The position numbers and the translations under genes are program-made. From Gonium pectorale (lineage: Eukaryota > Chlorophyta > Chlorophyceae > Chlamydomonadales > Volvocaceae): a stretch of DNA of 64,000 bases. Location of the stretch: NCBI GenBank assembly GCA_001584585.1, contig LSYV01000027.1, positions 963,866 through 1,027,865 of the forward strand. Reading direction: 5' to 3'. The first letter of the stretch is position 1; every line of letters begins with the position of its first letter. Of the stretch, positions 1-64,000 are shown piece by piece. Below the pieces are notes generated by a model. The model did not search any database. It was not told the origin of the DNA and saw nothing but the letters and a program-made list of their open reading frames with translations.

Positions 1-109
1 CTCACGCCTCAGCCTTCGACTGGACGGGACGGGACGATATGCGCCTGCGGCTTGCTAACTGAGCACGCCTTCCAACCCTGTGACAACTTCCCCCCCTTCC
101 CCGCCGCAG

Positions 110-2049
110 CACGTGCCCATCCGGGAGTCGGACTTGACCGACAACATCCTGCGCAGCAGCGCCGTTGTCCTCGCGGTGCACCCCTGGCCCAAGCCGCTGC
201 TCACCACGCGCGTGTGGTGCCTCTTCGAGGTGCTCACAGCAGCGCAGTCCAAGGTGTGCGCTCGTTGAATTGTTGTCCTCCTGGGTGCCTGGTCCCTGGT
301 GACATGCCTCTGTTCGCTAGTGCTGTGCAGTCCAAGGNNNNNNNNNNNNNNNNNNNNNNNNNNNNNNNNNNNNNNNNNNNNNNNNNNNNNNNNNNNNNNN
401 NNNNNNNNNNNNNNNNNNNNNNNNNNNNNNNNNNNNNNNNNNNNNNNNNNNNNNNNNNNNNNNNNNNNNNNNNNNNNNNNNNNNNNNNNNNNNNNNNNNN
501 NNNNNNNNNNNNNNNNNNNNNNNNNNNNNNNNNNNNNNNNNTATCCCCTGTGTGCCTTGTCGGCGGCGACACGACCCTGTTCGCAGTGGTAGGCGGGTGG
601 CGTGGCCCTGGCTCGCCCATGGTACGGCGTAGAGTACGTGTTGACGACCACATGGATGGTGTACGTCCGGTCAACGACCCTCAACGATCAACGACTAACT
701 GCCTGACCGCCCGATTACCCTCCCAACGGCCCCCCAGGTGGACATGCGGCTCAAGTTCTGCCAGGCCGCCGCCGGCCAGCTGCAGGGCGGCTTCGCGAAG
801 AAGTACACTCAATGGAACTACTCCAAGGTGTGTTGCCTGTGCCCGTACTTCAGCCTCTGCCTCGGGGGCACTCGCATACACGCGCGCACCGTACGTATGC
901 GGCCCCTGGCCTTCCAACCGAGTGACCCCTCCCCTCCCCTTCCCCGCCGCAGCACGTGCCCATTATTGCGTCGTTGCAGGTCCAGCCCAGGGCCGTGTTG
1001 TGCTTTGCCCAGATGCCGGTGTCTAGAGTGTAGCACGCCCGATGATAGCATGCCCCATTAACAAACGTTGACGCGCACAGCCACCCATCTGTCTATGCTG
1101 GCCGCATGTCCCTCGCTTCTACACCCGGGTTTTGTGCCGCCCAGTACGAGCCCTCGGGATGCTTCCGGTCCTCTGACCAAGCTCCATGCCGAACCCCACC
1201 TTGCAGGTGTACGACGACTGCATAAAGGGCGGTCTGTCCTCCGTACTTACCGGAGCGGGGGAGCTTGTCGAGGTGGGTCACGAAAGGTTCCGACCCATGC
1301 GAGAGCGTGCGTGTGCAGCACCGCTGCGCACGGCTTCAAGCGCCAGCTCCTCGGCCTCGGGGCTCTTGCGGAGTGGCTGCATCGATCCCGAATAATGGCC
1401 ATTCGCGTCGCTCTCTATTCAGCGCCCACTGCAGAGAGGAAGCATACCTCGTTGTGCACCTGGTACCCCACGGCGAAGCTTTTACGCACCGCAGTATGTT
1501 TGGGCGGGTTCAATGCTGCACGCGGAGCCCGTTCAATGATGGCGAGCGGCTGGAACGGGCACATCCACGAAGGTGTGGGACAGACCCGCGGGTCAGCATT
1601 GCCCCGTGCGAGCGCCCCTTCCCTCAGCCCCAGGCAGCTGCTGCGCAACTAATGCGCGATAGGCGGAGGCCACCCACGTACCCACGGCGCACAACGGCGA
1701 TGTCTTTGATCCCAAACAGCGTCCTTGCTCTTGCACCTCCACGGGCATCCACAATCCTCTGCACCTCCCCTGCGCGTTTGGGGCTGAACCGTGGGTCGGC
1801 CCCGTCCCTCCCCCTCGCCTCCCCATTCCGCCCCAGGCCATCGACGTACAGCAGGCGGAGGCCACGGTGGCGAGCGACCGCGACATGATCATGCGTCTGA
1901 TCCAGCAGAGCGTGGGCGCGGAGGAGATGAATCGGCTGGTCCGCGAGATGCTGACCACGGGGCTGGCCAGCGCGGCGCAGGAGCTGGTGCAGGCGGACGT
2001 CGGGCAGGACCGCATGGCGTACTACAGCTACGAGGGGGGATGGGACTAG
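110..2049 (+). CDS. TIR-like 'WCLFE' domain protein, C-terminal part (5' end outside window)
   Basis: Four exons (110-253, 738-827, 1207-1272, 1837-2049) join in phase 0 with GT donors and AG acceptors, giving 170 residues to a TAG stop. The first visible exon follows a pyrimidine-rich CCGCCGCAG acceptor, so the start lies to the left. The piece contains TTRVWCLFEVL (about residues 35-45), then a region ending in a helical IDVQQAEATVASDRDMIM segment. In algae and other protists, a W-C-L-[FW]-E core followed by an ID..[KQ]A.A...DR..I helix marks a TIR-like domain, often carried with repeats or signalling modules. The N-terminal partner domain and the role cannot be read here. The first intron contains an assembly gap, and the second contains a copy of the first exon's acceptor. 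I am fairly sure of the exons and moderately sure of the family. Confidence 0.6.
338..541. other. Assembly gap (204 N)
   Basis: A run of N inside the first visible intron of the TIR-like gene. The bases before it (about 325-337, GCAGTCCAAGG) repeat the end of the preceding exon (243-254). Short blocks on either side of the gap, around 300-322 and 569-588, also resemble each other. The gap therefore probably lies in a small tandem duplication that collapsed in assembly. Confidence 0.95.
909..963 (+). repeat. Decayed intronic copy of an upstream 3' splice site and exon start
   Basis: This stretch repeats 67-120: the shared blocks are GCCTTCCAACC, GTGAC, a pyrimidine tract, and CCGCCGCAGCACGTGCCCAT. 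The source is the intron end plus the first 11 bases of the exon starting at 110. The copy lies in the intron between the exons at 738-827 and 1207-1272. After the shared part the sequences diverge. It is direct, not inverted. Confidence 0.85.
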
Positions 2050-4430
2050 GCTGGCCCCGTCAAACTTCCTGCCGTTGCGTGTGCATCGTAGAGTACTGTG
2101 CGTAGGTGTCCATTGCGCAGGTGCGCAGACCTTCGCTGTGTTTGCTGGTTGGGAGCGTCAGGCGGCGCGGTGACCGTTGCCCGCAGGCGGACGGTGAGCG
2201 GTTTCGCGCCCTCTTGCGGTGCTTCAGCTACGGCCGTACACCTGTCTTTATTTCGCGGTCCAGTTTGGGGCGCATCGGTGCCTTTGGCTGTTACAGACAT
2301 CTGTCATAAGAGCACGTCAGGGCAGGAAAGAGGGGCCTGCAAACCTGCTGCATCGACCCAAGCTGGTGATCCCTGATGGCAAACAGCATGCAGTATTATC
2401 GTGGCTCGCTCAATGCAATAACTGACGGCCTCTTGCAATTTGGTGGCCGTGTTTACTTACATGGAGCCCTGTTGGCTGTTGCTGGAGCACCAATTATCAA
2501 CATTGAAGGGCACGCTGGGCACCGCGCATGTTGGGTGCCGTGCTGTGGGCAGGCATCCAGGCGTCGGATGCAATCAACTCACTGCCGCTTACTTGGCTAT
2601 GCTCGACGCATACTCCGCATGGGAAATGTTGTGTGCTGGTTACCGCTCGTTGTGACTGGGAAACGGAATGTACCGGTACGGTATGGCGCTAGGCGAGCGC
2701 GCAAGGCATGGCACTTGCCGACCGCGCTCGGAGCAATCGTAATGCCGGCTGTTGTGTACTGTCTACTGGGGATGGCGACCGGGTGGCGATGTATGGTGCG
2801 AACGGGGGTGGTGCTCTGGGTCATGCGGGGAGCAAGTACATACAAAGTTATCGCATGACCAGTGTGCTCGCTGTTATTGCTCATTCCGGCCTCTTGTCCG
2901 CAAGCTCGGTGCCAGGAGGTCCTCGCGTTGTTGGGTATGACGCAACGCCCCTACCTCCCCTACCCGTTCGAGGTGGGTGGGGGTGCGGAGGTGGCGGCTG
3001 CACCATGGCGGCGGTCGCACATGGCTGAGCTCAGTCGTCGTACTGGATTTTCTACCTTCATCCGGCCTCTGAAGAGTGGACGAGGCCGCTGCTTATATCA
3101 TGCCAGTTCCCAGGCATCACAGGCCACTGCCGTGCTTCTTCTGGCGCTTCTTCTTATGCTTGACTCTGCCAATCAACGTGGCCTTGGCAACGGCATGCAT
3201 CGTTCCAACGCGCCCTACTGGTGACGTGTTGCGCCTTGGGTGTGAAAATCCGTGCACCGTAGGCGGATTTCTGAGGAACGCGGCGTCTTCTTGCTTCGGC
3301 TCCGATGAACACGGTCGGCATGCGCTGCCGTATTGAAGGAGCGAGTTGGCACGGCGTGCTGCAGCACGGGAAGAACTCCGGTGCTGGCCCGTCTGCGCCG
3401 TTGCGCCACGGCCCGCGGGCGAACGGAGGGCGCCGCGGGCCACTTTTGTACTGCAATGATGCCTTTGGTAGGTGCCAAGTAAGTAGACGGTGTTAATGGC
3501 CAGGATCCTATAAGAGCTTACTGGAAAGCAGTTCACCGGAGCTCGGTGACACATTCTACCGCTCATTGCTGAAGCAGCTGAAGCCAAGGCGTCGTTCGAA
3601 ATTGGCAATGCGCACTTTGGGCAACCTGGCGCCGACATGAAGCAGAACATGATTTAGCTTTCTTCCATACACACCATCCAGGCTGCCTGCGGCTCTGGCA
3701 CGCTTCCGCTTCTCCTCAGCGTGCCCCCCACGACCTGGAAGTTCTTGTAGCGGATCCGAGTCCAGGTCATGCTCTGCTCAATGCTGGTCCTGTGCGCCGG
3801 GGCCGCCCTAGGTGCAGCGCTTCTGCAAGGAGGCTTCTTCGCGACAAACGACGGTCCGATCAGAAGCGCCTGTAAAGCGCCCGATGCGTGCGGGCTGCGA
3901 CAGACCGGCACAGGGCACGGCTCCAGCGTCTGGGTCTTCTTTGGCCGTCCAATACCTCCCATCCGCCTCTTGATTGGCACGGTTTACTCATGCACATTGC
4001 TTAGTTCCAGGTTGTATGGTCTCCTTTGTTTCTCGGCCTTGCGACTCTGGGGCAGACATGGGGCCAGACGTGTCCAAGCCGCAAAGTGAGCGATCCTGCA
4101 TAGCCACCCCCAGCTGTACCTGCTCACATGCCCGCTATGGAGCAGGCTGAGCATCTCCCCTGGCTGGCTCCTCTAAAGTCCTCTTTGCGGGGTGCCTTCG
4201 ATCCAGATCCGGGTTGATAAATCCGACGGGGTCCTTCAACCCTGTGTTTGCTATTTGTTGCGTTGGGCTACTGCACTTTTTCCTTTCATTGATAAAATAT
4301 CCAGTCAAACGAGGACAGTCAACTTGCCGACGACACGCTCGCCACCTGTTTCCACATTGCAAGCAACATTATAGCTGTTATTATGTAGCTCACGTTACCA
4401 GCTGGTGTTTTGGGTCGCAACTGACTGTCA
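2050..4430. other. Intergenic region without a confident gene
   Basis: About 2.4 kb between the TIR-like gene and CEP120. No long frame here joins to others by good splice sites or resembles a family I recognise. No TGTAA signal was found on the + strand close to the 2049 stop. TTACA (TGTAA on the minus strand) occurs at 2291-2295 and 2457-2461. Together with the open minus-strand segment at 3556-3777 this leaves room for an unrecognised minus-strand gene. The right end must hold the CEP120 promoter and 5' UTR. Confidence 0.6.
3556..3777 (-). other. Unrecognised open segment, possible last exon or gene remnant
   Basis: On the minus strand, the frame between a TGA at 3778-3780 and a TAG at 3556-3558 is open for 73 residues. 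It has a basic stretch (HAEEKRKRARAAGSLDGVYG) followed by LNHVLLHVGARLPKVRIAN. A possible acceptor, GAGCAG, lies at its start and there is no ATG, so it would have to be a terminal exon. A second frame upstream (minus-strand ATG at 3980) stays open into the same place and passes a run of six G at 3724-3729, where a one-base error would join the frames. I do not recognise the sequence. Confidence 0.2.
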
Positions 4431-7400
4431 ATGGGAAGCCCAGGCGCCGAAGACCGGACGTACATTCTCAGCATCCACATCCAGGATGGTCGCTCATTTG
4501 GCCCAGACTTGCAAGCGGTGGTCTGCGCCGCGACTTTCGCCGGCGAGACAAAGCTCACGCCCTACAGCGTCGGGCGCGACACGCACGTGTGGAATTCGAC
4601 GCTGCAATGGCGCGTTACGATGGACCAGTTCCGTCGGTTCACGTCCCAGGGCCAAAAGGACTGCAAGGTCGTGCTGTCGAGCAAGGATGGCACGAAGTTG
4701 GGATGGTTCCTGGTGGACGTCCGTGCAGCCAAGTTGCAAGCACAGTACAAAAAGGCCGAGGGTAGGTCCCGCTGCGTGAACAGGGGCTAGAGCATCTCGG
4801 CAAGGCTACAGGGCTTGAACCCTCTTCTCTCGTTGCCTTCCACGCGGCCGCCCCTCAGGCGTGTGGACGAGCTTGACGGGGGTTAAGAAGGGGGACGCCC
4901 CCCAGATCAACGTGGTCTCGCTCTTCTACGAAGACAGGCCCGGCGTGCCGCCGCCGGAGATGAAGCCCTCTCCAAGCAAAGCGCGACCGCAGCGGCGGCA
5001 GCAGCCCACCAGCCGGCCAGCTGGCGCTGCTGGAGACGCCGGCGATCAGCAGCCAGACGACACGCCGGCTTCACCAGGGGCGAATTCTAGTGGCGTTGCC
5101 GGGGGCGGCGACGCGCGTACGCCGCGTGGCAAGGCGGCCGCAGGGGCGCCGCCAGCCAGAAATCCCACGGTTGGGCTTCCGAGCTTTGGCAGCCCCTCAC
5201 GCAACCCAGCGGACGACGGGCCCTTCCGGCACTTTGCCCTGACGGTGGACGTGCGGACCTTTCAGAGCAGCAAGCGGTTGCCCCTGAGCAGCGCCAGCGT
5301 CTACGTGCAGGCGGTTTTGCCGGCGGAGCTGATAGGTAGGCACGGCCGAGCAAAGCAGGCAATGTGCCGAGGGACATTTGGAGGCTCCTTCCAGCCCTCC
5401 TGATATGCGATGCGAAACAGCAAGGATGGGCTGAGGCATGTGCTGAAATGCTCCCATATCTCCGCATATGTCAGTGCGTATCCTGGAGTAAGCGCGTATC
5501 TGGCACAGCGATAAACACCGCACTCCCAACCCTGTCCTGCAGAGCTGGTAGTCGGTAGCGGCTTTCGCCTTCCCTCCCGCCTGGCACCGCTGTGCAGTCA
5601 CCCGGCTGTGGACATACCTCGCGGGGCCGAGGGCGCCATCCCCAACGGGTGAGCTGCACTGAAGGTCTGACTCATTGTCATGCGACCATATACTTGGCAA
5701 TCTGATTGCCACACTTTGTCGCCGATCCCGGTTCAAGACGGGGTGCAAGATCACCATCACCCTGTCCCCCACTGACACCCCTGAAGGTATGGCACCCTGG
5801 AGTTCACAGCGGGCGTGGTGCAGCTGGCACGGGTGCTAGCGCAGGAGCCGCGGATCAGCGTGGAGGCCTGGCACAAGGAGCGGTAAGCGGTTCAGCTTGG
5901 CATGCGCGTCATGTGCCACGGGGATGCACAACAGGTCGCCCGCTTGGTGCGCGGCTACCAGCGCGAGAGCATCCGCCGCTGGGGGCGCTTGGTTTCATCT
6001 CTGGAGACTCAGTGCAGGCACAGACTGCGTGGATTCCGCCTTCACCTCGCCCAAACATGTGTCCCCAGGTTCCGGGCGGACATGCTCTTGGGGGCTGGCA
6101 CCGTACCGCTCACGCCGCTGCTGCAAGGTGCCTGGGTGGATGGCTATGCGCCGCTTTTCGCTGTGGTGGCCAACTCTACATCCGGGGAGCTCCATGAGGA
6201 GCGGGTGCAGGTAGGTCTCATCACTACCGTGTGCCGCTCACGCGCACTGCACATAAACCCTGGGCAGCATAGTTTGCCCATCTGGGCACTGAGCAGCTGA
6301 CAAAGTCTTTATACCCAAGCTGCTCCGCGGTACCTTGCCCGTTGCGCCTCTTGCCTTTGCGCTGCAGATGGCCATGCTGAGGGTAGTGTTGTCCCTCGAG
6401 GACAAGGGCCCCGCGCCCGTGCCAGGCACGCAGCCAGCTGGCGAGGCACCCAGCGGCGCCACCATTTCAGCTGGCCCGGCACCAGCTTTGCCCCAGTTGG
6501 TGCAACGGCCAAACCCGTACGATGACCAGTCGGGAGGCGCTGCCGGAGGACGCACCGATAGCGGACTGCAGCCAGACGCTGGGCAGGAGGGTGCGGAGCT
6601 CAGCGTCCGGGAGATTTATCCCCTACCGCCGGCACCGGCACCGGCGCCTGCTCCACCAGCAGATGAGGTCGACGTGCCGGCGGGTGTCTCTGGCGCCCTC
6701 CTGCCTTCGGCAGATACGGCAATGGCCCGGCCGCTGTCACAGCACCAGGAGCAGGCAAAGCAGCTGTCCATGTTGCCGCCGGCCCACACCAGGGTGCCCC
6801 CGCCGGTCATCGACCTGCCACCGCCGCCTGCTGTTGCAGCAGCGCCACCCAGGCGGCCTGGAGGCGGAGCTCCTGGCATGCCAACAGGCCTGCAGGCCGG
6901 GCCTGAGTTTGAAGCTGCCTGGGAGCTCGAGGTCTGGAAGAAAGGTGGGCAGTGCGCCGTGGCTTCTGGGCAGGCGGGGTACCGTTGGAACCTACTGGCT
7001 AGGGCCGGCAGGGAGCACAACGCCGCGAGGATTGAGTTACAGGACAGCTAAGCCCTACACCTGCGGAACCCATACCTTCTCTTCTGACGGCAACACCAGG
7101 TATCGCCTCCCTCGGGCGCCGTCTTCTTGGCTTTCGTCGACCGCCTAGCACGCTTGTATGTCGACATGCACTTGTGCTGCCACGGATGGGCCCGCGCAGC
7201 TGAAGAGGCTCGCTGGCGGTCGGAGCTGCGCGAGCGCGAGGCGCAGCGCATGATGGTGCTGGAGAGCGAGTGGCGGCGCCGCGAGCGCGCCCGAGAAGCC
7301 GAGCTCACCACCCTGAAGGCAGAGTACCTGGCCCTCGAGGACAAGGCGCAGCAGGTGCGGCAGTAGCAGAGCAACCCTGTTCCTCCACTCCGTCAAGAGA

Positions 7401-10400
7401 GATACCTACTTTCTCTACTATTTCCACACAAAATTTGGGAAGGAGGTTGTTCGTGCGTGTCAGCCTGCATTTAAGTATCATCAGCCTGGTTCTGCAGTCT
7501 GCATGAGTCTGCAGTGTATCAGGTGCTGGGCAGCCGCAGGACAGAAAACGTGCTGTTGCTATTTCCGCATGTCACGGCCCTGGTCCTGGAAACAGGTGCT
7601 GGCGGCCGCGGAGTCTCGTGAGCGGCGCATCCTGGCCGCGGAGGAGGCGCTGCTGCGGCGGCGCAAGGAGCTGGAGCGCGAGCACTCCAGCCGCATGCTG
7701 GAGGCGGAGGCGGCGGTGCGGCGGCTACAGGTTGAGTGCGAGCACCAGCTGGACATCGAGCGTGACAGGTGCGGTGGTGGTCTGGGCCCCTGGTAGCAGT
7801 GAAACGTCCATGGCGTACGGTCCCACACTAGCCGTGAAGCCTTGCACAGTACACAGGCATTCCCTGTGCACATGCGTCAGGTCCTGCGCGGCCGTTGCCT
7901 GAGTAGTGCTTCTGCTTGCCGCTGCCATGCTTGAGACCGTGCAAAAGATCTGTTCAGCCCATACCCATACCATGGTGCGCGAATCCCAATACCCTGCCCG
8001 CCCAGGAATGCCGAGCTGGTGCGCCGTGTTGCGATGATGGAGGAGCGGCTGGCGGCAAGTGAGGCGCGGTGCCTAGCCGTGGAGAACGAGTTTGCAGGTG
8101 CGGCGTGTAGCGGACAGCTGCGCAGGTGGATGGGTGCACTAACTGGTGCGTCCTCTGTCCCAGCGTCATCATAACGCCTGGCACAAGAGCAAGGAAGCTA
8201 GCATCCCCGTTTTTATTGACCTAGACCCGGCGGTGTGCAGACTACCGCGCGGCCTCCCGGTCCACCCCTGAGGCGGAGCTGACTCGGCAGCTGGCTGAGG
8301 CGAGGGAGGCGGCCAAAGCCGCGGAGGTGCGAGCGGCCAAGGCGGCTAAAGCCAAACAAGGGTACAAAGAGCAGGTATGCTGGAATGCCTACTTCACTAA
8401 TCAGGAATGAGGAGTGGCTAGCCTGTTGGCGTTGTATCGTGACCACCGAGGCGCAGGAAGCTATTCTGTGCTATCGCCGTCAATGGTGATAGGCTTACAC
8501 GCGTGAACTTGGGCTCCCGTTACGTATGCAGGTGCGGAAGCTGGCCGAGCAACTTGCCTCCCTTCAGCGCCGGCGGCCCCGTGATGAAGACAGCCGGCCT
8601 CTCAGTGCCAGCCTGGCGCTCATCCCCGGCTACAGCTCTGCACCCCTAGCTCAGCCACCGACGGCAAACACGTCCTCCATCCGTGCGGCAGCGGAGGAGC
8701 AGGCCAGGTGGGCAGCGCCCCGTGCAGCGTGTCTCACCAAAGTGCAACGCTGCAGTTCGCTTAATGCAGAACAGAAGTGCAAGAGGCAAACCAATGGGAT
8801 TGCTTAGTGTTGCGTGATTTGCAGGCCGCTGCATGCACCATGCACAACGTGTGTGCTTTCACGACAGTTGAACGGCAACAACGCCAAGCCGTCGCACGGA
8901 TATCGCACGCAGGTATGCGGCCTCCCAGCAGCAGGAGCTGGCGGCCATGCGCGCGCAGCTGCAGGCCATAAAGGCGGCCGCCCTTGCCCAGCTGTCGCCC
9001 AGCACATCGCCGCGCGGCGGGAAGGTTAATGGCAGAGGGGCTGCTGCGGAAGCGGAGCCGTCCGGCCGCCGGCAAGTGCCAGCTGAACCACCAGCCTTCA
9101 CCGCCCCTGACGGTTCGGTAGAAGACCTGAGAGCTGCTGACCAACAGCGCCCAGGTACCTTGGAGACATAGCATGCACCGATCACGCATGAGTCGCCACA
9201 TCTAGCGTGGCGGGTACTCGTAGTCGCTTACGCACATGTTACGGCATAACAAGCTCCAGACACGACCCGCCGCCATAATGAACTTAGAATGGCTCAACCC
9301 GTTCTACCCGCTGATCGCAACGGTACGCAATCATGATACCCCTGTATACGCAGGTCGAGCAGACAGGTGGGCTGCGCCGAGTGGCGAGCAAAGGAGCAAA
9401 GCTCCGCAGGGTCCTACAGTGGATGAATCCTTGGAGAGCGTCGCTGGCCATCACGGCATCGCCCTTGGCGGCTCCAGCTCTTCCCCACTCTACAGCAGCT
9501 CAAGCCATGCAAGTGCGCCGGCCCCTCCGCATTCCTCCACTGGGCTCCACACCGCGGTTGCCGGAGGAGGCGGCGAGGCTGGCCATGGCGAAGAGTGGAG
9601 CCACGGGCGCTGGGCGCAACCCCGCACTTTACCTGGGCCGCCGCGCTCGTCGCACGTTACGCCGCAGTCGGGGCTGCCCAGTTCCCAGCATTCCGCTCAC
9701 GGTTCCGCGAACCTTCCCGCGCTACCCGGGAGCAACACTGCGGTGCACGACTCCGAGCGGATGCCTGCACTCCCGTCTGCACAGCCATACGAGGGGCATG
9801 CGCCGGAGCCTCAGCGGGCGCACGGACACGCTCATGGCGCCGACACGCGGGATCCTCGCAGTGACGCCAGCGGCAACTTTTCCGGCCCGGCTGACCAGGA
9901 TGAGCGGCGGGCCGCTGCGGGTTCCAGGCCAGCTGCCCGCGGCCGTTGGGCGGCATCCGGGGGTGATGCAAGCCCTGATGCCCTGGCCGATGCGCTGGAG
10001 GGCGGAGCAGGGAGGAGCCGTCCCGACGCCATGCCTGGAGAGCCGCGCAGGAGCCTAGCAGACCACCTGGCTAGCGCGAGCGGCGCCGTGTGGCTTAGGC
10101 AGCAAGGGCCGGTTCATGACGCGCGGGTAAACAACAAGGATCAGCGTCAGCAGACAGGCCTATCCACGGCACGACCTGCTGTAAGCGACGAAGGGCCTAG
10201 CAGGAACTGGGCGGCAGAGAATACCGAGGGGCAGGGCCGCGGAGGCGCCGGCGCTGGAGCTCTGGAGGCACAGGCGTCGGCGCCATCCGTGTTGGAGAGG
10301 GCTGCCCATCGCGAGGCGTTTAGAAATCCCGTCCCGGCTCGGCGGCTCTGGGACCGGCCGCCTACGGACGGTGCCGCGGAGTCTGCAGCGGAGCCCCAGG

Positions 10401-10711
10401 GCGACAGCAGGTGCGGCAACATCGTGAAAACGCCAGATGCAACTGCAACTGACAAGACCCTTCTGCATATTTGTAGGCCATGGTATGGGACGTTGACGCT
10501 AGCGAGTTTTGCGACGGAGGACCTCACAGCAACCAGGACCGAGGCTTTCGACGGAAGCCCAGGGGTTGACTTGGCCGAGGTCCAGCGACTGACGCGGCGC
10601 AAGATGGAGCTGCTTCAAAACGGCTACGGAGTGGACGACGAGGCTGTTGCGCTGATTGACCAACGGATACAGGCACTGCTGCAAGAGGGCGCGGGCTTAT
10701 CTGCGGTCTAG
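4431..10711 (+). CDS. CEP120: CEP120 (Chlamydomonas UNI2 orthologue), centriole/basal-body assembly protein
   Basis: Thirteen exons: 4431-4761, 4859-5335, 5543-5648, 5787-5882, 6069-6210, 6368-6944, 7200-7354, 7596-7768, 8006-8097, 8241-8374, 8532-8707, 8913-9154, 9354-10711. They give 1,352 residues; human CEP120 is about 990. Order seen: an N-terminal C2-like domain (residues 10-110, YILSIHIQDGRSFG), a second C2-like region (about 233-400, including VDIPRGAEGAIPNGYGTLEF and SVEAWHKERF), then EFEAAWELEVWKK leading into a long coiled coil (about 565-800), a Pro/Ala/His-rich region, and a C-terminal motif (AEVQRLTRRKMELLQNGYG, then ALIDQRIQALLQE) matching the end of animal CEP120. The family acts in procentriole assembly and elongation; UNI2 acts at Chlamydomonas basal bodies. 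The extra length is mostly disordered. A 66-base in-frame segment, 10411-10476, has intron-like ends. Confidence 0.9.
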
Positions 10712-10885
10712 CCAGGGCAGACCATCCACACTGTGCCCCTCTTGATTGTACTGGAGACTACGACCCGCGGGACCAGCTTGCCATCCAACGGCAGATTGTT
10801 GATCACTAAAATATGCAAGGAATAAACATCATTATACGGAGCCTGGTTATGCTGGTTGCCATGTGAAAGCAAAGTAACGCTCGCT

Positions 10886-10890
10886 TGTAA
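10886..10890 (+). other. Polyadenylation signal (TGTAA) of CEP120
   Basis: TGTAA lies 175 bases after the CEP120 stop. TGTAA is the usual polyadenylation signal of volvocine algae. It leaves at most about 165-300 bases for the promoter of the next gene. Confidence 0.6.
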
Positions 10891-11055
10891 CCCTGGGTGT
10901 TGCGCGGGAAGCGTGTTGCGCCTGCATTGATGCCGAGCTGATAACTGTGTGTGAGAGGCGGTGCCTTTGTATCAACTGTGTGCTCGCACCTGGAGCTCTG
11001 CGCGCTGTTGTAGCTTTCACCGATAATTTATGTTTCGGAGCAGACGGAAAGTGCG

Positions 11056-14000
11056 ATGGAGAGATGGACAATCGGGGGCCGACGCAGCACCCCCTGGTGT
11101 TCAGCGCGCAGGGTCGTAAGGCTAGATTACTTAACAGCCCGGCCCCTTCATACAAGTGGCACCATCGCCAATGGTTCTCACGCCATAATGAAGCTTGCGG
11201 AAAAGGCAAACCTACGATCTAGCGGAGTTTGTAGGCTAAAGCTAAAGCGGTGTCACCATGGCTCTTTTTCCAGAAGCAGCAGAGCTGGACTAGGGCCTGC
11301 CGGCCCCGCTCCGGGTTAGTGCCCCTTCTCGCTGTTCTGGGCGCATACATATATCAATTAGATTATATAGTGATTGTAGTGGAAACTTTGCTATTCTTTT
11401 CTCATTTAGGTCTGAAACAACATCCTCGCCTGGTTCTGCTCTGCCAAGCTTCGACCTCAACTTCGACGGTTACCCAGGCAAGTGCCTTGTGTCCTGAGTT
11501 AACAGGCGCAAACATTGATGGAGCGTTGAGGTCGACCGTGATTGTTGTGTGCAGGAGGCCGAGCCTAAGGTCCAGCTCCACAGCACAGCCAGGGTAAAAG
11601 TCCGTCTGTGCTTGCAGCACCAGGTCGCGTTCGGCCAATCGCTCAAGGTGAGGAACGGTATGCGGTTACGCGGCGGCGGTGGGTTGCTATCTGAGGCTTG
11701 AACTAGGCCATTTCCGCAATTCGTCGCCTTAGGTCTCTGACCGCAAGCCGCAGCTCAGTAGTAAGCGCGCGGCGTCATACTGTCTAAATGTTTGGTCTGG
11801 AGGGGCAGTAGTTGTCCTGAGTTGTCCTGAGTTGTTCTGATTAACCAACAAGCATGCACATGTTCTCAAGGTCCTGACTTGGCAGTTATCGTCGGCGCAA
11901 GCGGTGGTCCTTGCGCCGGGCATACCCTGTGCCCAGGCCCTGCATACACGTGACATTCCCCGCATCCGTACGCGGCTCCTTGGCTGTTTCTCCTTTCTGT
12001 GTTACGGGCTGTATCTGGAGCGTCCCCTTTGAGCCCGATCGAGGGTTGAGTTCCTGTGCCGGTGCCGCGCAGGTTGTCGGGTCCAGCGCCCAGTTTGGTG
12101 ACTGGCAGGCGCAGGGCGCTTTACCTCTGCAGTGGAGTGAGGGACACGTGTGGTCTGCGGATCTAGAGCTTGAGCCGGGCTCATACGAGTTCAAGTGCGT
12201 CACTGTCACCGGCGAGCAGATCCTCGCGTGGGAGGCGGGCCCCAATCGCCTGGTCCAGGTAGGCCGTATGCTCTGGGCATACCCCGTTCGGGGCGTAGCC
12301 GGGCAGCACAAACATGGGGACGCTCGGGCACCGTGTCGAGGTCACGTCTGACAGTTACCGTGTATGGCCCCGTGTGAGGTAGTAATCGGGTCCTTGTTGC
12401 CATGCAGGTTCCTGTTGGCGTCCGTGGCATCCGAGTGGACGGCAGCTGGTGCCGTACCGGTGAGACCCGCATCACAGTCACTGAGCCCCTCGTCGCAGCG
12501 TCCAACGCTGCGCGGCAGAAGCGTGCAGCGGCCACCCGCCTGCTTGCAAAGGCGCTCGCTGAAGTAACCGCGGCGGCGGCTTCCTCCGGGCCCTCGGCAG
12601 CGGCGGTAAGCGGCCGCAGGCAGGCCGCGTTGGAGGGGAGCAGCGCAGACGGGGCCAGCGGCGGCGGCAGCAAGTCGGCAGAGGCGGAGGCGCTAGAGAA
12701 GGAGGCCCTCAGGGAGCTCGAGGAGCTCTTCCAGTCGGCTGGAGTCGACGGTAGCCGCAGCAAGGCTATCGCAGCGGCATCCGAGGCGGCGGCAGCGTCC
12801 GGGCTTGCAGCACCGGCAGGTACTGGTGTCGCCAACGGAAACGGGGCGAAGGCCGTTGAGACAGCGGCCAGAGCGAGGCCTGCGGAGGCATCGGAGCCAG
12901 TCCTAGCGGCAGCTGCCAAGGACCCGAGCGGAGGCAGCGTAGCCAGCGGGAAGGCCAAGGGCTGGCGGGACTTAGCTGGTGGTGAAGAGGAGCGGCCAGC
13001 GGTGAGCAACGGGCTTGGCGCCAGCTCTGCTAAGGCAGAGACCGCCGGCAAGGAGGGCGGAGTTCCGCAGGCGACGCCCGAGAAGGCGCAGCAGCAGCCG
13101 AGCGCGCAGGCCCCAAGCGCAGGCGCCCTAGCGGCCAGCATCCGCGAGGCGGCCATCGCCAGGGGTGAGGCAGCCGGGGAGCGACCGGGCGCGGAGGGGA
13201 AGGGCAGCAGCACAGAGGCGGCGGCAGCGGGAGGGTCCGACGCTGCAGCGGCGCCGAAGGCACCCCCGGAGGCGGCCAAGCAAGCAGCGGCGAAAGGTAG
13301 CGCACCAGCGGTCGCGGTCGCGGCAGCAGCACAGGTGATTGCGCCGTCAGCGGCGCCTACGCAGCCAGCAGCGGCCGTCAGCTCCGTACCAGCTTCCGCT
13401 GCTGCAGCGCCTGCTGCGGACAAGTCCGGCGAGGCCGACTCAAGCAGCGCCAAGGCCGAGGCGGGCAGCAGCAGCGAGCCAGCTAAGCCCGAGGCGGCGT
13501 CAGCTACCCCCGCTCCGGCACGGCGCAGCTTCCGCTTCGCCAGCCTACGGGCGGAAGTAGAGGACGAGGAGAAGAAGGACGACGCTGGCAAGGGCGCCAA
13601 CGCCAAGGCTGCGGCAGGCAGTGACACCCCAAGTCCGAGTGTGAGCCCGGTTTCTGCTAGTAGCGGCGACAGCAGCGCGAGCAGCAACACAGAAGCTAGC
13701 AGCTCACGGCGCCGCTTCTCGTGGCGACTCGCTGCGGAGGAGGGAGATAGCGCAGAGTCCGGAAAGGCCAAGGCGGAAGAGAAACCGCAGGAGGCGGTTG
13801 CGGTTAAGCAAGGAGAGCAGCAGCCAGAGGAGGAGGACGCCAGCGCGCGCTTCGCTCGGCTTCTGCAGTCCAAACTCCAGAACCAGTCTGCGCCAGCTGA
13901 GAGCGAGGCCGAGTCAGGCAAGCAGGAGCAGAAGAAAGCAGAGCCTGCAGTGTCGGCAGCGTCAGCTGAAGCGCCGGCCAAGGTTGCTTCAGCCGCGGCT

Positions 14001-17000
14001 ACTGCATCGGCAAAGGTAGCTGAGGCGAGCGCCTCAGAGGCGTCGCAGAAGCCCCCTTTGGCATCTGACGCTGCAGGCGCTGCTCCTGTTGTCACAGCCG
14101 ACGACCGGAGCAAGCCCCCGGCGGAAGGCGTCATGGGTGCCTCAGCTAGCCGCGCCGACACAGGCGGTGCGGCGGTTGGAGGACCAGCGACTAACGGTGA
14201 GGCACTGGAGCGCCTGTTGGACGCATGGGACGCCGCTTGGAGCCGGGGCGGTGCCAAGGCACCTGCCGCTGCAGGCGAGTCGCTGGTAGAACGTCCAGCG
14301 GCGGCGGCTACAGCCCCGGCGGCGGCGGCAAGTAAGCCGCCGACGGCAAATGGCACCAGCGTTGCTGCCAATGGCGCTGGCGCGGCGGCGGCCAAGCCCT
14401 TGCAGCCTCCGCGGACGGGCCTTTCAGCTGCGCTGGGCGCGGCCTCGGCCGCTGCGGCTGCTGCGGCTAGCAAACTGGCCATCGGGCGGCCAGACGCGAG
14501 CAACGGCGGCGAGAGCCTGTTCGACATGGCTGAGCGCCAGGCAAACAGCGCTTCCTCAGAATCGGTATCTGGGGTGGGGCCATCGCCAGCAGCGCAAGTG
14601 AGCGCATCTGACGAGGCGTCGCCCGTAGACATGACGCTCCACAAGGGCGCGCTGGCGGCCATGGCGGTTGACCGTACGGGCAGCTTCGACAACCGCTCGT
14701 CGTACCTTTCGCAGTCTCTACTCGGCGACAGTCTTAATAGCTCCAGCGTGGCGGGTAGCGTGGGCGCTGCAGGGAGCAGTCGGGAGCAGCCGGGAGGCGG
14801 ATTGCTGAGGCAGCTGCGCGCCGCCAACGCTGCCAACGCCGCTGCGGCAGCGGCTGACGGCGGCGCCGCGATGCCGGCGGGCTTTATGCCGCCGCTGCCG
14901 GCGACGCCGGTGCTCCCAGGCATCCTCTCCTCACCCACCGACGACGACGAGAACGGCGATGTCGCGCCGCCGCTGCCGGCGACGCCGCCGCCTCCTTCGT
15001 ACCTGAACGGCCCGCCGCCAACGGTGCCCCCGCTTCCAGCAACCCCCGTGCCGCAGTCGATGCTGTCGGGGAGCCTCGGCGCAGCCGGCGGCGGCTCGGC
15101 GGCGGAGGACATGCTCCGTCGCGCCGCCAACGCTGACAAGGTCCTCAGCATGCTCCGCGGCAACCTGCCGCTGACGCCCATCGCCCGCGGCGGCCGCGGC
15201 GGCGGCGCGGGGCCCCTCAGTCTGGTGGACGACGAGAACGACGGCGAGGCCGACGAGGAGGCGGAGGGCAGTACCCGGGGGCGAAACCGGCGGCGGGACC
15301 GGCGCGCTGCCCCGCTGGTCCCGCTCCTGGGCCAGCCGGGCAACGACGGGGAGGAGGACCCCAACGTAAGCCCATGGGAGGTTGCCTTTTTGGGGGGGCA
15401 TGGAGTCTTAACCGGAGGGTGCGGGACTACGTTTGGGCCGGCGTGCGGGCAGCGCACGCGGGGGAGGGCAGCTTGAGGCTGTGCGTTGTTGGTCTTGAGG
15501 ACGGGACCGCCATGTTGGGCCGCACTGAGCTCTTTGTTCCCCTACTGCTTCATAGGATTATGTGGGCATGCCAGCATAGTTATGTCCGTCTTCAGTTGCA
15601 CCCCTTGCCCACATCCGATGCCCATGCCTTCCCCCAGCCCCTGACTGTACTTGGCTTGAGCTGTACCGACCCTGTGCCCATCCGTAGGATCCGATCGTCG
15701 CAACCCGCCGCTCGCTCGCGGACGCGGCGCAAGCCTGGGACAAGACGCGCGCCGCGTTCCAGGCGCTGCAGCAGAGCGCCGCTGGTCTGGGTCTCTCACC
15801 CAACGCGCTCACGGAGACGGCCGCGCGCTTGCTGCAGCAGCTTCCCAAGCCCGACCCCTCTGACCTCACCGCCGCCAACGGCGCCGCCACGACGGCGGTC
15901 TCACAGCTCGCCTCGACGCTTGTGTCGGGCCTCGGTACCGTCAGCGGCGGCCTGACTGAGCAGCTCCGCAAGGCCGGTGGCGCCGCCACGGCGGAGCCGG
16001 AGGCGGGCGCCGCCGACGCCAACGGCACAGCCGCCAACGGCGGCGGCATCGGCGCGATCGCCAACGGCCTGGGCGTGGGCGCGATCGGCGGTGTGCTGAG
16101 CAGCCTTGTGGGTGGCGGGAGCGGCTCGTCGCTGCCCCCGGGCTGCTTGCGGTTGGTGGCGGGAGCGCACATGATTCCGCACGTGGACAAGGTGGACAAG
16201 GGAGGAGAGGTGAGCGCGGGGACGGCGTGGAATGGGGGGTTCGGGGGGCGATTTGCCTCGAGCTCCTTGAGGTCATACACGCTGTTTGCTTCGTCAGGAC
16301 GGCGGCATGGGAGGAGGCGCGGGCTCCCTCTTTCTCTGCAGATTTCTCCTTTTTCACGGTACACATGTGAAGCGCGCCTTGCGATGTCAGGGGGTTCACA
16401 GGCGCGTGAGGCATGTACTTGATCGCCCTGCTTGTGGCCAATGTCACCTGTCTCCTCCTGGCCATGCTCCACGCAGGATGCCTACTTCATCAGCCGAGTG
16501 GGGTTGGGCGGCGTGGCCGTTGCGGACGGCGTTAGCGGCTGGGCGGACGAGGGCATCGACCCCGCCGAATACCCAAGGTAGGGCTGCGCAGCTATAGCTG
16601 CAAGGGGCCGTGCACTGAACCGGGTGCAGCGCGCAAGTCAGGGCCCACCGTTGCGGACGCAGTGCTGGCACACATCCCCTCATTGAGGCCGGGAACGCGC
16701 ACATAGGCCTAGCAGTTGGCCAAGCGCCGCAGAGTCATCCACCGGTCCAAGAACTCGCTTGCCCTGTTGTCTATGCGCATTGAAGTGGGTCGGAAAGCTT
16801 GCCAACGCGTGACCGCGGTGTTCACAATATGGTCCTTGCTTCAAGTGAGCGTCCGTGGGCTAGCAGGGTACGCGTTCGCTCCTGCATACTGAACCCCTCC
16901 GAAAGGGCACCGCGGCACTGTGAAAGGTCCGCACTGTTTGATCTGTATGGGGGCAGCCCCGTGCACACTCGACCGCCTTGCCCCCGGCGGCTACCAGTGC

Positions 17001-18425
17001 TGCTGCTCCGCTGCGTATCCCACCCTCCCAACCAACTGTTCGTGACCCTACTCCTCGCCCCTGGGCCCCAGGACGCTGATGCGCTACGCCACCGAGGCGT
17101 ACGAGTCTGCCCGGGGGACCTTGTCGGCGCAGGATATCATTCGGTACTCACAGGTAGGGGACGCTTGAAGCAGTGGTATGGAATATGTATTCAAGTCGAC
17201 GGCGGCGCTTGTTAATGCAGCCCTTGCCGTCGCCAGTGATCCTGCCACGTGCTCGCCCTCCTATGCCGGCTGCCTCCCTCGCCGCACCGCGCCGTGCTGT
17301 ACTACACGGAATGCCGTATCTTTTCCGTACGCAGTACCGCACGTACCTCAAGGGCAGCAGCACAGTGTGCATGGCGCTGATGAAGCCGGGGCGGCTGCTG
17401 GAGGTGGCCAATGTGGGCGACAGCGGAGTGCGCATCCTGCGAGACGGCAAGGTCATCTTCGGGACAGAGGTGAGGCGCGGCAGCGGTATTGGGGCAGGGC
17501 CTTGAGAGGAGGGGCGACAGCCAGCAGTGGCTGCAGGAGCAGGAACAGGCCAATCTGTCGCAGACCACCCCTCTCATCGCTTGGGTGTGGGGCGCTGAGT
17601 TTCGGCTGTGTTTGCCGTGCCCCTGACCAGGGTGCCTGCTGCCCGGATCGCATGAGACTCATGTCACCATGGCGCCCCTTGGGCTCGGCCCCTCACTGCC
17701 AACGCACACCTCCCCCGGCGTCGTGCCTGTCTTTGCGCCCCCCTCAGGCCCAGCAGCACGCCTTCAACATGCCCTACCAGCTCTCCCACCCCAACAACGT
17801 GGAGGACCCCGACTGCGCCGACGACGCCGACGTGCACCTGGTGCCGGTCCAGGAGGGCGACGTCATCATGCTCGCGACCGACGGCCTCTTTGACAACGTC
17901 TTTGACGAGGAGGTCGAGCAGATCGTCTCCCAGTACATGAAGGAGCTCGCCGCCTCGGGCCGCGGCAAGGGACCCTCCTCGCCGCCGACTGCGTCGGGCG
18001 CCCCGCAGCAGTCAGTAGCGACGAACGGCGCGGAGGCCGCCGCGTCCGGGTCGGCGGCGGCGGTGGGATCGTCGTCATCGTCGGGCGGCCGCGGCGGGGG
18101 CGGGGGCCGTCCGGCGACGGGCCTGCTCAGCCAGAGCCTCAGCGCCGCCGCCGCGGCGGCGAACGGCTCGGCGGGCGGCCGCGCCGCCAACGGCGCCTCT
18201 GGTGCAGCCGGCGGCGGGCAGTACACGGCGGCGGATGCGGCCCGGCTGGCGCGCGCTCTGGCGGAGCGGGCGCACCAGCACGCGCGCAACCCCACGCAGC
18301 GCACGCCCTGGAGCGTCACCTCGTCTCAGCAGCCCAACTTCCTGTGGGCCAAGTTCTTTGCCAAGGGCGGCGGCAAGATGGACGACTGTACCGTCCTGGT
18401 GGCCTTCGTGTCCGGGTCCGATTGA
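11056..18425 (+). CDS. CBM20 starch-binding domain fused to PTC7-type PP2C phosphatase
   Basis: Ten exons: 11056-11314, 11410-11477, 11555-11647, 12073-12258, 12408-15365, 15688-16209, 16477-16577, 17072-17153, 17335-17469, 17748-18425; 1,693 residues. ATG 11188 (MKLAEKANLRS) is an alternative in-frame start. The N-terminus is basic and Ser/Arg-rich and runs to LVLLCQASTSTST, as in a chloroplast transit peptide. Residues about 120-235 form a CBM20 (VKVRLCLQHQ, VVGSSAQFGDW, LAWEAGPNRLVQV), which binds starch. A linker of about 1,000 Ala-rich residues follows, mostly in one exon. The C-terminus (from about 1345) is a PP2C of the PTC7 type, with the metal-binding sites VADGVSGW, ANVGDSG, LATDGLFDN and KMDDCTVLV all intact, so it should be an active Ser/Thr phosphatase. 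The catalytic domain is interrupted by a Gly/Ser/Ala-rich insertion of about 90 residues. Intron 2 is GC-AG. The likely role is dephosphorylation at plastid starch (inference). Confidence 0.85.
11811..11840 (+). repeat. Three tandem copies of a 10-base unit
   Basis: GTTGTCCTGA occurs twice exactly and once with one change, inside intron 3 of the CBM20-PP2C gene. It is a short tandem repeat with no visible function. Confidence 0.9.
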
Positions 18426-19405
18426 CGGGGAACGCCTCTCCGCAGTCCAGTTGCGGTTTGGCGGCGAGGATCGGGAGACGTCCTGCTGAACCTGCTGGGG
18501 GCGAAGGCCGCGCTGGTCGGCGACGAGGATTGTGGCGCCGCTCGGCTGGGGCGGTGGCAAGGAGCGGGGGAGAGCTGCTGGCGGGGAGAGAGTGGCCGTG
18601 AGGAGCGGTGGGCGCGTGGTGAGCGTTTGCGAAAACGGCGCGGGGACTGCTGGTCCGGGCCGCACTGGCGGTGTTGCGGGACTGACGATATGCGCGGCCG
18701 CCTGACCCAGGGTGCGTAGCGCGTGAGCCGCTGTTGCACGCGCCCCTCCCGCGTGGAGGCGAAGCTCAGACCGTGCTAAGAGCGTTGGACCTGCGGCAGC
18801 GGGACGGCGTTGCACGCACGCGATGCCACTGTTCCGCGCCGCACGGGAGGGATGGGTGTGGTTGGGCACCGAGGGAAGCCTATGTTGCAGGACTATGGAC
18901 CTGACCTACTCAGCTGGAGCGAGCTTTTAACCGGTGGGTCATCGGGGGATGGCGGTGGTAGGGGTGCGGGCGGTGCTCGGAAGCGGATGGTGCGGCGCTA
19001 TCGTGGCGCTGCTGACGGTGCGTTGCATGTTCCTGCATGCGCGCGATGGTGAGCGCATGCCGTGCGCGGGTGCGCTGCAGTGGAGTGTGTGTGACACCCG
19101 AGTTGCACATTTTCTGAGTTCTGAGTTGCACGTAAGGCGAGGAACGGCGGGGGGGAGGGAGCTCGGCGCTTTGTTCGCTGCTGGCTAGCACGCCGGGTGA
19201 GCGTGAGTGCTTTCATTCCTTTGTACAGTACGGTATGTGTGTGCCCCCGACAAGAGTGCGACGTCCGTCAGCGTTATGTTGCCTGCCAACCTCATGCATG
19301 GGCGCGGCACGTCGAGGCCGCCCCGGAGGACACCTGGTTGGAATAACGTGCGGGTGCCGGAGGTAGGGAACGCCTTGCGTCGCCGCTCCCTTTACGCATG
19401 TGTAA
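18426..19405 (+). other. 3' UTR of the CBM20-PP2C gene with TGTAA signal at 19401-19405
   Basis: The first TGTAA on the + strand after the 18425 stop is at 19401-19405, which would give a 3' UTR of about 1 kb. No other gene is visible in this stretch. Further TGTAA copies at 20366-20370 and 20392-20396 could be alternative ends. Confidence 0.5.
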
Positions 19406-21094
19406 TGCGAACGCGGCAGTCGACGCATGCGGTTTGAGAGGGTCGAGTGTTGCCTTTGCTGTGTGGTTATGCGCCTCGCGGCCGTGCAGAGGCACGCGGG
19501 CTGTATGGTAGCGACGTGCAGTGTTGAGACGCCGTGTAGTATTCTTGTTTGCAGAGCCGTTGGCCGGCACTTGGTTTGTCTCGGGTCCGGAAGGTGCGCT
19601 TGCTGGACAGCCTGCAGCTGCATTCCTGTGTGGTTTCGTGCGATGTTGATGCCCTAGCGCCCCAGGCCCCCAGGGCGACACGACTACCCACACCCGAGGC
19701 TCCAAGCGACGCTCATGCTTGTATCTTGGCTGTGATTCGGGTGTGCATATGCCGACATTGCCGAGCGCACTGTCAGGCTTCGCTGGAGCATTCTTGTGAT
19801 GCCTACACCAAACGACTGTGTCGTTGGCTTGGTGGATGAAAGTGTCGGTGGCCCGCCATCGTGTTCGGCACGCGCCCGGCTGTCGGCGTCCTCGGCCCGG
19901 GCAGCGTCGCTGGCCCCGCGTGCCCTGCGCAGTTTGTCCGTCTGGCGCGTGGCGCAAACACGACGCCTGGCTCTTGGCGCGAGATAGAGAAGAGTCGGCT
20001 GGGAAGGAGTACAAGCGCATACAAGGCATACCACCGCGTCGTCAGACGGTGCTGTGCCGGTTGTCGTCTTTGGGTATCGTGGCTATAATGGTGCGTGGGT
20101 TTGGTGGCGTGCCGCCAGTGCTAGGTGCCATGTGTGTCGTATGGGTTTGATACGATTGTCAAGATCACCTCTCCTAGCCGCCACGGTAGGACTGGAGCCC
20201 TATCCAGAGCTGAAATATGAAGATTCAAAGGGAGGCAATATGGGTATCGTATGCCTGGTAAACAGGGTGTCGAGTCTCCACAATGTTGGAAGTTGTTGGA
20301 CCAGCGTTGTCTTAGTACCGTAGTACATTACAGTAGTACGACCAACGAGCTGTACGATGCGAGCATGTAAGAACATAAGGTATTTTTTCTATGTAATGCC
20401 GTTGCAACGCCCGGCCGGGTAAATGCAGGCAAAGAAGCTGGCAAAAGAGTATCACTCTCTTGAGTGCACATGCTATTTGGGCACGCTGTTACACATTACA
20501 CACTCTGGGTGATCTTCATTACAGGCCTTACCACAGGGAGTCAGCTCTAATAGAGTCTCACGACCAGCGCTGCGTACCGGCAGTTCCAGATCTTCCCGTT
20601 ACAGGGCACAGCATGGTCGGGGCGCGCGCAGCCTGAGGGCTAATGGGCAGCAGGCGCTCGGGGACAGCAGCGACCCAGCCCAGCTGACTGTGCTGGCTGA
20701 GCATTACCTGACACGTTCGGCGCTCTCGCTCCCATGCGCCCCTCCCCGCTTAAAGAGTCTGGTTTGCGCGCTGCAGTTTCCGCCCCCCTCAACAGTGCGG
20801 CGTGCCGCTCGGACGGTGAAGTGGGCACTACTATACTCTTCATGGGCCTCACGCGGCCAGTCTTTCACTTCCTTTCCTGCAGAGCAGCAAGCCCACCACA
20901 ATGCCCTGCTGTGTCCCGTGGCAACCATGCGCGGTAGCTACAGGCAACATGGATGCGTCTTGCCGCGCGACCCCGGCCCGCCCGGACCTTCATGCCTTCC
21001 GCAGTTCCGCTCCTGCCATCGTAAACAACGTGCGTCCAGCCCTCCAGCAAGCAAGCACACCGTGGCCTGCTTGGAGACGGGAGGTGATGCCGGT
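19406..21094. other. Intergenic region between two convergent genes
   Basis: About 1.7 kb between the presumed ends of the CBM20-PP2C gene (+) and the methyltransferase gene (-). Several TGTAA/TTACA motifs occur at 20366-20600, as expected where two transcripts end towards each other. I see no coding structure with splice sites here and no RNA gene. Confidence 0.5.
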
Positions 21095-21099
21095 TTACA
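21095..21099 (-). other. Polyadenylation signal (TGTAA, minus strand) of the methyltransferase gene
   Basis: TTACA on the + strand, 602 bases beyond the methyltransferase stop, is the nearest TGTAA in its direction of transcription. Confidence 0.45.
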
Positions 21100-21700
21100 G
21101 GCCGCACTCAACCGCGCCGCATTGCGCAGCACGGCACAGCACGCATGCGCGCCCACAGCTGACGTCGGGGCACCCCTCACCCCGCCCGGAGATTTGCACG
21201 CGTGATCGCCTGCCGGTGCCACCCCTGCGGCCTGCAAACTACGCACATGAGGCCGCGCAGAACCTTCCGTGCGCCACGCCTATTGTACGGCGCCTTCGGC
21301 GATGCCCTTCATGCATACGGCATCTACACCATCGCGGGCCTCGTACACGCACGGCACAGTCTCCGGACCGACGCCCCTGGAGAGGAGGCCGCCAGGCTCC
21401 GCAAAAACCTTCGCGTAATCCATGCACTAGGAGCACTGTGACGGCGTAGATCACCTATGCAGCACGGGCGTCACAGCATTTGCAAGGGCAGCTAGCCAGC
21501 GGAGTAGCTAGGACTAGTCATGCCCTATCTATCCCGACGTATCGTACCAACGCCGTGCCAACAAACGTCGGGGCACGCTGGATCCTCCTGGCTTCCTCTC
21601 CCCGGCCCCAGGCCTTCGGCCCAGAGACTCCGGTCTCCCATGCATCACCCGTTGCGTCCGACAGGTCGGCCGCCTCAGGCTTCCTTACCGCGCCGCACCT

Positions 21701-23604
21701 TCACGGACCCCCCTTGTCCTGTACCGCGTCCCGTATGGCACCCTCATCCCCGCCAGCCTTGTAGACGTACACCACCAGGCCGTCCGCACGGTCCACTGCC
21801 TGTAGCCGTCGCTCCCAGCCGGGCAGCCCCACCGGGAAGTAGAACGAGGCGACGCGGGTGCCGGGGCGCAGGCTGGACGACACCGCCCGGAGCAGGCGGT
21901 TGTTGCCGTGGTCGGAAAGGTAGCTGCAGAGGGGGAGGTTGCGGAGGGTGGTGGGTGTGTGAGGGCGGGGGTGGGCGGTGGGGAACGGTAGTGGCGCGAG
22001 GCGATAGCGGTGGCGGGCCAATGTGATTGAGATGCAGCAGTTACACGGAAAAGTGCGGTGCCTTGGGCAGCGCTGACTGCGGAAGCGAGGGTGGCGCCAG
22101 CACTCCAAGTGACCCCCCCCCCGGCGCGCTGTCAGTGCGAACGGCCCCGTGTCCTCATCCTGCACCTCACGCCCTGCTCGGCCCGTCCCTTCCACTACCC
22201 TAACAGCTGCGGTCCGCCTGCCGCCACCGCAAACCCACATCGCCACCGTCAGCCGGAGAGGGCCCCCATCTCGCCCCACTCACAGCGCAATGACGGTCGC
22301 CTCGCTAACGTCGGCAGACGCCGCGTCTGCTCGTATGACTTTGACAAGGCTCTCCAGCCCCTCGCGCCGCGCAGCCTGCAGGCGGGTCCAGCGGCGGGTT
22401 GAAGGCTTCGGGCATCGCCGGGCACTACCGTACACGAAGCGAGGGGCCGCAAACATCGGGATCACAGACGAAAGGAACGTATGCAGAAGTCCCACGCCTG
22501 GGAGCTGGGCCAGCTTGGTGCTGGCGGGAAACACGGCGGGTGGGGAGTGACGAGCTGCAGCCCGGCCCCTGCAGTGTCCTGCGCCGCGCAGCCTGGGAGA
22601 CAGGGAGGGAGGCGATTGCGCGCCGGGTCAGTGCCGAGGCGAGGGGGCGGCTCTAGGGGTTGGGGGCCCAGGCGCTGAGAAGGAGCAGCAACCTTTATAA
22701 ACGCCCGCTCGCTTCTTGTTGCCAGGCTCTAAAGCCGAGCAGTGTGTGGTCGGATAGATACCAGCCAGAGCCGAGCAGCGCTGAGGAGCAGCTCCGGGGA
22801 GCTGGGACCCGGTGGGGCCACTGCAGGGGCGTTGCGCCGGCCCCACCGCCGCGCGGACAATAGGGCTACCACCGCGAGGGCGAGGCCGTGGCAGCGCCAG
22901 AGCATTCGGGCCTGAGCACCACCGGCACGGCCGTACCTGTACGGCATCCCTCGCCAGCTCCGCGTCCAGTTCGTAGCCCACGCCGCGCGCGCCGCGCCGC
23001 GCAGCGGCAAGCAGCACCCGCCCGTCGCCGCAGCCCAGGTCGTACAGCACGTCGGTTGGCCCAACGGCCGTAAGGTCCAGCACGCGCGAGATGACCTGTT
23101 GCGGCGGAGACCAGGCGGGTGAATAGGCAAGTGCGTGGGCTCCGCGGCACCGGGGTGGTGTGGGTATCCCTGGCAATGCTGTAATCCCGTCGCGCGCCGG
23201 CGTCAAGGAAGTTCCTGCTGACTCGGCGGGAGGCGCTGCACGGGCGGCTGGAGGAACGTTCCCTGTCCGCCCGTCAGACCGTGGCCTCGGGTCCTGCTGG
23301 TCCCCAGAGCATTTTTTTCTGGATACGACGCTCTCGCTGCGCTCGTGCGATCGATCGCATGGGCATGGGCCCGCCTACCATCGCAACTCAAACACGCGCA
23401 CGATACGGGGCGTTGCAAAGACCCCGTCGGAACTGCCCCCCCCCCCGGTGTTTGTCCGTCGCATCCCAGAGAACTAACACGTACCGAGTCGGGTGTAGGG
23501 TAGAAGGGCGCCACGTACGGCGTGTACGGCAGCATGCAACGCAGCCACGTCCGCATCTCGAAGATGATGCTGGCCAACGGGCCCTTGTCCACCACGGAAG
23601 GCAT
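21701..23604 (-). CDS. Small class I SAM-dependent methyltransferase
   Basis: Four minus-strand exons (23604-23485, 23095-22937, 22375-22284, 21923-21701) join in phases 0, 0 and 2 to give 197 residues. The start is MPSVVDKGPLASIIFEM in a CCACC-ATG context. Residues 32-40 (APFYPTPDS) lead into VISRVLDL and then motif I, VLYDLGCGDGRVLLAAA (about 56-72), which binds S-adenosylmethionine. GVGYELD (about 79-85) is the acidic motif. RADAASADVSEATVIALYLS (about 110-130) and SLRPGTRVASFYF are the later strands. This layout is that of short methyltransferases related to the ATPSCKMT/FAM173 protein-lysine type and to many bacterial proteins. The substrate cannot be told. Its 5' end faces U2SURP across 561 bases. 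The last residues after YVYKAGG could differ if an unseen intron follows. Confidence 0.8.
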
Positions 23605-24165
23605 GGTGGCTGGCTGGATGGCACCGTGTGCGGTGACAGGACGGCAGCTGGCAGGGCGGCAGGCTACCAAAAGGTCCTGGCCGAACAACACAGTGGCGGA
23701 GGCGGAACACCGAAGACTGCCGCAGCGGAGACGCGTCACGTCGGATAGGAGAGCTGTCGAACGGCGGTCTGAGCCGTGCCAGTTACGGCACACGGACCTC
23801 GCCCATGTGGCGTCGGGTGGCGGACTGCACCTGGGCGGGCGCCGTGACCACTGTTTGAAGGGGAAAGCACCGACTCACTTGGTCACACCGACAAACAGTG
23901 TTTGTGGTAGGTAGGTGGCGACCTGGAGCTGATGGTGCCGGCGATGAGCGTGTCGGTGGGTCGCTAGTGGGCTCTTAAGGTTCGGTTGACTGAAACGAAA
24001 TGCTGCTACTGATGGGCTTTTCGGGTATGCATATACGCTACCCAGCGCTGTTCCGTACCGCCGTGTGCGTTCGGTTTGCCCTCACCACTTGCTTCCATGT
24101 GCATTCTTTGCTCTGAACACGCTTGATCATGCTTCAAATGTAACATAGACCCTTAGCGTGAAACC
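23605..24165. promoter_or_regulatory. Divergent promoter region: methyltransferase (-) and U2SURP (+)
   Basis: The two start codons face away from each other across 561 bases that must hold both 5' UTRs and both promoters. No TATA box or other element stands out clearly enough to mark. Confidence 0.45.
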
Positions 24166-34487
<10,322 letters not shown>

Positions 34488-34755
34488 CGGCGGCGGCGGG
34501 AGTGTGGCGGCAGAGTGTGGCGGCAGCTGTGGCGGCAGCTGCAGTGGCCGCTGGGCTGTTTAGTTGGAGGGTGCGCAGGCGCCATCCACAGACGATGCCA
34601 TGTGTCCAGCCGGTGGCTGGTAGCAGTGTGATTCGTGGTTGGTGGTTGTACTCGATATGACGTTTAGTAAGCAGTCGTGTCGCGCAAGTATGCTTGCAGC
34701 TGCAACGGGTCGGGCAAGTGCGCCACTGCGGGCGCGCGTGTGCACTGCCTGTGGT

Positions 34756-34760
34756 TGTAA
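34756..34760 (+). other. Polyadenylation signal (TGTAA) of U2SURP
   Basis: The first TGTAA after the U2SURP stop, 269 bases downstream, gives a short 3' UTR. Confidence 0.6.
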
Positions 34761-34774
34761 GCACCCAGTCGTCG

Positions 34775-35833
34775 ACGCTTTTCTCGAACCTGCCGAGCGA
34801 CGGGCTTAGTATGGGGCGTCGTTGCTGGTCATCGGAACTGGGCTATTCGATGCGAGGGAGAGGGCATCAGTGCATAGCGCTCGCGGAGGGATCCACGGTG
34901 GCATGCAGATGCAGGTATGCTCTGGCGGGTGGTAGGTGGCAGAGCAGCTAGAGACAAACTGCGTCAGGGGGCACCTTCCAAAGCAGCGCTGCTGTCTGTC
35001 CAAGGGGGATCAGGAGCTCACGCGCTCTTCATGGGTGAGGGCTGGGGTCATTGACTGGGGCAGGCCAGGGCAGGCACCCTCGGGCACTCCACCAGGGAAC
35101 GCAGCGGAGTGATATGTTGGGAAGGTCAATAGCGCCGGGCCCATCAAGTCCTAGACAGTGAACCGGGAGGGCCCGTCTGCTCGTATACCTCGCTCGCCAT
35201 GCCCTGTACTCGGCGCCCTGCTGGAAACATCACAACCTCGGGTGTGTATGTCCGTAGAGACTGCCTTCCCCGTTTCTGGTTATCTTTTTTAGTGCTGAAA
35301 CCCTCTTGACCAGAAGTCCCATCTGAGGCAGAAACGCGTGCGTAGGCGGGCACAAGCGGGTTGCAAAGGCCTGGACTGCAGATGCCTAGAGAGCGATAGT
35401 GCAGCTGCAGCATGTAACCTCTATTCTGCTGGAGGGCGTGCCTCTATGGTTCGGCGAGCCGTGTCGAGGTTCCACCAAGGCGGGAGTTATTCATCCGTTT
35501 CCTGTCAGGTCCCGAGCCTGAGAAACGCCACGCGCACTGCACCGACCACTGAGCACGTGAGCGAGGTTTGAATAGCGATAATCCAGTTCCGGATCTTGAC
35601 AGACTCAGCCTGGGCCTTTCTTGCCTAACCACGGCTTCTTGTTAGAGCGGGGCAAGGCTCAGTTGTTAGTCTGAGCGCCAGCGCTTGCGACAAGTCACTC
35701 GGATGCTTGTACCCTAAAATAATTTGGCGGTGTCATTACCCACAAGCATTTTCAGCCTGCGCGCTGCAGGTTTAACATACCTTGATGGTCTATAATTGTT
35801 TTCAGCTGTTTGGACTTTCGCCGACCGCTCAAC
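34775..35833. other. Intergenic region upstream of the Sfi1-like gene
   Basis: About 1 kb between the U2SURP poly(A) region and the next start codon. Reading frames here are short and not joined by good splice sites. The right part, which is less GC-rich (AAAATAATTT at about 35715), should contain the promoter and 5' UTR of the Sfi1-like gene. Confidence 0.5.
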
Positions 35834-38800
35834 ATGCAAATTGGAATGGGAGTTCCTCTGCGGGAATCCCGGTCGCCAGGGCGCAGAGATGTATCACCTG
35901 CGCCGGGGGCTTTGCGCAGTGCATTCGGCCCAGCAACGGGCATGCCCTTCACAGGTGGCTCGGCGCGCTCGCCGATGACGCCCGTGGAGGCAGCGGTGCT
36001 GGCCAGCATCCGCAGAAACCTCCAACCATCACCTCCCGGACGGATGGCTAGCATTCGCAATGCCCCCAACACTGCCAAGGCGCCTTCTTGGCTGCCGCCT
36101 GGCGCGTCTCTCAGCCGCACCGCTGCGGCCCGCAGAGCACACCGAGCGACGTCGGCACCATACCAGCGCCCTGGCCCGGACGCCCGGAACTCAACCATCC
36201 GTGCACTGTCCCCGTCCCCAACACGCACGAATGCCCGGAGTCCCGGCGTCATCAGCATGCCCTTTGGTCAATACCACACGCATGTGGTGGCCTTGTCTAC
36301 CGCGCGCAGCCCCTCGCCTCCCCCGACGGCGTACGACCGGCAGCTGCAGCAAGAAGACCCCATTGGGTATGACGTTGCGGCCGCTCAAGGCAAGCGCGGA
36401 GCCCCGACCGACAAGCCGCGGGTGGCCCTTGGCGTCATCACGAATCAAGGTGTGGCTTCTAAGAGCGAGCAAGTCCACTCCCTGGCAGGCAGGTGGCCGT
36501 TCTTCCTGTCTTGAGCTGTGAACTAATGATAGTTGTGCCCAATCCATCGCCTTGATTCTCACAGGGTTGTTCGTAGATGCGCCGTCGCATGGCCACAGCC
36601 GCCAGGTCGGAGCCGCAGGACAGCAAGCGGCAGGCGGCAGCCCTTCCAGCCCTTCGTCGCTGGGCCCTCTGGAGCAGCTGGTGCGGGCTTCTCTGCAACT
36701 GGAACAGGAGCGCTTCCTGTCGTCTGAAGTTCTTGACGCAGGCGGCTCGGCGGCGGCAGCCTCAACGGCGCATCCAGGGGCGCGGCGCTCGCCACAACCC
36801 GCTCCCCGACCTGCTGCCAATTGCTCTGGCGCACCCCGCCTCGCACCATGGCTGCTGGAGGACCCGTACGACCTTGCCCATCCCATAGCAGCAGCAACGG
36901 CATCAGCAGCCCCGGTGGCGGCTGGCATGGCGTCGCCAGGGCCCTCGCTACGGGACGAGGCGTCGCTGCCTAGTCCTATCGGTACACTGCTTGCAAACCT
37001 GAACCCTGGTAGCTTCCACAGCCCCGATTCGGACCAGAACGGCCAGCAACCGGGCTCCGGCTTTGGCAGCCCTTGGGCGCCCCTGGGTCCCGGGCCGGGC
37101 GCCAGCCCCAAGCCGATACACAGGCAGCGACCGGTTGCACTCCCAGCCAGTCGGGACCTTGATGCGGAGAACTTGGCCCCAGGGGTTCAGGAAGCAGCGG
37201 CCCGCCGCGGCCAGAGCTCGGCGACGTCCCGGGCAGCCACAAAAGGTGGAGGCAGTCTGAGGTTCACACCGCTGCAGCAGCAGCAGCAGCCCTCCTCCAG
37301 GCAGCGGCGGGCCGTGCCGGCCGGCGGGGCCATCGGCGGCGTCGTTCCTGCGTCTGGCGGCAAAGGCCGTGCATCAGGCTCCGCGCAAGCATATCAGCCA
37401 CAGCCGTGGACAGATGCTCCCGCTTACAGCGGCTGGGCGTCGGCAGCCCCGCCTGCGCAACCAGTGGCAGCATGGCAGGATTACGCATACTCGCACACAC
37501 CCGCAGTCCCCGCTGACCCTGGTTGGGGCTGCAGTGCCCCCCAGGCTGCCCTCCAACAGCATTCCTTGCAGAGCCCCGACTCCCGCTTAGTCGCGGAGGT
37601 CCGCATGGAGGCCGTCCCCTCCTCCCTGTCTGCCGGCGCCGGCGCCTTTAGCACTGACGCAGTGGGACAGCCGCGGGTTTCTTGGGGCACCGTCCCTGCG
37701 GCGCCCAGTGTCATGGGTGTCCCGTTCGTCACCCCAGGACCCATCCCTGCTGACTGGTATGAGCGCATCGAGGACCCCAGCCCCCAGCCTCACGCCTCCG
37801 GGTGGACGTCACCGTTGGCCGCCCCGCAGGGGCATCTACATGACCAGCAGCGCTTGGCGTCCCAGCTGCGCCCGTACAACGATCCCTTGGGGGAGATGCT
37901 CGCGCCGCTTGACCTCGAGGAAACATGCCTCTCGTGGCAGGGCGCGGAGGCGGCCTCATTCGCTCACCTGCCTGCGAACACGGGGCCGTATGCGACGCAC
38001 TCAGCACCGCCGGCCTGGGCTGCCCGGCAAAGCGTATTGGTGGTTGGTCCGCAGCCTGCATCCCAGCCTGTGTCGGCGGCCTGGCTGAGCGCTCAGGCCG
38101 CCGCATCAACAACCACGGCGGAGGCGTGGCCCGGGGAACAACAGCGATGGCACGAACAGCCCCGGCAGGCCTCGCCACACGGTGTGCCCGGTGGCCTCCC
38201 ACTGACGGCGTCGGCCGCGCCACTGCCGCCCTGGGGTTGCGCCGGCGGCGAGCCCTTCGCTGGTCTTGGCGCCCGGGAGGAAGTTGAGCCACCCGGTCCG
38301 CGCTACACGGCCTTTGATGCCGACGCGAGTGCAATAGCAGGCCAGCTGCTCCAGGATCTCCAGCAAGTGGAACTGTCACCCTCCATTGTTGGGGCGAATC
38401 TGGCCTCGCACACGACGGCCCTCGGGGCGCAAGCTCCCTTCGGGACTTCAGGAGCAGTCCTCCCGGCCGGGCCGTCGCCAAATGTACTGGGCGGCTTTTC
38501 ACCGCGCACACAGCATCCCGAAGACTGCCGCCACGGCCGTTGCGTCGGCGGCGACAGCGTCGGCGTCGGCTTCTCATTGGACCAATGCGAGAACCACGAT
38601 GTGCCCCGGTCCAGCCATGCTGCTGCTCGGGTGACGGGCTGGGGTCTGGACGGCGGCGCGTCAACTACAGCAACGGCACCGGCGATCCGGGCCCTGCAAA
38701 CCGCAGACCCGTCGGGTGCCATTCAGTCTGGCTGGGATACCGTGCAGCAGCAGCCCGCCCGCTCATCTGCAGCACCGGGGACGGCGTCCCCGGAGCGCGG

Positions 38801-41800
38801 GCGGCCGAGTGCCAACGCACGGACGGCACCGGCGGCTCCGGGGCTGTCACCGGTCACCAAAACCGTCATTTCCTTCCTCGGGTCCTTGGAGGGCCAAAGC
38901 ACGCCAGAATGGGATGCCGAGGAGCAGACTGCGGGGTAGGTCGCAGACGACGGTGTCTCGCGTGGAAGGGCGCCTTGGGAAGAGGCGAATATAGGGCCGG
39001 ATGATAGCGCCTTCTCATTGGCGGTCAGTATCTGCCAGATCATTGGTTGCTGCCACGCTGCCCATGGCCTGGCCGTGATTCCCACCCTGCGTTATCTCCG
39101 TATTCCCCTGTCGCGCAGGCCTGGCTATGAAGCTCGGGCGTTTGCTGAGCCTACCCACAGCCGTGACCCGGACCCTCCCCCACACAGCGCATGGGGACCC
39201 ATGGGTGACGCCCAAGACCACTGGCTGGGCTCAAACACTCCAGGTAAGAGGAGCCAGTGTTGAGGGAAGGGGCGATTCGAGCACTGTCGTGTGCCGAACG
39301 ACCTTGTCCGTGCTTGATCAAGCTGGGCAGGCGAGGTGCTGCCAGTTCCCCTCGCCAGTTGGCACAGATGCATGCTTCAGGCGTAAGGCCATCAAAACGT
39401 TCCTCCATGCCTCCTGTGCTGCCTTGGCCAGGCTCCTGCCCATGGCCGCGCCTTGGCGCTTCGGGGCTTGACGCTTCAGGGCGTGCGCCGCCGCAACCGC
39501 CCCTGCAAGCACCGCCTGCTCCGCAGCCGCCGCCCGCTTCCATGCCAACCGGAGCCGATGCCCTGGCTATGCTGCACCGCACCTTCAATGGCTGGAAGCA
39601 CCGGGTATGGTGGCGTAGTGGCATCCAAAGAGTGACCCTACAATGTTCCAGTTTCGGACATAAAGCTTATGGCGCCCTGGGGTGACTAGAGGCGGACTCC
39701 CACAGTTGGCTCTGTCACACGGTCATAAGCACATTAAGGTCGACTGTTAGTCCACTGAGAAGATTTTTCCTAATCCCCGCAGGTGGCACTCACGCGGCTG
39801 TTCACCTACCTCGAGCGCAGCCGTGCGCAGCGACTACTGGTACAGGCCTTCGGCACCTGGCACGACCTCGCCCTCGCCGGACAGGTGCGCCCCGGGGCAG
39901 CGTGGGCCTGAGAGACGCTAACCGGCACAATCCCGTCCTGAGGGTTGCACCGCATGGCAGAAAAATAATGCGCTACCTGGATTACGTCCAAGGTGTGGTA
40001 CAGCTGGTGCCGCACACGGCGGCTCGGCCGTTACCTAACACCAGCCGTTCTGGTACACTGCACAGCGCCTGACTTCAACCTAGGACGCTTTGTTGCCTTA
40101 CACCGCGTTTCGTGAAACCGACTGCTGACGTGCACAGACGTGGCGGAGGGCGGCAGTTGAGGACCTCGCTGAGCGGCGGCGGCTGCGCACGCTCGGCGGC
40201 GTGATGCGTGGCTGGATTATCTTCTGGGCACAGCGGGCATCTGCACGAGTGCTTCTTCGCCACCGCGCCACCGCCACCGCAAGGTCTGTCCTGACGGCCT
40301 GGCATGAGCTCGCCGCGGGCTCGGTCCAGGCCCGCATGGCGATCCGCAAGGCCGAGGCGGCAGAGGCGGCGGAAGCAGCCGCCGTAGCTAATAGACTGGC
40401 GGCGGGGCCTTTGGGCACTCAGGCAGCGGCAGCTGAGGCGCCGGCGCTGAGTGGAGCTGGTAGGGGCGCAATGGTCCCTAACAGCGCCAGGGCCACACCA
40501 GCGCCGGCTACGCCAGCGCTGCCTGCGGTGGCGCCAGCGCATGGCATTGCAATGAGCACCAGCAGCGGCGGCAGTCACCCGCGTGCTGGACCCGGTAGGG
40601 GCGCGCAACACGAGACGCCGGCCGTGGCTCGCACGGCGACGGCAGCGCCCCCAGAGCTGGCGGGCGCGCCCGCAACGCAACGGGACGAGGCAGAGGAGGA
40701 CCGGGACTCGTGGCTGGTCGACTATGCCATGGGCCTGCACCGCCTACTGCGCCTGCGGCACGCCTTCCGCGGCTGGCTGCGAGTGACGGACGCGGCGGTC
40801 CAGGTGAGGTTCGGATGCCAATGGTGTGTCGGGATCCGAACACAGCGTCGATGATGGCACGGCGAGCTAAGACGTAATACGCTATATAAGACGTGACATG
40901 TAAGTAGCATCTCTCCACACACCCGCGCCCGCCCGCAGACGATGCGCTGCCAGCTGGAGGTGCGGAGTCTCATGCTGGACGAGCTCCTACGCGACGCCCA
41001 GCTACACGAAGCGGCCGACGTGCTCATGCGCCACCGCTACCTGGCGCCCTGCCTGCACGCCTGGCGCCTCCTGGCTGCGCAGGGCCATCGGTTGCGCCAG
41101 CCAGCAGTGACAACCCCCTCCGCCGGCGGCGCTCCCCTGCAGCAGCCTAGCGGCAGCAGCGGCGTCGGCGGCGCCATGCCGGCCACGCCGACGGCTGCCG
41201 GCCCATCATGGTCTGGCGCGGGCCAGCCGCGGTCCCTGGCTGGGGGCGGCCTCACGGGCAGATCCCGTTCGAGCATTCTGGACAACCTCGACGAAGCCTT
41301 TATTGATAGCCGGGCAGCAGCCAACGCTGGCGCCGTCGCGGCAAGCTGGGGCAGTCGCGTGCACTGGAACCCCCTATTCGACGGCGAGGAGGCAGACGGT
41401 GGCATGACAGGAGGTGGCGGCACCTCCTCCAGAACCCAGGCTGAAGCCCAAAATTCTCACAGACCCACGGGTCGTGAGGATGACACCCCCGCGCCCCCGC
41501 CGTCCCAACAGCAAGACGGCAGAATGGGCGCCTTGCACGCCGAAGCCACCCCTGTCTCAGCCCCAGCGCCGGATCGTGCAGCAGCGATGGGCAGCTCCTC
41601 GGCGGCCCCGCCAACACCGTCGCCCTTGGCCGCGCCCGCCGCAATAGGAGTGCCAACCGCCGCCGCCGGCACCACAACCAGCGCCACTAAGAGCACTGCC
41701 TCAGCCACCGTGACCCCCTTGCCGGGCAGCTCTGCCAGCGGCCACGATCGCCGCGAGCCCGGCTCCGCCACAAGCACACCGCCCAGTGTACAGCTAGCGC

Positions 41801-42936
41801 AGTTGGTTGCCAGGGAGCGCAGCGGCGGCGGCGCCACCGCCAGCGGGGGCAAGTCCACGGGTGGCAGCGGCGGCGTGGCCGACGCCAAGGGGCTGCTGTC
41901 CTCGTCGGGGCGGGAGGCGCTGCAGGGCTTGCCCTCGCGGGACCTGTTCCAGGTGCTCGAGTCGGACCTGGAGTGGTACATGGAGCAGTTCCTGGCCCCC
42001 GCGCCCGCGCCGCGCTCCGCTGACCGGCCCGGAGAACGCCGCTCCCCGCGAACAGTGCCGGAAGAAGTGCCCGCGTCCGCGCACTCTGCACCCGCGCTGG
42101 TCTCCTCCCGCTCGCACGCCAGCGAGCCGTCCGGCAGCAGCGGGCGCAGTGGGTTGCGGGAGCAGCAGATGCAGCAGATGCAGCAGCAGGCTAGCGGCTT
42201 GAGCGAGTTCGTTGGCGCCGTGGCGCGTGGCCCTGGCGGGTACGACGGTCGGGAATCGTACGGTCTGTTGGCGGGAGCTGCTGGCTTCGCAGCCGCTGAT
42301 CGCGCAGCGCGGCCAGGTGACGCTCCCGGCGGCGCCCTGGAGGCCTGGGGCGCGGAGGGTCGCCAAGCAGCTGCGGCCAGCTCGCAGCTCTACCATGAGC
42401 AGGGCGACACCCACAACAGCATGTACCCTGCCTACGGCTGCGAGCGCCGCCAGGAGTATTACAATCCCTCATTCGACTTCGGCGCATCGGGCGATGGAGG
42501 CGATGAGGACGGGTATGGAGAGGTTGAGGCCAGCGCCGGCGGCCTGAACAGCCCAGGGCACGCCCTGCCGCCCGTCCCGGAAGAGATACAGGGCCAATGG
42601 CCGGAGTGCTCACCCGCCTGGCAGACCACCGAAGGCAGGCGGTGGGGAATCGCTAAGGCGCCGGCCGGGGAGCCCTCCACAGCGACTTCTGGCGACGGCG
42701 CCGGGTGGTGGGAGCCAGGCGGCGGCGTGGAGGCGCCAGCACAGGGGCTTGGGGAGCGCACCTTCGAGGCGCCGTACGACGACGAGGACGATGGCGAGTG
42801 GCCCATCATGGATCAGGAGTACAGCGCCTCGCCCATCAGCAGCCATGGCACCCCGTACAAGCAGTATGTTGCGTTGCCGGGGCCGGCTGGGCTGCTGCGG
42901 CGCCGTGGCGATGCATGGCACGCCGCAGGCTCGTAA
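35834..42936 (+). CDS. Large protein with Sfi1-like (centrin-binding) repeats
   Basis: Seven exons (35834-36449, 36565-38935, 39119-39243, 39432-39604, 39783-39884, 40138-40803, 40939-42936) join in frame to give 2,016 residues ending in TAA. Residues 1-1080 are Pro/Ser/Ala/Gln-rich and look disordered. From about 1085 to 1395 there are aromatic-tryptophan repeats: LHRTFNGWKHR, LLVQAFGTWHDLA, GGVMRGWIIFWAQR, ARSVLTAWHELA, LRHAFRGWLRV and LAPCLHAWRLLAA. L..[AF]F..W units spaced along a helix are the signature of Sfi1-type repeats, which bind centrin; Sfi1 and POC5 sit at centrosomes and basal bodies. The tail (about 1400-2016) is again low-complexity, with a MQQMQQQ patch and acidic stretches. 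The start could also be the ATG 12 bases on. Exons 3 and 4 are the least certain. A centriolar or fibre role is inferred, not shown. Confidence 0.65.
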
Positions 42937-43534
42937 CCGTTACTGCTGTCGTTACTTGCTGGGCTGCTGCAGAGCCGCGAAGACGGTGGCTGGCAAGCTA
43001 CGGGTGTTTTTGGGAGCCGGTTGAACGGAGAGCGGCGGGTGGGAGTGCTGGGCAAGTGAACGGCCACGATGAGCACGGTACCGGTACGTGCAGGATTACG
43101 GCGCAGCTGCGTGCGCTGAGGCAGATACACAAGCAGGATGGATTATTCTTGCGCAGGGAGTATCGCCGGCGGCCGGTGGTGCGGCGACCCGGGACGCTCG
43201 GGCTTTGCGATTGGGAGGCATGGCACGCCATGTGCATTCGTGCTGGGGCAGGATGCGGGGAGGGGACTAAATGAACAATGGAGGGTACACTAATACGATA
43301 CATCTATTGCTAGATCTTCTGACGACGGCTCCGGTGATGGGACCGGATATTAACTCAGGCGGAGCAGCATATGGGTTAAGAAGGGGCTTGCTAGGGTATG
43401 GCGTCGGCAATGCAAACGGCGTGCGGTCAAGACTAGCGCATGGTGAGCCAGAGGCGCAGGCAGAGGATCGGCTTTGATGCTGTGCGGCTTCCGAGGGGCT
43501 GACTGCTCAAAGCGAAGGTATGCCGCAACCTTCA

Positions 43535-43539
43535 TGTAA
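43535..43539 (+). other. Polyadenylation signal (TGTAA) of the Sfi1-like gene
   Basis: TGTAA lies 599 bases after the stop at 42936. No nearer copy was found. Confidence 0.5.
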
Positions 43540-45561
43540 TGTCCGCGAGGCGCTAACCGCGGCATGCGGACGCGGCATCGGTTCCAAACGCGATGTTCAA
43601 GAGCACTCGCCGTCAAGTTGTGAGCGGTCCGCCATACTAGCGGGGCTGGTGGATTCCTCGGGCCAGCTTCCTCAGTCCGGCACAGGGCATCCGTAACTTG
43701 GGCTACAGTCGTGTTGATGAATTGTCAAGCCCAATGTACATGTCACAAAGAAATGGTCGGGTGGTATGCCAAATGGCGTAATCTCTCAGGAACAAAGTTG
43801 GGAACACATGGCACCTACTCAACACGCGCGAACGCCTACAAGCTCTTGACAAGGGGCCGCCACAACCGAGCCGTGTATGGACATGAGTGCTGATTGCAAG
43901 CGCGCCCGTGCAAAGCGACTCCCAATCCAAAGACCGAAATGTAGTTCACGTCCCAGCATAAATACAAAGAAACCGGAAACCTGCAGCACAGGCACCCGAA
44001 CCGCAACAGGCCCAAGTGACATGCTCAACATAGTGCTATGCACATCTGTACTACGATATCGGCCGAACCCCACCTCCGCAGGTGCCCTGGTCACGCGAGA
44101 GCGCCCACGCGCCGACACGCAGCGCGCGGCGCGGAAGGGGATACACCCGTACCGCGATCGCAAGCCCTTGCACGACCATGCAGGCTAACCGGCAACAGTG
44201 CTCAACACAAAAAGTTCGCTGCTCGAGGTATTCCGTCAAGCCGTCAAGTCGTCTTCGTACAAGCACTGGCGCTACGCTTTGAAGCGTTCACACCTACAAC
44301 AGAGCGGACGCGACCGCGCACCGCCCATGCACGCGCGCAGCAGCACCGGCAGTAACTGAGCTATACATCTCTGCGAGGGCGCCTACCTAGCAACGGCAAG
44401 TGCTGTCAGCCCCAGTCCCCCAGATTCCTCCCATCATCCCAAACGTCAAACGTATCAGTTCCATTAGAGCTATCCCGACCCCCTACCAACACCGACAGCG
44501 GCACCCGTCCTGCCGACGGGTTGCTCGCCCACCTGCACCGCGAGGTGACAAGCAAATGGTTCACCGTGAAGTCGAAACGCGTTTGAAGCAGTCCGACTCC
44601 ATCAATCTTTGCGGTGCCAAGCGCGCAACCTCTTGCGCACCGCTGTCGAAGGGGAGCAGCCAGCCCACGGCCCTGCACAGTGCGCCGCACGGCACAGCGC
44701 CGCGGTGCGAACCCGCTGCACCGCGGAGCCCGTCCGGCCCCCTGGACATGCAAACTGACGCAGCGGCGTGTACTCGCAACGCCTTCGACGAAAAATGGGG
44801 TAATGCATATCAGCTTGTCACAATTAATACGGTACATCCGTGAACACCGCGTCCTAGGCCCGCCGGAAGCCCGTCGCCGCCACAGCCGCAGTGCGACGCT
44901 GGCTGGCCCAACCAATGATCCGGCTGGCCATAGACCGCCAGCGAAAGCCGCTGCAAGCTCGCAAGGCCAACCCTGCACTCGCCAGCACCCGAGAGGGGGA
45001 CGACAATCACACCGGCACCGGCGCGGGCTGGTTCGCTTCCTCGCCTCTCGCTAGCAGCCTCTGCACCACGGCTTCGAACTGCCGCATTGCCCGCCGTGGA
45101 CTGCAGCAGCAGGCGACCACGCTCAAGTTGTGGTCCGCGCGGCGTGATTCAAGGGTCACGGCTGCACCTATGCCAGGGCGCAAGCCAGACACGTCATCTG
45201 TCCGCCGCAAGCAGGTGGCGCACGGCAGGCGCCTGGCCCCGGCGCGAGAGACCCATCGGCGCACAGAGTGCATGGGCGCCAGTAGCGTAGCGGCAGGCGC
45301 TTGCGGCGGCAGCCAGACTCTGCCAAGACTCCACCGTGCGGGCAGAACCTGCTGCGCCCCGCCCACCGCCACAGCCCTCCGACGCTCGTCCTGGCCACAC
45401 ATTGTGCCGCGTGCGACAGCGCCTCTGACACGTCGAGGCCGGCGTCGAAGCTGCGGACTGTGGGAAGGGCGCGGCCCGCTGCTGTCGCCCTCCCCGCCGG
45501 CCTGTACCTGCCTGCCGCCGCAAGAGACGCCTCACAGCCCTCCCGGGAAGCTCGCACGCCC
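43540..45561. other. Intergenic region between convergent genes
   Basis: About 2 kb between the ends of the Sfi1-like gene (+) and the prohead-protease-like gene (-). Open frames at 44400-45850 on both strands are the kind expected by chance in GC-rich DNA. None shows a domain, and none joins to a neighbour through splice sites. No RNA gene was recognised. Confidence 0.5.
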
Positions 45562-45566
45562 TTACA
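45562..45566 (-). other. Polyadenylation signal (TGTAA, minus strand) of the prohead-protease-like gene
   Basis: TTACA on the + strand, 290 bases past the minus-strand stop at 45856, is the nearest TGTAA in the gene's own direction. Confidence 0.55.
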
Positions 45567-45855
45567 GCGTCGGCGAGCGCGGATGCAGCCTGCGCCGTGG
45601 CAGAGCCCTCCTCGTTGCCGCAGCCCCAAGCGTTGCCGCAGGCGGCGTTCGTGTGCGCCATCGGTGCAGAGGCTCTGACACTGCTCCAGGGACCGCCGAT
45701 AGGGGCCACCTGTGCTGCTAGCAGCGCGGCTTCACGCTGCTGCGGCGGCGGCGCAGTCTGGCTCCGCCGCACATGGCCGCGCCTTGGCGAGAGGTGCAGG
45801 GCATCGGGCCCCTCTATCCGGAAGGCTGCTGCTGCTGCGCCCCACACAGCCGGCG

Positions 45856-48800
45856 TCAGAGCCGGTGGCCGTTGTGGGGGTGGTGCGGCCCGCCGCCGCT
45901 GACGCCGGGCCCGCCTGCCTGCACCTGCCGCAGCAGCGCCGCCTCCACCTTTTTCTGGTGAAGCTGGTACAGCTGCGCGAAGGCTATGAGGGAGGCGCGG
46001 ATGTCCAGGAAGCCCTGTGCCATGGACTCCCCGCCAGGCAGCTGCGCGAGCCAGGCCCGCACCTGCTCATCTTCGCTCCCCAGGCCCCCGCTGACTTGCC
46101 GCCCATTTGACGCCTCCACGTGCCCCCCGTGCCCCTGATGCTGATGGTGTTGCTGCCCGTGGTGGCATGGGTGGCCTTGCCCCGGCCAGGGCCCGTCGCC
46201 GGCGTAGCCCGGTGCGCTGTGGTGGCCGTTCGCCGAACTCGGGTGCGAGGGTCTGAGGCTGCCGTTGGCGCCGTGTTGTTGCTGTAGCTGCTGCTGCCCC
46301 CAGCCGCCGACGCTAGGATACGCGCTGTGGTCTTGTATGCAGCAGTTTGAGTTGAGGGCGTGCGGGTGCATGGCCCACGACTCGAGGTCACCCGCCGCCG
46401 CGCCGCCACCGCTGGCGGCGTGCACGACGGCGTACGACGCGTCGATGCCCGAGGGGCCCTGCGTCTCCGCCGCAGCCGCGGCGACGGCGGAGGACGGGAG
46501 CAACATGCCGCTGGACATAACGCCGCCGTAGCCGGTGGCGGTCCCGGGGGTGGACGTGATGCAGAGGGGCGCGGTGGCGCCGTTGGCGCCGGAGCGCTGG
46601 GGCGGCGAGGGAATGCCGATGCCAAAGCGGGCGCCGGCGTGGGGCGGTTGGTCCAGGCGGGTGGCGAAGGACGTGGATGCGGGGTCGAACGAGTCCTTGG
46701 TGACCAGCTTGTTGAGGATTACATTATCGATGTCACCACGGCTGAGCGACTGCGAAGAGGGCGGCGGGTTACGGGGACAGATGGGTGTTAACGGTACGTG
46801 CTGGTTTGGGGTCGGCTGGTGCGCGGACCAGGGCAACCCTCATAAGAGTCGCGGGATGATCAGCACGCTGGCCCCCGCATACAGGACTAGCAAATACAAC
46901 AACACGCGATACTGCTGCCCGGACGCGCAGAGCCTCAGCGCAGAAGCCACATTACACGAAGTACGCGAGACGGGGCGGAACGGCGCCACGCCCGCCGCTG
47001 CACAGCAAGCGCTCACCCCAGTGTTCATCCGCTCGTCCGCTAGGTGCGCCCGCGCGGTGAAGATGACGAGGTGCGCCCGGTAGTCCCGCGCGTGCTGCTC
47101 CCGGTCCAGGTAGGGCGCGGACTGCGCCACGGAAAAAAGGAAAGCATAGCAGGTGTGTGTCGGGCGCAGGGCGTGATTATGAGGCTACGGACGCGGAGGC
47201 GCATCGCATCGCGGGCGCATGAGCAGGTACCCCACTGTCGCGCGCAATTAACAAGCCAGATCGGTGGGCCAATCGATCAGCTGAACTTGTCAACCCGCAG
47301 CCCCATTTTCCTGTCAAGAAGACTCCATTCAAGCGTCCTGGCTAATGCTTGCAGTGCGGTCCCCTTCGCCCGACCGACCCCAGCCGTACCTGGTGCACCA
47401 CATAGTGCCCAAAGCACAAGAGGTTGTCCAATCCGCTGGGCTTGAAGGAGGGCGGCATAGCGGCTTGGAGCCCCCCGGGCAACACAGCACCCGACAGGGG
47501 CACGCCACCAGGGGACGGGGACAGCTGCTGCAGCGCCGCCGCCGACGCGCGCTGCGCAGGGAAGGGAGGAAGGGAGGATTGTCAAGGCGCGGATTGGAAA
47601 GAGTGGGGGTCGGAAGAGCGCGGGTTTCGGGACTGCTGTGAGGGCGAGTAGATGCAGGCATGCTGCGCGCGTCCCCTCCCCATGGAGCGCTTCGGAGCAC
47701 AGCCGCGAGCCCCCGCCAGACAGGCTGGCGCTGCACTAAGACGCAAGCAGCTTGCGAGGCTGGGAGGCCGAGCCGCTGCCTGAGACCGCTGGCCTTGGGA
47801 CCACAGCGCCGCATGGCAACGGCTCCCTCGAGGAAGCTCCCTCTGCTCCAGTTGCTCCTGCGCAGCTGCGGCTGGCCCGCTATCAATGCTCCCTGGACTC
47901 CGGCCATGCGCACCCCCGCACGCGCACTTCCACCCGCACGCGCTCCCACCCTCCAGGCCCCAACAAGAGGAGGGCTGGCGCGGACGCACAGCGCCATGAC
48001 ATGGCGCCTCCGCGGAATCACCAACCAAAGCCAGCACGGCGTTGTCGAGCGCCCCGGCCGGCTGCATCGCAGCTCGGAACCCGCACGTGTCCGATCGGCG
48101 ACAGCTCTACAGGGGCTGCGACGGGTACCAGCAACTTCCACTGCTGCCCTTGCCGCAAACCCGGCAGTAGACCTGCCTCCATCGACGATGACCACCCCCC
48201 CGCCTTGCCGCGGGCTGACAGCGGAGTCAGCTGCCGGGCCACGGTCGTCGCTCCTGCTTAAGGCCGCCCGCGTCGCCAGAAGTGGCGCCACCGCAGCCCA
48301 TTCCACGCCGGGCCACGCCTACAGGCCTCAGCTGCGGAGCCACTGCACCGTCGCCCGGCTGCAATCTGCTGCATATTCCCTTGGTAGCCTGCCGGCCCAC
48401 GACCCCTCTTCTCCCCAACTCTTCTGCCAGCCGACCACCCAGGCGCCTGCCCGGTCGTGCCGACCATCGGAGCACCTGCCCTTGTCCATGCTCTGCAGCT
48501 CGGTTGCCAACGCTCACCCAGCGACCCCGCGACCGCACGGACCAACCCGGCCCCCGCCCCCCGCCCGCACCTGCAGCTCCGCTATCCGCTGCACCAGCAC
48601 CGCCGGCCCGGGCACCCGCGCCACTTTCTCCATCGCCACCACGCCGTGACCCAGGTGGGAAATGGCCACCACCTGCGAAGCGCGCAGCCGGAGGAGTGCG
48701 GGAGTTCGGGGACAGGCGGCGTGGGGTATTGAGACAGGGGCCTGAAGGAAAGGCCGCCTTTGCGGTATCCTATAGGCGGTTTGGCCGAATGCGGTGGACG

Positions 48801-50253
48801 GCGCTGAGCGGCCAGCGCCAGGTCAGAACCTCGCTTCCCGGTAACGGGCTCGTCCCACCCCAGCATCCCCATTCTATCAAACGTGAACTGTCAGCGACTC
48901 ACCTTATTCTGGTCCGGCACTGGCCGCCTGTACCTCCGCTGCACGGGCGCCAGGTAGGCCCCCCGCGTGGACGGCTCGGTCACGAAGTCGAAGGTGATGA
49001 GCTCAAAGTCATCGTCCACGAAGACGCACTTGGAGGCGGGGTCGGAGCGGAGGGAGGCCCAGCCGCGGGACGAGACGCCCAGCTTCACGCCCTGTCCCCA
49101 AGCCCCGGCCCCGGTAGATGAATCGTCAGTTGTTGGGTTGCTTGGTTGGCGGTTGCGTCATTGTGCTGTGTCCCGGGTAGCGGACTTGGTCGTGAGCTCA
49201 GCTTCCCTCCCTGAGAAACCCTTTCGAATGGAACCGTGCGGCGGACCAGCCCAGGGTCGACGCCTACCAATTCCTCACCCGCGAGTAGAGCTCCCACAGC
49301 AGGAGCCCCGAGGGCGTTGGCAGCACCTCGATAGTACCCCACAGCTGGTCGCCCTTCCACACCACCTCCAGCACCTGCAAGGGGGGCGTAGTGGCCGCAG
49401 GGGGCGTCGCCAGCAGGTCTGGAACACGGCAGGCCAGCATGTCGCCAGGTTGGGAGCGCAACGGGCGCGCAGGGCACTGCGGGAGCCCCGAGGAGAGCAC
49501 GCGAGGGCCACTGACAGCAAAGCCGTGAGAGCGAGAGCAGCACGGGGCCCTACAAAGGGTCACGGAGCGGGGGTGCGGGGGGGCCCACCGAGCGGGGGTG
49601 CGAGCGGTCGGCGTGGCAGCGCCCTGTGTGGCCCTCCTGCCTGGTGAAGGTCTCGCGGGCAACGGCAGCCAACCCCGCGCCGCGAGGCACGCACCTGGTG
49701 GCTGACATTGGGCAAGTTGAGGCACTTGAAGTACTTTGAGGCATAGTTTGGGTGATCCAACTCCCCGAGCGCGGTGCCCGGCAGAATGTGTTCGGCCTCG
49801 AACCGAGAAACCTCCCGCTCAAGGATGTGCTGCAAGGCCAAAGGGTTCATGTGTCACGCACGCGTGGTCAGGTGGGCAGAAGCGGGTTGCGCCAGCATCG
49901 CGGGCACATGTGAGCACGCTCCCACCTTGGGGTACACGCGCTTGTTATTGTTCCGCGTGTTGGCCCGCGCAAATATCCCTGCAGGAGTGTGAACTCTTTG
50001 CGTTGGCCGCAGTCCGCGTCGACCCCGAAATTCCTATTGGCCCAAGTTTACCATGCACGTAGAGTTTGCCTCCGTTCAACGCCACGGACCGATCATAAAG
50101 CCGTTTGAGCTGCAAAGCGTTTAATAGTGGTGAGAACGCGTCCTCGGGCGGCAAACGAAGTGTGGTGGCCTCCCATACCTCCTCACGGCTGAGCTCGGTG
50201 TGGTTATCCGGTAAAAGCGGTGGAGCACAAGCGCCAAAGCACCCGAAGACCAT
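45856..50253 (-). CDS. Phage T4 gp21-like prohead protease (peptidase S77) domain protein
   Basis: Nine minus-strand exons (50253-50052, 49978-49926, 49829-49695, 49374-49279, 49091-48903, 48672-48571, 47551-47390, 47121-47017, 46749-45856) join in frame to give 645 residues. An in-frame ATG at 50286 would add 11. Residues about 62-215 follow the order of the T4 prohead core protease: KLYVHGIFARANTRNNNKRV, YPKHILEREV, then LGELDHP (catalytic His about 111), VVWKGDQLWGTIEVLPTP, then LGVSSRGWASL (catalytic Ser about 169-170) and DDFELITFDFVTEPSTRGAY. In phages this serine protease (T4 gp21 is about 210 residues) cuts scaffold and capsid proteins during head maturation. Both catalytic motifs are intact. 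The remaining 430 residues match nothing I know and end in a His/Gln/Gly-rich tail. Eight introns and a TGTAA signal show a resident nuclear gene. The substrate is unknown. Confidence 0.85.
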
Positions 50254-50703
50254 CGCGCACCGCCCTTCGCTTGGGCTTAAGCCCAAGCCGCTCCCCTTCG
50301 CATCGCCTAGCCTCTAGCACGCATACAATGCGTACATAAGATAAGGAAGGTGAACTGAAGCACGATATGTCCGGCCTGCTGTTGGCTCCGGCAAGCCGCT
50401 CTGCACGCTGTTCCGCGCTATGCGGGTCTCATGTGTAGCCAGGTAACACAAGCTGACTTGGTGGGGTTGGTATCGTAGATAATAGAGCCAAGCCAAGTCG
50501 TACTTCTTGCCCCGCAGCATCGGGCGCGCGTTGGGCGTTGAAATCTCGCATCGTTCGTCATAATATAATCTAGGGCACCAGGGAGCAATGCGGAAGGACA
50601 ACCAACTTGGCTCCGTCCTGTGCCTGTTCCTGTGCCACCTTTACACATAATTACGTCTCTGGACAAGCAAGAATTGACATTTTACTGGCAGCAGCAGTGA
50701 CCA
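50254..50703. promoter_or_regulatory. Divergent promoter region: prohead-protease-like gene (-) and ALMT gene (+)
   Basis: The two start codons face away from each other across 450 bases, so both 5' UTRs and promoters must lie here. The sequence is less GC-rich than its flanks, with AT-rich patches near 50565-50572 and 50640-50655. No specific element is clear. Confidence 0.45.
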
Positions 50704-53700
50704 ATGGTGCACCGCATCGACTTGTATAGTCTTCATGACGCTCAGGCAGGCCTGCAGCGCTTGGCGTTGGAGCTGCGGTCTCGAGCACAAGCCCTACCAC
50801 ACAAGATCCGTGTTGATATCAGCAAGGTGCCTGGAGGGTGGAGCCGGGAGAAGGCGCACACTTCGTATATACCCAGGGGGGGGCGGGGTATCTTGGCTGT
50901 ATGCGTTGCAGTATCTTTGACTGGCCCCACACAGCTAGTTGGCAAGCTACCCGAGCCGACGGCGCTGCCGAGGCTGCTGCCTGCCCTTGCGACCTTGCGG
51001 CGTGAACCGGTCGTTGCCGGGCTTCCACTTCGCCAGGCCCGCCTCTACAGACGCCTAGACTACTCGCTATCTGCATGTCTTTGTGGCCCGCTGTTGCGGC
51101 AAGCTGCCGTTCCCCGCCCCGCACCCAACGAAAGGGCGTGCCTAGTAGCTGTATCTGTCGGCAGTACCAGCTGTACGGGCCTGCACACGGCGAGGCTGAC
51201 CAGCTGTCGCTTGTCAAGGGTGTCCAAAAAGGTGCCTCACATCGGCCTTCACTGCAAAAAGCGGCTACAATGTGATGATCCGCAACAACTGGCAGGCTCC
51301 ATGTAGTCACTTGAGGCTGCCCCTGGCTGCCCCAAGCGACAGTTTAAACCGCGTCAACCGACGTTCCTCTACATGGGCTCCTCCACCTTGTCTCCATTCC
51401 CTCGTTAACGTCACTGATGCTGCCTTGCCAGTCACCCTCCAGACCTGGCTAAGACTATGCAAGCCTTGCTCGTGCCCTTCCTGCCCATCCTCATCCCCTG
51501 CTCAATGCAGGGTCCCGTAGCACCCCGTGTCACGCCCTTGCACCCTTTGCCCGCAGGTGCCCGACTGGCAGCGGCGGGCCACCCGGCTCAGCATCGCAAT
51601 CATGTTCTTCGGCATGCTGGGGCACATCGTGAACTTCGGCCCAGGTGGGGCAGATCCGGAGTCCTGCAATAAGTGGGGGTCGTGGCAGAGGGTCGAAAGG
51701 GTTGGGGCTCACGGCCAACGCGGGGCGCCATACGGCGCGCATTGCAGAGTGAGGACTGCGCCCTTGTGTCGGGGCATTCCAGGGCACTGCACCAGTCCCA
51801 GGCTCAGATGGGTTGACCCTCATCGGGGCCAGAGGGGTCCTAGAGGACGAAGCGCTGCCCGGCCCCTGCTGAGCGCAACCTGAGCGCCGCGCAAACATGC
51901 AGTCTCACACATTGGTGCGGTCGGGGTTTACAGGCATGCTGCTAGTTTCTTTTTGGGGCAGACAGTTCCTTGGCCAGCGTCGGCGCGGAGGTCACATCAC
52001 AAACACACACGTACACACTGGCGCATACCGGCATAAAACACACGTACGCACTGCTTAGCGGCTCTCTTGCTTGCTCGCTTGACTGCTAATCTTTGCCTGA
52101 CTGCTAATACGTATGAGCCCGCTGTTACGCATGCGCAAAACATACTGCTTGGCTGCCTTTGCACCCTTCGTTACGCCACAGAGCACGCTGTGCTGTCTTC
52201 CAACTTCCGCCAGAGCTGCAACTGGGCGGCGATCACCTGCATCGTGGTGACTGCTCCAGTGATTGGCAAGGTGGCCCAGGTACGACACGGCATACCCAAG
52301 CCTTGCTGGATTACCGGATGCACCAGCGTCGGCAAGGGATCACCGGTGCTAGGAGGGGGAAGGTCGGGCCGGAGTGGGACAGCGGAAAAGCTAGAGGGAA
52401 ACTAGATGTTGCATGACGACGGCGCCAGGTGACGCCCGTGGCGCAGCCTGAAACTGCCATTGTGTGTGCCGTGTGGGTGGGCTGGAGGGAAGCCAAACTC
52501 GCAGGGCGTTCCGGGGCCGCACGCTGCTGTGGTGTTGGGCCGCTGAAGAGAGTCTTTGCGACGACGGCGATGGGAAGGGGCGGGGGGGAGGGCTGGGTGC
52601 CGCCAGAGGGCATCGGTGAGGGGGGACGGAGTCAGTGGGGGCTGTTGCGGTGCCTGGAAGCTGCGCTGCTGCAGCTGTGGGCCCTCAATGTGGCGGCGGC
52701 GTTCTCCGCGGCCGTTAGTAGCCGGCGCGCTTCTTTGCCCTTCAGCCCCGAAACCAACCCTAAACCCTACCAAGACCCTGGTGGCCCCCTCCTGTGCAGG
52801 TTGCGTTTGACCGGCTGTTGGGCACCGCGGTGGGCGGATTCATCGGCATGGTCGCCTTCACTATAGGGTGCGTGCCGCGGTCAGGTCGCGCGGGCAGTGG
52901 GCTTGCTACAGGCCATTGCCCATTGCGCGGTCCTGGGTGCGGCATCCCGGGAATTGAAGTGTATTGGTCAGCCACGGGCGCTGGCGCTCCAGGCCGCAGC
53001 CCCTCCAAACGAGGTTCCATCCGCAAGGGGGGTTTGAGGTGCGCCCTCCAGCCTCGCCTTCCCTCTCCCGGCCTGTCCCCCCCGCCACAGTTTCCACCTG
53101 TTCGGGGCGGGGCCCGGCGGCTCGGTCTTCATCTCCGCTGTCGCGGGCCTCACCGTGTGGGCCACCACGTACCTGGCCTTCAAGCACTCGCTGGACCAGC
53201 TGGCGCGCTTCATGCAGCTTACCTACTGCATCGTGGCGTTTGGGGCCAAGCCGGACAAGGGTGGGTGCTGTGGGGGTGGGCGGGCGGGCGGGAGGTGGTG
53301 CTGAGCTGGTCAGGGGCGCTGAATGCGTGGGTGGATGGGTGTGTGGGCCGGCGTTCTGAAGATCATGGAGGTGCCAGCACCTTACGCCAGGCGGAGCTTT
53401 TGGGTTCCGCCCGCCTTCCGCTCCCCCCATAGCTTGCCAACCGTGTGCCGGTGCCAGTGCGTGTGCTAGGGCGTAGCCGTCAGGCGCGCCGCGGCCACTG
53501 GATGCGAATGCCGTAGCACAGCCCTGAAACACGGAAGCGCCCGTCCCTAGTCCATTGCCACTCCGTCACGACCCGCCACGCAACGCGCCACCTCGCTGGC
53601 CATGCCCCGCCTCGGCGGCACCCCCGCTGGCGGCCTGCTGAGTGCCTCTCGCTCCGCCCGGCCGCTCCGCTCAGCCCCGTCTGATGAGCTTTGGGTGCGT

Positions 53701-56700
53701 GACCTCCTCTCACAGCGCCCGACCCTACCACCATCACCTTTCTCCCTCCCGCCGTGTGCTTCTTTCATCGCCCGTCTTACCAGGCGCCTCCCTGCTGGCC
53801 ATGCTACGCATCGGCGGCATCTTCGCGGGCGGGCTGCTGAGCGTGCTGCTGGCGGTGGTTGTGCTGCCACGGAGCGCGTCGGTGGAGGCGCTGCGGGAGA
53901 TGCGCAAGGCGCTCAAGGCGCTGCACGACCTGAATAAAGAGGTGGGCTGTGGTGCCAAGCGCGATAGATCAAGATGGTGAAGATGCAGGGGGGAAGCGCT
54001 GGCCGCACTTTACCGGATCCACGCAAGGGTGTGTTGTCTCAAATGGTGGGCCGCTGAAGAATTGCGGGTTGAGGCGTAAGGGACGTTGGCCAAGAGGCTG
54101 CCCGTCGGGACCCTGCGCTCCGCTCGCTGGGTTCCCCTCGCTCATCAGCATAATTCCCCTTCTTGTTCCACGAGCTTCGAGCTCGTGCCCCCATTACTGC
54201 CAGATCCAACCGTCATGGGATCGCGGTGCTCCACGGTGCATGGCCGCAGGTGTGGGCTCTAAGTGGAGTCGACGGCACCGGCACCCTCGACGCGAAAAGG
54301 TGCTCGCCCCAGTCTACGCTGCGTACCGTTTCAGGAATGTTGTTCCTCGCAGGTGCCAGCAGAGTGTTGTTCCATGAGCGATGGTGCGGCAATCCGTAGG
54401 AGGGAGGAGCGCCATGTGCTTGCGGTTATCACCCAATAGCTTGGCGCCCCCGTGAGACGCGAGTACCGGTAGCTGGTATGGCAACAGCGAGGTTATCCCT
54501 CTCCCTTCTCCTCCACCCTTGTCCCTACCACCCGCGCTCGCCCGCTCGCACCCGCCCCTCCCCAGGCGCCCCTTCCGCAAGCACCACCGGCACGGCTACT
54601 CGGCTCTGCATGAGGCCGAGGAGCAGCAGGCGATCGCACAGGCCACGGCCGCCGCGGCCGCAGGGGTGGGGGAGTGGCCGCTGCGGCAGAGCGCCAGCGA
54701 TTCGGCGCTGCCGAACGTCCACGGCGGGGCCGCAGTCGGCGGCGGTATGCGCCACTCCCACCTGAGCGCCGACAACCTCAACCTGCTGGTGCAGCACGAT
54801 GAGGAGCTGGTGAGTCATGCGGGCATCCGCTGTCGCTGTAACTGCCGCCCGTGTCAGGGACAGGGGTGTTTGAATACGGTCTGCCGTCTGCAATACTCAC
54901 CAAGCGCCAGGGTAATGGAAAGCCGCCTTGCCAAGTCAACAGCGGCATGAATCCTACAGGCCAAATTCCCAGGGATCTGGTCAGCAAGTGGTAGCCGTTT
55001 CCCTCTCACGTGTCACAAACCTTAGCAGCCCAACATTCAAGGGCCCGCAGCAACTGGGCCTCGCAGCGCATAAGGCGCATACAGTACAAACCGTAGACAC
55101 TCGCCGGTGGTGGTCGCCGCCGAACTAACATGCCGGGACATCACCCCTTCGACTACCTCTGGTGCTGGTTCCTACCACGACACCACCACTTTCGCGCTTA
55201 CGCTCGTCGTATGCGTCGTTTCATTCCAACGCGCCGCTTTGCGCTCCCAACGCACCACGCGGCGCTCTGCGTCCAAGCCCAAGCCCTCACAAATCGTCTC
55301 ACCCCACTCGCCCGACGTGTGGTCGTACAGGACTCCCGCGAGGCGGCCATCGAGAAGCTCTTCACGGCGGTGTACAGCACCCTGGACAAGGTGGACGACA
55401 ACCTGGCGCAGACCAAGGGCGAGATCTACGTGTGGCACTTCTGGGGCCGATACTTTTTCCTGCCCGGTGCGTGGTTTGGAATGGTGCACAGGTCATCTGT
55501 ACGCGCGTCTAGCATGGGGATACCTCGTACACCCTGGCGGTACAGCAGGGGCCTCAGAGTCGTAACCCCGGCTCATCCGCGAGCATCGTTCACACATTCC
55601 GCTCCTCAAAAGCGCGCGCGGGCTGCCAGCACGAAGCGCCGGGGGCGGGGGAAAGAGTGTCGCTGGACGGCAAGGCCAAACGTAGCGCTCCTCCCGAAGC
55701 CGCCCTGTTGTCTGTCTGGTGGGAGCGGGGTGGCCTGCGCATCAGGGCCTTCACTGCCTGTAATGGGAACGCTTTCCAACGTGCCGCATACCGGTACCCC
55801 GTCCCGCAGGCGTGCACTGGTTTCCCGCCCGTGGCCGCTGGCAGGTGCCCAAGAAGGACTTGCAGGCCCTGGCCACCTGCCTGCGCCGCGTGGCGCGTAT
55901 GCTGTGGGTGAGAGCGGGCCGGGAGCCTTGGGTTTGGATCGCAGGCGGGGCGGGGCAACATCGACTAGGTATGGCGTTCTATCCAACGCATGTTGGTCTG
56001 CCCCTCCCCTTCCCCCACAGACATGGTCGCTTAACATATGAAGAGGTCTGCATACCTTTACCCGTGCCTTTCACCCACGCCCCTCCGCCCTCCCTGAACC
56101 CCGCAGACGCTGCTGCTCGACTTTGAGGAGGGCTTCGGCTCCGACATGCAGGCGGTGCTGCGGACCTACTACCCCTCGCAGCTGCTCAGCGAGCTGGCGA
56201 CCTACCAGGCGCGCGCCATCCTGGTGGGTCGGGACTCGGCACGCACCGGTACCTGGCGAGGCGGGGCTTTTCCTGTGGGCTTATTGCGTGCACGACACCA
56301 GTACGAGGCCCGCCTCGGTTGTTACGTAGTGGGGAGGCGCGCCTTAATGGTAGCGCGCACGCGGACGCTTGTGGAGGTGCTTTGGCAAAATCGCAATCGA
56401 GCGGCCGAAGGCAGCGCGAACAAACTGCGGGCATGCGCTTTGGGGTGTAGGGGATTCACGGGAGTGTGGGCCAAGCGGAGAACCCGGATCAAACCGTCCG
56501 GCTAACCCGGCTGCTTGATACCGTGCGTGTGCCACCTGCCATAACCGTCTACCACCCCCTCGCGAACCCGACCCCGGTCGCGGTAGGACCTGCTGCAAGC
56601 CTTCCCCGGGAGCATGACCATCGAGGTGAGTTGGCGGCTAGGGCCTTGACGCTGCCGGATGCCCCGCCCAACACCCTGCCGTGCGCCTGCTTCGCCGTGC

Positions 56701-59700
56701 ACCTCGCGTGTACGCCATATCGCCATTGTCGGGCCGCGGTGCGTCCCACGAACGCCCCCAGGTTGACAACCTGCTGACGCTGGGACAAGTCACAGATTGC
56801 TTGCTGCAGGTGGGTTTGAACGAAGCGCGGTCGGTCAGAGTAGTGGGGCACGCGCTGGTTGGTCTGGGCACTGCGCCGCCTAGCGGCCTGTGCCGCACCT
56901 GGCACCCCTGAGCGCAGTGCACTGGAGCGCTCGTTTACAGCTTCCCGCTGCCGGACACAAACGGAACCTGCGTAGACAGAGCTACGATCTTGTTGCTGAC
57001 GTGCTGCCTTGTACCTGCCCCCCAAGGTCCAACTTGTGTTGTTGCTCCCTTGATGCCCCCTTTGCATCCTGTCGTTTTCCGAAGCGCCTGCCGATCCGGC
57101 CTTCCTTCCTCCGACCCTCCGGGCACGCATCTCGCCATTTTTAGGACGTCCTCACGGCCTCCCCGCACGCCACCTCGTGTTATGCCCACACACCGCACTC
57201 TGGGCCCATGGGACCCCGCTTTCTCTCCTGCCCTCACTACCGGTGATTTTGCCCGCTTCCGCGGCCCGAGTGACCGCAAATCACTGCCCTTACTAACCGC
57301 GCTCGCAGATCACTGCCCTCACTCACCGGACCTGTTCCCGCTCGCGACCGCAGATTAGCGACGCCCGCGCGCGCACCGCGGTGTTCAACGCAAAGCGCCG
57401 GCGGACGAGCATCGCTGGCTCGCGGCAGATGACCCTGCAAGGGCTGCGCTCCAGCCGTGACTTTGGGCCCGGGCCGGGGACGGCGCACGGGTCACGCGCG
57501 AGCCGTGACTACGGGCAACTCCACGGCGTACGGCCCAGCCGTGACTTTGGACCGCAGGCGCCGCCCGGTCAGAGTGGCGTGGGACCCGCCGGCGACGCTG
57601 GCCGCGGTAACGAGTCGTTGCGTCCAGGAGCAGTGGCGGCGGCGGCCACGGGACAGGAAGCCGAGCTCGCAGACCTGCGGCGCCTGGACGGGTGGGGTCT
57701 GGGCTTGGTCCTGGTTCCCTCGCGGGCCGCTGCAATGTCGTTGCCCAGTTGTAGTATACTAAGGGATGTGACCTGCCCGTAAGCCGTTGCGCCTCTTGTC
57801 CGCTGCAACAGCGTGTTGGCCTGTCGATGCCTCTGACCGCGCCACTGCCATCCTCGCCCTCTTGTGCCCATTGAACCGCAGCTACTCGCGCAGCAGCCAG
57901 TTTGCCGACCCCGCTGCCGCCCCCACCTCAGCGGCTGCCTTGGAGAAGGCACCGCTGCTGCCGCCACAGCACACCCTCTCTTCGGCCCCCAGCGGTGCCG
58001 TCGCAGGCGGCGGCAGCCCAGGCCCCGGTGCTGCCGGCGCTACCGCCGGTATCTTTATATCCCGACTGCTTTCCGGCCTCCCCGGGAGTGCCGTGGCTCT
58101 GCCACTGCCGCCGCGCCGCTTCCTGCAGGGCCAAGCCCAGCAAGGCCAGCCGGTGCCGTTTGCAGGCGCGGCCGCGGAGCTGCCAATGCGCTCCCCGGCG
58201 CTTTCAGCGTCCGGTACTGTGCCGAGGCCAGCGACGGCTGGCTCGACGCCGGCTCGGACCTCCCTGCAGCTGGAGCGCAGCGAGGATGTGGACATCTTGG
58301 GCGGGCTCAAGTTTGAGCTGTCGGAGGGCTCTTCCGTTGCCCCGTCGATGCTCGCAGTCCCCTCGGGCTCGAGCCTGCACGCCTCCACTGCCACTTTGCA
58401 GCAGCCCCAGAGGCAGCAGCAGGGCGCCGCGCCGGGTCTGGACTGGAACCAGGCGGCTCAGGGCCTCGGCGGGACACGCGCCAGGCCACACGTTGCGCTG
58501 CCCACCATCCCTTCGTGCACGGACATGGCCTCGGCTGCGGCGACCGTGCGCGGCGGCTCCGGGTCCGGCGGCTCAGTGTCGGGCTCCGGCGGCTCGCCGC
58601 CCGTGGAGCTGGCGTCGCCTTTTGAGAACGCCGCCGACGGCCGCGATGGCATCGGTGTCGGGGGGGAGTGGCATGAGGTCCTGCTTGGAGGCGGTGGCGC
58701 CGCCGCTGCAGCCACTGTGGCCGCCGCCACTACCGCCGCCGTCACCGTGGCGGACCGACCCCCGGGTCGAGGCAGCCCAGCTGCCTCCGCGTCCGCGTTC
58801 GCCACAGCTCCTGTGCATGACATGCTTCGCGCAGCGGTGCCGCCGTTGGCGCCGCAACTGCAGCTGCAGGCGCGTGGTGGCGCGGCGACTGCGGATACCA
58901 GCGTCCGCAGCACCGGCTCCGGCGCGGGCGCCGCCGTCTGGGCGGGCGCCACCGCAGGGCTGCTGCGCGGCGGCGGCGGTGGAGGCGAGATGGGCGCGCT
59001 CGGCGCCGGCGGCGGGCTGCGCAACGACGGGGCATTTGCGTCCATCAGCTTGCAGGCGGAGCCCATCACATTCCCGCCGACCGAGGAGGGGTACCTCAGC
59101 CAGGTGCGCTGCGCTGTTGTACGGGCAGTAATATGTTGAGGATGTAGGGCGGAACCCATTCCGCCTTGCGGTGTGGGTGGAGGCGGGAACGAAGCCTTTC
59201 GACTACCGATATCCGCCAGTTTTGTGCGCGTGGCATGTTCTGCTGTCGAGGCATGGCAATGAGACCGGAGTCGGGGCTGGGATGAAAGATGTGACACAGG
59301 GACCCGGGCTGGTCGGGAGGAGGCAGGGATCGGGAGGAATTGTGTCAGCTAAATTTGCGGAGCGATAATCCTCGTCGTCGGGACCGACGGGCGGGTGGAA
59401 GGTGCGCCGATGGGGCGCGCGAGGGAACTCGAGCTTGCGGAGGAGCAGTGTGCGTGCAGGGACGGGATCAAGGGCCGAGTAACTCCTCCCTGCCTGCACG
59501 TCATCCGGTCGGGTTTAGCGCAGCGGGATGGATATCGAGCCCCTCGCGGGCCTCCCCCTAGCCCTGGCAACCAACCGCCATCCCACAAACGTCTCCAACC
59601 GCCAGGTTCGTTGGTACAGCTTCCAGTTCGTCATGGACGAGCTTGTGGAGGAGCTGGAGGAGGCATTTTTCGCTGCCAGTGCCGTACTGCGGCAGCTGCC

Positions 59701-59719
59701 GTACCCCGTGGGGTCGTAG
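50704..59719 (+). CDS. ALMT-family (aluminium-activated malate transporter-like) anion channel
   Basis: Sixteen exons: 50704-50826, 51557-51644, 52182-52279, 52800-52867, 53091-53260, 53784-53941, 54250-54299, 54566-54809, 55331-55466, 55810-55907, 56107-56223, 56587-56625, 56762-56809, 57354-57691, 57882-59103, 59606-59719; 1,036 residues. Six hydrophobic segments lie at about 50-230: LSIAIMFFGMLGHIVNF, NWAAITCIVVTAPVIGKVAQ, LLGTAVGGFIGMVAFTIG, SVFISAVAGLTVWATTYLAF, FMQLTYCIVAFGA and IGGIFAGGLLSVLLAVVVLP. This matches the six-helix unit of the ALMT/FUSC superfamily. The following part (VHWFPARGRWQVPKKDLQAL, LRRVARMLW) resembles the cytosolic helical domain of plant ALMTs, which conduct malate and other anions. 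The tail after about 500 is low-complexity with three SRD[FY]G repeats, and ends in a helix (VMDELVEELEEAFFAA). The 50-base exon at 54250-54299 is chosen by phase and is the least sure. The ion carried is unknown. Confidence 0.75.
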
Positions 59720-62298
59720 GCGCGGGCGAGCAGACGAGTGGATGGACGGACCACGGACGGGTCACAGGAGCGTGAGCCACAGTAAGGAGCGGGGTACGTG
59801 GAAGGGCCATGCGAATGACCAAGGGAGGTGTATCCACCGAGCAGGCATCATCATGCTTAGTGTCCGTGACGGCATGAGGACCCGTGAAGGGGAAGAAATC
59901 GGGGAGGGGTGCGAGCAGGGACTGAGCATAGGCGAGGGAACCGTACTTGAAAGAAGAAAGTGGAGTGGAATGGCCGCCGTTGTGTTATTTGGGGCAATGC
60001 GCGTGGCGCGGAGCATGGACGTGCTGGAGGCATTCGTGATAGGAGGCTGCCGGAGCCCCGGCGGACCTATGGGTAATATCCACCTGCGATTACCGAAAGT
60101 ACAACCGGGCGCTTAGCACTAAATGATATGTGTGGTTCCAATGTCATTACTCATGAAACCCTGAACCGCGTTGCATATATCTTGTGTATGTGTGACGCGT
60201 GGGCTGCGCTCGCTTTTCCCAGATCCATGTGTGTTCACATGCCGAATCGAGATGCACGTGCGGACAGCAGCGCTTCTGTGCAGAAACTGTTCGGCCCGCT
60301 GAATGTTGCCCTTGAAGCGCAGTCCCAGGCGGGTCGTGTGTGGCACATCCACGGTTGTGGACAATATATCCTCTGTCCAACACGGCAGTTGGCGTGATAC
60401 GCGTAGCGTTCCTCCCTTCACTGGAACTTAGGATGGCATGGTGGGACCCGGGTCCACATTGGTCCCGTACATTGGCTTGGATACATGTTTATACCTCCCT
60501 AGCAGGCGGCACTGTTCGTGGTGCCTTTTGCAACATAACAGGGGCATAGGTTAGCAATCCGCTGGTTGTCCATGGGAGGGCTGCCTTGCCAACGGTGCGC
60601 CCTCCCGCGCACATGTGCGGACGGCGTCTGGTGCATTGCAATCCGATCTAGAACATTAACTTTTGATGTCAAGGCTTTATAACGCTGTGGAAGCATGTCG
60701 GAATGTTCTGGCCCTGGCCATGTTCAGTCAGTGTGAGGAGTTTGTCTGATAGGTCCTGCGGAAAAGATAATGTGTGGCGGTGCAATACGGTATTGGGGCT
60801 ATTAACTGCGCAGTGCAGACTCTCCGGTTAACGCATCTGCAAGGTTGCTACAGGCTGCATCTGCATGCGGGACATGTCAATACCCGCTCGGCGGCGGGCG
60901 CCAATCGCTCCGCCCTTTGGCTCAGTTCGCGCGACCATGCCCACGCGCGTCCATCTGCCGAAAGGAGTGCCGAGCTGTCACGATGCTCTCGGCAGTCACA
61001 ACGTTCCGCTGGAGCTCGTCGAGCGGCTGGGTACGGTAGTCATATTGGCCCCTCTGCTTCTGTGTCCGGCTCCTGGAATCATTCAGCGATGCCTATTGCT
61101 CCTATAGGGGTAATATACGTGACAAATGGGCGCTATTGGCCGTCACGCGAGCAGCGTGTCAATCAACCCTGAATCCTCCCGCGCATCCCGCCCCGCTACA
61201 TCACAGCTTCACAGGTTGTCTGCAGCCAGGGTTTGGTCCTTGGTGTCCACGCACGGGAGCACCATTTGCGGCCTGCCCCGCCCATCCCCTCCCGCTCCTC
61301 ATCAGCCATCACCCAGCCCGTGGGGGCATGTACGGTATTTTGATGCTGTCGGCGGGCTCCTACGACAGGTACTTACGCGGCGCGTGCGACAGTGAACTGG
61401 ACAGTTTTTCCAACTCGGCAGCTGCTGGAGATGGCGGTGGCAACCTGCAACCGCCAACCAACAACTGCCACGCTCAACCCAGCCAATCATGTTCCATTGG
61501 GAGTGCAACGGTGCAGGAACAGCATTTGCTCGCATGCTACGACGGCGCGCCGCCCCACGCGTCGGGCAAGAGGCAATGCGCCTCGCGACCCCACCGTAGC
61601 CGTGTGGCCAGCGGTGTTGCGAAGGAGCCGTGCGGCACCTGCCGCTACCGGCAACCTGCAGAGGATAATCCGTGCTGAAGATGCGTCCACCGTGTGGTTG
61701 CCGCAACCGCATGGGACGATGGGAGTGGTTGGGAGGCCACTCTTGCCAATCAGGCAAGCAACTAAACCAACTGGCAGCCGCGCAATTACGCTGCGCCGCC
61801 GCCGATCGCCTAATCCTGTGCACGTCCGAAGTGCACCTCAAAGACGCCACTCATGATCCCCAGTCCTCAGTCAGCGGACCGCGTGCGTCACCGGTCCGTC
61901 AGCACGACAGCCTGACAGTACGACATAGTGCGCAGGCAAGGTGGATTGTGAAAGAGGGACTCGGTCGAATCTCCCCCGACTGCGCCCGTGTGGAAAAGAA
62001 GGCAATGAGCAAAACCAAGCGTGGTGGCAGTACAGTAGGACAAGCATCCATGTGGCCCAATGGTGATGGACCGGAGGTGCGTACGAGTTGTGCCGCCTGG
62101 CCCTCCCCCCCCCGCCAACCAGAGTCGGACGGGAACTGGCGCCAGATCCGGTGCAGCAGCGGACGCCTCTCGGCGCGGCCCCTACCCGACGTCCGATGGG
62201 CTTGTTGGAATTCAACAGCCCCTGTCATTGCGGCATCCATCGGGAATCCGTGAGTGTCGTCATCAATCCGCGCACAGAGCACTAACGGCATCGCCCCT
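59720..62298. other. Intergenic region between convergent genes
   Basis: About 2.6 kb between the ALMT stop and the stop of the minus-strand gene at the right edge. No TGTAA was found close to either stop. Frames at 61136-62253 are open on both strands but show no domain. No tRNA, rRNA or transposon was recognised. Confidence 0.5.
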
Positions 62299-64000
62299 TC
62301 AGCGCAGGGGCATGACCACGGGTTTGCCGCTCGGTTTCGCAGCCGGCTTGCTGGGAGGGGTCCCGCGGGGGTTGTTCCTTCCGCCCGGCTGCTGGTGCCC
62401 TGGCCCTGCCGCCCCTTGGCCGTCTGCCCGGGCGCTGCCCTCGCCGCCAGCGCCAGACGGCGCAGGCCGACCGCCAGCCGCCGCCGCCGTCGCCGCGACT
62501 GCACCTTGCCGCCACCCGTTACCTGCGGCAGCGGCGGCGGCGGCGATTCCGCTGCCGCTGCCACTGCCACTGCCACTGCCCACCGCCGTACGCCCGGCGC
62601 CGACGAACCCATCACGGACGCTGGTCATCGTGCGCCTCCACACCCGCGCCGCGGCGGCGGCACCGGGGCTGCTCAGCCGGGCCCCAGCTTGTGCTGCGGT
62701 GGAGGCGGCGGAGGCGGCGGAGGCTCCCGCAACGGCCCCCGCCGCCGCCGCGCCGCCACCGCCGCCACCGAAGTTAAACGTGCGACCCGTGTTAAGCGTT
62801 ATGCTCCGGCCCCACAGCCGCAGCGAAGGTCCCGCGGAGCCGTCCGCATCCGCGTCGGTGGCGGTGGCGCCCGAGGCGTTTCGGGCTGGCACCATGCCGG
62901 CAGTGAAGGAGGCGGTGCTGCCGCCGCCCGCCGCCGCCGTGACGGCGGCAGCCCACCTTGACGGCGGCCTCGACAGCGTCGGCGCCGCCGATGGCGGCGG
63001 CGGCGCCAGCCCCGCCAGCTCGTCATCGCTCGACTCCGCCAGCGCCGCTGCCGCCGCAGTCGACGCTGGTCCAGAGGCGGCCGGCCGCGCGTTGCCGACG
63101 CCGCTGACGCCGTCGCCAGCCCCGCCCCTGCTCCGGCCGTCGCCGTCGTCGCCGTCGTCGCTGTCCTCGCCGGTACCGTCCGTGCTGCGGCCGTCGCCTG
63201 TGCGGGAAGCCCAGCCCACACGACCGCGGCCCCACCGCGTGGACGCCTTGCCCTGCGTGGGGCTCCCAACGGAGCTGCCGCCGCCAGAGCTCGCCGTCGC
63301 CGTCGCCGCCACGGCTGCCGCTGCTGCCGCCGGCTCCGGCGCGACGCCGCTTCCGGAGAACGAGACGCCGGACTTGCTGTTGAGCCGCCGCCGGAAGCTG
63401 CGCCCGGCTCCGCTGAGGGACGGCCGCGGGGTGGGCTCCCCGGCTGCCGCCGTCCCAGCGGCCGGCCCCTCGACGGGGCCGTCGCCCAGGGGCCCCTCCT
63501 CAACACCGGCGCCACTCACCCGCGGCTGTGAGCTCAGCGCGAGGCGGCTGTACGACTGAGTGCGCTTGGGCATCCAGCGCCGGGCGCGTCCCTCCAAGCC
63601 CCCCGGTCCACCGCCGCCGCCGCCACCGCCGCCATCGCCACCGTCAACGCCGCCACCGCCGCCATCGCCGGCGCTGCCCTCGCCGCCGTCTGCCCCGATG
63701 CCCGTGACGCTCGTCGTGCCGCGCGACAGCGGGCTCCACCCCACCCGACCCACGGCGCCGTCTCGCATGCCGCCGGCAATGGTTATGGATCTCGCACGCG
63801 GCCCCAGCAGCGAGCTTTCCCGCGTAACGGCCAGCAACGGCGAGGGCCCCGCCGACGGCTCCGCAAAGACCTCGCCGGAGCCCCTGGCGCCGCCATTCCA
63901 TGCGGCGGTGTCGTCGGCACGGCCGCCGGCGGCACCAGCGCCGGCGGGGACGGCGGCGCCGTCGACGCCGAGGACCTGGGACGCGCGCCGCCCGACGGCG
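62299..64000 (-). CDS. C-terminal part of an unrecognised Ala/Gly-rich disordered protein
   Basis: The minus-strand frame ending in TGA at 62299-62301 stays open to the right edge (567 codons visible). It has the codon bias of the other genes here (GCC, CTG, AAG, CAG). It is dominated by Ala, Gly and Ser runs, with short conserved-looking islands: RRWMPKRTQSYSRLALSSQP, SFRRRLNSKSGVSFSG, LWGRSITLNTGRTFNFGG and VWRRTMTSVRDGFVGAGRTA. The end is basic (KPAAKPSGKPVVMPLR). I recognise no domain. A perfect donor-like CGG|GTGAGT at about 63526 (minus strand) may mark an intron that happens to be open. The + strand is also open over 62060-63559, but its predicted protein has no such islands. Confidence 0.55.
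   Translation of the reverse strand, partial: AVGRRASQVLGVDGAAVPAGAGAAGGRADDTAAWNGGARGSGEVFAEPSAGPSPLLAVTRESSLLGPRARSITIAGGMRDGAVGRVGWSPLSRGTTSVTGIGADGGEGSAGDGGGGGVDGGDGGGGGGGGGPGGLEGRARRWMPKRTQSYSRLALSSQPRVSGAGVEEGPLGDGPVEGPAAGTAAAGEPTPRPSLSGAGRSFRRRLNSKSGVSFSGSGVAPEPAAAAAAVAATATASSGGGSSVGSPTQGKASTRWGRGRVGWASRTGDGRSTDGTGEDSDDGDDGDGRSRGGAGDGVSGVGNARPAASGPASTAAAAALAESSDDELAGLAPPPPSAAPTLSRPPSRWAAAVTAAAGGGSTASFTAGMVPARNASGATATDADADGSAGPSLRLWGRSITLNTGRTFNFGGGGGGAAAAGAVAGASAASAASTAAQAGARLSSPGAAAAARVWRRTMTSVRDGFVGAGRTAVGSGSGSGSGSGIAAAAAAAGNGWRQGAVAATAAAAGGRPAPSGAGGEGSARADGQGAAGPGHQQPGGRNNPRGTPPSKPAAKPSGKPVVMPLR

Follow-up and report, generated by a model that had tools for sequence, protein, structure and literature searches.

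An S77-type prohead protease domain of probable phage descent encoded by a nine-intron nuclear gene of the green alga Gonium pectorale

The presence of a phage-type capsid-maturation protease in an algal genome raises the question of (i) what the encoded protein is, (ii) where it came from and (iii) whether it has been kept by the host as a working enzyme. The gene in question lies in a 64,000-nucleotide stretch (the window, to which positions refer unless a contig is named) on contig C27 of the G. pectorale assembly (128.9 Mb in 352 contigs). It occupies positions 50253 to 45856 on the minus strand and comprises ten exons and nine introns (the initial annotation had counted eight introns), with a spliced product of 622 residues. 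Its features are as follows:

Exon 1, 50179..50253, minus strand: residues 1-25, with the ATG at 50253; placed by the gene model and an in-frame stop upstream.
Exon 2, 50052..50109, minus strand: NGGKLYVHG, the start of the S77 domain; aligns with NGGKLVVHG of the phage locus L024.
Exon 3, 49926..49978, minus strand: IFARANTRNNNKRVYPK; placed by the gene model and alignment.
Exon 4, 49695..49829, minus strand: HILEREV...GELDHP, with the codon of the putative catalytic His88 at 49754-49752; placed by the gene model and alignment.
Exon 5, 49279..49374, minus strand: VLEVVWKGDQLWGTIEVLPTPSG; placed by the gene model and alignment.
Exon 6, 48903..49091, minus strand: GVSSRG, with the Ser146 codon at 49073-49071, and FDFVTEPS, with the Asp174 codon at 48989-48987; end of the S77 domain.
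Exon 7, 48571..48672, minus strand: first exon of the C-terminal extension; placed by frame and codon score.
Exon 8, 47390..47551, minus strand: C-terminal extension; placed by frame and codon score.
Exon 9, 47017..47121, minus strand: C-terminal extension; placed by frame and codon score.
Exon 10, 45856..46749, minus strand: low-complexity tail and TGA stop; placed by frame and codon score.
TGTAA, 45562-45566, minus strand: candidate polyadenylation signal of the green-algal type, located 290 nt beyond the stop codon.

All nine introns begin with GT and end with AG, as had been described for the original eight; eight are in phase 0 and the remaining one is in phase 1, six have lengths that are not divisible by three, and the frame is uninterrupted over the 622 residues. 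When introns were treated as retained, in-frame stops were encountered in seven of the nine, the exceptions being introns 1 and 2. Splicing and expression of the gene are probable because of the intact frame, the homology that extends across introns 2-5 and the codon use. TGTAA is a polyadenylation signal in green algae, and a copy as cited earlier is indeed present; however, it constitutes weak evidence, since such pentamers arise by chance and 24 copies occur on the same strand of the 64-kb window, others nearby being located at 46719 (exon 10), 46952 (intron 9) and 50641.

The motifs that had been likened to those of T4 gp21 are all present in the reported order on the minus strand, namely KRVYPK-HIL (which spans an intron), GELDHP, WKG...VLPTP, GVSSRG and DFVTEPS. 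The HMM comparison that had been proposed as a check was performed by a Pfam-A search of the spliced protein, in which residues 40-188 matched positions 43-190 of the 198-position S77 model (PF03420) at E=7.1e-21 with a score of 75 bits (cut-off 27), a match far above chance level. Similarly, residues 34-191 matched the head maturation protease family PHROG_207 (E=5.7e-41), a second such family, PHROG_3014, was matched at E=0.0034, and the only significant match among PDB sequences was 5jbl (prohead core protein protease, T4 gp21 chain) over residues 36-190 (E=2.6e-13). Additionally, 2498 of 50,697 phage records matched in a tblastn search at E<=1e-3. The identity as a T4-type S77 protease is thus upheld by Pfam, PHROG_207 and 5jbl alike. 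The S77 domain matched nothing at E<=1 in NCBIfam, a library that may lack an S77 model. No Pfam-A family other than PF03420 was matched at E<=1, leaving unmatched the herpesvirus-type S21 and HK97-type S78 maturation proteases, both of which have models in Pfam-A.

In an alignment of the algal protein with 111 relatives, His88, Ser146 and Asp174 are in register with residues 85, 140 and 168 of RB51, a T4-type gp21. We take H85 and S140 of T4 to be the catalytic His and Ser and the Asp174 column to hold the triad Asp of the S77 family; this column is invariant in a 16-row alignment and at least 97% conserved in the 111 relatives. The claim that both catalytic motifs have been kept therefore agrees with the alignment, as does the reported His-Ser spacing of about 58 residues, near that of T4 gp21, which amounts to 58 residues (His88 to Ser146) versus 55 (H85 to S140) in RB51. 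The 5jbl chain carries Ala at both positions matching algal His88 and Ser146, and this pair probably represents an inactivated active-site mutant made for the crystal.

Among named phages, the top match was Microcystis phage Mel-JY01 (48% identity over residues 41-189, E=2e-39), followed by cyanophages at about 34-39% identity, while contigs of IMG/VR reached about 53%. The putative proteases of Mel-JY01 and of the uncultured loci L024 and L026 (48%, 50% and 53% identity over the domain, respectively) share a tree group with the algal protein but differ from it in being only about 200-220 residues long and encoded by one open frame in AT-rich loci. The Mel-JY01 protease gene sits between those of the portal (PHROG_213) and the major capsid protein (PHROG_138). 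None of the five neighbour proteins from L024, L026 and L009 had a PHROG match, so that the protease and the tree are the basis for calling these three loci 'T4-like'. Relatives were gathered by scanning viral contigs, where the alga alone as query yielded one confirmed stretch of 11 and a three-row alignment at least 572 of the 600 listed (the best 80 of these 572 being used), and genome contigs, where 16 of 300 stretches were confirmed, all in a prokaryote-only collection. In this latter scan, the T4-like protease genes were on contigs binned as bacteria or archaea (L104-L119; Euryarchaeota, Pelagibacter and Flavobacteriales), which are perhaps phage contigs mis-binned in MAGs.

A quick tree of 112 rows placed the alga inside a 99-row group (SH-aLRT 99). 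A careful tree comprised 61 rows, namely the alga plus 60 relatives picked from the 111 to represent groups, with the long-branched L016, L020 and L021 among those dropped. Here, the alga and 50 relatives were separated with support of 100/99 from an outgroup of ten T4-type, cyanophage and other named phages, a split that was named after the first tree had been seen. Topology tests rejected neither a position of the alga outside the T4-like set (p-AU 0.129) nor its pairing with L009 (p-AU 0.152), and weakly rejected its pairing with the Mel-JY01 group (p-AU 0.040). By sequence comparison, the closest kin found within the phage collections searched are uncultured T4-like phages and Mel-JY01, and the phylogenetic check against phage proteases suggested at the outset placed the alga with the former. 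The earlier proposal of a domesticated viral enzyme is supported insofar as it concerns a phage-side affinity, but its other suggested source, an HK97-fold eukaryotic virus, finds no support: only S77 was matched in Pfam-A at E<=1, and across the phage and IMG/VR collections it is with T4-like phages of the uncultured kind that the algal protein clusters.

We consider it probable, from the sequence data, that this gene was captured from a T4-like phage and kept as a single-copy host gene for a limited-cleavage endopeptidase. The source would have been a T4-like bacteriophage of the large uncultured group that includes Mel-JY01, and the recipient the nucleus of a green-algal ancestor, in which the gene would have acquired introns and a long C-terminal extension, taken on the GC content of its host and been retained in single copy. 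The product is predicted to be proteolytically active, as a serine endopeptidase of limited cleavage that employs a Ser146-His88-Asp174 triad within the phage fold. In T4, the enzyme is located in the core of the prohead and cleaves scaffold and capsid proteins; in the alga, the extension may stand in for this docking to the capsid core by holding the enzyme close to a host substrate or regulating it there. Retention by selection, a role for the extension and the existence of such a substrate are postulates of this reading.

The conservation profile bears on whether the domain is still constrained as an enzyme. Relative to the 111 relatives, which were sampled by similarity to the algal query, the algal residue is that of the phage majority in 26 of the 29 columns that are at least 97% conserved, in 17 of 23 at 90-97%, 18 of 37 at 75-90%, 21 of 54 at 50-75% and 8 of 56 below 50%. 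Columns of at least 90% conservation are kept in 43 of 52 cases by the alga, compared with 35 of 53 in the RB51 row and 52 of 52 in Mel-JY01. The algal terminal branch is long (2.2-3.1 changes per column) and is free of stops and frame breaks. The pattern of residue retention appears to be that of purifying selection, since conserved columns have been kept along a long, intact branch and the S77 family is listed in Chlamydomonas reinhardtii, a listing which itself suggests retention. The S77 fold may instead have been kept as a scaffold or binding unit rather than for catalysis, the protein being a pseudoenzyme or nearly so. In line with this, three near-invariant residues are altered (R32, A151 and R191, of which A151 lies near the catalytic Ser motif), the branch is long and a T4-type autoprocessing site is not recognisable: the T4 self-processing motif is [LI]xE followed by A, G or S, and none of the four [LI]xE strings in the algal protein is followed by one of these residues. 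We regard this explanation as unlikely, however, as the three catalytic positions and the motifs are all intact.

The C-terminal extension of approximately 420 residues (about 203-622; 45856-48672, minus strand) is of low complexity in its latter part. It matched nothing in Pfam or PHROGs, its first 177 residues matched nothing in NCBIfam or among PDB sequences, and it is possibly a lineage-specific domain. The absence of a detected relative, together with the length of intron 7 (1019 nt) and the stop that is met after VSR when intron 6 is read through, would fit a model that fuses two genes, i.e. an S77 gene that terminates close to exon 6, followed by an unrelated gene formed by exons 8-10. 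Such a fusion is nevertheless quite unlikely, given that introns 6-9 are GT-AG introns all in phase 0, that exons 7-10 are read in the best of six coding frames and that introns 6-8 are devoid of TGTAA.

In comparison with T4 gp21 (MEROPS S77, PF03420, PDB 5jbl), the algal protein, which we favour as a retained host endopeptidase, has in common the domain, the His and Ser motifs and the Asp within D-x-V-x-x-PS, but it is encoded by a nuclear gene with introns, carries a five-residue insert after GELDHP as well as the extension, and capsid genes were not found beside it. To our knowledge, few tailed-phage-related genes have become fixed as working eukaryotic nuclear genes, the mitochondrial T7-like RNA polymerase and Twinkle being examples. 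The same family is represented in a green alga by the S77 'prohead endopeptidase' of C. reinhardtii, presumably an orthologue: Zou and Bozhkov 2021 record S77 for Chlamydomonas but not for Arabidopsis and note that information about its role is lacking, and neither 'phage' nor 'viral' is used anywhere in the text of their paper (PMC8643629). It had initially been remarked that no experimental account of such a host protein was known; this holds insofar as no functional study of an algal prohead endopeptidase was found in the open-access literature, but the family itself had already been listed in Chlamydomonas (PMC8643629). The occurrence of S77 in Chlamydomonas is thus already known, while the phage placement, the exon anatomy and the extension are new as far as searched.

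A capsid-maturation protease whose active site is kept outside any virus poses the testable question of which substrate it cleaves, and Chlamydomonas, where S77 is listed without a role, is tractable in the laboratory. A bolder and improbable version is that the alga turned the phage protease into an intracellular enzyme directed against the scaffold or capsid proteins of infecting DNA viruses, which it would cleave, or against those of a self-assembling host compartment; if true, a viral assembly enzyme would have become a host antiviral or assembly-control factor. PADLOC models gave no match to residues 1-359, a result that says little for a eukaryote.

The S77 gene is a well-supported nuclear host gene of phage descent. 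Its S77 exons have a GC content of 62% and all exons together 68%, compared with 30-38% at the loci of seven relatives. The annotated frame had the top codon score of the six in nine of the ten exons (in exon 1 by a hair's breadth), exon 2 being the exception in which the score does not favour its frame; the scoring table was that of C. reinhardtii codon usage. GC3 ranges from 0.63 to 0.94 by exon, with exons 1 and 2 at 0.63-0.64; mean GC3 in C. reinhardtii is 81.9% for accepted genes and 65.5% for 250 doubtful genes, according to PMC8226300. When the Mel-JY01 protease was searched against the whole genome, all three matches at E<=1 were exons of the S77 locus (exon 6 at E=5.9e-8), and all ten matches of residues 1-359 of the algal protein at E<=0.1 were likewise to this locus; the gene looks to be single-copy in the assembly. 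The Pfam S77 profile, scanned exon by exon, returned no match in this genome or in 14 control genomes, and for the algal gene this is a false negative of such scanning, because the protein queries do find the locus.

The viral descent of the domain would also be compatible with an endogenised phage-like or mirusvirus-like virus of which it is a relic without a host role. This is very unlikely: the capsid and terminase proteins of Mel-JY01 gave no genome match at E<=1 (an empty answer that is weak by itself) while the protease did match the locus, and the introns, the host composition and the listing of the family in C. reinhardtii argue against it. The phage-type setting between portal and capsid genes was not seen, the window instead containing eukaryotic genes (SR140/U2SURP-like and PP2C, by Pfam) and the genome yielding no capsid or terminase match; Pfam searches of the flanking pieces gave nothing in two of four sets. 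Furthermore, the chlorophyll a/b-binding family had 33 matches in the genome, counted exon by exon (one cyanobacterial control also matched), two of which lie on the same contig at C27:1072183-1073205, some 44 kb past the window. Contamination or a chimeric assembly with phage DNA, to which the phage nature of the close protein relatives might point, is extremely unlikely in view of the nine introns, the host GC and the algal genes on the contig. The original view of a nuclear algal gene, neither a contaminant nor a fresh insertion, is hence sustained by introns, host-like GC and codon use, and algal genes on the contig.

A dip in GC elsewhere in the window proved to be merely a run of N. The SR140/U2SURP-like splicing factor gene (26351-30573, plus strand), located upstream of the protease gene in the window, has RRM and Surp matches and a CID match just below its cut-off, and the PP2C-type phosphatase (17332-18410, plus strand) carries long Ala/Gly-rich inserts.
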